Of a stretch of 39,535 nucleotides of DNA, positions 1 to 39,535 are shown piece after piece; positions within the stretch are counted from its first letter, which is position 1, and every line of letters starts with the position of its first letter. The stretch comes from Betaproteobacteria bacterium. GTDB lineage: Bacteria > Pseudomonadota > Gammaproteobacteria > Burkholderiales > Ga0077523. A model generated the notes under the pieces. That model was not told the DNA's origin, ran no database searches, and was given only the letters and a program-made list of their open reading frames with translations. The translations under genes and the position numbers were made by a program. Location: positions 1 through 39,535 of the forward strand of contig WGLR01000030.1 of assembly GCA_016125475.1 (NCBI GenBank), given 5' to 3'.

Positions 1-315
1 GGCGACGCTGTCGGTGAGCACACCGGGCGTGTTCGTCGCCATGATGCCGCGTTCGGTACACGCGTTCACGTCGATGTTGTTGTACCCGACGCCGATGTTG
101 CTCACGACCTTCAGGCGCGGACAGCGATCCAGCAGCGCACCGTCGATCCGGTCGGACGTCGTCACGAGCGCACCGTCCTTGTCGGCGAGCAGGGCTGCCA
201 GTTCGTCCGGCGGGTGGCGAACGTCGGCCTGGTTGGATTCCACCTCGCAGTGCTCCGCGAGCATGGCGAGGGTCTCGTCGAAAACTTCCCGACTCACGAG
301 TACGCGCGGCTTCAT
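1..315 (-). CDS. 2-hydroxyacid dehydrogenase, N-terminal part (cut by window edge)
   Basis: The first 105 codons of a D-isomer-specific 2-hydroxyacid dehydrogenase; the rest lies left of the window. The protein starts MKPRVLVSREVFDETLAML, and around residue 70 shows the NIGVGYNNIDV motif, followed by GIMATNTPGVLTDSVA. These are typical of the catalytic domain of GhrB/glyoxylate reductase-like enzymes, which reduce glyoxylate or hydroxypyruvate with NAD(P)H. The ATG is at 313-315. The Rossmann NADH domain and the catalytic Arg/Glu/His are outside the window, so substrate cannot be judged. It reads the same way as the ATPase gene upstream of it, 96 bases away. A second, complete and distinct member of the superfamily sits at 34436-35419. 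Confidence 0.88.
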   Translation of the reverse strand, partial: MKPRVLVSREVFDETLAMLAEHCEVESNQADVRHPPDELAALLADKDGALVTTSDRIDGALLDRCPRLKVVSNIGVGYNNIDVNACTERGIMATNTPGVLTDSVA

Positions 316-411
316 CAGGGATCCGGATCGTTGTTGGGTCGAAGCGGCGATTCTACTGGCAGGTCACCGGGGATGGCCACCGTGGCTCCGTCGCGAGCCG
401 CGCGCAGGGAT

Positions 412-3156
412 TCAGGGGGGCGTGGTGGCCGGGCGCAGCAGCCTGCGCACACCCTTCTCCAGTTCGACGACGACGAACACGCCTGCCCCGACCGCGAGGC
501 AGGCGCCCCACGTGAGCGCGTCGATCGGCGCGGTACCGAAGAGCATCCGGAAGGGCGGTGCATAGGTGAACGCGACCTGCGCGAACAACAGCAGCACGAC
601 GGCCGGCACTGCGAGCCGATTGCCCGTGAAGGTCCGGAGCGAGAGCGCGTGATCGTCGATCGAACGGATGTTGAAGAGATAGAAGATCTCGGCCATCACG
701 AGTGCGTTCACCGCCGCGGACTGCGCCGCGGCCTCGCTGCCGAGATGGCCGGCCGCGAAGGCGTGCACGACGAGGATCCCGGCTGCCGCGAACAGCGTGA
801 CCATGATCGTGCGCCAGACGAGCAGTCTCGAGATGAGCGGCTCGCCCGGGTTCCGGGGCGAGCGGTCCATCACGGCACGGTCCGCGGGGTCGAACGCGAT
901 GACGAGCGAGAGCGTCACCGTCGTGACCATGTTTATCCAGAGCACCTGGACGGCCGTGATCGGCAGCGGGAAGCCGAGCAGAATGGCCGCGACGAGCGTC
1001 GCGGCCTCCGCACCGCTCGTGGGCAGAACGTACAGGATCGCCTTGCGGATGTTCTCGTAGACGATGCGCCCTTCCTCGACGGCTGCCGCGATCGTCGCGA
1101 AGTTGTCGTCCGCGAGCACGATCGCGGACGCCTCCTTCGCAGCCTCGGTCCCCTTCACGCCCATGGCGACACCCACGTCCGCACGCTTGAGCGCCGGGGC
1201 ATCGTTGACGCCGTCACCCGTCATCGCGACGACCGCACCCTCGGCCTGCAGCGCCTGCACGATCGCGAGCTTGTTCTCGGGGCTCGCACGCGCGAACACG
1301 GCCGCCGTCCTGACGAGCTGCCGTGTTGCGGCGTCGTCCTGTGCATCGAGATCGGGACCGTAGACGACCACACCGTCGGCGATGCCCAGCTGCCGCGCGA
1401 TCGCGCGGGCGGTCACGACGTGGTCGCCCGTGATCATCTTCACCTCTATTCCAGCCGCATGACAGCGCGCGACGGCGGCGATCGCCTCCTCCCGGGGCGG
1501 GTCGATCATCGCCACGAGTGCGGCGAGCGAGAGGCCGCCGACGAGCGTGCCTTCGTCGTCGCGGGACGGATCCGTGTCCGCGATGCGATACGCGAGCGCG
1601 AGCACGCGCATCCCTTCGCGACCGAAACTCTCCACACGTTCCGACCACGCCTCGCGCGTGCGGCGCGACACCTCCGGGTCCTCGGGCACGCACGTCGCGA
1701 GCACCACCTCGGGCGCGCCCTTCACGGCCACGAGAAATCGCCCCTCGGGCAGGTGGTGGACGCTCGCCATGTAACGCGTGCGCGAATCGAACGGCACGAT
1801 GCGCGTCGCGGGACACTCCCGCCGTACCCGATCGGGGTCCACGCCGAGCCGGTGCGCGAAGGCGATCAGCGCGCCCTCAGTCGGATCCCCTTCCACGCGC
1901 CACTGTCCGTCGACCAGCCGCACGTGCGACTCGTTGCAGAGCGCCGCCACCCTCGCTGCCATGCCGAGTCCCGCCGCGCCCCGATGCCCCGTGATCGCGT
2001 CGACCGGCGTCACGTCGCCCTCGGGCGCATAACCCGTCCCCTCGACCAGGAACCCGGCCCCGTCCGTCCACGCGCGCACGACGCTCATCTCGTTCCGCGT
2101 GAGCGTGCCCGTCTTGTCCGAGCAGATCACCGTGACCGAACCGAGGGTCTCGACGCTCGGCAGCCATCGCACGATCGCACGCCGTGCAGCCATGCGTCGC
2201 ACCCCGATCGCGAGCGTGATGGTGAGGATGGCCGGCAGGCCCTCGGGGATCGCGGCCACGGCGAGCCCGACCACGGCCATGAACGTGTAGGCGAGATCGA
2301 GCCCCCTGCGCACGCCGACGACGAGCACGACGGCCGAGGCCACGAGAATCGCGAACGTGAGCCGGCGGGCGAATGTCTCGAGCTTGCGCGTGAGCGGCGT
2401 GCGCAGCGATTCCACGCCGGCGATCAGGCCGCTTATGCGCCCGATCTCCGTGCGGGCGCCGGTCGCCACGACGACTCCGCGCGCGCGGCCGCGCGTGACG
2501 AGCGTGCCCGCATAGGCCATGTTCACGCGCTCTGCGACCGGGCGCTCGAACTCGACGACCGCCTCGCCCTTCGCCACCGGCACGGACTCCCCCGTCAGGG
2601 CCGCCTCGTCAACCGCGAATGCGTGGGCCTGCAGGAGCCGGACATCCGCCGGGACGCGGTCACCGGCCTCGAGGTGGACGATGTCTCCCGGAACGATGCG
2701 AGGGGCCGCCACGGACTCCCGCCGCCCGCCGCGCACGACGCTCGCGACGGGCTGCAGCATGTCGCGGATCGCGCGCAACGCGGTCTCTGCCCGACTCTCC
2801 TGCAGAAACCCGATGACCGCATTGATCACGGTCACGCCGAAGATGACCGCCGCATCCACGAGATGGCCGAGCACGAGCACGAGCGCGCCGGACGCGAGCA
2901 GCACGTAGATGAAGACGTTGTGGAACTGGAGCACGAAGCGCCGCAGGAAGCCCGGGCCCGCCTGCGAAGGCAGCTGGTTGGGACCGTGGCGCGCGAGCCT
3001 CGCGTCGGCCTCGGCGGCTGCAAGACCGTCCGCGGAAGTGCCGAACCTCGTCAGGACGTCATCGGCCGGCTCGGCATGGGCATGCCGCGCGAATCGGGCG
3101 AGTTCATCGGGTGATGGATGACCGGACACGCGGGGGATGGTACGCCACCGCGGCAC
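412..3156 (-). CDS. Cation-transporting P-type ATPase (P2-like, HAD-IC)
   Basis: Inner-membrane ATP-driven cation pump, about 914 residues, the usual size for P2 ATPases. Visible in order: an N-terminal cation-ATPase domain (HGPNQLP near residue 58), the actuator loop motif TGESVP, the M4 motif AAIPEGLPA, the phosphorylation site DKTGTLT (Asp about 347), the nucleotide-binding KGAPE, and the hinge MTGDGVNDAPALKRADVGVA. The C-terminal membrane domain follows. M4 matches the Ca2+ pump SERCA, and the M5 Glu is kept (PTSGAEAA). M6 reads WINMVTTVTLS, where SERCA has WVNLVTDGLPA, so the shared Asp800 ligand is Thr. The ion is therefore uncertain: the Ca2+/Mn2+/Na+ class is possible but not proven. 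The longest start is GTG 3154-3156; another GTG nine codons downstream is possible, and neither has a clear ribosome site. The gene lies 64 bases downstream of lutC. Confidence 0.93.
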   Translation of the reverse strand: MPRWRTIPRVSGHPSPDELARFARHAHAEPADDVLTRFGTSADGLAAAEADARLARHGPNQLPSQAGPGFLRRFVLQFHNVFIYVLLASGALVLVLGHLVDAAVIFGVTVINAVIGFLQESRAETALRAIRDMLQPVASVVRGGRRESVAAPRIVPGDIVHLEAGDRVPADVRLLQAHAFAVDEAALTGESVPVAKGEAVVEFERPVAERVNMAYAGTLVTRGRARGVVVATGARTEIGRISGLIAGVESLRTPLTRKLETFARRLTFAILVASAVVLVVGVRRGLDLAYTFMAVVGLAVAAIPEGLPAILTITLAIGVRRMAARRAIVRWLPSVETLGSVTVICSDKTGTLTRNEMSVVRAWTDGAGFLVEGTGYAPEGDVTPVDAITGHRGAAGLGMAARVAALCNESHVRLVDGQWRVEGDPTEGALIAFAHRLGVDPDRVRRECPATRIVPFDSRTRYMASVHHLPEGRFLVAVKGAPEVVLATCVPEDPEVSRRTREAWSERVESFGREGMRVLALAYRIADTDPSRDDEGTLVGGLSLAALVAMIDPPREEAIAAVARCHAAGIEVKMITGDHVVTARAIARQLGIADGVVVYGPDLDAQDDAATRQLVRTAAVFARASPENKLAIVQALQAEGAVVAMTGDGVNDAPALKRADVGVAMGVKGTEAAKEASAIVLADDNFATIAAAVEEGRIVYENIRKAILYVLPTSGAEAATLVAAILLGFPLPITAVQVLWINMVTTVTLSLVIAFDPADRAVMDRSPRNPGEPLISRLLVWRTIMVTLFAAAGILVVHAFAAGHLGSEAAAQSAAVNALVMAEIFYLFNIRSIDDHALSLRTFTGNRLAVPAVVLLLFAQVAFTYAPPFRMLFGTAPIDALTWGACLAVGAGVFVVVELEKGVRRLLRPATTPP

Positions 3157-3220
3157 GCAGGCATCAGATGCAGATCAAAGGTACTGGCGGTACGGGGTGT
3201 GATGCAGTCAGCCCGCCCGC

Positions 3221-3868
3221 TCAACCCACGACGATCACGTGAACCCGGAAGGGCCCGTGCGCACCGAGCTGCAGCTGACCTTCGATGTCGGCGGTCCGAG
3301 AGGGCCCCGAGATGAAATTCACTGCACGGGGCAGATCCGGATGTGTTCCACGCGTGAGCGCCCAGGCCTCCTCCATCGCAACCACCATGCGGTCCATCGG
3401 AACCACGGCGATGTGCGTTTCCGGCAGCAGGCTCGTGGCGGCGGGCGTCGACGGACCGGACAGCACCATGAGCGTTCCGGTCTCGGCGATCGCGAGATGG
3501 ACGCTCGTGATTCCGACGAGGTCGTCACCGGTCGCCGGGCGATCTTCCACGACGACACCCGAAGTCGACCAGTCCAGGGCGGCGAGCTCCGCCCATGCCA
3601 CGGCCCGGGCAGGCAGGCCGTTTTCGCGCAGGTATTCGGCGACGGCACGCGGAACGTCGGCGAGGGTGGCCACCTCGTCGATGGTGCTGGACATGCGGAC
3701 GCACTGCTCCCGGAAGCGATCCTTCAGCGGCCAGTCGAGGTCCGGGCGGGTGCCGACCGGATGTTCGCGTATGTGCGCCTCCACGGCGGTGCGTTCGGAC
3801 TGCGTGGGTTCCGGCCCGACGCCTCGGGAGGCGCGGATGCGTTTCAGGATGTTCTCACGTGCGCCCAA
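3221..3868 (-). CDS. lutC: LutC-like lactate utilization protein (LUD domain)
   Basis: A 215-residue LUD-domain protein, the third subunit of the LutABC complex, which oxidises L-lactate to pyruvate. It carries the typical LutC stretches AIAETGTLMVLSGPSTP, LLPETHIAVV and the C-terminal NFISGPSRTADIEGQLQLG. I place the start at the TTG at 3866-3868: GGAGG at 3876-3880 sits seven bases upstream, and the protein then begins with the usual GARENILKRIR helix. The same frame stays open further upstream into lutB, but that part is antisense-like noise and gives no LutC homology. The gene is last in the lutA-lutB-lutC order, 59 bases after lutB. Confidence 0.92.
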   Translation of the reverse strand: MGARENILKRIRASRGVGPEPTQSERTAVEAHIREHPVGTRPDLDWPLKDRFREQCVRMSSTIDEVATLADVPRAVAEYLRENGLPARAVAWAELAALDWSTSGVVVEDRPATGDDLVGITSVHLAIAETGTLMVLSGPSTPAATSLLPETHIAVVPMDRMVVAMEEAWALTRGTHPDLPRAVNFISGPSRTADIEGQLQLGAHGPFRVHVIVVG

Positions 3869-3927
3869 GTGAAGGCCTCCGAGCAGGGTTTCGATCGATG
3901 GTCGACGTCGTCCGATGTGCGGCCCGG

Positions 3928-5394
3928 TCAGCGCCGGCCCGCCTGACGTTTCGCGTACAGCTCGCGGAACGTGGCGCCCTCGGGCGCCGGCATGTCGCGC
4001 TCCTGGGTCCACCCGTTGCCGGGCAGCCGGTGTATCAGTCTGCGCTGACCACCCGCCAGGCGGCCGATCCGCGCCGCGACCCACGTGAGCCAGCCGTAGA
4101 TCGCCGGACGCTCTGCCGCCCACGCCCAGGCCTTCAGGCCGACGCGCTCCTGCCAGGGGCGCAGTCCGCGCTCGACCTGCTTCTCGCGCAGCCGGCGCAT
4201 GAGTTCGGGCAGCGGGATCTTCACGGGGCACACGACCCCGCACTGATTGCAGAGCGTCGCGGCATTCGGAAGATCCAGCGCGTTCTCGAGCCCGATGTAG
4301 TTCGGGGTCAGCACCGAACCGATCGGCCCGGGATAGACCCAGCCGTACGCGTGGCCGCCGATGTTCTGGTAGACGGGGCAGTGGTTCATGCAGGCACCAC
4401 ACCGGATGCAGCGCAGCGCCTCCTGCATGTCCGAACCCAGCAGGCGCGAACGGCCGGCATCGACGATGATCACGTGCGCTTCTTCCGGCCCGTCGGAGTC
4501 ACCCGCCTGCTTCGGCCCGGTGTTCATCGAGATGTAGTTGCTGATCGTCTGGCCGGTCGCCGAGCGCGCGAGCAGCCTCATGAGGCAGGACACGTCCTCG
4601 AGCGTGGGCACGACCTTCTCGATGCCCGTGATCGCCACGTGCACGCGCGGCAGCGTGGTCGTCATCCGGCCGTTGCCCTCGTTCGTGACGATGAACGTGG
4701 AACCGGTCTCCGCGATCAGGAAGTTGGATCCGGAGATGCCCATGTCCGCGGACAGGAAGTGCTCGCGCAGGAACTTGCGCGCTTCCATCGTGAGGTCGGC
4801 CGCACTGTCCTTGCGCGGGGTCCGGTGATGCTCCTGGAACAGATCGGCGACGTCGTCCCGGGACTTGTGGATCGCGGGAGCGATGATGTGCGAGGGTGTC
4901 TCGCGCGCGAGCTGCACGATGTATTCGCCGAGGTCCGTCTCGACGACCTGGAAGCCCTCCGCCTCCAGAGCGTCGTTCAGGTGGCTTTCCTCGCTCACCA
5001 TCGACTTCGACTTGATGATCTTGCGAACGTTGGCCGCACGGGCGATCTCGACGACGATGCGGTTGATGTCGGCGTGGCTCTCGGCCCAGTGCACCCTGGT
5101 GCCCCGGCGCGTGGCCTCGCGCTCGAAGCGCTCGAGCCAGACGTCGAGGTTCGCGAGCGCGCGGTCACGGATCGCGGCACCCGTCACGCGGATGTCCTCG
5201 AAATTCGGTACCTCGTCGACGGCCCGCGCGCGGGCGCCCGCGAGGTTGAAGTTGCGCATTGCGCGCTGCACCTTGGCGTCGTGGAGCTTGTCGTGCGCGC
5301 GCTGCTTGAACGTTCCCGTACCGTTGCGTGCCGGTGCCGCGGGCACGCCGGTCGAGTGACCGGTCGATCGGGGGGGCTGCGTAGTCGTCGTCAT
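3928..5394 (-). CDS. lutB: LutB-like iron-sulfur lactate utilization protein
   Basis: A 488-residue protein with an N-terminal LUD domain (about residues 60-300), then two ferredoxin-type 4Fe-4S motifs. The first is CIRCGACMNHCPVY, beginning at about Cys329. The second is CNQCGVVCPVKIP, about 50 residues later. A LutB C-terminal domain follows (about 390-480). LutB is the electron-transferring core of the LutABC L-lactate oxidation complex. Its first motif is followed by GGHAYGWVYPGPIGSVLTP, which is strongly conserved in the family. ATG at 5392-5394; no strong ribosome site is visible. It is the middle gene of lutABC, 111 bases after lutA. Confidence 0.95.
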   Translation of the reverse strand: MTTTTQPPRSTGHSTGVPAAPARNGTGTFKQRAHDKLHDAKVQRAMRNFNLAGARARAVDEVPNFEDIRVTGAAIRDRALANLDVWLERFEREATRRGTRVHWAESHADINRIVVEIARAANVRKIIKSKSMVSEESHLNDALEAEGFQVVETDLGEYIVQLARETPSHIIAPAIHKSRDDVADLFQEHHRTPRKDSAADLTMEARKFLREHFLSADMGISGSNFLIAETGSTFIVTNEGNGRMTTTLPRVHVAITGIEKVVPTLEDVSCLMRLLARSATGQTISNYISMNTGPKQAGDSDGPEEAHVIIVDAGRSRLLGSDMQEALRCIRCGACMNHCPVYQNIGGHAYGWVYPGPIGSVLTPNYIGLENALDLPNAATLCNQCGVVCPVKIPLPELMRRLREKQVERGLRPWQERVGLKAWAWAAERPAIYGWLTWVAARIGRLAGGQRRLIHRLPGNGWTQERDMPAPEGATFRELYAKRQAGRR

Positions 5395-5505
5395 CGTGTG
5401 GAGTCTTGCCGTTTCAGGCCCGTCGGACGTCCGGGAGAACGCCGCGGGACGGGGATGTACAGGGAATGGCTGTATGCGCGCGCACGGGAATCGGAACGCC
5501 GTCCG

Positions 5506-6234
5506 CTACTCGTCCGGTCCCGCGAGGACCTCGGCGACGTGCAGCACGCGCGTGGTCGTGTCGCCTCTCCGCCTGAGACGCCCTTCGATGTTCAGCATGC
5601 ACCCGAGGTCTCCCAGCACGACCGTGCCGGCGCCCGTCGTGGCGATGTCCTCGCATTTGCGTTCGGCGATGCGGCCGGAAATCTCGCCGTACTTCACCGC
5701 GAAGGTGCCACCGAAGCCGCAGCAGTATTCCGGCGTGGCCATCTCCCTGATCTCGAGGCCGGGCACCATGCCCAGCAGTGCGCGGGGCTGCCGCTTGACG
5801 CCGAGTTCGCGGAGCCCGGAGCAGGAATCGTGATAGGTGACCGTGCCCTCGAAACGCCCCGGCACCGACTGCACTCCGAGCACGTTCACGAGGAAATCGG
5901 TGAGTTCGTAGGTGCGGGCCGCGAGCCGGTCGACCGCGGCCTTGAGCGCAGGTTCGTCCCGGGCGAGGTCCGCGTAGTGCGTCCTGATCATTCCCCCGCA
6001 GGAACCGGACGGTGTCACCAGGTAGTCGCAGTCGTCGAACTCCCGAACGACCTTGCGCGCAAGTGCGAGCGCGGCAGCCCGGTCGCCCGAGTTGTGGGCG
6101 GGCTGGCCGCAGCAGGTCTGCCTGCCGGGCACGACGACCTCGCAGCCCGCACCTTCCAGCAGCCTGAGGGCACTGAAGCCGATGCGCGGACGCACGAGGT
6201 CGACGAGGCAGGTGACGAAGAGACCGACTTTCAT
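5506..6234 (-). CDS. lutA: LutA-like cysteine-rich lactate utilization protein
   Basis: A 242-residue protein with two cysteine-rich CCG domains, as in LutA and the glycolate/heterodisulfide-reductase subunit families. Visible: CLVDLVRPRIG, CCGQPAHNSGD and SGSCGGMI in the first half; SCSGLRELG and CCGFGGTFAVKYG in the second. These cysteines are expected to bind an iron-sulfur cluster. The start is the ATG at 6232-6234, giving MKVGLFVTCLVDL, the canonical N-terminus; the same frame is open upstream but without family similarity. First gene of the lutABC operon, divergent from an IclR regulator. No lactate permease gene is adjacent. Confidence 0.94.
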   Translation of the reverse strand: MKVGLFVTCLVDLVRPRIGFSALRLLEGAGCEVVVPGRQTCCGQPAHNSGDRAAALALARKVVREFDDCDYLVTPSGSCGGMIRTHYADLARDEPALKAAVDRLAARTYELTDFLVNVLGVQSVPGRFEGTVTYHDSCSGLRELGVKRQPRALLGMVPGLEIREMATPEYCCGFGGTFAVKYGEISGRIAERKCEDIATTGAGTVVLGDLGCMLNIEGRLRRRGDTTTRVLHVAEVLAGPDE

Positions 6235-6541
6235 CTTCAGGAATGTTCCGTTGGTGTGCGGCCCGCGGAGGGCGGAGCGGTAGCGAGGACGGTGCGGTCG
6301 TGGGAGTGCGGGCCGCCCGCCATGCAGTCGGCCCGGCTGCACTGTTGGTCCGATCCTGTACGATGTCCCGAAATCCGTGTTGCGCGGCCTGTTGTCCGTG
6401 ATTCGATAAAGCCTTCGGATCATAGCACGGGCAGCCGCGCCGACCGCGTGCCCGCCCGCCGCACCCGCGCGTTCTTCCGGGCAGTGGTACGGGAAATGCA
6501 GGCTAGAATCGGCCCCGCCAACACTTCGAGAAAGAAGCACC
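6235..6541. promoter_or_regulatory. Divergent intergenic region lutA / iclR
   Basis: This 307-base spacer holds no supported gene and must carry the promoters of lutABC (leftward) and the IclR gene (rightward). A TAGAAT hexamer at 6504-6509 is a plausible -10 box for iclR, 32 bases before its GTG. On the other strand TATGAT (complement of 6419-6424) could be a -10 for lutA. Neither has a convincing -35 partner. The IclR protein may bind here, but I could not pick out a clean palindrome. Confidence 0.45.
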
Positions 6542-7318
6542 GTGTCCCAAGCCGCCGCGAAGACGTCCATCCAGGTGATCGAACGCATGATGGACATCGT
6601 GGAAGTCCTCGCCCAGCACGCCGAGCCGCTCAACCTCAAGAAGCTCTCGTCGGAAACCGGGCTGCACACCTCGACCACCCACCGGATCCTGTCCGTGCTC
6701 GTGGACCATCGTGTCGTCGACCGGGTCGAACCCGGCCGCTACCGGCTCGGCATCCGGCTGCTCGAACTGGGGCACCTCGTTCGGGCCCGCATCGACCTCC
6801 GGTCGGAAGCGATGCCCGTGATGCAGGCGCTCCACTCGGAACTGCACGAGACCGTGAACCTGTCCGTGCGGCAGGGAGACGAGATGGTCTACGTGGAACG
6901 TCTGGTATCGGATCGTCAGGCCATGCGTGTCGCGCACCTGATCGGGGCGCGCGCCCCGCTTCATGTCACGGCCGTGGGCAAGATCTTCCTGCTCGAGGAT
7001 GGTCCGGAGCTCTGCCGGCAGTACGCGCTCCGCACCCAGTTGCCGGGGCTCACGCGCAACACGCTGCGCGATCTCGCGTCACTGTCGCGCGAACTCGAGA
7101 AGATTCGCAAGACCGGCTTCGCGTTCGACAACGAGGAGGCCGAACCCGGAGTCTCGTGCGTCGGCGCGGGCATCCGCGACGATGAAGGCCGACTCGTCGC
7201 GGGCCTGTCGCTTTCCGCGCCTTCGAACCGGCTCAACCGGGCGTGGGGTCCGCAGCTCAAGGAATCGGCCGATGCGATCTCACGCGCGATCGGCTGGTCG
7301 CCCCAGCGTCCGGCCTGA
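6542..7318 (+). CDS. IclR-family transcriptional regulator
   Basis: A 258-residue regulator. Residues about 10-65 form the winged helix-turn-helix (SIQVIERMMDIVEVLAQ, then LSSETGLHTSTTHRILSVL). The C-terminal GAF-like effector domain shows GKIFLLED, EEAEPGVSCVGAGIRD and LSLSAPSNRL, all typical of IclR. It starts with GTG at 6542, preceded by a GAGAAAGAAG purine stretch. It is divergent from lutABC, so local control of lactate genes is the natural inference. Lut operons elsewhere are more often governed by GntR-type LutR, so the effector here is unknown. Confidence 0.92.
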   Translation: MSQAAAKTSIQVIERMMDIVEVLAQHAEPLNLKKLSSETGLHTSTTHRILSVLVDHRVVDRVEPGRYRLGIRLLELGHLVRARIDLRSEAMPVMQALHSELHETVNLSVRQGDEMVYVERLVSDRQAMRVAHLIGARAPLHVTAVGKIFLLEDGPELCRQYALRTQLPGLTRNTLRDLASLSRELEKIRKTGFAFDNEEAEPGVSCVGAGIRDDEGRLVAGLSLSAPSNRLNRAWGPQLKESADAISRAIGWSPQRPA

Positions 7319-7344
7319 AGGCCGGGCGGCTCCGGAAATCCTGC

Positions 7345-8304
7345 CTACATGCGGCGCGCGCGTTCCGCTGCGCGGCTGTGACCGTAACGGGAGCGGATCG
7401 TCCTGGACACCCGCGCCGACACGCGGCGGACGTCCGACGTCGACGCATGGTGCTGAGCAGGCTCCCGCGCGCCCTCGCGCCGCTCGATCCAGTGCTTGAT
7501 GCGGTTGGCATCGGCCATGCGCGAAAGCTTCCCCCAGGAGTCGAGCAGCACGATGATGAACGGCTTCTCGGCGATCGAGGCCTGCATCACGAGGCAGCGC
7601 CCCGCCTCGGAAATGTAGCCCGTCTTCGACAGGCCGATGTCCCAGCTCGAGCTGCGGATCAGCCCGTTCGAATTGTTGAAGGTCAGCACGCGATAGCGCG
7701 ACCCTCGCGGCATCTCGACGTAATGGGACTCGGATGTCGTGAAATCGCGGATCAGGCGGTAGTGAAACGCGGCACTCACGAGCTTGGCGAGGTCGTTCGC
7801 GGTCGACACGTTCTCCGGGTTGAGGCCCGTCGAATCGACGAAGTGGGTGTCCTTCATCCCGAGCGCCGCCGCCTTCCGGTTCATCGCGACGACGAACGCC
7901 GTCGAGCCGCCGGGGTAATAGCGTCCGAGCGCGGAAGCAGCGCGGTTCTCCGACGCCATGAGCGCGAGCTTCAGCAGTTCACCCCGACTGAGCACGGTGC
8001 CGAGACGCAGGCGGGAATGCGTGCCCTTGATGAAGTCGAGGTCGTCGTGCGTGATCTCCAGTTCCTCGTCGAGCGGGAGTTCCTTGTCGAGCACGACCAT
8101 CGCCGTCATGAGCTTCGTGATCGATGCGATCGGCGTGACGACTTCGGCATTCTTGGACAGGACTTCCGAGTGCCCGTCCTGGTCGATCACGATCGCCGCA
8201 TTGGAGCGCAGTTTCGGGGCGCGGACCTGGTCCTGGGCGGACGCGGGCGCCAGGCATGCGACGCCGAACCAGATCAGTGCTGCTAGTGCCAACGGCTTGA
8301 ACAT
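7345..8304 (-). CDS. pbpG: D-alanyl-D-alanine endopeptidase (PBP7 type)
   Basis: A 319-residue periplasmic serine peptidase of the peptidase S11 family, which trims peptidoglycan cross-links. A signal peptide ends near APASAQ (residue 24). The three active-site motifs are all present: Ser61-x-x-Lys64 (SITK), Ser118-Glu-Asn120 and Lys227-Thr-Gly229. The short form, without the large C-terminal domain of DacA, matches PBP7/PbpG. The last 45 residues are basic and low in similarity, longer than the core needs. ATG at 8302-8304 follows GAGGAGCAGGG, a strong ribosome site. The gene converges on iclR. Confidence 0.93.
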   Translation of the reverse strand: MFKPLALAALIWFGVACLAPASAQDQVRAPKLRSNAAIVIDQDGHSEVLSKNAEVVTPIASITKLMTAMVVLDKELPLDEELEITHDDLDFIKGTHSRLRLGTVLSRGELLKLALMASENRAASALGRYYPGGSTAFVVAMNRKAAALGMKDTHFVDSTGLNPENVSTANDLAKLVSAAFHYRLIRDFTTSESHYVEMPRGSRYRVLTFNNSNGLIRSSSWDIGLSKTGYISEAGRCLVMQASIAEKPFIIVLLDSWGKLSRMADANRIKHWIERREGAREPAQHHASTSDVRRVSARVSRTIRSRYGHSRAAERARRM

Positions 8305-8376
8305 CCCTGCTCCTCGAACAGTTTCTTGATTGGGGAAGGGTGTCGGACCCTTGCCTGTTTACGGACTTTGCCGCGA

Positions 8377-8388
8377 AGTCTTAAGACT
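8377..8388. promoter_or_regulatory. 12-bp perfect palindrome upstream of pbpG
   Basis: AGTCTTAAGACT is perfectly self-complementary. It lies 73 bases upstream of the pbpG start, in the spacer that also follows the end of the RND gene. It could be a repressor or activator site for pbpG. There is no other evidence for function. Confidence 0.3.
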
Positions 8389-8464
8389 GTGGCGTCCCTT
8401 GCGCCCGATCACCGGCGGAAGCGGCAGGGAAATTCCCTGAAATCATACAATAGCCCTGACCATT

Positions 8465-11400
8465 TCATGCGCTTTCCGACATCGCGGACGGTGTGGATTC
8501 GGTGCGCTCGGCCACGCGAGCGTAGCGCTCGGCGATGAGCGAGTACATGAGCGGCAGAAGAACCAAAGCAAATATCGTGGCCGACACGATGCCGCCGACG
8601 ATCACGACCGCGAACGGTCGCTGCGTCTCGGACCCGATGCCGTGCGATAGCGCCGCGGGCAGGAGCCCGAGGCCGGCCATGAGCGCCGTCATCACGATGG
8701 GGCGAAGCCGGTCGACGGCCCCTTCCTGCACGGCGGATTCGACGGCGACCCCGTTGCGCAGGGACTCGAGGAAGCGCTCGACCATGATCACCCCGTTCTG
8801 CACGGAGATTCCCGCGACCGCGATGAATCCGACGGCTGCCGAGATCGAGAGGTGGAGTCCCGCAAGGGCCAGCGCCGCGAGCCCGCCGATCAGCGTGAAA
8901 GGAATCATCGCGAGGATCAGGAGCGCGGTCGCGAGGGAACGGAAGGCCCAGAACAGCAGGATGAAGATGCCCAGGACCGAGAGCGGCACGATGATCTTGA
9001 GTCGTGCGACCGCCCGCTGCTGGTTCTCGAACTGCCCGCCCCAGGTCATGGAATAGCCGGGCGGCAGTTTCACCTGGGCGTCGACCTTCTCGCGCGCCTC
9101 GGCGACGAAGCTTCCCTGATCGCGCCCGAGGAGGTTGGCCTTCACCGCGACCGTCCGGCCTCCGGACTCCCGCGAAATCCGGGCCGCTCCCTGGCGGATC
9201 TCGATGTTCGCGATCTCTCCCAGCGGGATCGTGGCATTGCCGCCCGGGAGCGCGATCGGCAAGGCGGCGACATCGTCCGCGGCTTCCCGGTACGGTGCGT
9301 CGAGCCGCACGGTGACGTCGAACGACCGGTTGCCCTCGTAGAACGCGTTCACGACGGCGCCGCCCAGCGCGATGTTGAACGTGCGGTTCACCGCGGCGAC
9401 GTTGAGCCCGTATCGGGCCATCTTCTCCCGGTCGAGCGTGACCGTGAGTTCCGACGCGCCGCCGACCTTGATCGCGGCGACGTCCGTACTGCCCGGGACG
9501 CCGGCGAGGATGCTGGCCACCTGCTCCCCCTTGTCCTCGAGAATGTCGAGATCGGGGCCGAAGATCTTGACGGCGATCTCGCCCTTCACCCCCGAGAGTG
9601 CTTCCTCGACGTTGTCCTGGATGACCTGCGAGAAGTTCGTCGGGACACCCGGCATCGCGCGGATCTTCCGGCTCATGTCCTCGATCATCGCGTCCTTGTC
9701 CGGGAAGCGCCAGGTCGCCCTGGGCTTGAGGTCGGCCAGGATCTCCAGGTTGTTGGGCCCCTTCGGATCGGTCCCGTCGTCAGGGCGCCCCACCTGCGTG
9801 ACGACGTTGTTCACCTCCGGATAGCTGCGCAGGATGGCGCGGACCGCGCGCTCGACCTCCTTGGTCTTGTCCAGCGCCGAGGACGGCGGGAGCGTGATCG
9901 TGAGCCAGAGGTTTCCTTCGTCGAGCTTCGGCAGGAACTCGCTGCCGAGGCGCCCGGCGCCGAGCAGGGACACGGCGAGAATGCCCACCGACCCGGCGAT
10001 CACGGCCGCGCGGTGCTGCCAGGCCGCGCCCAGCAGACGCCGGTAGAACGACCGTGCCGCGTCCATCCACGCACTGTGCCTCTCCGCCATGTCGGACGAA
10101 CGCATCGTGAAGGACAGCAGTGCAGGAATCAGCGTGAGCGTGATCAGGATGGCGCCCGCGAGTGCGAACGACAGCGTGTAGGCCATCGGCGAGAAGATCT
10201 TTCCTTCCACGCGCTGGAACGTGAAGATCGGCAGGAACGCCAGGATGATGATCGCCTTCGAGAACAGGATCGGCGACCCCAGCGAGACCGCCGTGCCGCG
10301 CAGCGCGTGCATGCGCCAGGCGTAGGTCTGGTGCTGGACGTTGTCGTCGAGCTGGCCGGCCGCGAGCTTCACCATCAGCGCCTCGACGAGCACGACCGCG
10401 CTGTCGACGATGATGCCGAAGTCCACGGAACCGAGGGAGATCAGGTTTGCCGAGACACCGCGGAGATCCATCAGCACGAACGCGGTGAGCAGCGACATGG
10501 GAATCACGCACGCGACGATCACGGCGGCACGCCAGTTCCGCAGGAACACGAGCAGGATCGTCACGATGAGGGCCGCACCGACGGCCAGGTTCTCGGTCAC
10601 GGTGTGGACCGTGTGCTTCACGAGCTCCGTCCGGTCGTAGAAGGGCACCAGCTTCACACCGGACGGCAGACGGTGCGAGAGAGCGTCGATACTCTGCTTG
10701 AGCGCCTCGACCGCGCGCGTGGCGTTCCAGCCCTTCGTCATGTTGACGACGCCCTCGACCACGGAGTCCTGGTCGTTGAACGCGACGATGCCGGATCGCG
10801 GCCGTTCGCCCACGGCCACCGTGGCGACGTCGCCGACGAACACGGGCGCACCGTTCCGCGCGACGACGACCACGCGCGAGATGTCGTCGATCGACCGGTA
10901 CAGCCCGACGGCGCGCACGAACAGGGACTCGTCGCCCCGGCGCATGAGCCCACCACCGGTGTTGTCGCTGTTCGCGGCGAGTGCCGCCGCGACCTGGTCG
11001 AGCGTCACGTTGTTCTTGCGGAGCTTCTGCGGGTCCACGCGGACCTGGTACTCCTTCACGGCACCGCCGAAGCTCACGACGTCCACGACGCCCGGTGCAC
11101 GTCGCAGGGCCGGCCGGATGACCCAGTCCTGCAGCGCACGCACCTCGGTGAGCGGCATGTCGGGTGGCGCCTGGACGACGTAGCGATAGATCTCGCCCAC
11201 CGCATTCGTGAGAGGACCCAGCGCCGCGGTCACGCCGGGCGGGAGCGCGACGGTCTGGAGCTTCTCGTTGACCTGCTGGCGCGCGAAGTAGTCATCGGTG
11301 CCATCCGCGAAGGTCACGGTGACGACGGAGAGCCCGAACATGGAGACCGAACGCACCTGCGAGAGGTGCGCGACGCCGGTCATTTCCTTCTCGATGGGTA

Positions 11401-11599
11401 TCGAGATGGACCGCTCGACCTCCTCGGGTGCCTTGCCGGGATATTGCGTGACGACGAGAACCTGCACGTCCTGAACGTCCGGGAACGCCTCGATCGGCAG
11501 GCGGGTCCACGCGAACCCGCCCGCGATCGCGACGATCACCGCGATCACGATCACGAACATCCGCTGCTGGAGCGCGAACGTGACGAGGCGTTCGATCAT
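8465..11599 (-). CDS. czcA: CzcA/CusA-family RND heavy-metal efflux pump
   Basis: A 1044-residue inner-membrane RND antiporter (HME subfamily), which drives metal out of the periplasm with proton flow. It begins MIERLVTFALQQRMFV and has the family motifs FPDVQDVQV and PGKAPEEVERS. Transmembrane helix 4 carries DFGIIVDSAVVLVE with acidic residues at about Asp393, Asp399 and Glu406. This is the same spacing as the essential Asp402/Asp408/Glu415 of Cupriavidus CzcA, and points to divalent metals (Zn, Co, Cd) rather than the Cu/Ag CusA class. Third gene of czcCBA, 27 bases after czcB. Weak ribosome site; start ATG 11597-11599. Confidence 0.95.
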   Translation of the reverse strand: MIERLVTFALQQRMFVIVIAVIVAIAGGFAWTRLPIEAFPDVQDVQVLVVTQYPGKAPEEVERSISIPIEKEMTGVAHLSQVRSVSMFGLSVVTVTFADGTDDYFARQQVNEKLQTVALPPGVTAALGPLTNAVGEIYRYVVQAPPDMPLTEVRALQDWVIRPALRRAPGVVDVVSFGGAVKEYQVRVDPQKLRKNNVTLDQVAAALAANSDNTGGGLMRRGDESLFVRAVGLYRSIDDISRVVVVARNGAPVFVGDVATVAVGERPRSGIVAFNDQDSVVEGVVNMTKGWNATRAVEALKQSIDALSHRLPSGVKLVPFYDRTELVKHTVHTVTENLAVGAALIVTILLVFLRNWRAAVIVACVIPMSLLTAFVLMDLRGVSANLISLGSVDFGIIVDSAVVLVEALMVKLAAGQLDDNVQHQTYAWRMHALRGTAVSLGSPILFSKAIIILAFLPIFTFQRVEGKIFSPMAYTLSFALAGAILITLTLIPALLSFTMRSSDMAERHSAWMDAARSFYRRLLGAAWQHRAAVIAGSVGILAVSLLGAGRLGSEFLPKLDEGNLWLTITLPPSSALDKTKEVERAVRAILRSYPEVNNVVTQVGRPDDGTDPKGPNNLEILADLKPRATWRFPDKDAMIEDMSRKIRAMPGVPTNFSQVIQDNVEEALSGVKGEIAVKIFGPDLDILEDKGEQVASILAGVPGSTDVAAIKVGGASELTVTLDREKMARYGLNVAAVNRTFNIALGGAVVNAFYEGNRSFDVTVRLDAPYREAADDVAALPIALPGGNATIPLGEIANIEIRQGAARISRESGGRTVAVKANLLGRDQGSFVAEAREKVDAQVKLPPGYSMTWGGQFENQQRAVARLKIIVPLSVLGIFILLFWAFRSLATALLILAMIPFTLIGGLAALALAGLHLSISAAVGFIAVAGISVQNGVIMVERFLESLRNGVAVESAVQEGAVDRLRPIVMTALMAGLGLLPAALSHGIGSETQRPFAVVIVGGIVSATIFALVLLPLMYSLIAERYARVAERTESTPSAMSESA

Positions 11600-11626
11600 G
11601 GTGTCGTGGTCCCCGCGGATCCCGTG

Positions 11627-12781
11627 TCAGTTGCCCTGCAGTTCCGAATTGAGCAGCAGGGCACCGCTCACGACGACCCGCTCGCCGGCCTGCAGACCCT
11701 CCTTCAGGAACGTGAACTCGCGCCCCTGGCTGGAGGGCACGACGAGCCTGCGCTCGAAGGTGCCGGGACCGGTCTCGACGAACACGAAGTTCTTCACGCC
11801 CACCACCACGACCGCCGCGTTGGGGACGCGCACGCGAGGCGGCTGTCCCGTCGCGATGGGGGTGACACGCGCATACATCTCGGGCTTCAGCTGCCGCTCG
11901 GGATTGTGGATCGAACAGCGGACCTGCACCCGGCGCGTGACCGGATCGAGGACGTCGCCCACGCTCACGACCTTCGCGGTGAAGGCGGAGTGCGGATAGG
12001 CGTCCACCTCGACGGCGATGTCCTGACCCACGCGCAGTGCGGCGATCTGCTGCTCGGGCACGTCGACGATGACCCGCAGCTGTGTGGGATCGGAGATCAC
12101 GAAAAGGGGCGGATCGGCGCCGGGGCCGACCTGCGTGCCGGGCGTCATGGAACGTTCCGTGATCACGCCCGCGACGGGTGCCCGCAGCACGAACTGGCCC
12201 TGACCGCCGGGACTGCCCTGCCCCAGTTCCTCGAGCCTCTTCCGCGTCCGGGAGACCTCGACCTCCGCTTCCTCGAGATCCGTCTGGGCGGATTCGTACT
12301 CCTTGCGGGGAGCCACCTCGCCCTCGAACAGCAGCTTCTCGCGGTCGAACACGTGACGCTTCTGGCGGAGGTCGAGCTGCGCGCGCTCGGAATCCGCGAG
12401 TGCCTGCGTGAAATCCGGCGAGTCGATGAGCGCGAGTGTCTGCCCCTTCGACACGGACTCGCCGAGCTGCACGACGACCGTCGTGACGCGTCCCGCCACG
12501 GGCGCCGTCACCCTCGCCGTGCGATTCTCGTCGTACGCGATCCGGCCCGGGAGCGCTTCCACGAGCGGCTCCGGCTTCGCCTCGGCCGCTTCCGCCCTGA
12601 TGTACGCGAGCTGCGGGGACCCGGCGGGGAAACGCAGGACGTTGGCACTGGCCTCGGCCGGGGCGCTCTGCGTCACGCGCGCGGGAACGGGCGTGCCGTC
12701 GCCCGCGAGACGATAGGCGAAGATCGCCGCGGCGACGAGCGCGACGAGCACGACCACGCCTGCGAGCCTGCGTCGCTTCAC
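11627..12781 (-). CDS. czcB: RND efflux periplasmic adaptor (membrane fusion protein, CzcB-like)
   Basis: A 384-residue HlyD/CzcB-type adaptor linking the RND pump to the outer-membrane channel. A single N-terminal membrane anchor (KRRRLAGVVVLVALVAAAIF) is followed by the half-lipoyl motifs (GRIAYDENRTARVTAPVAGRV), a helical hairpin near 125-175, and the second lipoyl half (VLRAPVAGVITERSMTPG). The beta-barrel domain comes last. No His-rich metal-binding N-terminal extension is seen. The start is GTG 12779-12781, whose GTGA overlaps the stop of czcC by four bases, indicating translational coupling. Confidence 0.94.
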   Translation of the reverse strand: MKRRRLAGVVVLVALVAAAIFAYRLAGDGTPVPARVTQSAPAEASANVLRFPAGSPQLAYIRAEAAEAKPEPLVEALPGRIAYDENRTARVTAPVAGRVTTVVVQLGESVSKGQTLALIDSPDFTQALADSERAQLDLRQKRHVFDREKLLFEGEVAPRKEYESAQTDLEEAEVEVSRTRKRLEELGQGSPGGQGQFVLRAPVAGVITERSMTPGTQVGPGADPPLFVISDPTQLRVIVDVPEQQIAALRVGQDIAVEVDAYPHSAFTAKVVSVGDVLDPVTRRVQVRCSIHNPERQLKPEMYARVTPIATGQPPRVRVPNAAVVVVGVKNFVFVETGPGTFERRLVVPSSQGREFTFLKEGLQAGERVVVSGALLLNSELQGN

Positions 12782-14073
12782 TGGCCGCCCCCGGAAACGG
12801 CCGTGGCCGCGCGCCAGGCACTCAGTGCGAACGCGAGGTCGGCGTGGGCCGAGACGGCATCCAGTCGTGTCGCGTAGAAGACCCGGCGAGCGTCGAGCAG
12901 ATCGATCACGCCGAGTGCACCGTTGCGATACGCGAATTCGGCGGCGTCGGCTGCCCGCCCGGCTTCCCGGAGGAGTTCACCGTCGAAGCGCCGGACGCGG
13001 TCGCGCGCGGACGACAGGTCGCTCCAGGCCTGCCGGATGTCCGTCAGGGCGGCAGCCTGCGTCCGGGCGAGGGCGTCCCGAGCCGCGAGCCGGTTGGCTT
13101 CGGCACGGCGGATCTCGCCCTCGAAGTCGTAGTTCAGGAAGAGAGGCATGCTCACACCGATTCCGAAAGTGTCCTGTTGGATTTGCCCGGGGAAGCGCTC
13201 GTACTGGGCAGTGACCGTGACGTCCCTCGTGCGAAGTGCCTGCGCGAGTTCGGCGGCCTTGTCCGCAGCCGCGACGCGTTCCCTGGCTGCCCGGACGTCC
13301 GACCTGTCAGCGACGATGGCCGCCGGATCCGCGGGCATCTCGACGGGTTCGGGGGCGGGCCACGGGTCCACGGCCACGAGACGCCCCGCGTCGGCTTCCA
13401 GCCCGAGCCGGAACGCGAGCGCCGCCCGGAGGCGGTCGCGGTCCGCGGCGGCCTGGCGACGGTCGTTCTCGGCGCGCAGCTGGTCGACCCTGATCCGCGC
13501 GAGATCGGTCGGAGAGATGTCACCGGCCGCGAGGCGCAGCTGCGCGGCCGCCACGGTCTTCGCGAGCAGGCCTGCCGTCTCCTCCGCGACCGTCACGCGC
13601 TGCTGGGCCTGGAGCAGTGCGTAGTAGGTCTGCGTGGCGTCGAGCGTGCGGGTGCGTATCGTGTCGTCGAGATCGGCGCTCGCGGCGGCCGCGAGCAGCT
13701 TCGTCGCATCGTCGCGCAGTGTCCGCTTGCCGCCGCGTTCGATGAGCTGGGAGAGCTGCACGATCGCGTCGACGGGCTTGTTCCAGAGCGCACCTGCGCC
13801 CGGTGCGCGCGGATTGATCGCGGCGGTACTGACGGTAAGACCGGGATTGGGCCGCGCACGGGCGGCGAGGTTGTCCGCGAGCGCGGCTTCCCGGGAACGG
13901 CGGGCGAGCGAAACGTCTCGATTGCCGTCCGCCACGAGCGCCCGGACCTCGGCGACTGTCAACGGGCGGTCGGTGCCTTCCGTTGCATGAGCCAGCGACG
14001 AAATGGTCAGGGCAGCGGCCACCCAGAGGGCCACGCACGGCTTGGCACTGCCCGACACGATGCGCCGGCACAT
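12778..14073 (-). CDS. czcC: TolC-family outer-membrane efflux protein (CzcC-like)
   Basis: A 431-residue outer-membrane channel subunit with a signal peptide ending near SSLAHA (about residue 30). The mature part is long, helical and alanine/arginine-rich, with the two outer-membrane-efflux-protein repeats, as in CzcC/TolC. Visible motifs include ARARPNPGLTVS in the first half, and FPGQIQQDTFGIGVSMPLF plus YRNGALGVIDLLDA in the second. First gene of czcCBA, divergent from the two-component regulator gene 103 bases away. ATG 14071-14073. Confidence 0.93.
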   Translation of the reverse strand: MCRRIVSGSAKPCVALWVAAALTISSLAHATEGTDRPLTVAEVRALVADGNRDVSLARRSREAALADNLAARARPNPGLTVSTAAINPRAPGAGALWNKPVDAIVQLSQLIERGGKRTLRDDATKLLAAAASADLDDTIRTRTLDATQTYYALLQAQQRVTVAEETAGLLAKTVAAAQLRLAAGDISPTDLARIRVDQLRAENDRRQAAADRDRLRAALAFRLGLEADAGRLVAVDPWPAPEPVEMPADPAAIVADRSDVRAARERVAAADKAAELAQALRTRDVTVTAQYERFPGQIQQDTFGIGVSMPLFLNYDFEGEIRRAEANRLAARDALARTQAAALTDIRQAWSDLSSARDRVRRFDGELLREAGRAADAAEFAYRNGALGVIDLLDARRVFYATRLDAVSAHADLAFALSAWRAATAVSGGGQ

Positions 14074-14132
14074 ATGTTGTTCTGGAGTGGTTGACTGCCT
14101 ATTCTAGACGGAACGGATCGTGCAGGCGTAGC

Positions 14133-14149
14133 CTTACGAACGACTTAAC
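14133..14149 (+). promoter_or_regulatory. PmrA/QseB-like direct repeat in czcC-regulator spacer
   Basis: CTTAC at 14133-14137 and CTTAA at 14144-14148 form a direct repeat with an 11-base period (CTTACG, five bases, CTTAAC). OmpR/PhoB-class regulators of the PmrA/QseB branch bind tandem YTTAAK half-sites with five-base spacing. The site lies between the divergent czcC and response-regulator starts, about 30 bases before the latter. It could serve autoregulation and metal-pump control. This is pattern matching, not proof. Confidence 0.5.
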
Positions 14150-14176
14150 GCCTTTTTCGCAGGAACGGCGCCTCCC

Positions 14177-14854
14177 ATGCGATTGCTCATAGTAGAAGAC
14201 GATCCGCTCATCGCGGACGGCGTCATCCGCGCCATGCGCACGGCCGGTCATGCCGTGGACCACACGACCAACGGCGAAGCGGCCGATCAGGCCCTCCGGC
14301 AATACCCTTACGACCTCGTCGTGCTCGACCTCGGTCTGCCGAAGGTCGACGGCATCGAGGTCCTGCGTCGACTCCGCGCGCGCCAGTCGGGCGTGCCCGT
14401 GCTCGTGCTCACGGCACGGGACAGCCTCACGGACCGCGTCACCGGGCTCGATGCGGGTGCCGACGACTACCTCGTGAAGCCCTTCGACCTGCCGGAACTC
14501 GAGGCCCGCGTGCGCGCGCTGCTCCGCCGGCAGCAGCCCAACGTGGCAGGACGTGTCCAGATCGGAGACCTCGCGGTCGACATGACCGGTCGCTCGGCCT
14601 ACCTCGGCGACCGACGCATCGAGCTTTCGTCACGCGAGTTCGGCGTGCTCGAGGTGCTCGCGCGGCGGGCCGGGCGTGTCGTCGGCAAGGACCAGCTGCT
14701 CGAATCGCTCACCGGCTGGGACGAGGACGTCGGCATGAACGCCATCGAGGTCTACGTGCACCGGCTGCGCAAGAAGCTCGAGCCGGGCGGGGTCAACATT
14801 CGCACGATCCGCGGCCTCGGCTACCTGCTCGACAAGTCCGGCAGCAATGCCTGA
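14177..14854 (+). CDS. OmpR-family response regulator (QseB/TctD-like)
   Basis: A 225-residue response regulator. The receiver domain has the acidic pair in LLIVEDDP, the phosphoacceptor Asp51 (VVLDLGLPK), the conserved Thr in VLTARD, and the Lys in [10 protein letters not shown]. The C-terminal winged helix (about 130-222) ends with [10 protein letters not shown] and IRGLGYLL, typical of OmpR/PhoB. It is divergent from czcCBA and overlaps its kinase gene by eight bases. Control of the metal pump is inferred from position and from the direct repeat in the spacer. Confidence 0.95.
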
Positions 14855-16217
14855 GGCGGATTCGCTTCGCTCGCGACTCTTCGCCAGACTGATCGTCCCG
14901 CTGATCGTTCTGGTCGTGCTCAGTGCCGGTCTTGCCTATTACGCGGCCTTCCGCTTCGCGAACCAGGTCTACGACCACTGGATCTCGGACACCGCGGTCG
15001 CGCTGTCCCAGCTCACCCGCGAAGGACCCGCCGGCATCTACGTCGACCTGCCATCGGCGGCGCAGCACATGCTCGCCTCCGATCAGCGCGACAACACCTA
15101 CTATCGCATCGCGGAGGTTCCCGGGCGCTTCATCGCGGGGCACCGCGCACTGCCCCACCCGCCTGCCGCGCTCGTGCCGGGTGCGCCCCCCGTCTGCTAC
15201 GACGGGATCTTCGGTGGCGACCGCGTGCGCGTCTCCGCCTACCGGCCGCGCGACATGCCCATCGTCGTGCAGGTCGCCGAGACCGTCACGAAGCGCGACA
15301 CGCTCGCGCTCGAGATCATCGCGGGCATGCTGCTGCCCCTTCTCCTGCTCGCGCTGCTCGGGACGGCCGGCATCTGGTTCGGCGTGGACGCCGGGCTCCT
15401 GCCGCTCACGCGGCTCGCGCGGCAGCTGCATGCCCGTACGCCTCAGGACCTCCGTCCGCTGGAGGAATCCGCCGCGCCCAGCGAGGTGAGACCACTCGTC
15501 CACGCGCTGAACGGGCTGCTCGGCCGGGTCGACGAAATGCTCACCGCGCAGCGACGTTTCGTCGGCGACGCCGCCCACCAGCTGCGGACACCGATCGCGG
15601 GGCTCAAGACCCAGGCGGAGATGGCTCTCCGGGCGGAGGATCCCGCCACGCTCAAGGCGGTACTCGCCAACATCGTCGCCGGGACATCCCGCGCGGCGTC
15701 GCTCGTGTCCCAGCTCCTCGCGCTCGCGCGCTCGGAGTCTCCGCAGGGCGGCAGCAGCACCCTTCAGCCCGTGGACCTCGACCAGCTCGCCCGTTCCGTC
15801 ACCTCGGACTGGATCTCGCGTGCGCTGGAGGCAGAGATCGACCTCGGCTACGAACCCCCGGAGCGCCGCGTGCGGATCTCCGGCGACCCCGTCATGCTGC
15901 GGGAGGTGCTCGGCAATCTCATCGACAACGCGCTGAAGTACTGCCCCCGTGGCGGTGAGGCCACCGTCCGGCTGGTCGCGGACGCCGCCACCGCCACGCT
16001 GACCGTGACGGACAACGGCCCGGGCATCCCGCCGGCCGAACGGGAGCGCGTCTTCGAACGGTTCTACCGCGTCGCGGACAGCACGATCTCCGGCACCGGA
16101 CTGGGTCTCGCGATCGTGCGCGAGTTCGCCCTGGCGCAGGGCGGCTCGGCGCGTGTGGAACCGGGGCCCGACGGCAGGGGCACTTCCGTGATCGTGACCT
16201 TCCCGACGCTCCCGTGA
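14847..16217 (+). CDS. Sensor histidine kinase (TctE/QseC-like)
   Basis: A 456-residue inner-membrane histidine kinase. One transmembrane helix lies near residues 12-32, followed by a periplasmic sensor region (about 33-160) and a second helix near 165-185. The H-box is [17 protein letters not shown], with His244 as the phosphoacceptor. The N-box is [10 protein letters not shown]1 is DNGPGIPP, the F-box ERFYR, and G2 GTGLGLAI. The periplasmic part has the 2CSK-like look of the TctE group. The start overlaps the regulator gene by eight bases, and the stop is overlapped by the GTG of the next gene. Confidence 0.94.
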
Positions 16218-16924
16218 ACCGCGCCCGCGCGTCCCGCGCAACGGGCCCGGCTGCCACGCCGGCCGGAACCCGCCCGGAATCCCTCACGAACCTCGCGTAC
16301 ACCGCGCTGGAGGAGATGATCGTGCGGCTGGAGCTTCCTCCCGGCAGCGAGGTCTCGGAAGCCCGGCTGTGCGAACGACTCGGCATCGGCCGGACTCCCG
16401 TGCGGGAGGCCCTGCTGCGTCTCGCACGGGAACGCCTCGTGACGATCCTGCCTCGCCGGGGCATCGTCATCTCGGAGATCGACAGTGTCGCGCAGCTTCG
16501 GCTGCTCGAGTTCCGCCGCGAGGTCGAGCGATTCGTCGTGCAGGGGGCCGCGCGCCAGGCAACGCCCGACGAGCGCACCCGCTTCACGGACCTCGCGGAC
16601 CGGTTCGAAGCCGCGGCCCGCGCTAACGACGACGTCGCATTCATGCGCGTCGACCGCGAGTTCAACGCACTCGGCCTGGCAACGGCCCGCAACGAGTTCG
16701 CGGCGGGTGCCATGGCCACGATGCAGTCGCTCGCGCGCCGATTCTGGTACCAGCACTACCGCACCGCTGCCGACATGCCCGTGGCGGCCCGCCTGCACGC
16801 CGACCTCGCCCGACAGATCGCGGCTGGCGACTCGACGGGTGCGGCCCGGGCCCTCGACGCCCTGCTCGACAATATAGAAGCGTTCACGCGCACGACGGCT
16901 GCCGTCACGGGCAGCGGACCCTGA
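16214..16924 (+). CDS. GntR-family transcriptional regulator (FadR/VanR subgroup)
   Basis: A 236-residue regulator. The winged HTH spans about residues 25-90 ([19 protein letters not shown], then [19 protein letters not shown]), and an all-helical FCD-type effector domain follows (about 100-230). The GTG start at 16214 overlaps the kinase stop by four bases (GTGA), so it may be translated by coupling with the two-component genes. Immediately downstream is a hydroxylase gene whose promoter holds a 14-bp palindrome. That gene is the most likely target. Confidence 0.9.
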
Positions 16925-16966
16925 CACGCACGCGCGCGGCGCTGCGACGTGCGCGGCAGGCAGAGG

Positions 16967-16995
16967 TTGCGGCGCTGATATATCAGCAGTACATT
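16967..16995 (+). promoter_or_regulatory. Putative promoter of the hydroxylase gene with operator in the spacer
   Basis: TTGCGG at 16967-16972 and TACATT at 16990-16995 are separated by exactly 17 bases. The perfect 14-bp palindrome GCTGATATATCAGC (16974-16987) fills nearly all of the spacer. A protein bound there would block RNA polymerase. Operators of FadR/VanR-type GntR proteins are short AT-centred palindromes of this kind, and such a gene is directly upstream. The hexamers match consensus only partly. Confidence 0.55.
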
Positions 16996-17026
16996 GCCGT
17001 GAATCGCTCAGCAACGGAGGTCCGCC

Positions 17027-17797
17027 ATGATGACGGAACGGCAGCGTGAATTCCGCCGCCAGTACCAGTCGCAGATCAGCCCCTGGTACAACGGCCTCGT
17101 CCACATCGGCGTGATGTACGCCGTCGGAATCGCCGTGATCGCCTGGAGCGTGTCGCGCATGTCCGACGCGACCTGGGAATGGCTGCTCGTGATTCCCGTC
17201 TTTGCGTTCTCGAACCTGTTCGAATGGTGGATCCACAAGTACGTGATGCACCGGCTCGTCGACGTCTGGGCACTGCGCGCCATCTACGACCGGCACACCC
17301 GGCAGCACCACCAGTACTTCACGAACAACGAGATGACGGTCGATTCGGTACGTGAATTCCGGATCATCTTCTTCCCGTGGCGCGCGCTTTTCACGTTCAT
17401 GGGGTTCGGCACGCCGTTCGCGCTCGCGCTCGGCTGGCTCGTGAACCCGAACGCCGGGTACATCCTCATGGTCACGATCGTGGGGCAGTACCTGATCTAC
17501 GAGACGTTCCACTACTGCTGCCACGTGCACGAGAACTGGTTCGTGCGAAACATGCCCTTCGTGAACACGATCCGGCGCCACCACACCGCGCACCACAACC
17601 AGGGGATCATGATGGAACGCAACATGAACCTCACGTTCCCGATCGCCGACTGGCTCATGGGCACGAGCGACCTCGACCGCGGTCTGCTCGGTCACATCTT
17701 CAACGGCTACAGCGAGAAATACGTGAAGCCGGAACTGAGGTCGGTGATCGCGCGCCACACGCTGCACACCGACGAACTGGCGAAGGCTTCGGGCTGA
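17027..17797 (+). CDS. Fatty-acid hydroxylase / sterol desaturase superfamily protein
   Basis: A 256-residue integral membrane di-iron oxygenase candidate. The histidine clusters of the superfamily are visible: HKYVMH (His70, His75), HTRQHH (His90, His94, His95), HYCCHVH (His162-168) and RRHHTAHH (His185, 186, 189, 190). Hydrophobic segments lie near residues 25-42, 52-68, 118-138 and 145-160. Substrate is unknown; hydroxylation or desaturation of a lipid is the family role. GGAGG at 17014-17018 favours the first of two adjacent ATGs. The gene is preceded by a GntR regulator and a palindromic promoter. Confidence 0.85.
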   Translation: MMTERQREFRRQYQSQISPWYNGLVHIGVMYAVGIAVIAWSVSRMSDATWEWLLVIPVFAFSNLFEWWIHKYVMHRLVDVWALRAIYDRHTRQHHQYFTNNEMTVDSVREFRIIFFPWRALFTFMGFGTPFALALGWLVNPNAGYILMVTIVGQYLIYETFHYCCHVHENWFVRNMPFVNTIRRHHTAHHNQGIMMERNMNLTFPIADWLMGTSDLDRGLLGHIFNGYSEKYVKPELRSVIARHTLHTDELAKASG

Positions 17798-18385
17798 CGC
17801 CGGCGATCCGGGCCGCACACCTCCGCCTTCCCGGGGACGACGCGGCCTTTTTCGGCGCCCGGCGCACGAATCGTCCTGTCGGACACTTCTGCCGCCGCCT
17901 TTTGCTGCCCCGCACCATCTTCCGGCGCGACCATCCCGCGATCGCTGCCAAGCGGGCCGACAGACACGGCCCGGGACCCTCCGCAAGCGCACCGTTCCGG
18001 TTCGCGTGCGGCATGCGGACGACGCGCCCCCTCGAACCCGACATCCGGCGCAGCCCGTGCCGCGATTCGAACCGATCTCGTCGCGACATCGTCACGGGAC
18101 AACCGCAGTCGACACTGGCGACGACACCGTCGTAAGCGGGCCCGACACCCATAGGCGGCCTCGCCTCCTAATGCCGCATCGTGCACCGCATCACGCGTCC
18201 GCCGTGGCGCTTCGGGCCTCGACGAAACCTTTCTGAATCCTGACGACAGGACCCGCGACCGCAAACATTCCGTCACAACGACGCTGGACATTCGCGTTCG
18301 GTTTCGGTCCAATACCGCCGGCGCTGAAACGACCATGCGCCGGGGCTCATCCTGTCTCACTCCCGCACTTGAAGGCTAGAAAACA
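17798..18385. other. 588-base intergenic region
   Basis: No convincing gene is seen on either strand. Frames that stay open here are arginine-rich and low-complexity, as expected from GC-rich noncoding DNA. The last 150 bases are less GC-rich and should contain the promoter of the TRAP genes, but I could not pick out clear hexamers. No intrinsic terminator with a T-run follows the hydroxylase gene. Confidence 0.4.
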
Positions 18386-18958
18386 GTGGATGCACTCTTG
18401 GGGATCTCGCGCGCCATCGACGCGCTGAACGAACAAGTCGGCCGCCTCTTGAAGTGGCTGGTCCTGATCATGGCGCTCGTGAGCGCGGGCAACGCCGTCG
18501 TGCGCTACACGCTGGACACGAGTTCGAACGCGTGGCTCGAACTGCAGTGGTACCTGTTCGCTGCCGTGTTCCTCATGTGCTCGGGCTACACCCTGCTGCA
18601 CAACGAGCACATCCGCATCGACGTGCTGTCGTCCCGCTTCTCGCCGAGGACCCGCGCGAAGATCGACGTGTTCGGCACGATCTTCTTCCTGCTCCCGGTG
18701 GCCACGTACATCCTGTACCTCTCGTGGCCGGTGTTCATGAACGCCTGGACGAGCGGCGAGATGTCGAGCAACGCAGGCGGACTCATCCGCTGGCCCGCGC
18801 GCCTCATGGTTCCCGCAGGTTTCTTCCTGCTGACGATCCAGGCGGTCTCGGAGCTCATCAAGCGGATAGCCTACCTGATGGGTCGCATTCCCGACCCGGC
18901 GGAAAAGCACGGGGGCGGCCCGCACGGACAGGGCCCAGCGGAAACGGAACACGTCTGA
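18386..18958 (+). CDS. TRAP transporter small permease (DctQ)
   Basis: A 190-residue membrane subunit with four predicted helices (about residues 22-42, 52-72, 95-115 and 140-162). The DctQ hallmarks WLELQWYLFAAVFLMCSGY and HIRIDVL are present. The C-terminal tail is Gly/His/Pro-rich. It pairs with the large permease 19 bases downstream to move an organic acid with sodium. The start is GTG at 18386, preceded by GAAGG. Confidence 0.93.
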   Translation: MDALLGISRAIDALNEQVGRLLKWLVLIMALVSAGNAVVRYTLDTSSNAWLELQWYLFAAVFLMCSGYTLLHNEHIRIDVLSSRFSPRTRAKIDVFGTIFFLLPVATYILYLSWPVFMNAWTSGEMSSNAGGLIRWPARLMVPAGFFLLTIQAVSELIKRIAYLMGRIPDPAEKHGGGPHGQGPAETEHV

Positions 18959-18977
18959 GCCGGAGCCTGACAATAAA

Positions 18978-20573
18978 ATGATCGCATTCATCATCGAATA
19001 CATGGCGCCGCTCATGTTCGCGGCGCTCGTCGTCTTCCTGCTGCTGGGGTATCCCGTGGCGTTCGCACTCGGTGCGATCGGCCTAGGTTTCGGCGTCATC
19101 GGCGTAGAGCTCAACCTGTTGCACCCGGCGCTGTTCCAGGCGCTGCCCGAGCGTCTCTTCGGCATCATGGGGAACGAGACACTCCTTGCGGTGCCGTTCT
19201 TCACGTTCATGGGCCTCATCCTCGAACGAAGCGGCATGGCCGAGGACCTGCTCGACACGATCGGGCAGCTCTTCGGCCCCGTGCGCGGCGGCCTCGCCTA
19301 CGCCGTGATCTTCGTGGGAGCCCTGCTCGCCGCCACGACGGGCGTCGTGGCCGCATCCGTGATCTCGATGGGCCTCATCTCGCTGCCGATCATGATGCGG
19401 TACAACTACGACCGGCGCCTCGCATCCGGCGTGATCTGCGCTTCCGGCACGCTCGCCCAGATCATCCCGCCGTCGCTCGTGCTGATCGTGCTCGCCGACC
19501 AGATCGGCCGGTCTGTTGGCGACATGTACGCGGGAGCGATCTGGCCTTCCGTCGTGCTGACGAGCATGTACTTCCTCTACGTGTTCGTCCGCGTGACGTT
19601 CTGGCCGAACGTTGCACCCGCGCTCCCGCCCGAGGCACGGACGCTGCGCGGCTTCAAGCTGCTGAAGCGCGTGATCTTCGTGCTGATGCCTCCGCTGGCC
19701 CTGATCTTCCTCGTGCTCGGCACGATCTTCCTTGGCATCGCGACGCCGACGGAAGGCGGCGCCATGGGGGCTACAGGCGCGCTTTTCCTCGCGGGCATCA
19801 ACCGCAAGCTCTCGATGCCGGTGCTGAAGCAGGCGATGAACACCACGGCGAAACTCTCTTCCTTCGTGCTCTTCATTCTCGTCGGCTCCACGGTGTTCAG
19901 CCTGACGTTCCGGGCCGTCGACGGCGATCTCTGGGTCGAGCACCTGCTGACCGGACTGCCGGGCGGACAGACCGGCTTCCTGATCGTCGTGAACCTGCTC
20001 GTGTTCGTGCTCGCGTTCTTCCTCGACTTCTTCGAGCTCGCGTTCATCATCATCCCGCTGCTCGCCCCCGTCGCTGACAAGCTCGGGATCGACCTGATCT
20101 GGTTCGGCGTGCTGCTCGGCGTGAACATGCAGACGTCGTTCATGCACCCGCCGTTCGGCTTCGCACTGTTCTACCTGCGCAGCGTGGCAGCCGCGAAGGA
20201 GTACATAGACAAGATAACCGGCAAGGTCATCCAGCCGATCACGACCGGACAGATCTACTGGGGTGCGGTGCCATTCGTCTGCATCCAGATCGTCATGGTC
20301 TCGATCCTGATCGCGTTCCCGGGGCTCGTCACGAGCAACCTGGACACGCACAAGATCGACATCAACAACGTGAAGATCGTGATTCCGCCGATGGACGACG
20401 GCATGGCCGATCACGCTCCGCCGGATTTCGGACCATCCGGCGACGGTGGAGGCGGAGGTGGCCCGAGCGATCTGGAGTCCGCGTTCGGTGCGCCCGACAA
20501 GGGTGGCTCGGCGCCGAAGCAGGACAACAGCACGAAGAAGGGCGAGGAACTCGAGGATCTCTTCAAGAACTAG
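18978..20573 (+). CDS. TRAP transporter large permease (DctM)
   Basis: A 531-residue inner-membrane protein with about a dozen hydrophobic helices. Family motifs visible include FMGLILERSG, LLAATTGVVAAS, ASGTLAQIIPPSLVLIVL, GIATPTEGGAMGATGA and MQTSFMHPPFGFALFYLRS. The last 80 residues form an unusual hydrophilic tail with a Gly-rich run (GDGGGGGGPSDLESAFG), and end in a Lys/Glu-rich segment. Forms one unit with the DctQ gene; the two binding-protein genes lie convergently downstream on the other strand. Confidence 0.95.
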   Translation: MIAFIIEYMAPLMFAALVVFLLLGYPVAFALGAIGLGFGVIGVELNLLHPALFQALPERLFGIMGNETLLAVPFFTFMGLILERSGMAEDLLDTIGQLFGPVRGGLAYAVIFVGALLAATTGVVAASVISMGLISLPIMMRYNYDRRLASGVICASGTLAQIIPPSLVLIVLADQIGRSVGDMYAGAIWPSVVLTSMYFLYVFVRVTFWPNVAPALPPEARTLRGFKLLKRVIFVLMPPLALIFLVLGTIFLGIATPTEGGAMGATGALFLAGINRKLSMPVLKQAMNTTAKLSSFVLFILVGSTVFSLTFRAVDGDLWVEHLLTGLPGGQTGFLIVVNLLVFVLAFFLDFFELAFIIIPLLAPVADKLGIDLIWFGVLLGVNMQTSFMHPPFGFALFYLRSVAAAKEYIDKITGKVIQPITTGQIYWGAVPFVCIQIVMVSILIAFPGLVTSNLDTHKIDINNVKIVIPPMDDGMADHAPPDFGPSGDGGGGGGPSDLESAFGAPDKGGSAPKQDNSTKKGEELEDLFKN

Positions 20574-20597
20574 GATTCCCGAGCAGACGTCCCGACT

Positions 20598-20630
20598 CGA
20601 CGAACCCCGCGGAAGCGGGGTTCGTCGTTT
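20598..20630 (+). terminator. Intrinsic terminator after dctM
   Basis: A perfect 13-bp stem, CGACGAACCCCGC (20598-20610) against its complement at 20615-20627, with a GGAA loop, begins 25 bases after the dctM stop. A short TTT follows. The T-run is weak, but the stem is strong. Confidence 0.75.
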
Positions 20631-20883
20631 CCGGGCCCGGAATTTACCCGACCGAACTCCGTGGCGGGCGCACCAGGCGCGCAGCGCCCTCCCCGCGATC
20701 AGGATCCAGCCACTGCGGTACCGTCAGACCGGCCTTTCGCGCCCGGCGCAGGCGGGAGCCAACGCACGGCCTCGCGCCGTGATGGGTGGCGATCGTCGGT
20801 GAAACCGGACAGGACTCCGGGTGCTGCGCGCAACGCACGGCACGGGCCCCGATCGGATGGATCGCTGCCTTCGGGAAACGACT
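20631..20883. other. Convergent spacer between dctM and binding-protein gene
   Basis: About 250 bases between two terminators facing each other. I see no gene, repeat or RNA here. Confidence 0.4.
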
Positions 20884-20920
20884 GCACAAAAACAAAGGGC
20901 CCCGCTTGCGCGGGGCCCTT
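20884..20920 (-). terminator. Intrinsic terminator of the first dctP gene
   Basis: On the minus strand an 11-bp perfect stem, AAGGGCCCCGC with its complement (20895-20905 and 20910-20920), has a four-base loop. It is followed by a T-rich tract, read from the complement of 20884-20894 (CTTTGTTTTTGTG context). A textbook Rho-independent terminator, 31 bases past the stop codon. Confidence 0.9.
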
Positions 20921-20951
20921 CGTCAGGAGAAGAAGAAACGTCGAGGCGAAC

Positions 20952-22046
20952 TTACCTGCCGCGACCGATCTTCGAGCTGAAGGCGTAGTTGTCGTACGTA
21001 CCTTCGGCCACGCGCCACCAGAGGAACTGGTCGTCGCGGAACTTCTTCCACTGCGGATACACCCGCGCCCAGTGCGCGCTCTGCGACTTCAGCTCGTCGT
21101 AGAGATCGTAGGCCGCCTTCTCGCAGGCCTCCATCACGGGCCGCGGGAACGGACGCAGCTTCGTGCCGCCACCCACGAGGCGGCGCAGGGCCGTCGGGTT
21201 CAGCGAGTCGTACTTCGCCGGCATCCAGACGCAGACTTCACCGCAGGCGACTTCGAGCGCGGTCTGGTAGGACTTCGGCAGGTCGTGCCACATCTTCTCG
21301 TTGACGAGCAGCGAGGTCATCGGACCCGCTTCCCACCAGCCCGGGTAGTAGTAGTACTTCGCGACCTTGTTGAAGCCGAGTTTCTCGTCGTCGTACGGGC
21401 CGACCCACTCGGCACCATCGATCGTGCCCTTCTCGAGCGCCGGATAGATGTCCGCCGCACCGATCTGCTGCGGCACCGCGCCGACCTTCGCGAGGATCAG
21501 GCCCGGCATGCCGCCGATGCGGAACTTGAGGCCCTTGAGGTCCTCGACCGTCTTGATCTCCTTGCGGAACCAGCCGCCCATCTGGCAGCCCGTGTTGCCC
21601 GCCGCGAACGCGACGCAGCCGTATTCCTTGAACAGGGGGGCCATCGCTTCACGGCCGCCGCCTTCGAACCACCACGAGTAGTTCTGGCGGGCATTGCCGC
21701 CGAAACCGACTGCCGTGCCGAGCGCGAACGTTGGGTCCTTGCCGAAGTAGTAGTAGGACGACGTGTGGCCGAGTTCGACCGTGCCGGCCTGAACTGCGTC
21801 CAGAACCTGCAGAGACGGCACGATCTCCCCACCCGCGAACACGCGGATGTTGAAATTCCCGTCGGTCAGTTCGCTGACACGCCGTGCGATGCGGTCGGCC
21901 CCGCCGAACAGCGTGTCGAGGCTCTTCGGCCAGCTGGCGGCCATGCGCCAGTTCAGCTTGGGCTGAGACGCGGCGATCGCCGGCGCGGCGACGGCACCCG
22001 CTGCCGCGCCGACCGTGGCTTTCTTCAGAAATGACCTGCGCTCCAT
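20952..22046 (-). CDS. TRAP transporter substrate-binding protein (TakP-like), copy 1
   Basis: A 364-residue periplasmic binding protein of the DctP family, close to the TakP/FcbT1 (mannitol/chloroaromatic) branch. A Tat signal (ERRSFLKK, then an Ala-rich stretch to AIAAS) means export of the folded protein. The ligand motifs of TakP are visible: Gln in GNTGCQMGGWFRKEI, Arg in GLKFRIGGM, and Glu-Trp in IDGAEWVGPYDD. In TakP the corresponding residues hold a 2-oxo acid and a sodium ion. ATG 22044-22046 is preceded by AAGGAAGAGGAG. It is more than 80 percent identical to the neighbouring copy; each copy is followed by its own hairpin. Confidence 0.94.
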   Translation of the reverse strand: MERRSFLKKATVGAAAGAVAAPAIAASQPKLNWRMAASWPKSLDTLFGGADRIARRVSELTDGNFNIRVFAGGEIVPSLQVLDAVQAGTVELGHTSSYYYFGKDPTFALGTAVGFGGNARQNYSWWFEGGGREAMAPLFKEYGCVAFAAGNTGCQMGGWFRKEIKTVEDLKGLKFRIGGMPGLILAKVGAVPQQIGAADIYPALEKGTIDGAEWVGPYDDEKLGFNKVAKYYYYPGWWEAGPMTSLLVNEKMWHDLPKSYQTALEVACGEVCVWMPAKYDSLNPTALRRLVGGGTKLRPFPRPVMEACEKAAYDLYDELKSQSAHWARVYPQWKKFRDDQFLWWRVAEGTYDNYAFSSKIGRGR

Positions 22047-22362
22047 GCGTTACTCCTCTTCCTTTTCGGTTGACAACGTATTCCAGAACCCGACCGCCAC
22101 AGCTTGCATGCGCGCGCTCAACGAACCGGCCCGGACTCTCTCCCAGCGGTACCACCCTGCGATGACCGGACAGAACAACATTGGCATTGCCTGACGCCAC
22201 CACACTGCACACGACTGCAGGAAGCACAAAACCTTACCACAGTGCACGTGCCGAATTGCGCCACGAAGTCAATGAAACCCTGTCGCGACAAGTACCGCCC
22301 TCACGGCAACCCCGCTCGCCGACGATGCGGCGAGCGGGGTTCGAACGGGACCGGGACGGGCG
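22047..22362. other. Spacer between the tandem dctP copies
   Basis: This 316-base spacer carries the leader and probable promoter of copy 1 plus the 3' hairpin of copy 2. The stretch at about 22200-22260 is less GC-rich than the surroundings and could be promoter DNA for copy 1. No gene is seen. Confidence 0.4.
22308..22341 (-). terminator. Strong hairpin after the second dctP gene
   Basis: A perfect 14-bp stem (AACCCCGCTCGCCG at 22308-22321 against 22328-22341) with a six-base loop lies about 21 bases past the stop of copy 2. No T-run follows on either strand. It may stabilise the 3' end or only partly terminate, which would let copy 1 be transcribed from the upstream promoter. Confidence 0.5.
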
Positions 22363-23460
22363 CTAGCGACCCATCCCGATCTTCGAACTGAATGCATAGT
22401 TGTCATAGGTACCTTCCGCGACGCGCCACCACAGGAACTGGTCGTCACGGAACTTCTTCCACTCCGGATACACCCGGGCCCAGTGCGCGCTCTTTCCCTT
22501 GAGTTCGTCGTAGAGCTCGTACGCGGCCTTCTCGCAGGCTTCGAGCACGGCCCGCGGGAACGGCCGCAGCTTGGTGCCCGAACCGACCAGGCGGCGAAGG
22601 GCGGCCGGATTCACGGCGTCGTACTTCGCGGGCATCCAGATGCAGGCCTCCGCCGACGCGACCTCGAGCGCGGTCTGGTAGGCCTTCGGCAGGTCATGCC
22701 ACATCTTGTCGTTGATGAGCAGCATGCTCATCGGCCCCGCTTCCCACCAGCCCGGGTAGTAGTAGTACTTCGCGACCTTGTTGAAGCCGAGCTTCTCGTC
22801 GTCGTACGGGCCGACCCATTCGGCGCCATCGATCGTGCCCTTCTCGAGCGCCGGATAGATGTCCGCGCCACTGATCTGCTGCGGCACCGCACCGATCTTC
22901 GCGAGCACGAGCCCCGGCATGCCGCCGATGCGGAACTTGAGTCCCTTGAGGTCGTCGACGGTCTTGATCTCCTTGCGGAACCAGCCGCCCATCTGACACC
23001 CGGTGTTCCCCGCCGCGAACGCGACGCAGTTGTATTCCTTGAACAGCGGTGCCATGGCTTCGCGGCCGCCGCCCGCGTACCACCATGCGAAGTTCTGGCG
23101 CGCGTTGCCGCCGAATCCGATCGCGGTACCGAGCGCGAACGTCGGATCCTTGCCGAAGTAGTAATAAGTGGCCGTGTGTCCCACTTCGACCGTGCCGGCC
23201 TGGACCGCGTCGAGCACCTGAAGTGCCGGCACGATCTCGCCGCCCGCGAACACGCGGATCTGGAACTTCCCGTCGGTGAGCTCGCTCACGCGTCGCGCGA
23301 TGAGTTCCGCACCGCCGAAAAGGGTGTCGATGCTCTTCGGCCAGCTCGCGGCCATGCGCCACTGGATCGATGGCTGCGATGCCGCGATGGCCGGAGCCGC
23401 CACGGCGCCCGCTGCTGCGGCCCCGATACCTGCCTTCTTCAGAAACGATCTGCGCTCCAT
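22363..23460 (-). CDS. TRAP transporter substrate-binding protein (TakP-like), copy 2
   Basis: A 365-residue paralogue of the downstream gene at 20952-22046, with the same Tat signal (ERRSFLKK) and the same ligand motifs (CQMGGWFRKEI, KFRIGGM, DGAEWVGPYDD). Differences are scattered, mostly conservative, and cluster at the signal peptide, near residue 95-120 (VGHTATYYY, NFAWWYAGG) and at 255-285. The frame is open for 14 more codons upstream, but GGGAGGAAGG directly precedes the ATG at 23458-23460, so I start there. The gene is divergent from the CoA-transferase gene. Confidence 0.94.
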   Translation of the reverse strand: MERRSFLKKAGIGAAAAGAVAAPAIAASQPSIQWRMAASWPKSIDTLFGGAELIARRVSELTDGKFQIRVFAGGEIVPALQVLDAVQAGTVEVGHTATYYYFGKDPTFALGTAIGFGGNARQNFAWWYAGGGREAMAPLFKEYNCVAFAAGNTGCQMGGWFRKEIKTVDDLKGLKFRIGGMPGLVLAKIGAVPQQISGADIYPALEKGTIDGAEWVGPYDDEKLGFNKVAKYYYYPGWWEAGPMSMLLINDKMWHDLPKAYQTALEVASAEACIWMPAKYDAVNPAALRRLVGSGTKLRPFPRAVLEACEKAAYELYDELKGKSAHWARVYPEWKKFRDDQFLWWRVAEGTYDNYAFSSKIGMGR

Positions 23461-23763
23461 ACCTTCCTCCCTTTCATTGAGATTTTGATTCTCGGAATGC
23501 AAACCGTCGGGAGCGTCGTCCCGGCAGTCCGGAGCACATCACCCGGAGAGCCCGACACGCCCTTCGGCCCTGCGCTGATCACCTCGCGTTTCCCGGACTG
23601 CCTTTCGCAGGACACGCACCTGCCACAACCGGAACCCGGTCGCCGCGAGGCAAACATCGTTCACTGGTATCGAGGCCGGCCACCGACCGGCGTTGCCCTC
23701 CTTCGATGACGGGAAGTACTATCCCACAAATTCCGGCCTTCAACGATCACGGGCCTCAACGCG

Positions 23764-24978
23764 ATGACAGAACCCAACACGATCGATCCGGCGACGCCGG
23801 CAGACCCCGCCCTGAAGGGTCTGCGCGTTCTCGACCTCACCCGTGTGCGCGCGGGACCCACGTGCGTGCGCATGCTCGCCGACTTCGGCGCGGACGTAAT
23901 CAAGATCGAGTCGCCGCCCGGCGTCGACCCGAACGAGAGCATGGGCGGGCCGCGCGACGGCGGGGACTTCCAGAATCTGCACCGCAACAAGCGGTCGATG
24001 ACGCTGAATCTCAAGACCGAGGAGGGTCGCGGCATCTTCATGCGGCTCGCGAAGGACACCGACGTCGTCGCGGAGAACTACCGCCCCGACGTGAAGTTCC
24101 GCCTCGGCATCGACTACGAATCCCTGCGCGCGGTGAACCCGCGCATCATCCTCGCGAGTGTCTCCGGCTTCGGGCAGGACGGCCCCTACCGCAATCGTCC
24201 CGGTTTCGATCAGATCGCGCAGGGCATGGGCGGACTCATGGCGATCACCGGCCTGCCGGGACAGGGCCCGGTCCGCGCCGGCATCGCGGTCGCGGATTCA
24301 TCCAGCGGACTCTACGCGGCGCTCGGCGTGTTCATCGCGCTGCTCGAACGCGCGCGCACCGGGCAGGGGCAGTGGGTACAGGCCTCGCTGCTGCAGTCGC
24401 AGATCGCGATGCTCGACTTCCAGGCAGCCCGATATCTCGTCTCGGGCGAGGTGCCCGGACAGGCCGGCAACGATCATCCGACGAGCATCCCGACGGGCGT
24501 CTTCGAGACCGAGGACGGCCACATCAACATCGCGACCGCGGGCGAGGGGCAGTGGCGCCAGCTCTGCACCGCACTCGGTCTGGAAGAACTTCTCGAGAAT
24601 CCTGACTTCCAGTCGGAACAGCTCCGCTCGAAGCATCGCGTCGCGGTGAACACCGCACTCAGCGAAGCCACGCGCTCGTTCACGAGTCAGGCACTGATCG
24701 ACCTTCTGAACGGCGTGGGCGTGCCGTGCGGCCCGATCTATCGCGTGGACGAGATGTTCGCGGATCCCCAGGTGCAGCATCTCGGGGCCGCCGCCCCGGT
24801 CCGTCATCCGCGGCTCGGCGACATCCGGCTCGTCGCACAGCCGGTCAAGCTCACCCGAACGCCCGCGAGAATCGAAACGGCTGCACCGGATGCCGGCGAA
24901 CACACGGACGCCATCCTCCACGACTTGGGCTACACGGATCCGCAGATCACGGATCTCAGGGCACGGAAGGTGGTGTAA
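23764..24978 (+). CDS. CaiB/BaiF (class III) CoA-transferase
   Basis: A 404-residue cytosolic CoA-transferase that moves CoA between carboxylic acids. The N-terminal motif LKGLRVLDLTRVRAGP and LADFGADVIKIESP are characteristic. Asp149 in RPGFDQIAQGMGG corresponds to the catalytic Asp169 of formyl-CoA transferase. ITGLPGQGPVRAG and GVPCGPIYRVDEMF are also typical. Substrates cannot be told from sequence. It is followed 93 bases later by a crotonase-fold gene, so the two probably act on the same acyl-CoA. No obvious ribosome site precedes ATG 23764. Confidence 0.94.
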   Translation: MTEPNTIDPATPADPALKGLRVLDLTRVRAGPTCVRMLADFGADVIKIESPPGVDPNESMGGPRDGGDFQNLHRNKRSMTLNLKTEEGRGIFMRLAKDTDVVAENYRPDVKFRLGIDYESLRAVNPRIILASVSGFGQDGPYRNRPGFDQIAQGMGGLMAITGLPGQGPVRAGIAVADSSSGLYAALGVFIALLERARTGQGQWVQASLLQSQIAMLDFQAARYLVSGEVPGQAGNDHPTSIPTGVFETEDGHINIATAGEGQWRQLCTALGLEELLENPDFQSEQLRSKHRVAVNTALSEATRSFTSQALIDLLNGVGVPCGPIYRVDEMFADPQVQHLGAAAPVRHPRLGDIRLVAQPVKLTRTPARIETAAPDAGEHTDAILHDLGYTDPQITDLRARKVV

Positions 24979-25071
24979 CCCTCCCGTCGTCCGTGAGCAG
25001 CCGCGAACATCACACACGAACCCGCCGGCCGGGCGCGGCACGTCCGGCCGGCACACGAGGAAGGCACATCC

Positions 25072-25866
25072 ATGACGACTCAGGACCCTGCACTGCACGC
25101 GCGAAACGACGGCGCGATCGGCTGGCTCACGCTTTCGAACCCGCCGCGGCTGAACGCGATCACGTTCGACATGTGGCGGACCATGCCGGCAGCCATCGAG
25201 TCCTTCGTCGCGGACCCGGACATCCGCATGATCGTGATCACGGGAGAAGGCGACCGCGCGTTCTCGGCCGGTGCCGACATCTCGCAGTTCGAGAAGCAGC
25301 GCAGTTCCGGTGACGCGCTCGCGCAGTACAACCAGGCGATCAAGACGGCCACGCACGCACTGCTCGAGTGCCCGAAACCGACCATCGCGAAGGTGCGCGG
25401 AGTCTGTGTCGGCGGCGGCCTCGCCCTCGCGCTCGACTGCGACCTCAGATTCTGCTCGGACGATGCGATGTTCAGGATGCCCGCTGCACGGCTGGGACTC
25501 GGGTACGAATTCGCGGGGATCGAGCGGATGGTGCAGATGATCGGTTTCGCGCACACCTACGACGTGTTCTTCTCCGCGCGCAAGATCCGTGCGTCCGAGG
25601 CCGCGTCCATGGGTCTCGTCACCCGGATGTTTCCGGCCACGGAATTCGATCAGGGCTTCGCCGAATACTGCGCACTCGTCGCCGACAACGCACCGCTCAC
25701 GATGGCCGCCGCGAAGTTCGCGATCCGGCAGATCGCCCGCGATGCCGGCGAGCGCGACATGGAACGCGTGGAGGCCATGTACCGGGCCTGCTTCGCGAGC
25801 GAGGATTACGCGGAGGGACGGCGCGCGTTTCTCGAGAAGCGCACGCCGAAGTTTCGCGGACGCTAG
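25072..25866 (+). CDS. Enoyl-CoA hydratase/isomerase (crotonase) family protein
   Basis: A 264-residue crotonase-fold protein. The oxyanion-hole segments are present: DRAFSAGADISQFE and VRGVCVGGGLALALDCDLRF. The two catalytic glutamates of hydratases are not: the E144 position of rat crotonase is Ala138 (FRMPAARLG), and the E164 position is Asp164 (FAHTYDVFF). It may therefore be an isomerase, hydrolase, decarboxylase or a hydratase using other residues. A good ribosome site (GAGGAAGG) precedes ATG 25072. It sits between a CoA-transferase and a secreted DUF6282-type protein. Confidence 0.92.
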   Translation: MTTQDPALHARNDGAIGWLTLSNPPRLNAITFDMWRTMPAAIESFVADPDIRMIVITGEGDRAFSAGADISQFEKQRSSGDALAQYNQAIKTATHALLECPKPTIAKVRGVCVGGGLALALDCDLRFCSDDAMFRMPAARLGLGYEFAGIERMVQMIGFAHTYDVFFSARKIRASEAASMGLVTRMFPATEFDQGFAEYCALVADNAPLTMAAAKFAIRQIARDAGERDMERVEAMYRACFASEDYAEGRRAFLEKRTPKFRGR

Positions 25867-25936
25867 TCGGCCGCCGGAACGGCGAGACCGCCGGGGCCGG
25901 CGGTCGTCCGTGCACACCTGTCAGGGGAGGAGAAAC

Positions 25937-26908
25937 ATGAACTGCTTCATCCGGCTCGCGTCGGTCGCCCTGCTGCTGTCATCCTCCGCGGGACTTCACG
26001 CCCAGGATCTGCGCGTGTTCCCGCCCGCCCCGCCGGTGCAGAGTCCGATAGCGGGCGCCATCGACTTCCACGTGCACTCCGCGCCCGACGTCTTCGGACG
26101 CAGCGTCACGGACATCGAGGCCGCCACGCTCGCGCGACGGATGGACATGCGCGCGATCGTGCTCAAGAACCACGTCACCGCGACGGCCGATCGCGCGGCG
26201 ATCACGCGCGAGGTCGTGCCCGGCATCGAGGTATTCGGTGGTGTCGTGCTCAATCGCGCCGTCGGCGGCGTGAATCCGGACGCCGTGGAATGGATGTCGC
26301 GCATGTCCGGCCGGTACGGCAAGGTCGTCTGGCTGCCGACCATCGACGCCGCCCACCACATGAAGACATTCGGTGTGCCGGGCGAAGGACTCCGTGTCGT
26401 CGTCGACGGCACCGTCACGCCCGAAACCGACGCCGTGCTGCGGATCATCGCGCGCGAGAACCTCGTGCTCGAGACCGGGCACGTGAGCCCGGAGGAAGTG
26501 ATCGCCGTGATCCGGCGCGGACGCGATCTCGGCGTGCGCAACATGCTCGTCACGCACGCGACCGCCCAGGTCCCCAATCTGTCCGTCACCCAGATGCGCG
26601 AGGTCGCCGCACTCGGCGGCTACCTCGAACTCGACTTCATCGGCGAACTCATGGGGCCGGACGCGCACCTGCCGTGGATGCGCCACTGGCGTCACGTGTC
26701 GATCGCGGAAATGGCGGCGACCATCCGCGCCGTGGGGCCGGAGCACATCGTCCTCGCGACCGATCTCGGTCAGACCGGCAACCCGACACAGCCCGACGGC
26801 ATGATCATGCTGGTCCAGGGCCTGCGCAAGGCCGGCATTCCCGAGGAGGACCTGCAGCGGATGATGCGCACGAATCCGGCGCGCCTGCTCGGGCTGCCGT
26901 CTCTCTGA
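25937..26908 (+). CDS. Secreted DUF6282-type, amidohydrolase-like protein
   Basis: A 323-residue protein with a Sec signal peptide ending near LHAQ (residue 23). It resembles the DUF6282 family. Motifs suggest a TIM-barrel metal-dependent hydrolase: DFHVHSAPDVF (His45, His47), VLKNHVTATADRA, NRAVGGVNPDAVEW, VWLPTIDAAHH, LVTHATAQ and LATDLGQ. The histidines and the late Asp would be metal ligands. The substrate is unknown. A strong ribosome site, GGGGAGGAG, precedes ATG 25937. The gene is 70 bases downstream of the crotonase gene. An export signal on this family is notable. Confidence 0.82.
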   Translation: MNCFIRLASVALLLSSSAGLHAQDLRVFPPAPPVQSPIAGAIDFHVHSAPDVFGRSVTDIEAATLARRMDMRAIVLKNHVTATADRAAITREVVPGIEVFGGVVLNRAVGGVNPDAVEWMSRMSGRYGKVVWLPTIDAAHHMKTFGVPGEGLRVVVDGTVTPETDAVLRIIARENLVLETGHVSPEEVIAVIRRGRDLGVRNMLVTHATAQVPNLSVTQMREVAALGGYLELDFIGELMGPDAHLPWMRHWRHVSIAEMAATIRAVGPEHIVLATDLGQTGNPTQPDGMIMLVQGLRKAGIPEEDLQRMMRTNPARLLGLPSL

Positions 26909-26965
26909 CCCGAAGATTTCCCGACCCACAGGACGACGTACCGTCGCAGCCGGCGCGTCGTCTCG

Positions 26966-28417
26966 TCACGGGCAGGAACCGCGCGCGAATCCTTCCGGCA
27001 CGCGGTGCAGGAGCGTCATCGTGAACCCGTTCCACCAGCCGAGGTCGTCGCCCGTCCCCACGGCGTAGGCCCGGCCCCAGACGACGCGCGCGCGCCCCGC
27101 GCGGGCATGGTCGACGTTCGACGCGTACCAGGGGTCGCAGGGCGGTGGTGCCGCGGGCGTCGTGAGCGCCAGTTCGGTGCCCCCCCTGTCGGTCGTGACC
27201 GTGACCCGATACCGGGCCCCGGGCGTCAGGGGAGAAAGCGTGATGCTTCCCCCTGCAGCCGCCGTCTCGCGCGTGAGAGTCTCGCCGGAAGGACCCGACG
27301 CCGAGACTGCGACCTCGCCGTCCAGCCCTCCCGGCACCCAGGCCAGGGCGGCGGCGCGGGAACCGACGTCGACGACCACGGGGTCCGAAGGCACGCCCAC
27401 GGCGTCACCCGGCTCGCCGGCCGCCGTCGCGCCCGACGCGATCCGGTCCGCCATTGCACGCAGCGCGGCCACCTGGGGACCGAGGCGCGTCGCGTACGCA
27501 CTTCCCGTGTAACCCCACCAGTCCCAGCAACCGGCGGGGTTCCAGGGAAATCCCCACGTCGCGCGTGCCTGCGGGTAGAGCACGACTATCCGGTTCGCGT
27601 CGGCCCAGCGATTGAATCCGGCATTGCGCACGAAGGCTTCGCCCACGCTCTCGGCCGACTGCTCGCAACCGTGAAGCGCGATGTGCAAGCGGCACCTCTC
27701 GCCGTTCGCACACGCGGCCGGCACGTACGCATAGCCTTCGGACGCCATGCCTGCCTCGCGCGCCCACCCCTTCACGAACTCGGTCTGGTCGAAGCGGACG
27801 AGCCGGCCGTGCAGTGTCGCCCCCGGCACGACGAGACGTCCGTAGATGAACTGGAGCATGCTGCCCGCCATGTCGTAGCCGCAGTCCACCAGGAACGGTT
27901 CCGCCGTGACGTCGCAGTGCGCGGTGACCTCGTCGGAGACGATGGCGTGACCGGAACGCAGGTCGGCACGGTAGAAGATCGCGTCGACCGGCACGAGGGA
28001 ACCGTAGAACGCATCGAGTGCGTCCACGACCGACTGGCGGACGACGCCATCGTTGTAGCCCGAGTAGAGCCAGACACGGCTCCGCGCGAGCGCGTTCAGC
28101 GGATCGATCTCGCCCTTTCTCGCGGCCCGGCGCGCCGCCGCGAGCAGTGGTTCGGTCGCCGGTCTTGCCTGCATGCACTCTCCGGTCGCCCTCTCGGCGC
28201 TGCCGTGGGCACAGAACCAGGGACCGCCCGCGACGATGCCGACGCCGCGCACGATCGACGCATGGGCCAGGTGGAACTGGACGGCCATGAACGCTCCCGA
28301 AGACAGCCCCGATACGGACGTCTCCGTGATGTCCACGTTGAGCGCGGGCAGACGTTCGGCCGCCTCCACGACCGTGGCAGCCAGCGCGAGGATCAGCAGG
28401 GAGAGCAGGCGTCGCAT
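26966..28417 (-). CDS. Secreted poly(3-hydroxybutyrate) depolymerase (P. funiculosum type)
   Basis: A 483-residue exported esterase. After a signal peptide (about 1-20) the mature start LPALNVDITETSVSGLSSGAF closely resembles the Penicillium funiculosum PHB depolymerase, including the catalytic serine (Ser39, GLSSG). YSGYNDGVV and SGHAIVSDE supply plausible Asp and His. The segments LHIALHGCEQS and NPAGCWDWWGYTG are also typical of this family. Residues about 365-445 look like a fibronectin-III-like linker (PGARYRVTVTTD), and a Cys-containing tail (PPCDPWYASN) follows. Expected role: degradation of extracellular or granule-released PHB. The start is ATG 28415-28417; the open frame continues upstream without similarity. 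Confidence 0.85.
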   Translation of the reverse strand: MRRLLSLLILALAATVVEAAERLPALNVDITETSVSGLSSGAFMAVQFHLAHASIVRGVGIVAGGPWFCAHGSAERATGECMQARPATEPLLAAARRAARKGEIDPLNALARSRVWLYSGYNDGVVRQSVVDALDAFYGSLVPVDAIFYRADLRSGHAIVSDEVTAHCDVTAEPFLVDCGYDMAGSMLQFIYGRLVVPGATLHGRLVRFDQTEFVKGWAREAGMASEGYAYVPAACANGERCRLHIALHGCEQSAESVGEAFVRNAGFNRWADANRIVVLYPQARATWGFPWNPAGCWDWWGYTGSAYATRLGPQVAALRAMADRIASGATAAGEPGDAVGVPSDPVVVDVGSRAAALAWVPGGLDGEVAVSASGPSGETLTRETAAAGGSITLSPLTPGARYRVTVTTDRGGTELALTTPAAPPPCDPWYASNVDHARAGRARVVWGRAYAVGTGDDLGWWNGFTMTLLHRVPEGFARGSCP

Positions 28418-28733
28418 GCGCGCATGGTATGCCTTTCGGATACGCTTCACCGTGGGCTGGTACGCCCAACCCGCCGTTTCGGGCGCCCTGCCCGAAGCCT
28501 TGAAGTCCCGGCCGCATTCGTGCAACGATCCGGACGCGGAAGGCGGGAACGACACGTCGTGCAGACAGGGAGGCGTGTCCCGGCCGCGTTTCCGGAACCG
28601 GACGACCACGGGAGCGACCGGAATCATGCTGTCCGATCGTGTCTATGCCGTGTTCGAGCGCCTGACCACGAAGCTCCTGGGCGGCGCGCTCAGGCTCGGC
28701 GTGCGTTTCAATCGTGAACAGAGGAGAACGATC
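28418..28733. promoter_or_regulatory. Divergent spacer, PHB depolymerase / three-gene cluster
   Basis: A 316-base divergent region. Its right part (28626-28733) holds an in-frame ATG with 36 codons reading straight into the first cluster gene; this could be an N-terminal extension or just leader RNA. No clear promoter hexamers or palindromes were picked out. Confidence 0.4.
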
Positions 28734-29060
28734 ATGGCGAACAAGGCCGCGGAAGCACTGGCACCCGTGGAACTCGGCAGGATGATCGAGTCGCTGGGCA
28801 TCGCCGTCGCGACCGCGAACAAGAAGCTCCTGGAGGCCACTCCCGATCTGCCGAGCACGATGGTGATCGACAGCGCGCAGATCGACCTGAAGGTCGCGAT
28901 CAGCGTGGACGAGAGCACGACGACGAGCGCTGGCGGCGAACTCAAGCTGCAGGCATTCAACGTGAACGCGTCCTACTCCCGCACTTACGGTTTCAAGGAA
29001 GAGGCCTCGAGCCAGATCACGATCCACCTGCAGGCGCGCCCGCAGGTGCAGGCGTCCTGA
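28734..29060 (+). CDS. Small protein of unknown function, member 1 of a paralogous trio
   Basis: A 108-residue cytosolic-looking protein with no signal or membrane segment. An amphipathic helix (about 12-34, starting VELGRMIESLG) is followed by a beta-rich part (TMVIDSAQIDLKVAISV, then SQITIHLQARP). I do not recognise the family firmly. The pattern of a helix, a 'V-I-D' strand and a final 'L-x-x-R-P' strand recalls small domains such as Trypco2 or DUF2589, at low confidence. It aligns with residues 45-133 of the next gene and 42-127 of the third. The start is ATG 28734 with AGAGGAG seven bases upstream; ATG 28626 in the same frame is the alternative. Confidence 0.7.
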   Translation: MANKAAEALAPVELGRMIESLGIAVATANKKLLEATPDLPSTMVIDSAQIDLKVAISVDESTTTSAGGELKLQAFNVNASYSRTYGFKEEASSQITIHLQARPQVQAS

Positions 29061-29087
29061 CGCCCGGGCGTTCGCTGACCCTCAGCC

Positions 29088-29951
29088 ATGGCTGCCGAGA
29101 AGCGCACGTCCCGTTCGCGACGCGGACGTTCGGACGAATCCCGCCTGCGGCTCACGCGCCGCAAGGTCGCCCGTGGTGCCGCCGCGGCGCGCGTGATCAC
29201 ACCCGTGTCGTCCGGCGCCGTCACGCTGGAGGAGATGCTCGTCGCATTCCAGAAGAGCCTCGCGCGCGCGACGCGCGCGAGCTTCGAGGCCAGCCGGTCC
29301 GAGGCCGGTTTCGGCCTCGGGGAACAGGCCCTCTACGTCATCGACGGCCTGAATGTGTCGCTCGATGCGGGATGCAGGGCCGCATTCGGTCCGAACGGCA
29401 GACCGTCGCACGTTGTCCTCGACTTCGACAGGCCCGCGGACTCCGGCGGAACCGCCCGGCTGGAATTCCGCGTCCAGACACGTCCGCTCGAGCCGCTTGC
29501 CGGATCGCAGATCATCCTCGCCGACCTCGATCCGCTCGGACACGGCCGGCCGGAATACCGACTGCGCGGGACGCTGATGCTGCCCCCGCCCGAGAGCGCC
29601 GCCCGCGAGCCCGGCGCGCAGTCGGCCGCGGTGACCCAGGCACTGCGAAAGCTACGCCCGCAGGCAGACCGCGCGATCGACGTGCACATCGTCGGTGGGG
29701 ACACGAAGAAGGTGGACGTCGTGTCGGTGGACACGAACGCCGTGGGCCAGTTCGAGTTCTCGATCGACGCGGACAGGAACCGCTTCACGTTCGGCGACCG
29801 GTCCAGCCCGCTCTCGCAGGTCCAGCTCCGCGAGGAGGACGACGACTTCTTCGTGTTCGCGACGTACGAGTCCGACGAACTCGCGGAACCGGTCGTATCG
29901 AACATCATGCGTTTCGACGTGAAGCGCCAGCCATCTTCCGGGAGTTCGTGA
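29088..29951 (+). CDS. Two-part protein of unknown function, member 2 of the trio
   Basis: A 287-residue protein. The first 35 residues are very basic (SRSRRGRS, RLTRRKVARG). Residues 45-133 repeat the domain of the flanking genes: VTLEEMLVAFQKSL, then LYVIDGLNVSLDAGC and ARLEFRVQTRP. The rest (about 134-287) is beta-rich. Its segment from about residue 190 (DVHIVGGDTKKVDVVSVD, GQFEFSIDADRNRF, FFVFATYESDE, VVSNIMRFDV) looks like an immunoglobulin-like or carboxypeptidase-regulatory-like sandwich. No signal peptide is seen. The gene follows member 1 by 27 bases and precedes member 3 by three. Function unknown. Confidence 0.72.
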   Translation: MAAEKRTSRSRRGRSDESRLRLTRRKVARGAAAARVITPVSSGAVTLEEMLVAFQKSLARATRASFEASRSEAGFGLGEQALYVIDGLNVSLDAGCRAAFGPNGRPSHVVLDFDRPADSGGTARLEFRVQTRPLEPLAGSQIILADLDPLGHGRPEYRLRGTLMLPPPESAAREPGAQSAAVTQALRKLRPQADRAIDVHIVGGDTKKVDVVSVDTNAVGQFEFSIDADRNRFTFGDRSSPLSQVQLREEDDDFFVFATYESDELAEPVVSNIMRFDVKRQPSSGSS

Positions 29952-29954
29952 ACC

Positions 29955-30359
29955 ATGGCCCGGGGCATCCAGGACGGCAGCGGCAATCCGGTCGGGACCG
30001 GCGCGGGAGGCAATGTGGCAAGCAACCTCGACAAGGCGAACGCGACCTCGCCCGCGGCTGATCGCGCCGAAACGGAACTCTCGCTCGACGAGATCCTGAA
30101 GCAGCTCACCGACGCCTGCACCACGTCCGCGCGCCAGCTCCAGATCGCGATGGAGCAGCCGGAGTGGCGCGACAGCCCCGTCATCTACACGATTCCGGGC
30201 ATGAAGGTGAACGTTAAGGTCGGCCTCACGGCGACGAAGGAACGCGTGAAGGGCATCCTCTGGTGGCGCACGCAACAGGGCACCACGACGGAGGCCCTGA
30301 GCCAGATCGAGATGGACATCGTCGCGGTGCCACGCACGCCGGGTGGCGCGGGTTCGTAA
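29955..30359 (+). CDS. Small protein of unknown function, member 3 of the trio
   Basis: A 134-residue protein. The first 40 residues are Gly/Asn/Ala-rich and probably disordered. Residues 42-127 hold the shared domain: LSLDEILKQLTDAC helix, then PVIYTIPGMKVNVKVGL and SQIEMDIVAVPR. Between the strands is an aromatic loop, ILWWRTQQGT. The tail is PGGAGS. It starts three bases after member 2, so the genes are surely co-transcribed. It converges with the SDR gene, 33 bases away. No enzymatic motif is visible. Confidence 0.7.
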   Translation: MARGIQDGSGNPVGTGAGGNVASNLDKANATSPAADRAETELSLDEILKQLTDACTTSARQLQIAMEQPEWRDSPVIYTIPGMKVNVKVGLTATKERVKGILWWRTQQGTTTEALSQIEMDIVAVPRTPGGAGS

Positions 30360-30392
30360 TCGGCGCGCGATACGCCGACGCAGCCCGGTGGC

Positions 30393-31163
30393 CTACCGCC
30401 GGCCGAGATGCATGCCGCTGTCGACCTGGAGCAGCTCGCCCGTCACGACGCGCGCCCCCTCGATGAGCCAGGCGACCGCGTCGGCGACATCGTCCGCCGA
30501 TGCGGCGGTCGCGAGCGGCACCGACTGCTCGTAGGCCTCCATGAACTGCGCGTACCGCGCCTCGTCGAAACGCGCTCGATGCCAGCGCGTGTCGATGAGT
30601 CCGGGGCACACGGCGTTCACGCGGATGGTGGGTGCGAGTGCCCGTGCAAGAGACAGCGTCATCGCGTTGAGCGCGCCCTTCGATGCCGCGTAGGCCACCG
30701 AGGAGCCGAGCCCGGAGATGCCTGCCGACGACGACACGTTCACGACCGCGCCTGCACCGATCGCCTGCATCGCGGGCGCGCACGCACGGATCATCTGGTA
30801 GCAACCGATCACGTTCACGGCGTAGATGTCCTGGAAGTCCGCCGCACTCAGCGCGTCGAGCCTGGCCGCATTCGCGAAGCGGGTGATGCCCGCACTGTTC
30901 ACGAGCGCGTCGATGCGCTGCCACCGCTCCAGCGCGGCCGCTGCAAGCGCGCGACAGTCGTCGTCGTGCGCGACGTCTCCGCGCATCGCAAAGGACTCTC
31001 CGCCCGCCGTTGCGCACTGCGCCGCGACAGCCTCGGCCTCGGTGCCGCTCCGGCTGTAATTGACGAGGACGTTCCAGCCTGTACGTGCGAGCCTCAGCGC
31101 ACAGGCCGCCCCGGTTCCCGTGCCGCCCCCCGTCACGATGCACACCCTGCGCTCCATGCTCAC
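30393..31163 (-). CDS. Short-chain dehydrogenase/reductase (SDR)
   Basis: A 256-residue classical SDR: nucleotide-binding VTGGGTGTGAA near residue 10, NSAG, the catalytic Ser in VVNVSSSAG, and YAASK with the Tyr-Lys pair. The C-terminal VDSGMHLG resembles the fabG-like group. The start is GTG 31161-31163: GGGAGG lies six bases upstream, and GTGA overlaps the stop of the transporter gene by four bases. Two codons later an ATG is possible but spaced worse. Substrate unknown; the operon link suggests it may act on what the transporter brings in. Confidence 0.91.
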   Translation of the reverse strand: MSMERRVCIVTGGGTGTGAACALRLARTGWNVLVNYSRSGTEAEAVAAQCATAGGESFAMRGDVAHDDDCRALAAAALERWQRIDALVNSAGITRFANAARLDALSAADFQDIYAVNVIGCYQMIRACAPAMQAIGAGAVVNVSSSAGISGLGSSVAYAASKGALNAMTLSLARALAPTIRVNAVCPGLIDTRWHRARFDEARYAQFMEAYEQSVPLATAASADDVADAVAWLIEGARVVTGELLQVDSGMHLGRR

Positions 31164-32659
31164 GACGAACCTCCCTTTCTGAGCCCGGCCGGCACGATCA
31201 GTCGCTCGAGCCCGTCGAACGACCACTGCACGATCAGCGCGAGGGCGGCCGCCGGTATGGCACCACCGAGCAGCAGCTCGTGATCGTTCAGCGCGAGGCC
31301 GGTGACGATCCGCTCGCCGTACCCTCCGGCCCCGACGAATGCGGCAATGGTCGCGGTGCCGACGTTGATCACCGCCGAGGTCTTGATGCCGGCGAGGATG
31401 GAGCCGGCGGCCAGCGGCAGTTCGACCAGTCGAAGCCGCGCGCGCGTCGGCAGACCCAGCGCACGCGCGGATTCGAGCAGGTTCGGGGCGATGCCGGTGA
31501 GGCCCGCGTGCGTGTTGCGCACGATCGGCAGCAGCGAGTACAGGAACAGGGCCACGATCGCCGGAATGGTCCCGATCATCCCGAGCAGCGGAATCAGGAG
31601 TGCGAGCAGCGCGAGCGACGGGATGGTCTGCGCGATGCCCACCACGGAGAGGATCACCTGCCCGACCGCGACGTTCCGCGTGGCCCACACGCCGAGCGGC
31701 ACGCCGAGGAGGACCGCGCCGAGAAGCGAACCGAACACGAGGAACAGGTGCTCCCGCGTGAGGCGCCACGTGTCCGGCCCGAACAGCTTGTCGAGGAATC
31801 CGCCGCGGCCTGCCAGCACCTCCTGGGACTTGCCGAGAAAGCCCGCGGCGACGGCCCGGAACGTGCGGCCGTCGAGTTCCGCCTCGGCGTTCATCCTGAT
31901 CATCTGCTTCGCCGAGATCGCGCCACGGAGCCTGCGCAGCGCCGCCCACGCTTCCGGGAAGCGCGCCGGAAGGTCGCGCCGGTAGACCATCACCGCGTCG
32001 TACTCCGGGAAGTAGTGCCGGTCGTCCTCGAGGACGCGCAGGTGGTAGCGCGCGATCTTCGCGTCCGTCGAATAGATGTCCATCACGTCGATCTGGTGCG
32101 CCGCGATCGCCTCGTACGCGAGTCCGTGGTCGAGGCCTTCGGGTCGCTGCGGCAGCCCATAGGCCTTCCTGAGCCCGGGCCACCCGTCGTTGCGCTCGAG
32201 GAACTCGTGGCCGAGACCGACCCGCAGTTCGGGGTGGTGCACGAGATCGCTCACCTTCGTGATGTGCAGGCGCTCCGCGACACTGTCGAGCAGTGCGAGC
32301 GCATAGGTGTTCTGGAACCCGAACTTCACGCCCGCGGCCAGTCCGTACGGCTCGAGATGCCGGTTGAGCGTCTCGAGATCGGTCGCTTCGATGCCGAGGA
32401 GCTGTCGCGCGATCGTGCCGGTGTAATCCGGATAGACGTCGATGCTGCCGGCCTTGATGGCCTCGAACACGATCGCGGTGTTGCCCATGCCCTGCCGGTG
32501 TTCCGCGGGTGTTCCTGCGGCCTCGGCCGTCTGCGTGATGATCTCGCCGAGGATGTACGACTCCGTGAAGCGCTTCGAGCCCACGACGAGCGTGTCGCCG
32601 GCGAGCGCGACGCCCGAGACCGCCAGCAGGCAGACGAGCCAGAGTGCGCGCAGGGGCAT
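31160..32659 (-). CDS. OpuB/C-like ABC transporter, substrate-binding protein fused to permease
   Basis: A 499-residue fusion. A signal peptide (1-20) leads into an OpuBC/ProX-type binding domain (about 22-285; VVGSKRFTESYILGEI, VYPDYTGT, VMDIYSTDAKI). This is joined to a permease domain with about five or six helices (302-486), including the EAA-like loop ESARALGLPTRARLRLVELP. The family imports quaternary amines such as betaine and choline. In better-known fusions of this family (for example EgtU and OpuAB/C of lactic acid bacteria) the permease comes first; here the order is reversed. The ATG shares its A with the TGA of the ATPase gene (TGATG). Confidence 0.92.
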   Translation of the reverse strand: MPLRALWLVCLLAVSGVALAGDTLVVGSKRFTESYILGEIITQTAEAAGTPAEHRQGMGNTAIVFEAIKAGSIDVYPDYTGTIARQLLGIEATDLETLNRHLEPYGLAAGVKFGFQNTYALALLDSVAERLHITKVSDLVHHPELRVGLGHEFLERNDGWPGLRKAYGLPQRPEGLDHGLAYEAIAAHQIDVMDIYSTDAKIARYHLRVLEDDRHYFPEYDAVMVYRRDLPARFPEAWAALRRLRGAISAKQMIRMNAEAELDGRTFRAVAAGFLGKSQEVLAGRGGFLDKLFGPDTWRLTREHLFLVFGSLLGAVLLGVPLGVWATRNVAVGQVILSVVGIAQTIPSLALLALLIPLLGMIGTIPAIVALFLYSLLPIVRNTHAGLTGIAPNLLESARALGLPTRARLRLVELPLAAGSILAGIKTSAVINVGTATIAAFVGAGGYGERIVTGLALNDHELLLGGAIPAAALALIVQWSFDGLERLIVPAGLRKGGSS

Positions 32660-33402
32660 CACGCAGCGGCGAGCCGTGGATCGGCTCTCTGCGCACGCAC
32701 GAACTCCGTGACGAAGCTCTCGGCCGGCCGGTGCAGGAGATCGTCGAGGCTGCCCGTCTGGAGCACGCGCCCCTCGCGCATGAGCACGATGCCGTGCGCG
32801 AAGTACGCGGCTTCGTGCATGTCGTGCGTGACGAGCACGACGGTCTTGTGGAGCCGGGAGAAGATTCGCGAGAGATCCGCCTGCAGACCGAACCGGATCA
32901 TCGGATCGAGCGCGCCGAGAGGCTCGTCCATGAGCAGCACCGGCGGATCGAGCATGAGCGCGCGCATGAGCGCCACGCGCTGGCGCTGCCCGCCCGAGAG
33001 CGTGCCCGGAAAGCGGTCCAGCATGTCCGGTGCGATCTGCATGAGGTCGGCCAGCATGTCGACGCGTGCCGCGATGTCGGCACGCGGGCGACCGAGGTAG
33101 CGTGCGAGCAGCGTGACGTTCTGCCTGCTGGTCAGGTGCGGGAACAGGCCTCCGTGCTGGATCACGTAGCCGATGCGGTGCCTGAGCGTCTCGGCGTTCT
33201 GCGGCGTCACGGTCTCGCCGTCGAACGTCACCGTGCCGGTGTCGGGCGTCATGAGCCCGAGCACGAGCCGAAGCAGGGTCGTCTTGCCGCAGCCGCTCTG
33301 CCCGATCACGACGGTCGTCTGACCGGCCGGAAACGTGAGGCTCGTCTCGTGCAGGACCTCGCGGCCCTTGATCGACTTGGAAACGCCGTCCAGTGAGAGC
33401 AT
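32659..33402 (-). CDS. OpuBA-like ABC transporter ATPase
   Basis: A 247-residue ATP-binding subunit with Walker A GQSGCGKTT, Q-loop VIQHGGLFPHLT, signature LSGGQRQRV, Walker B VLLMDEPLGALD and the switch His in VTHDMHEA. No CBS regulatory domains follow, unlike many OpuA/OpuC ATPases. I use ATG 33400-33402 (MLSLDGVSK), the usual N-terminus; an in-frame TTG ten codons upstream is an alternative. Neither has a clear ribosome site. First gene of a coupled set with the permease fusion and the SDR. Confidence 0.92.
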   Translation of the reverse strand: MLSLDGVSKSIKGREVLHETSLTFPAGQTTVVIGQSGCGKTTLLRLVLGLMTPDTGTVTFDGETVTPQNAETLRHRIGYVIQHGGLFPHLTSRQNVTLLARYLGRPRADIAARVDMLADLMQIAPDMLDRFPGTLSGGQRQRVALMRALMLDPPVLLMDEPLGALDPMIRFGLQADLSRIFSRLHKTVVLVTHDMHEAAYFAHGIVLMREGRVLQTGSLDDLLHRPAESFVTEFVRAQRADPRLAAA

Positions 33403-33530
33403 GTGATCGGGGAAACCGTCCTTCGTGGGCAACGATCGTCATCGGCCCCGCATCCCTCTGCCGACCACGTCCGACCGATCATAGCCCGCGATCGCAGGGG
33501 GAACAACCCGGCCTCCGCGTGCGTTCGTGC

Positions 33531-33558
33531 AAATGCAAAACGCGGCGCACGCGCGCCG
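33531..33558 (-). terminator. Intrinsic terminator of tatD
   Basis: Immediately after the tatD stop, the minus strand reads a 6-bp GC stem, CGGCGC / GCGCCG (33543-33548 and 33553-33558), with a four-base loop, then CGTTTTGCATTT. It separates tatD from the transporter genes. Confidence 0.65.
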
Positions 33559-34347
33559 TCAGAGCCGGAAGAACCGGCGCGCGGTCTCCGTCGTCTCCTG
33601 CATCACCGTGTCGACGGACCTGCCCGTGCATTCGGCGACCATGCGGGCGACGTGCGGCAGATGGGCCGGTTCGTTGCGACGGTGCTTCGGCATCGGCCGG
33701 ATCGTCCTCGGCATGAGATAGGGCGAATCGGTCTCGAGCATGAGGCGGTTCGCCGGCACGTCGCGCACGAGCCGCTGCAGTTCGAGTCCACGCCGCTCGT
33801 CGCAGATCCACCCGGTCACGCCGATGTGGAGATCGAGATCGAGATACGCGTGCAGCGCCTCGCGGCTGCCCGTGAAGCAGTGGATCACGGCGTCGACGAT
33901 GCCGTCCCGGTAGCGTGCGATGAGCGGACGCATGTCGTGGTCCGCCTCGCGGTCGTGCAGGAACAGCGGCAGCCGGACCTCGGTCGCAAGCTTGAGCTGT
34001 GCCTCGAACGCGGCGAGCTGGTTGGGTCCCGGCGAGTAGTTGCGGTTGTAGTCGAGACCGCATTCACCGAGCGCCTTCACGCAGGGATGCCGGCTCAGCG
34101 CGCGCATTTCCTCCACGGTCGTGTCGTCGAACGTCGACGAGTCGTGCGGATGGACGCCGACCGTCGCGTAGAGCTGCGGAGCCTTCCCTTCCGCGAGTTC
34201 GACGGCCGCCCGGCTCGCGGCAAGGCTGGTTCCGGTGACGATCATGGTGGCGACGCGGTTGTCCCGCGCACGCGCGAGCACGTCCTCGAGGTCGTGGTGA
34301 AAACTCTCGTGCGCGAGGTTCGCGCCGATGTCGATGAGGCAGGTCAC
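33559..34347 (-). CDS. tatD: TatD-family deoxyribonuclease
   Basis: A 262-residue TIM-barrel metal-dependent nuclease. It has the TatD-proper N-terminus DIGANL instead of the HxH of the YcfH/YjjV branch. GVHPHD, the metal Glu in GECGLDY, FLHDRE, the His in HCFTGS, and ETDSPYLMP are also present. TatD enzymes act as 3'-5' exonucleases in DNA repair. Start ATG 34345-34347. It follows the 2-hydroxyacid dehydrogenase by 88 bases. Confidence 0.94.
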   Translation of the reverse strand: MTCLIDIGANLAHESFHHDLEDVLARARDNRVATMIVTGTSLAASRAAVELAEGKAPQLYATVGVHPHDSSTFDDTTVEEMRALSRHPCVKALGECGLDYNRNYSPGPNQLAAFEAQLKLATEVRLPLFLHDREADHDMRPLIARYRDGIVDAVIHCFTGSREALHAYLDLDLHIGVTGWICDERRGLELQRLVRDVPANRLMLETDSPYLMPRTIRPMPKHRRNEPAHLPHVARMVAECTGRSVDTVMQETTETARRFFRL

Positions 34348-34435
34348 GGTGTCACGTCGCGTACGGTGAGTGCAGCGGGAATTCTATCGCCGGGGCACGC
34401 TCCATCACCACCGTCCGCATGGCGCCTCGCCCGCC

Positions 34436-35419
34436 TCACGCAGGCCGCACGTCCGGATCGAGCAGACGCACGGGCTGTCCGTCCAGGAAGGCGATCACGT
34501 TCTCGATCGAGACCGAATAGAACTGCTCGTAGATCTCCCGTGCACAGTAGCCCTGATGCGGCGTGAGGACCGTGTTGGGCAGCGCACGCAGCGGATGGTC
34601 GGAAGGCAGGGGCTCGTGGTCGAAGACGTCGAGCGCCGCCGTCACGTGCCCGGCCCGCAGTGCCGCGAGGAGCGCGGACTCGTCGATGAGCGGGCCACGC
34701 GACGTGTTCACGATGATCGCGCCGCGTTTCATGCGTGCGAGATCGCCGGCGCCGATGATGCCGCGCGTCCGGTCGGAGAGCACGACGTGCAGGCTCAGGG
34801 CGTCGGACGCCGCGAGGAGGGTGTCCTTGTCCACGAGCTCCGCTCCGCCCGCCTGCGCGAGTTCGGCCGTCATGTTCTGGCTCCACGCGATCACGCGCAT
34901 GCCCAGCGCGTGCCCATAGCGCGCCATGCGCGACCCGATCTTGCCGAGCCCTAGAAGACCGAGCACCTTCCCGTCCAGCACGTCGCCTGCCGGCACGCCC
35001 CGCTGGAACACCCCTTCGCGCATCGACGCATCCGCACGCGGAATGGCGCGCGCCGCCGCGAGCAGCAGTCCGAGCGCGATCTCGGCCGTGGCCGCCGTCG
35101 CGCGCTGGCCACCCGTCGTGCTCACGACGATGCCGCGTGCCGTGCATGCCGCGGTATCCAGCGTCCACGACCGCGCACCGGTGAGTGCGATCATGCGCAG
35201 CTTCGGCAGCCGGGCGATGAGAGTGGCCGGAAACGCCGTGCGTTCCCGCATCGCGATCAGGATGTCGAAATCCGCGAGCGCAGCCGCCGCAGCGTCCTCG
35301 CTCTCGAAGGCATTCTCGAACCAGGTCAGCGTCGCGCGGCTCTCGAGCGCCGTCCAGTCGGCACTGCCCTTCGCGACGCCCTGCCAGTCGTCGAGCACCG
35401 CGATCCTCGTCGTGGTCAT
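34436..35419 (-). CDS. D-2-hydroxyacid dehydrogenase family protein
   Basis: A 327-residue NAD-dependent dehydrogenase. Catalytic-domain motif MRERTAFPATLIARLPKL is followed by the Rossmann GLLGLGKIGSRMA (about residues 147-159). The catalytic set is Arg in VNTSRGPLID, Glu in DVFDHEPLP and His in TPHQGYC. Members reduce 2-oxo acids or hydroxypyruvate. The ATG at 35417-35419 follows GAGGAGGGCAGGG; the frame is open 14 codons further upstream, but that ribosome site decides the start. Confidence 0.93.
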   Translation of the reverse strand: MTTTRIAVLDDWQGVAKGSADWTALESRATLTWFENAFESEDAAAAALADFDILIAMRERTAFPATLIARLPKLRMIALTGARSWTLDTAACTARGIVVSTTGGQRATAATAEIALGLLLAAARAIPRADASMREGVFQRGVPAGDVLDGKVLGLLGLGKIGSRMARYGHALGMRVIAWSQNMTAELAQAGGAELVDKDTLLAASDALSLHVVLSDRTRGIIGAGDLARMKRGAIIVNTSRGPLIDESALLAALRAGHVTAALDVFDHEPLPSDHPLRALPNTVLTPHQGYCAREIYEQFYSVSIENVIAFLDGQPVRLLDPDVRPA

Positions 35420-35758
35420 GTCCCTGCCCTCCTCTGCCATGCCGGATGAAACACGTGTCACGAGTATGTCCCAAACGGTCCCGACCCGCTGTCGGCACAG
35501 GGTGACCGCCTGTTCCCCTGACCGAACCGGAAGTCATGGGCGTGTCATGACGAGCCCGTCGTCGCGAAAGGCCCTCTGCCGATGCGGGCGCCGCGGATGG
35601 CATACGCACGCGACGAGATCGTGCTGCAGCGACGCACACTCGACGCCGGACCGACCGGGCCGCGACCGTCGCGTACCGGCCGACCCGCACGGGACCGAAG
35701 GAAGTGCCTGCCGTCCGTGCCCGGGGAGGTCGTTCGCACTTTCCGGGCAGAGGCCCGA

Positions 35759-36202
35759 CTACTCCTTCGGGAAGCGTTCCCCGAGACGTCCCGCGATGGA
35801 TTCGTAGAACCCCTGAAGAATCGAATCCGCCTGCTCCCGCGGCACGCCGTTCGGATCGAACACGCCGCGCCACGTGAGCTGCGCGCGATCGGCGCCCAGG
35901 GCCGTCACGCGAACCTCGCCGACGTAATTGACCACGGGCAACGGCGAGGACTGGATGACGTAGTTGAAAGCGTGCTGCCCGGGAGCGTAGTAGACGAGCT
36001 GGAGGTGGACCTCACCGCCACCCTGCAGCGTGTTCACCTTGCGCGCACCGAGCCCCTTCCCGTGCAGCGTGCTCGAAGCGATGGGGGGCATGATGTTCTC
36101 GGATGGCTGGTGAAAATCGACGGCCTGCCAGAGCCTGTCGGCCGAAACCTTGTAGACCGCCGTCACACCCGCGTTCGCTGCCGTGTCGTTCGATGTACTC
36201 AT
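35759..36202 (-). CDS. SRPBCC-family (START-like) protein
   Basis: A 147-residue protein with the polyketide-cyclase/START-like helix-grip pattern. VTAVYKVSADRLWQAVDF opens the first strand and helix, LTWRGVFDP is a middle strand, and a long C-terminal helix carries QADSILQGFYESIAGRLGE. Such proteins bind hydrophobic ligands in a cavity. No specific function is indicated. Start ATG 36200-36202, with GGAGAG upstream. Divergent from the PanE-like gene. Confidence 0.8.
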   Translation of the reverse strand: MSTSNDTAANAGVTAVYKVSADRLWQAVDFHQPSENIMPPIASSTLHGKGLGARKVNTLQGGGEVHLQLVYYAPGQHAFNYVIQSSPLPVVNYVGEVRVTALGADRAQLTWRGVFDPNGVPREQADSILQGFYESIAGRLGERFPKE

Positions 36203-36512
36203 CCAGGCACTCTCCGTTCGTCGAAGCTCCTTTGCACGCTATCACGCGTGGATGGCGCGCTCAAGGAAGCCGAGGGCGTTCACCGGAAGCCGGGTGATGC
36301 GCGGTACTCGCTCGCGTCGCACGGGAACGAATCGACGGGACCGTTCGGTGAAAGCCGATGTGTGTTCCGGCTGCACGACCGCGATGATGTGCGCGTCGCA
36401 CCGTGAGGGGCGATGACGCACCCTGCGGGTCTCGCAACGCTGTGTTAGCGTTCGGAGAACGAGGCCCGGGAGGGATCACTCGTCCATTCCACCGAACTTT
36501 CACGAGGCTGTC
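36203..36512. promoter_or_regulatory. Divergent spacer SRPBCC / PanE-like gene
   Basis: No gene is seen in these 310 bases. An inverted repeat, AACGCT-GTGTT-AGCGTT (36436-36452), lies about 60 bases upstream of the reductase start and could be an operator. GAGG at about 36503 is the reductase ribosome site. Confidence 0.35.
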
Positions 36513-37490
36513 ATGCACTTCGTCATCGTCGGCGCCGGTGCGCTCGGATCCATCTACGCCGCCTACCTCGCCCGGGACGGTCATCGCGTCTCGCTCGTTG
36601 CGCGTGGTGACCGGGCAGGGGCGCTGGCAACCCACGGCATCCCCGTGACGGGCCAGGACACGTTCACCGCGAAGTGCGAGATCGTGACGAGGCCCGACAC
36701 CCTGGACGCGGCCGACGCGGTCATCGTGGCCGTCAAGACGTACGACACGCAGTCGGCGCTCGCGCCGCTCGCGTCGCTCCGGGCGAAGTGTGCGTTCTCC
36801 GTCCAGAATGGCGTGATGAAGGACGGGCAACTCGCCGACGTGTTCGGCGCGGAAGCCGCGCTCGGTGCCATCAGCATGGTCGGCGGTGACGTGCTGCCCG
36901 CGCGGGACGGCCTGCCGGGTCCGGTGCGCTACAACATGCCCGGGCCGACCATCATCGGCGAAATGCGCGGGAACGGTTCCGCCCGCGTCGACGGGATCGT
37001 GGAGGCGTTCCGGCACGCCGGGTTGAACGCACAGGCCTCGGACCAGATCGTTTCCGTAGAGTGGTCGAAGTTCGTCGCGTGGTCGGGGTTCAGTGCGCTC
37101 GCCATCCTCACGCGACTGCCGACCTGGCGATTCCTGACCGACGTCGACACGGCGCCGCTCGCGGCCCGCGTGATGCGGGAGACGGCAGCGGTGGCCGTCC
37201 GCCACGGCGTCGCGCTGCAGGACAGCGGTTTCAGCAGCCGTGCCTTCGTCGAGGGCAGCGAGGAGGACGCGATCGCGGCCATCAACGCCCACGGCGAGAA
37301 GCTGCGGGCCAATGCGCCGGAGTTCCGCCAGTCCATCCTGCAGGACGCCGACCGGAACCGGCGACTCGAGGTCGGGGAGACACTCGACCATACGCTGGCG
37401 CTGGCGCGGGACCTCGGGGTGCCGACGCCCACGCTCGATCTCTGCTGTCGCGTGCTGCGCGCCGTGTCGCGCGCGAACGCCGAGGGCTGA
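36513..37490 (+). CDS. 2-dehydropantoate 2-reductase (KPR/PanE-like)
   Basis: A 325-residue NADPH-dependent reductase of the ketopantoate reductase family. The N-terminal VIVGAGALGS binds the dinucleotide, and DAVIVAVKTYDT and FSVQNGVMKD are typical. The helical C-terminal half contains VEWSKFVAWSG with the catalytic Lys, and ends near NRRLEVGETLDHTLALA, which carries the conserved Glu. In the pantothenate pathway PanE makes pantoate, but many paralogues act on other 2-oxo acids. No other pantothenate genes are here, so I do not assign panE. Confidence 0.9.
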   Translation: MHFVIVGAGALGSIYAAYLARDGHRVSLVARGDRAGALATHGIPVTGQDTFTAKCEIVTRPDTLDAADAVIVAVKTYDTQSALAPLASLRAKCAFSVQNGVMKDGQLADVFGAEAALGAISMVGGDVLPARDGLPGPVRYNMPGPTIIGEMRGNGSARVDGIVEAFRHAGLNAQASDQIVSVEWSKFVAWSGFSALAILTRLPTWRFLTDVDTAPLAARVMRETAAVAVRHGVALQDSGFSSRAFVEGSEEDAIAAINAHGEKLRANAPEFRQSILQDADRNRRLEVGETLDHTLALARDLGVPTPTLDLCCRVLRAVSRANAEG

Positions 37491-37806
37491 CGCGGGTCCG
37501 GAGTCCCCCGCTCCACCCTCTCCCGTCCTCCCGCCGCATCGTCCGGCGCGCACCCGGCACCGCAGGCGTCCCGCTCCCACGCCTGCGACTGCGGGCGAAG
37601 GCGCGGATCCTCGTCGATGCGAGGCCGGTTCCCTGCAGCCTTTCGTCCACTCTGGCCGGGGACATTCGATCAGCGGGAAGTGACTACCGTCCGGCGCGGC
37701 AGCGTCTATACTGCCTCGGCTCAGGCGCGCGGCAGCGCGGAGAACCGCGGATCGGCGCTGGCGGAACCGCAGGCCCTCGCGCGAGCGTTTCGACGAGGAG
37801 AACGCA
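37491..37806. promoter_or_regulatory. 316-base spacer before the propeller gene
   Basis: No gene seen. TATACT at 37707-37712 is a plausible -10 box for the downstream pair, about 95 bases before the start; no good -35 hexamer was found at 16-18 bases. GAGGAG just before 37807 is a strong ribosome site. Confidence 0.4.
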
Positions 37807-38979
37807 ATGGCGACGGCGAATACGACGGGCACGGTCACGGCACCCACGGCGCCATCCGGACGCCTTCTGCTGATCGCGACACGCAAGGGTGCGTGGCTCT
37901 TCCACGGTGACGCCTCACACGGTGCCTGGCGCACGGACGGGCCCCATTTCCTCGGCCACGTCATCCATCACCTCGTGCTCGATCCGCGCGACGGCCGGAC
38001 GATGCTCGCAGCCGCGAAGACCGGGCACCTGGGCCCCACGATCTTCCGGTCGATCGACTACGGACGTACGTGGAAGGAAGCGGCGAGACCGCCCGCCTTC
38101 GCCAGGGCCGGCGACGGGACGGGACGCGCGGTCGATCACACGTTCTGGCTCACGCCGTCGATCGCGTCCGAACCGGATGTCTGGTACGCGGGCACGTCAC
38201 CGCAGGGACTGTTCCGGTCCGGGGACGGTGGCGTGACGTGGTCGCCGTTCTCGCCGATCAACGACGATCCCACGTATCGCGAATGGATGGGCACCGTCCA
38301 GGACGGCACCCCGGACGGGCCGAAACTGCACTCGATCATCGTCGACCCGCGGGATCCGCGGCACATGTACTTCAGCATGTCGGGCGGCGGCGTCCACGAG
38401 TCGACCGATGGCGGCGACACGTTCTCCCCGCTCGTGACGGGGCTCGAAGTCGTCGAGGGTTTCGACGCCGGCGTCGTGACGTTCCATGACCCGCACTGTG
38501 TGCGTCTCTGCCCGAGCAATCCGGACCGGCTCTACCAGCAGAATCACTGCGGCATCTACCGGCTGGACCGACCGGACGACGCGTGGGTGCGCATCGGACG
38601 CAACATGCCCGGGAACGTCGGCGACATCGGTTTCACGATGGTCGTGCACCCGCGCGACGACCGCACGGCCTGGGTGCTTCCCATGGACGGCCAGACCGTG
38701 TGGCCGCGCACGAGCCCGGACGGCAAACCCGCCGTCTACGTGACTCGTGACGCAGGCGAGACCTGGCGGAGGCTCGACACCGGGATGCCGCACGAACAGG
38801 CGTGGTGGACGATCAAGCGGCAGGCGATGAGTGTCGACACGGGCAGTCCCGTGGGCCTCTATTTCGGCACCACGAGCGGCGAGCTCTGGGCGAGCCCGGA
38901 CGAGGGCGAGCAATGGACGTGCATCGCACGCAACCTGCCCGAGATCTACGCGGTCGAGGCTGCCGGCCTTCCGGCATGA
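37807..38979 (+). CDS. Asp-box (BNR) beta-propeller, sialidase-like protein
   Basis: A 390-residue protein with at least five Asp-box motifs: RSIDYGRTWK, RSGDGGVTWS, ESTDGGDTFS, VTRDAGETWRR and ASPDEGEQWT. This makes a beta-propeller of the sialidase/VPS10 type. There is no signal peptide, so it is probably cytosolic. I do not see a FRIP motif or a clear arginine triad, so sialidase activity is doubtful despite the name often given to these proteins. Its stop overlaps the start of a MoaD/ThiS-like gene (ATGA), a pairing I recall as recurrent in other bacteria. Confidence 0.85.
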   Translation: MATANTTGTVTAPTAPSGRLLLIATRKGAWLFHGDASHGAWRTDGPHFLGHVIHHLVLDPRDGRTMLAAAKTGHLGPTIFRSIDYGRTWKEAARPPAFARAGDGTGRAVDHTFWLTPSIASEPDVWYAGTSPQGLFRSGDGGVTWSPFSPINDDPTYREWMGTVQDGTPDGPKLHSIIVDPRDPRHMYFSMSGGGVHESTDGGDTFSPLVTGLEVVEGFDAGVVTFHDPHCVRLCPSNPDRLYQQNHCGIYRLDRPDDAWVRIGRNMPGNVGDIGFTMVVHPRDDRTAWVLPMDGQTVWPRTSPDGKPAVYVTRDAGETWRRLDTGMPHEQAWWTIKRQAMSVDTGSPVGLYFGTTSGELWASPDEGEQWTCIARNLPEIYAVEAAGLPA

Positions 38980-39233
38980 ACGTGCTGATTCCATCGCCGC
39001 TGCGCTCGTATACCGGGCAGTCTCGCGCCGAGGCGAGCGGCGGCACCCTGGGCGACGTGCTCGACGACCTCGAGCGCCAGTATCCGGGCATCCGGTTCCG
39101 CATGGTCGACGAGCAGGACCGCCTGCGGCGGCACGTCCGTTTCTTCGTCAACGGTGACGCGGTGTTCGATCTCGCGCGCCCCCTCGAACCGACCGACGAG
39201 CTGTGCATCGTGCAGGCACTGTCCGGGGGGTAA
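38976..39233 (+). CDS. MoaD/ThiS-family ubiquitin-like small protein
   Basis: An 85-residue beta-grasp protein. It begins MNVLIPSPLRSYTGQS, has LGDVLDDLERQYPGIRFRMVD, then VRFFVNGDAVFDLARPL and DELCIVQALSGG. The final Gly-Gly is the feature used by MoaD and ThiS for C-terminal adenylation and sulfur transfer. No MoaE, ThiG, E1-like or JAMM gene is nearby. Start overlaps the propeller stop by four bases (38976-38979). Confidence 0.9.
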   Translation: MNVLIPSPLRSYTGQSRAEASGGTLGDVLDDLERQYPGIRFRMVDEQDRLRRHVRFFVNGDAVFDLARPLEPTDELCIVQALSGG

Positions 39234-39299
39234 CGCACCCGGACGACCTCGAGCGAACCGATGTTTGCAGCGATGGCTGAATGGTGTCGCGGCGCCCCC

Positions 39300-39390
39300 C
39301 TCCCAGCCTCCCCCCGCTCTCGCGGAGGGAGGTGTGCGCAAGGAAGGGAATCGAGCCCCCTCCCTCGCTTGCGGGGATGGGTCCGCGTGG
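39300..39390. repeat. GC-rich imperfect palindromes next to the IS end
   Basis: CCTCCCCCCGC and GCGGAGGGAGG form an 11-bp stem with one mismatch at about 39308-39332. A second pair, CCCTCCCTCGC and GCGGGGATGGG, follows at about 39359-39383. They resemble REP-like intergenic palindromes. IS110-group elements are known to insert in such sequences, so these may be the target or part of the element's end. Confidence 0.35.
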
Positions 39391-39411
39391 GTGCAGATAC
39401 CGTTATGGAAA

Positions 39412-39535
39412 TCAAGTGAGATGTCGGGTGAGATCGAAGGGTCGTCCGGACTTGAGGATCGCGTGAGCGATGGCGACGAGCTTGCGCATCAGGGCAACGA
39501 TGATGACCTTGGGCGGTTTGCCAGCGGCCTTCAGA
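39412..39535 (-). mobile_element. IS110-like transposase, C-terminal end (cut by window edge)
   Basis: The last 40 codons of an open frame running in from the right edge: [20 protein letters not shown], then [13 protein letters not shown] and a tail ending in HLT. The GKPPKV-x-x-x-A-x-MRKL pattern is typical of the C-terminus of IS110/IS116/IS902 transposases. The stop is the complement of 39412-39414. Length, activity and the other end are outside the window. Confidence 0.7.

Follow-up and report, generated by a model that had tools for sequence, protein, structure and literature searches.

Three adjacent betaproteobacterial genes probably share one small domain whose nearest known kin, at the edge of detection, appears to be Trypco2

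Introduction

Trypco2 (PF19631), the trypsin-co-occurring domain 2, was named in PMC7159879, and in the parts of that study available to us Trypco1 or Trypco2 genes are described as frequent neighbours of the trypsin-like peptidases in VMAP systems. As far as the accessible text of this and a second study goes (PMC7159879, PMC10907252), Trypco2 was named as part of conflict systems on the basis of gene neighbourhood. Short genes related to another small-domain family, DUF2589 (PF11655), are found at AF0414-AF0417; the portion of PMC3949148 that we could consult reports this region as up-regulated on lactate, which to that extent puts clustering of small genes of this sort on record.

Here we analyze three adjacent genes in a 39,535-nucleotide stretch of DNA from a Betaproteobacteria bacterium (contig WGLR01000030.1), hereafter the window, and compare them with both families. 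A preliminary description, made by eye from the letters and translations of this DNA, had proposed that the three genes share one small domain.

Results

Three reading frames lie head to tail

The three genes (members 1, 2 and 3) are arranged head to tail with gaps of 27 bases between members 1 and 2 and 3 bases between members 2 and 3, and these gaps, the coordinates and the lengths of 108, 287 and 134 amino acids were all reproduced as first described (Table 1). From this spacing, it is plausible that the trio forms an operon. The start of member 1 at 28734 is the one chosen in the preliminary description; it is preceded by a Shine-Dalgarno-like AGAGGAGA, and upstream of it the frame stays open to an ATG at 28173. 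GC content by codon position in the trio (0.59-0.70, 0.44-0.51 and 0.86-0.89 for the first, second and third positions, respectively) fits coding on the forward strand, and we take it as support for coding rather than as proof, since high third-position GC is also found in some opposite-strand frames. All three genes are in one reading frame, separated only by TGA codons (3 in total, 1 of them in the 27-base gap), and a frame common to three genes arises by chance in roughly 1 in 9 cases.

Sequence scans of positions 28300-30700, which are a weak kind of evidence, detected no promoter-like site and one terminator-like site on the opposite strand. No Rfam family was found in the window at gathering score. 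Hydropathy predicts no membrane segment in any of the members (the highest mean over 19 residues is 1.33), and no signal peptide was apparent by eye.

Table 1. Positions in the window of the three genes, of the parts of member 2 and of the two flanking genes.
Feature	Position	Strand	Description
Left neighbor, Esterase_PHB-like (below Pfam cut-off)	26966..28459	-	start placed by eye; kept in 6/11 genus-mates
Member 1	28734..29060	+	108 aa: helix, strand, last strand; Cys-free; no membrane segment by hydropathy
Member 2	29088..29951	+	287 aa: basic N-terminal tail, helix and strand probably common to the trio, C-terminal half
Member 2, stretch aligned with members 1 and 3	29202..29507	+	support for helix and first strand but not for last strand
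Member 2, C-terminal half	29508..29948	+	no Pfam match and nothing significantly like the shared domain
Member 3	29955..30359	+	134 aa: Gly/Ala-rich tail of ~40 residues followed by helix, strand and last strand
Right neighbor, short-chain dehydrogenase	30393..31139	-	76% identical to its counterpart in genus-mate G201

A helix and first strand are common to the three members

Pairwise comparisons of the members were not significant. In Smith-Waterman alignments with 1000 shuffles per pair, 40 shuffles reached the real score for members 1 and 2, 121 for members 1 and 3, and 317 for members 2 and 3, and the match between members 1 and 2 lay within member 2's C-terminal half rather than in the region that the preliminary description had aligned. 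Single-sequence hhalign gave a similar outcome, with 15 of 300 shuffles reaching the score for members 1 and 3, 195 of 300 for members 1 and 2, and 60 of 300 for members 3 and 2. These pairwise results speak for an alternative in which the three orphan genes are unrelated and resemble one another only in a generic arrangement, an amphipathic helix with strands after it; so does the finding that no homologue backs any of the three members.

Against this alternative, profiles built from two members recognized the third in every combination. A profile of members 1 and 3 scored 23.8 over 53 columns against the first 140 residues of member 2, and no shuffle out of 300 reached this score; the profile of member 1 with the N-terminal portion of member 2 (2N) likewise exceeded 300 of 300 shuffles against member 3 (85 columns), as did the profile of member 3 with 2N against member 1, but here the match spanned only 21 columns. 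As a control with real sequences, we used 80 pieces, overlapping by half, of 17 other proteins of the window (the gene at 5506-6500 was dropped for a stop). For all three combinations of two-member profiles, 0/80 pieces reached the real score, while 2/80 did so when member 1 alone was compared with member 3. Reversed profiles gave low scores, which also argues against unrelated orphans. Since the two-member profiles beat both shuffles and real pieces, a common helix and first strand are better supported than chance would allow, and the three adjacent frames probably carry one shared domain, as judged by sequence comparison. We regard three unrelated orphans as unlikely.

The extent of the shared region differed between members. 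In the profile alignments, the helix and first strand were supported in all three, but the last strand was supported between members 1 and 3 only; the segment LEFRVQTRP, which the preliminary description had taken as the last strand of member 2, fell out of that register, a point in favor of unrelated orphans. Thus, the proposal of one shared domain held at the profile level for the helix and first strand, and for the last strand of members 1 and 3, whereas it did not hold for the last strand of member 2 and was weak for individual pairs.

Several repeats were seen in these genes. Members 1 and 3 contain, at the last strand, a 23-nucleotide stretch of 83% identical DNA. It is among the 15 two-copy families listed for the region, and such families often arise by chance. 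Within the C-terminal half of member 2, two 26-nucleotide copies (29682-29737; 73% identical, 30 bases apart) encode VHIVGGDTK and VDVVSVDTN, which may also be due to chance. A second copy of the domain in this C-terminal half was considered and found to be unsupported (19, 10, 156 and 50 of 200 shuffles reached the respective scores); the best Smith-Waterman match of member 1 nevertheless lies there.

AlphaFold2 models, made from two- and three-row alignments, reached a mean pLDDT of 39.9 for member 3 and 45.5 for member 1, values too low to judge the fold. The low-confidence model of member 1 places a helix at residues 7-28 and strands at residues 35-46 and 87-97 of the trimmed 101-residue protein, and this order of helix, strand and strand agrees with the preliminary description.

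Database searches recovered no known family for the trio. No member matched Pfam or NCBIfam at E ≤ 1, Pfam (hmmscan) or PADLOC at E ≤ 10, or PDB sequences at E ≤ 10, and the earlier observation that the genes lack an enzyme motif is in line with the absence of any recognized enzyme domain in these family searches. Members 1 and 2 had no match in PHROGs at E ≤ 10. Member 3 gave two weak PHROGs matches, to phrog_811 (annotated UmuD-like, E 0.07, residues 27-51), which falls mostly in the Gly/Ala-rich tail, and to phrog_26069 (annotated as of unknown function, E 0.088, residues 43-103); as sequence matches, both are unproven.

A profile of the trio appears closer to Trypco2 than to DUF2589

The preliminary description had offered a resemblance to Trypco2 or DUF2589 as a hint. 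We aligned Trypco2 from six of the nine places that a search of 200 phylum genomes yielded, omitting L031 (partial), L032 (below cut-off) and L024 (full match). Against this alignment, the trio profile scored 25.2 over the helix and first strand (P 0.0008, hhalign probability 24%), and the global comparison gave P 0.0007 over 89 columns, pairing positions 1-108 of the trio with positions 5-95 of Trypco2; these P values, and all those below for Trypco2 and DUF2589, are uncorrected for the number of comparisons, with two families tried, both named by the preliminary description. None of 200 column shuffles reached the score (best shuffle 18.0), reversed decoys scored 11-12, and the best of the 80 pieces of other window proteins scored 17.7 against the Trypco2 profile.

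The P value stayed between 0.0002 and 0.003 when any single Trypco2 row was dropped. Removing member 2 from the trio profile gave P 0.0007 over 61 columns, while removing member 1 or member 3 gave P 0.033 and P 0.017, respectively. Individually, the members were not significant (member 1, P 0.053; member 3, P 0.14; member 2N, P 0.11). Taken together, the hint of Trypco2 pointed in the right direction, and Trypco2 appears from these comparisons to be the nearest known kin found for the trio, at the edge of detection. Formal membership fails, because the trio has no Trypco2 match in Pfam (none at E ≤ 10 by hmmscan) and no trypsin gene among the neighbors scanned. No Trypco2 match was found at E ≤ 10 anywhere in the trio's own genome either, and a VMAP-C match in that genome reached 14.2 bits, below the cut-off of 27.

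Compared with an alignment of 8 DUF2589 rows, the trio profile was not significant, with 10/200 column shuffles reaching its score and a global P of 0.62. The trio could still be imagined as a cluster of the DUF2589 type, in which small helix-plus-strand genes stand in tandem as they do at loci L017, L019 and L020. The short DUF2589-related genes of the AF0414-AF0417 region speak for this, as does member 1 alone, which scored 19.8 against DUF2589 (P 0.016), above the best of the 80 other window pieces (16.7). Members 2N and 3, on the other hand, gave P 0.16 and 0.59, the trio contains no DUF2589 match in Pfam at E ≤ 10, and its genome has no PF11655 match at E ≤ 1. A cluster of this type is improbable. 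The Trypco2 and DUF2589 alignments compared with each other gave P 0.039 over 13 columns.

The tandem DUF2589 genes themselves (L017:5857-8124, L019:4125-8407 and L020:4404-8663, some rows of which were assigned by alignment only) stand near cell-wall-type genes. At L017, a 179-aa gene with no Pfam match lies between the DUF2589 genes, and the cell-wall-type genes nearby are a Glyco_hydro_19 frame and one whose protein matches eCIS_core and Fic; annotations of 'peptidoglycan-binding protein' occur near the DUF2589 genes at L019 and L020. At L018:4928-7394, a DUF2589 gene is followed by small genes with no Pfam match over cut-off, the last of which carries, by eye only, a peptidase-like histidine motif.

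No credible relative of the trio was found in the genomes searched

We searched for relatives of the trio in sets of genomes that overlap, are samples and include the trio's own genome, using searches that would miss strongly diverged copies and that scored part of the first-look candidates (for member 2, 6 of 24 in its own genome). At E ≤ 0.01, the three-row profile recovered only these three copies in their own genome, with 12 of 16 candidates scored. Member 1 had matches in its own genome and in 2/200 genomes of the order, member 3 in 2/200 genomes of the order and 3/369 of the class, member 2 in 1/12 genomes of the family and 1/398 of the phylum, and the three-row profile in 3/398 genomes of the phylum. 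Across these sets (order 200, class 369, phylum 398 genomes, by the member or profile searched), no credible relative of the trio was found. Pattern scans of genome contigs, which require an exact short peptide, gave 159 and 48 pattern matches for members 1 and 3, none of which was confirmed. The three genes were seen together in no other genome among those searched, an outcome that the preliminary description had said would count against its proposal.

Matches outside the locus (L002, L004, L006, L022, L023, L034 and L035) were judged to be due to chance after the frames were read. The L002 match lies inside a 451-aa frame that we take from its translation to encode a membrane-protein-like product. 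From the translations, we likewise assume that the L004 match is a flagellin-like gene and that the L034 match is LolB-like by eye; the L006 and L022 matches are presumably antisense to a valyl-tRNA-synthetase-like gene and a flgK-like gene, the L023 match presumably lies next to an flhA-like gene or antisense to it, and the L035 match lies beside what we take to be response-regulator-like genes. A further match, L003, had an E value of 0.5.

The trio occupies a variable slot among metabolic genes

The trio stands among ordinary metabolic genes. Around it are families of DUF6282/amidohydrolase, Esterase_PHB-like, short-chain dehydrogenase, glycine-betaine ABC transporter and TatD, together with 2-hydroxyacid dehydrogenase, TRAP-transporter parts, CoA-transferase and enoyl-CoA hydratase; most window genes left of ~17000 were read by eye only. 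In genus-mate G201, counterparts of the esterase and the dehydrogenase (57% and 76% identical, respectively) bracket another gene that takes the place of the trio and is oriented like it (L049:3228-3929, reverse strand); this gene encodes a secreted-looking protein of 234 aa from the chosen start, with no Pfam match and no likeness to members 1, 2 or 3. The esterase flank was read in four of the six genus-mates that have a counterpart, and in G157, G118 and G200 the esterase adjoins a different neighbor. Since G201 has a different occupant between kept neighbors, the slot is variable and its occupation by the trio is lineage-specific; gain here and loss elsewhere are indistinguishable.

Such a pattern could also arise if the trio were the remnant of a phage or another mobile element, or cargo carried by one, and the different gene in the G201 slot fits this explanation, as does the absence of the trio from 11/11 other genomes of the family in the search with member 2. 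However, members 2 and 3 matched nothing in phage records, no relative was confirmed in viral contigs, plasmids gave no match or weak ones at E 0.4-0.8, and the two weak PHROGs matches concern member 3 only. Moreover, there is no tRNA in the window and no integrase or transposase among the scanned neighbors, and the GC content of the trio is similar to that of the window. A mobile-element origin is therefore very improbable.

Discussion

The explanation that we favor, which we regard as evenly poised between right and wrong, is that the trio encodes cytosolic adaptor subunits, Trypco2-like and derived by duplication, which assemble together and work via an unlinked partner. One small domain, made up of an amphipathic helix and a few strands and distantly akin to Trypco2, would have been duplicated, giving three cytosolic proteins in a cassette specific to this lineage. 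These proteins would bind one another through the shared domain as a hetero-oligomeric adaptor, with the helix as the presumed contact between subunits, and either the sheet or the C-terminal half of member 2 may serve as the arm for contacting a partner or ligand. The partner would be encoded elsewhere in the genome. We infer co-assembly of the subunits, as the preliminary description had suggested.

A more specific form of this explanation, which we put forward tentatively as possible though doubtful, is a self-contained, peptidase-free adaptor complex of three duplicated and strongly diverged Trypco2-like subunits, one of which would have its own sensing or effector arm. On the same tentative footing, the cassette, in its metabolic neighborhood, may represent a Trypco2-like branch that was not encountered in the present searches and that would work outside the conflict systems with trypsin and MoxR.

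If the trio does consist of co-assembling relatives of Trypco2, this adaptor domain needs no trypsin partner to work and can grow into a set of several subunits, which would help to work out the role of Trypco2 in conflict systems. If the three genes are unrelated orphans instead, the locus is an ordinary case.

Compared with known systems, the trio is like DUF2589 in having, by eye, a helix and then strands and in having related small genes side by side, but the DUF2589 model is longer (154 positions) and its genes have other neighbors than the trio. With regard to Trypco2, the differences are that the trio lies below Pfam detection, that it has three tandem copies whereas a single Trypco2 match per genome was seen here, and that its scanned neighbors include no trypsin-like peptidase, MoxR-like AAA or VMAP gene. 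In contrast, at positive-control Trypco2 loci of the phylum the next gene matches Trypsin_2 in 4/4 (over cut-off in 1/4), and the second gene on encodes, in 3/3 scanned, an AAA protein weakly similar to bpMoxR. What the trio appears to have in common with Trypco2 is a small helix-then-strands domain, its profile being colinear with that of Trypco2 over the helix and strand and, globally, from end to end.
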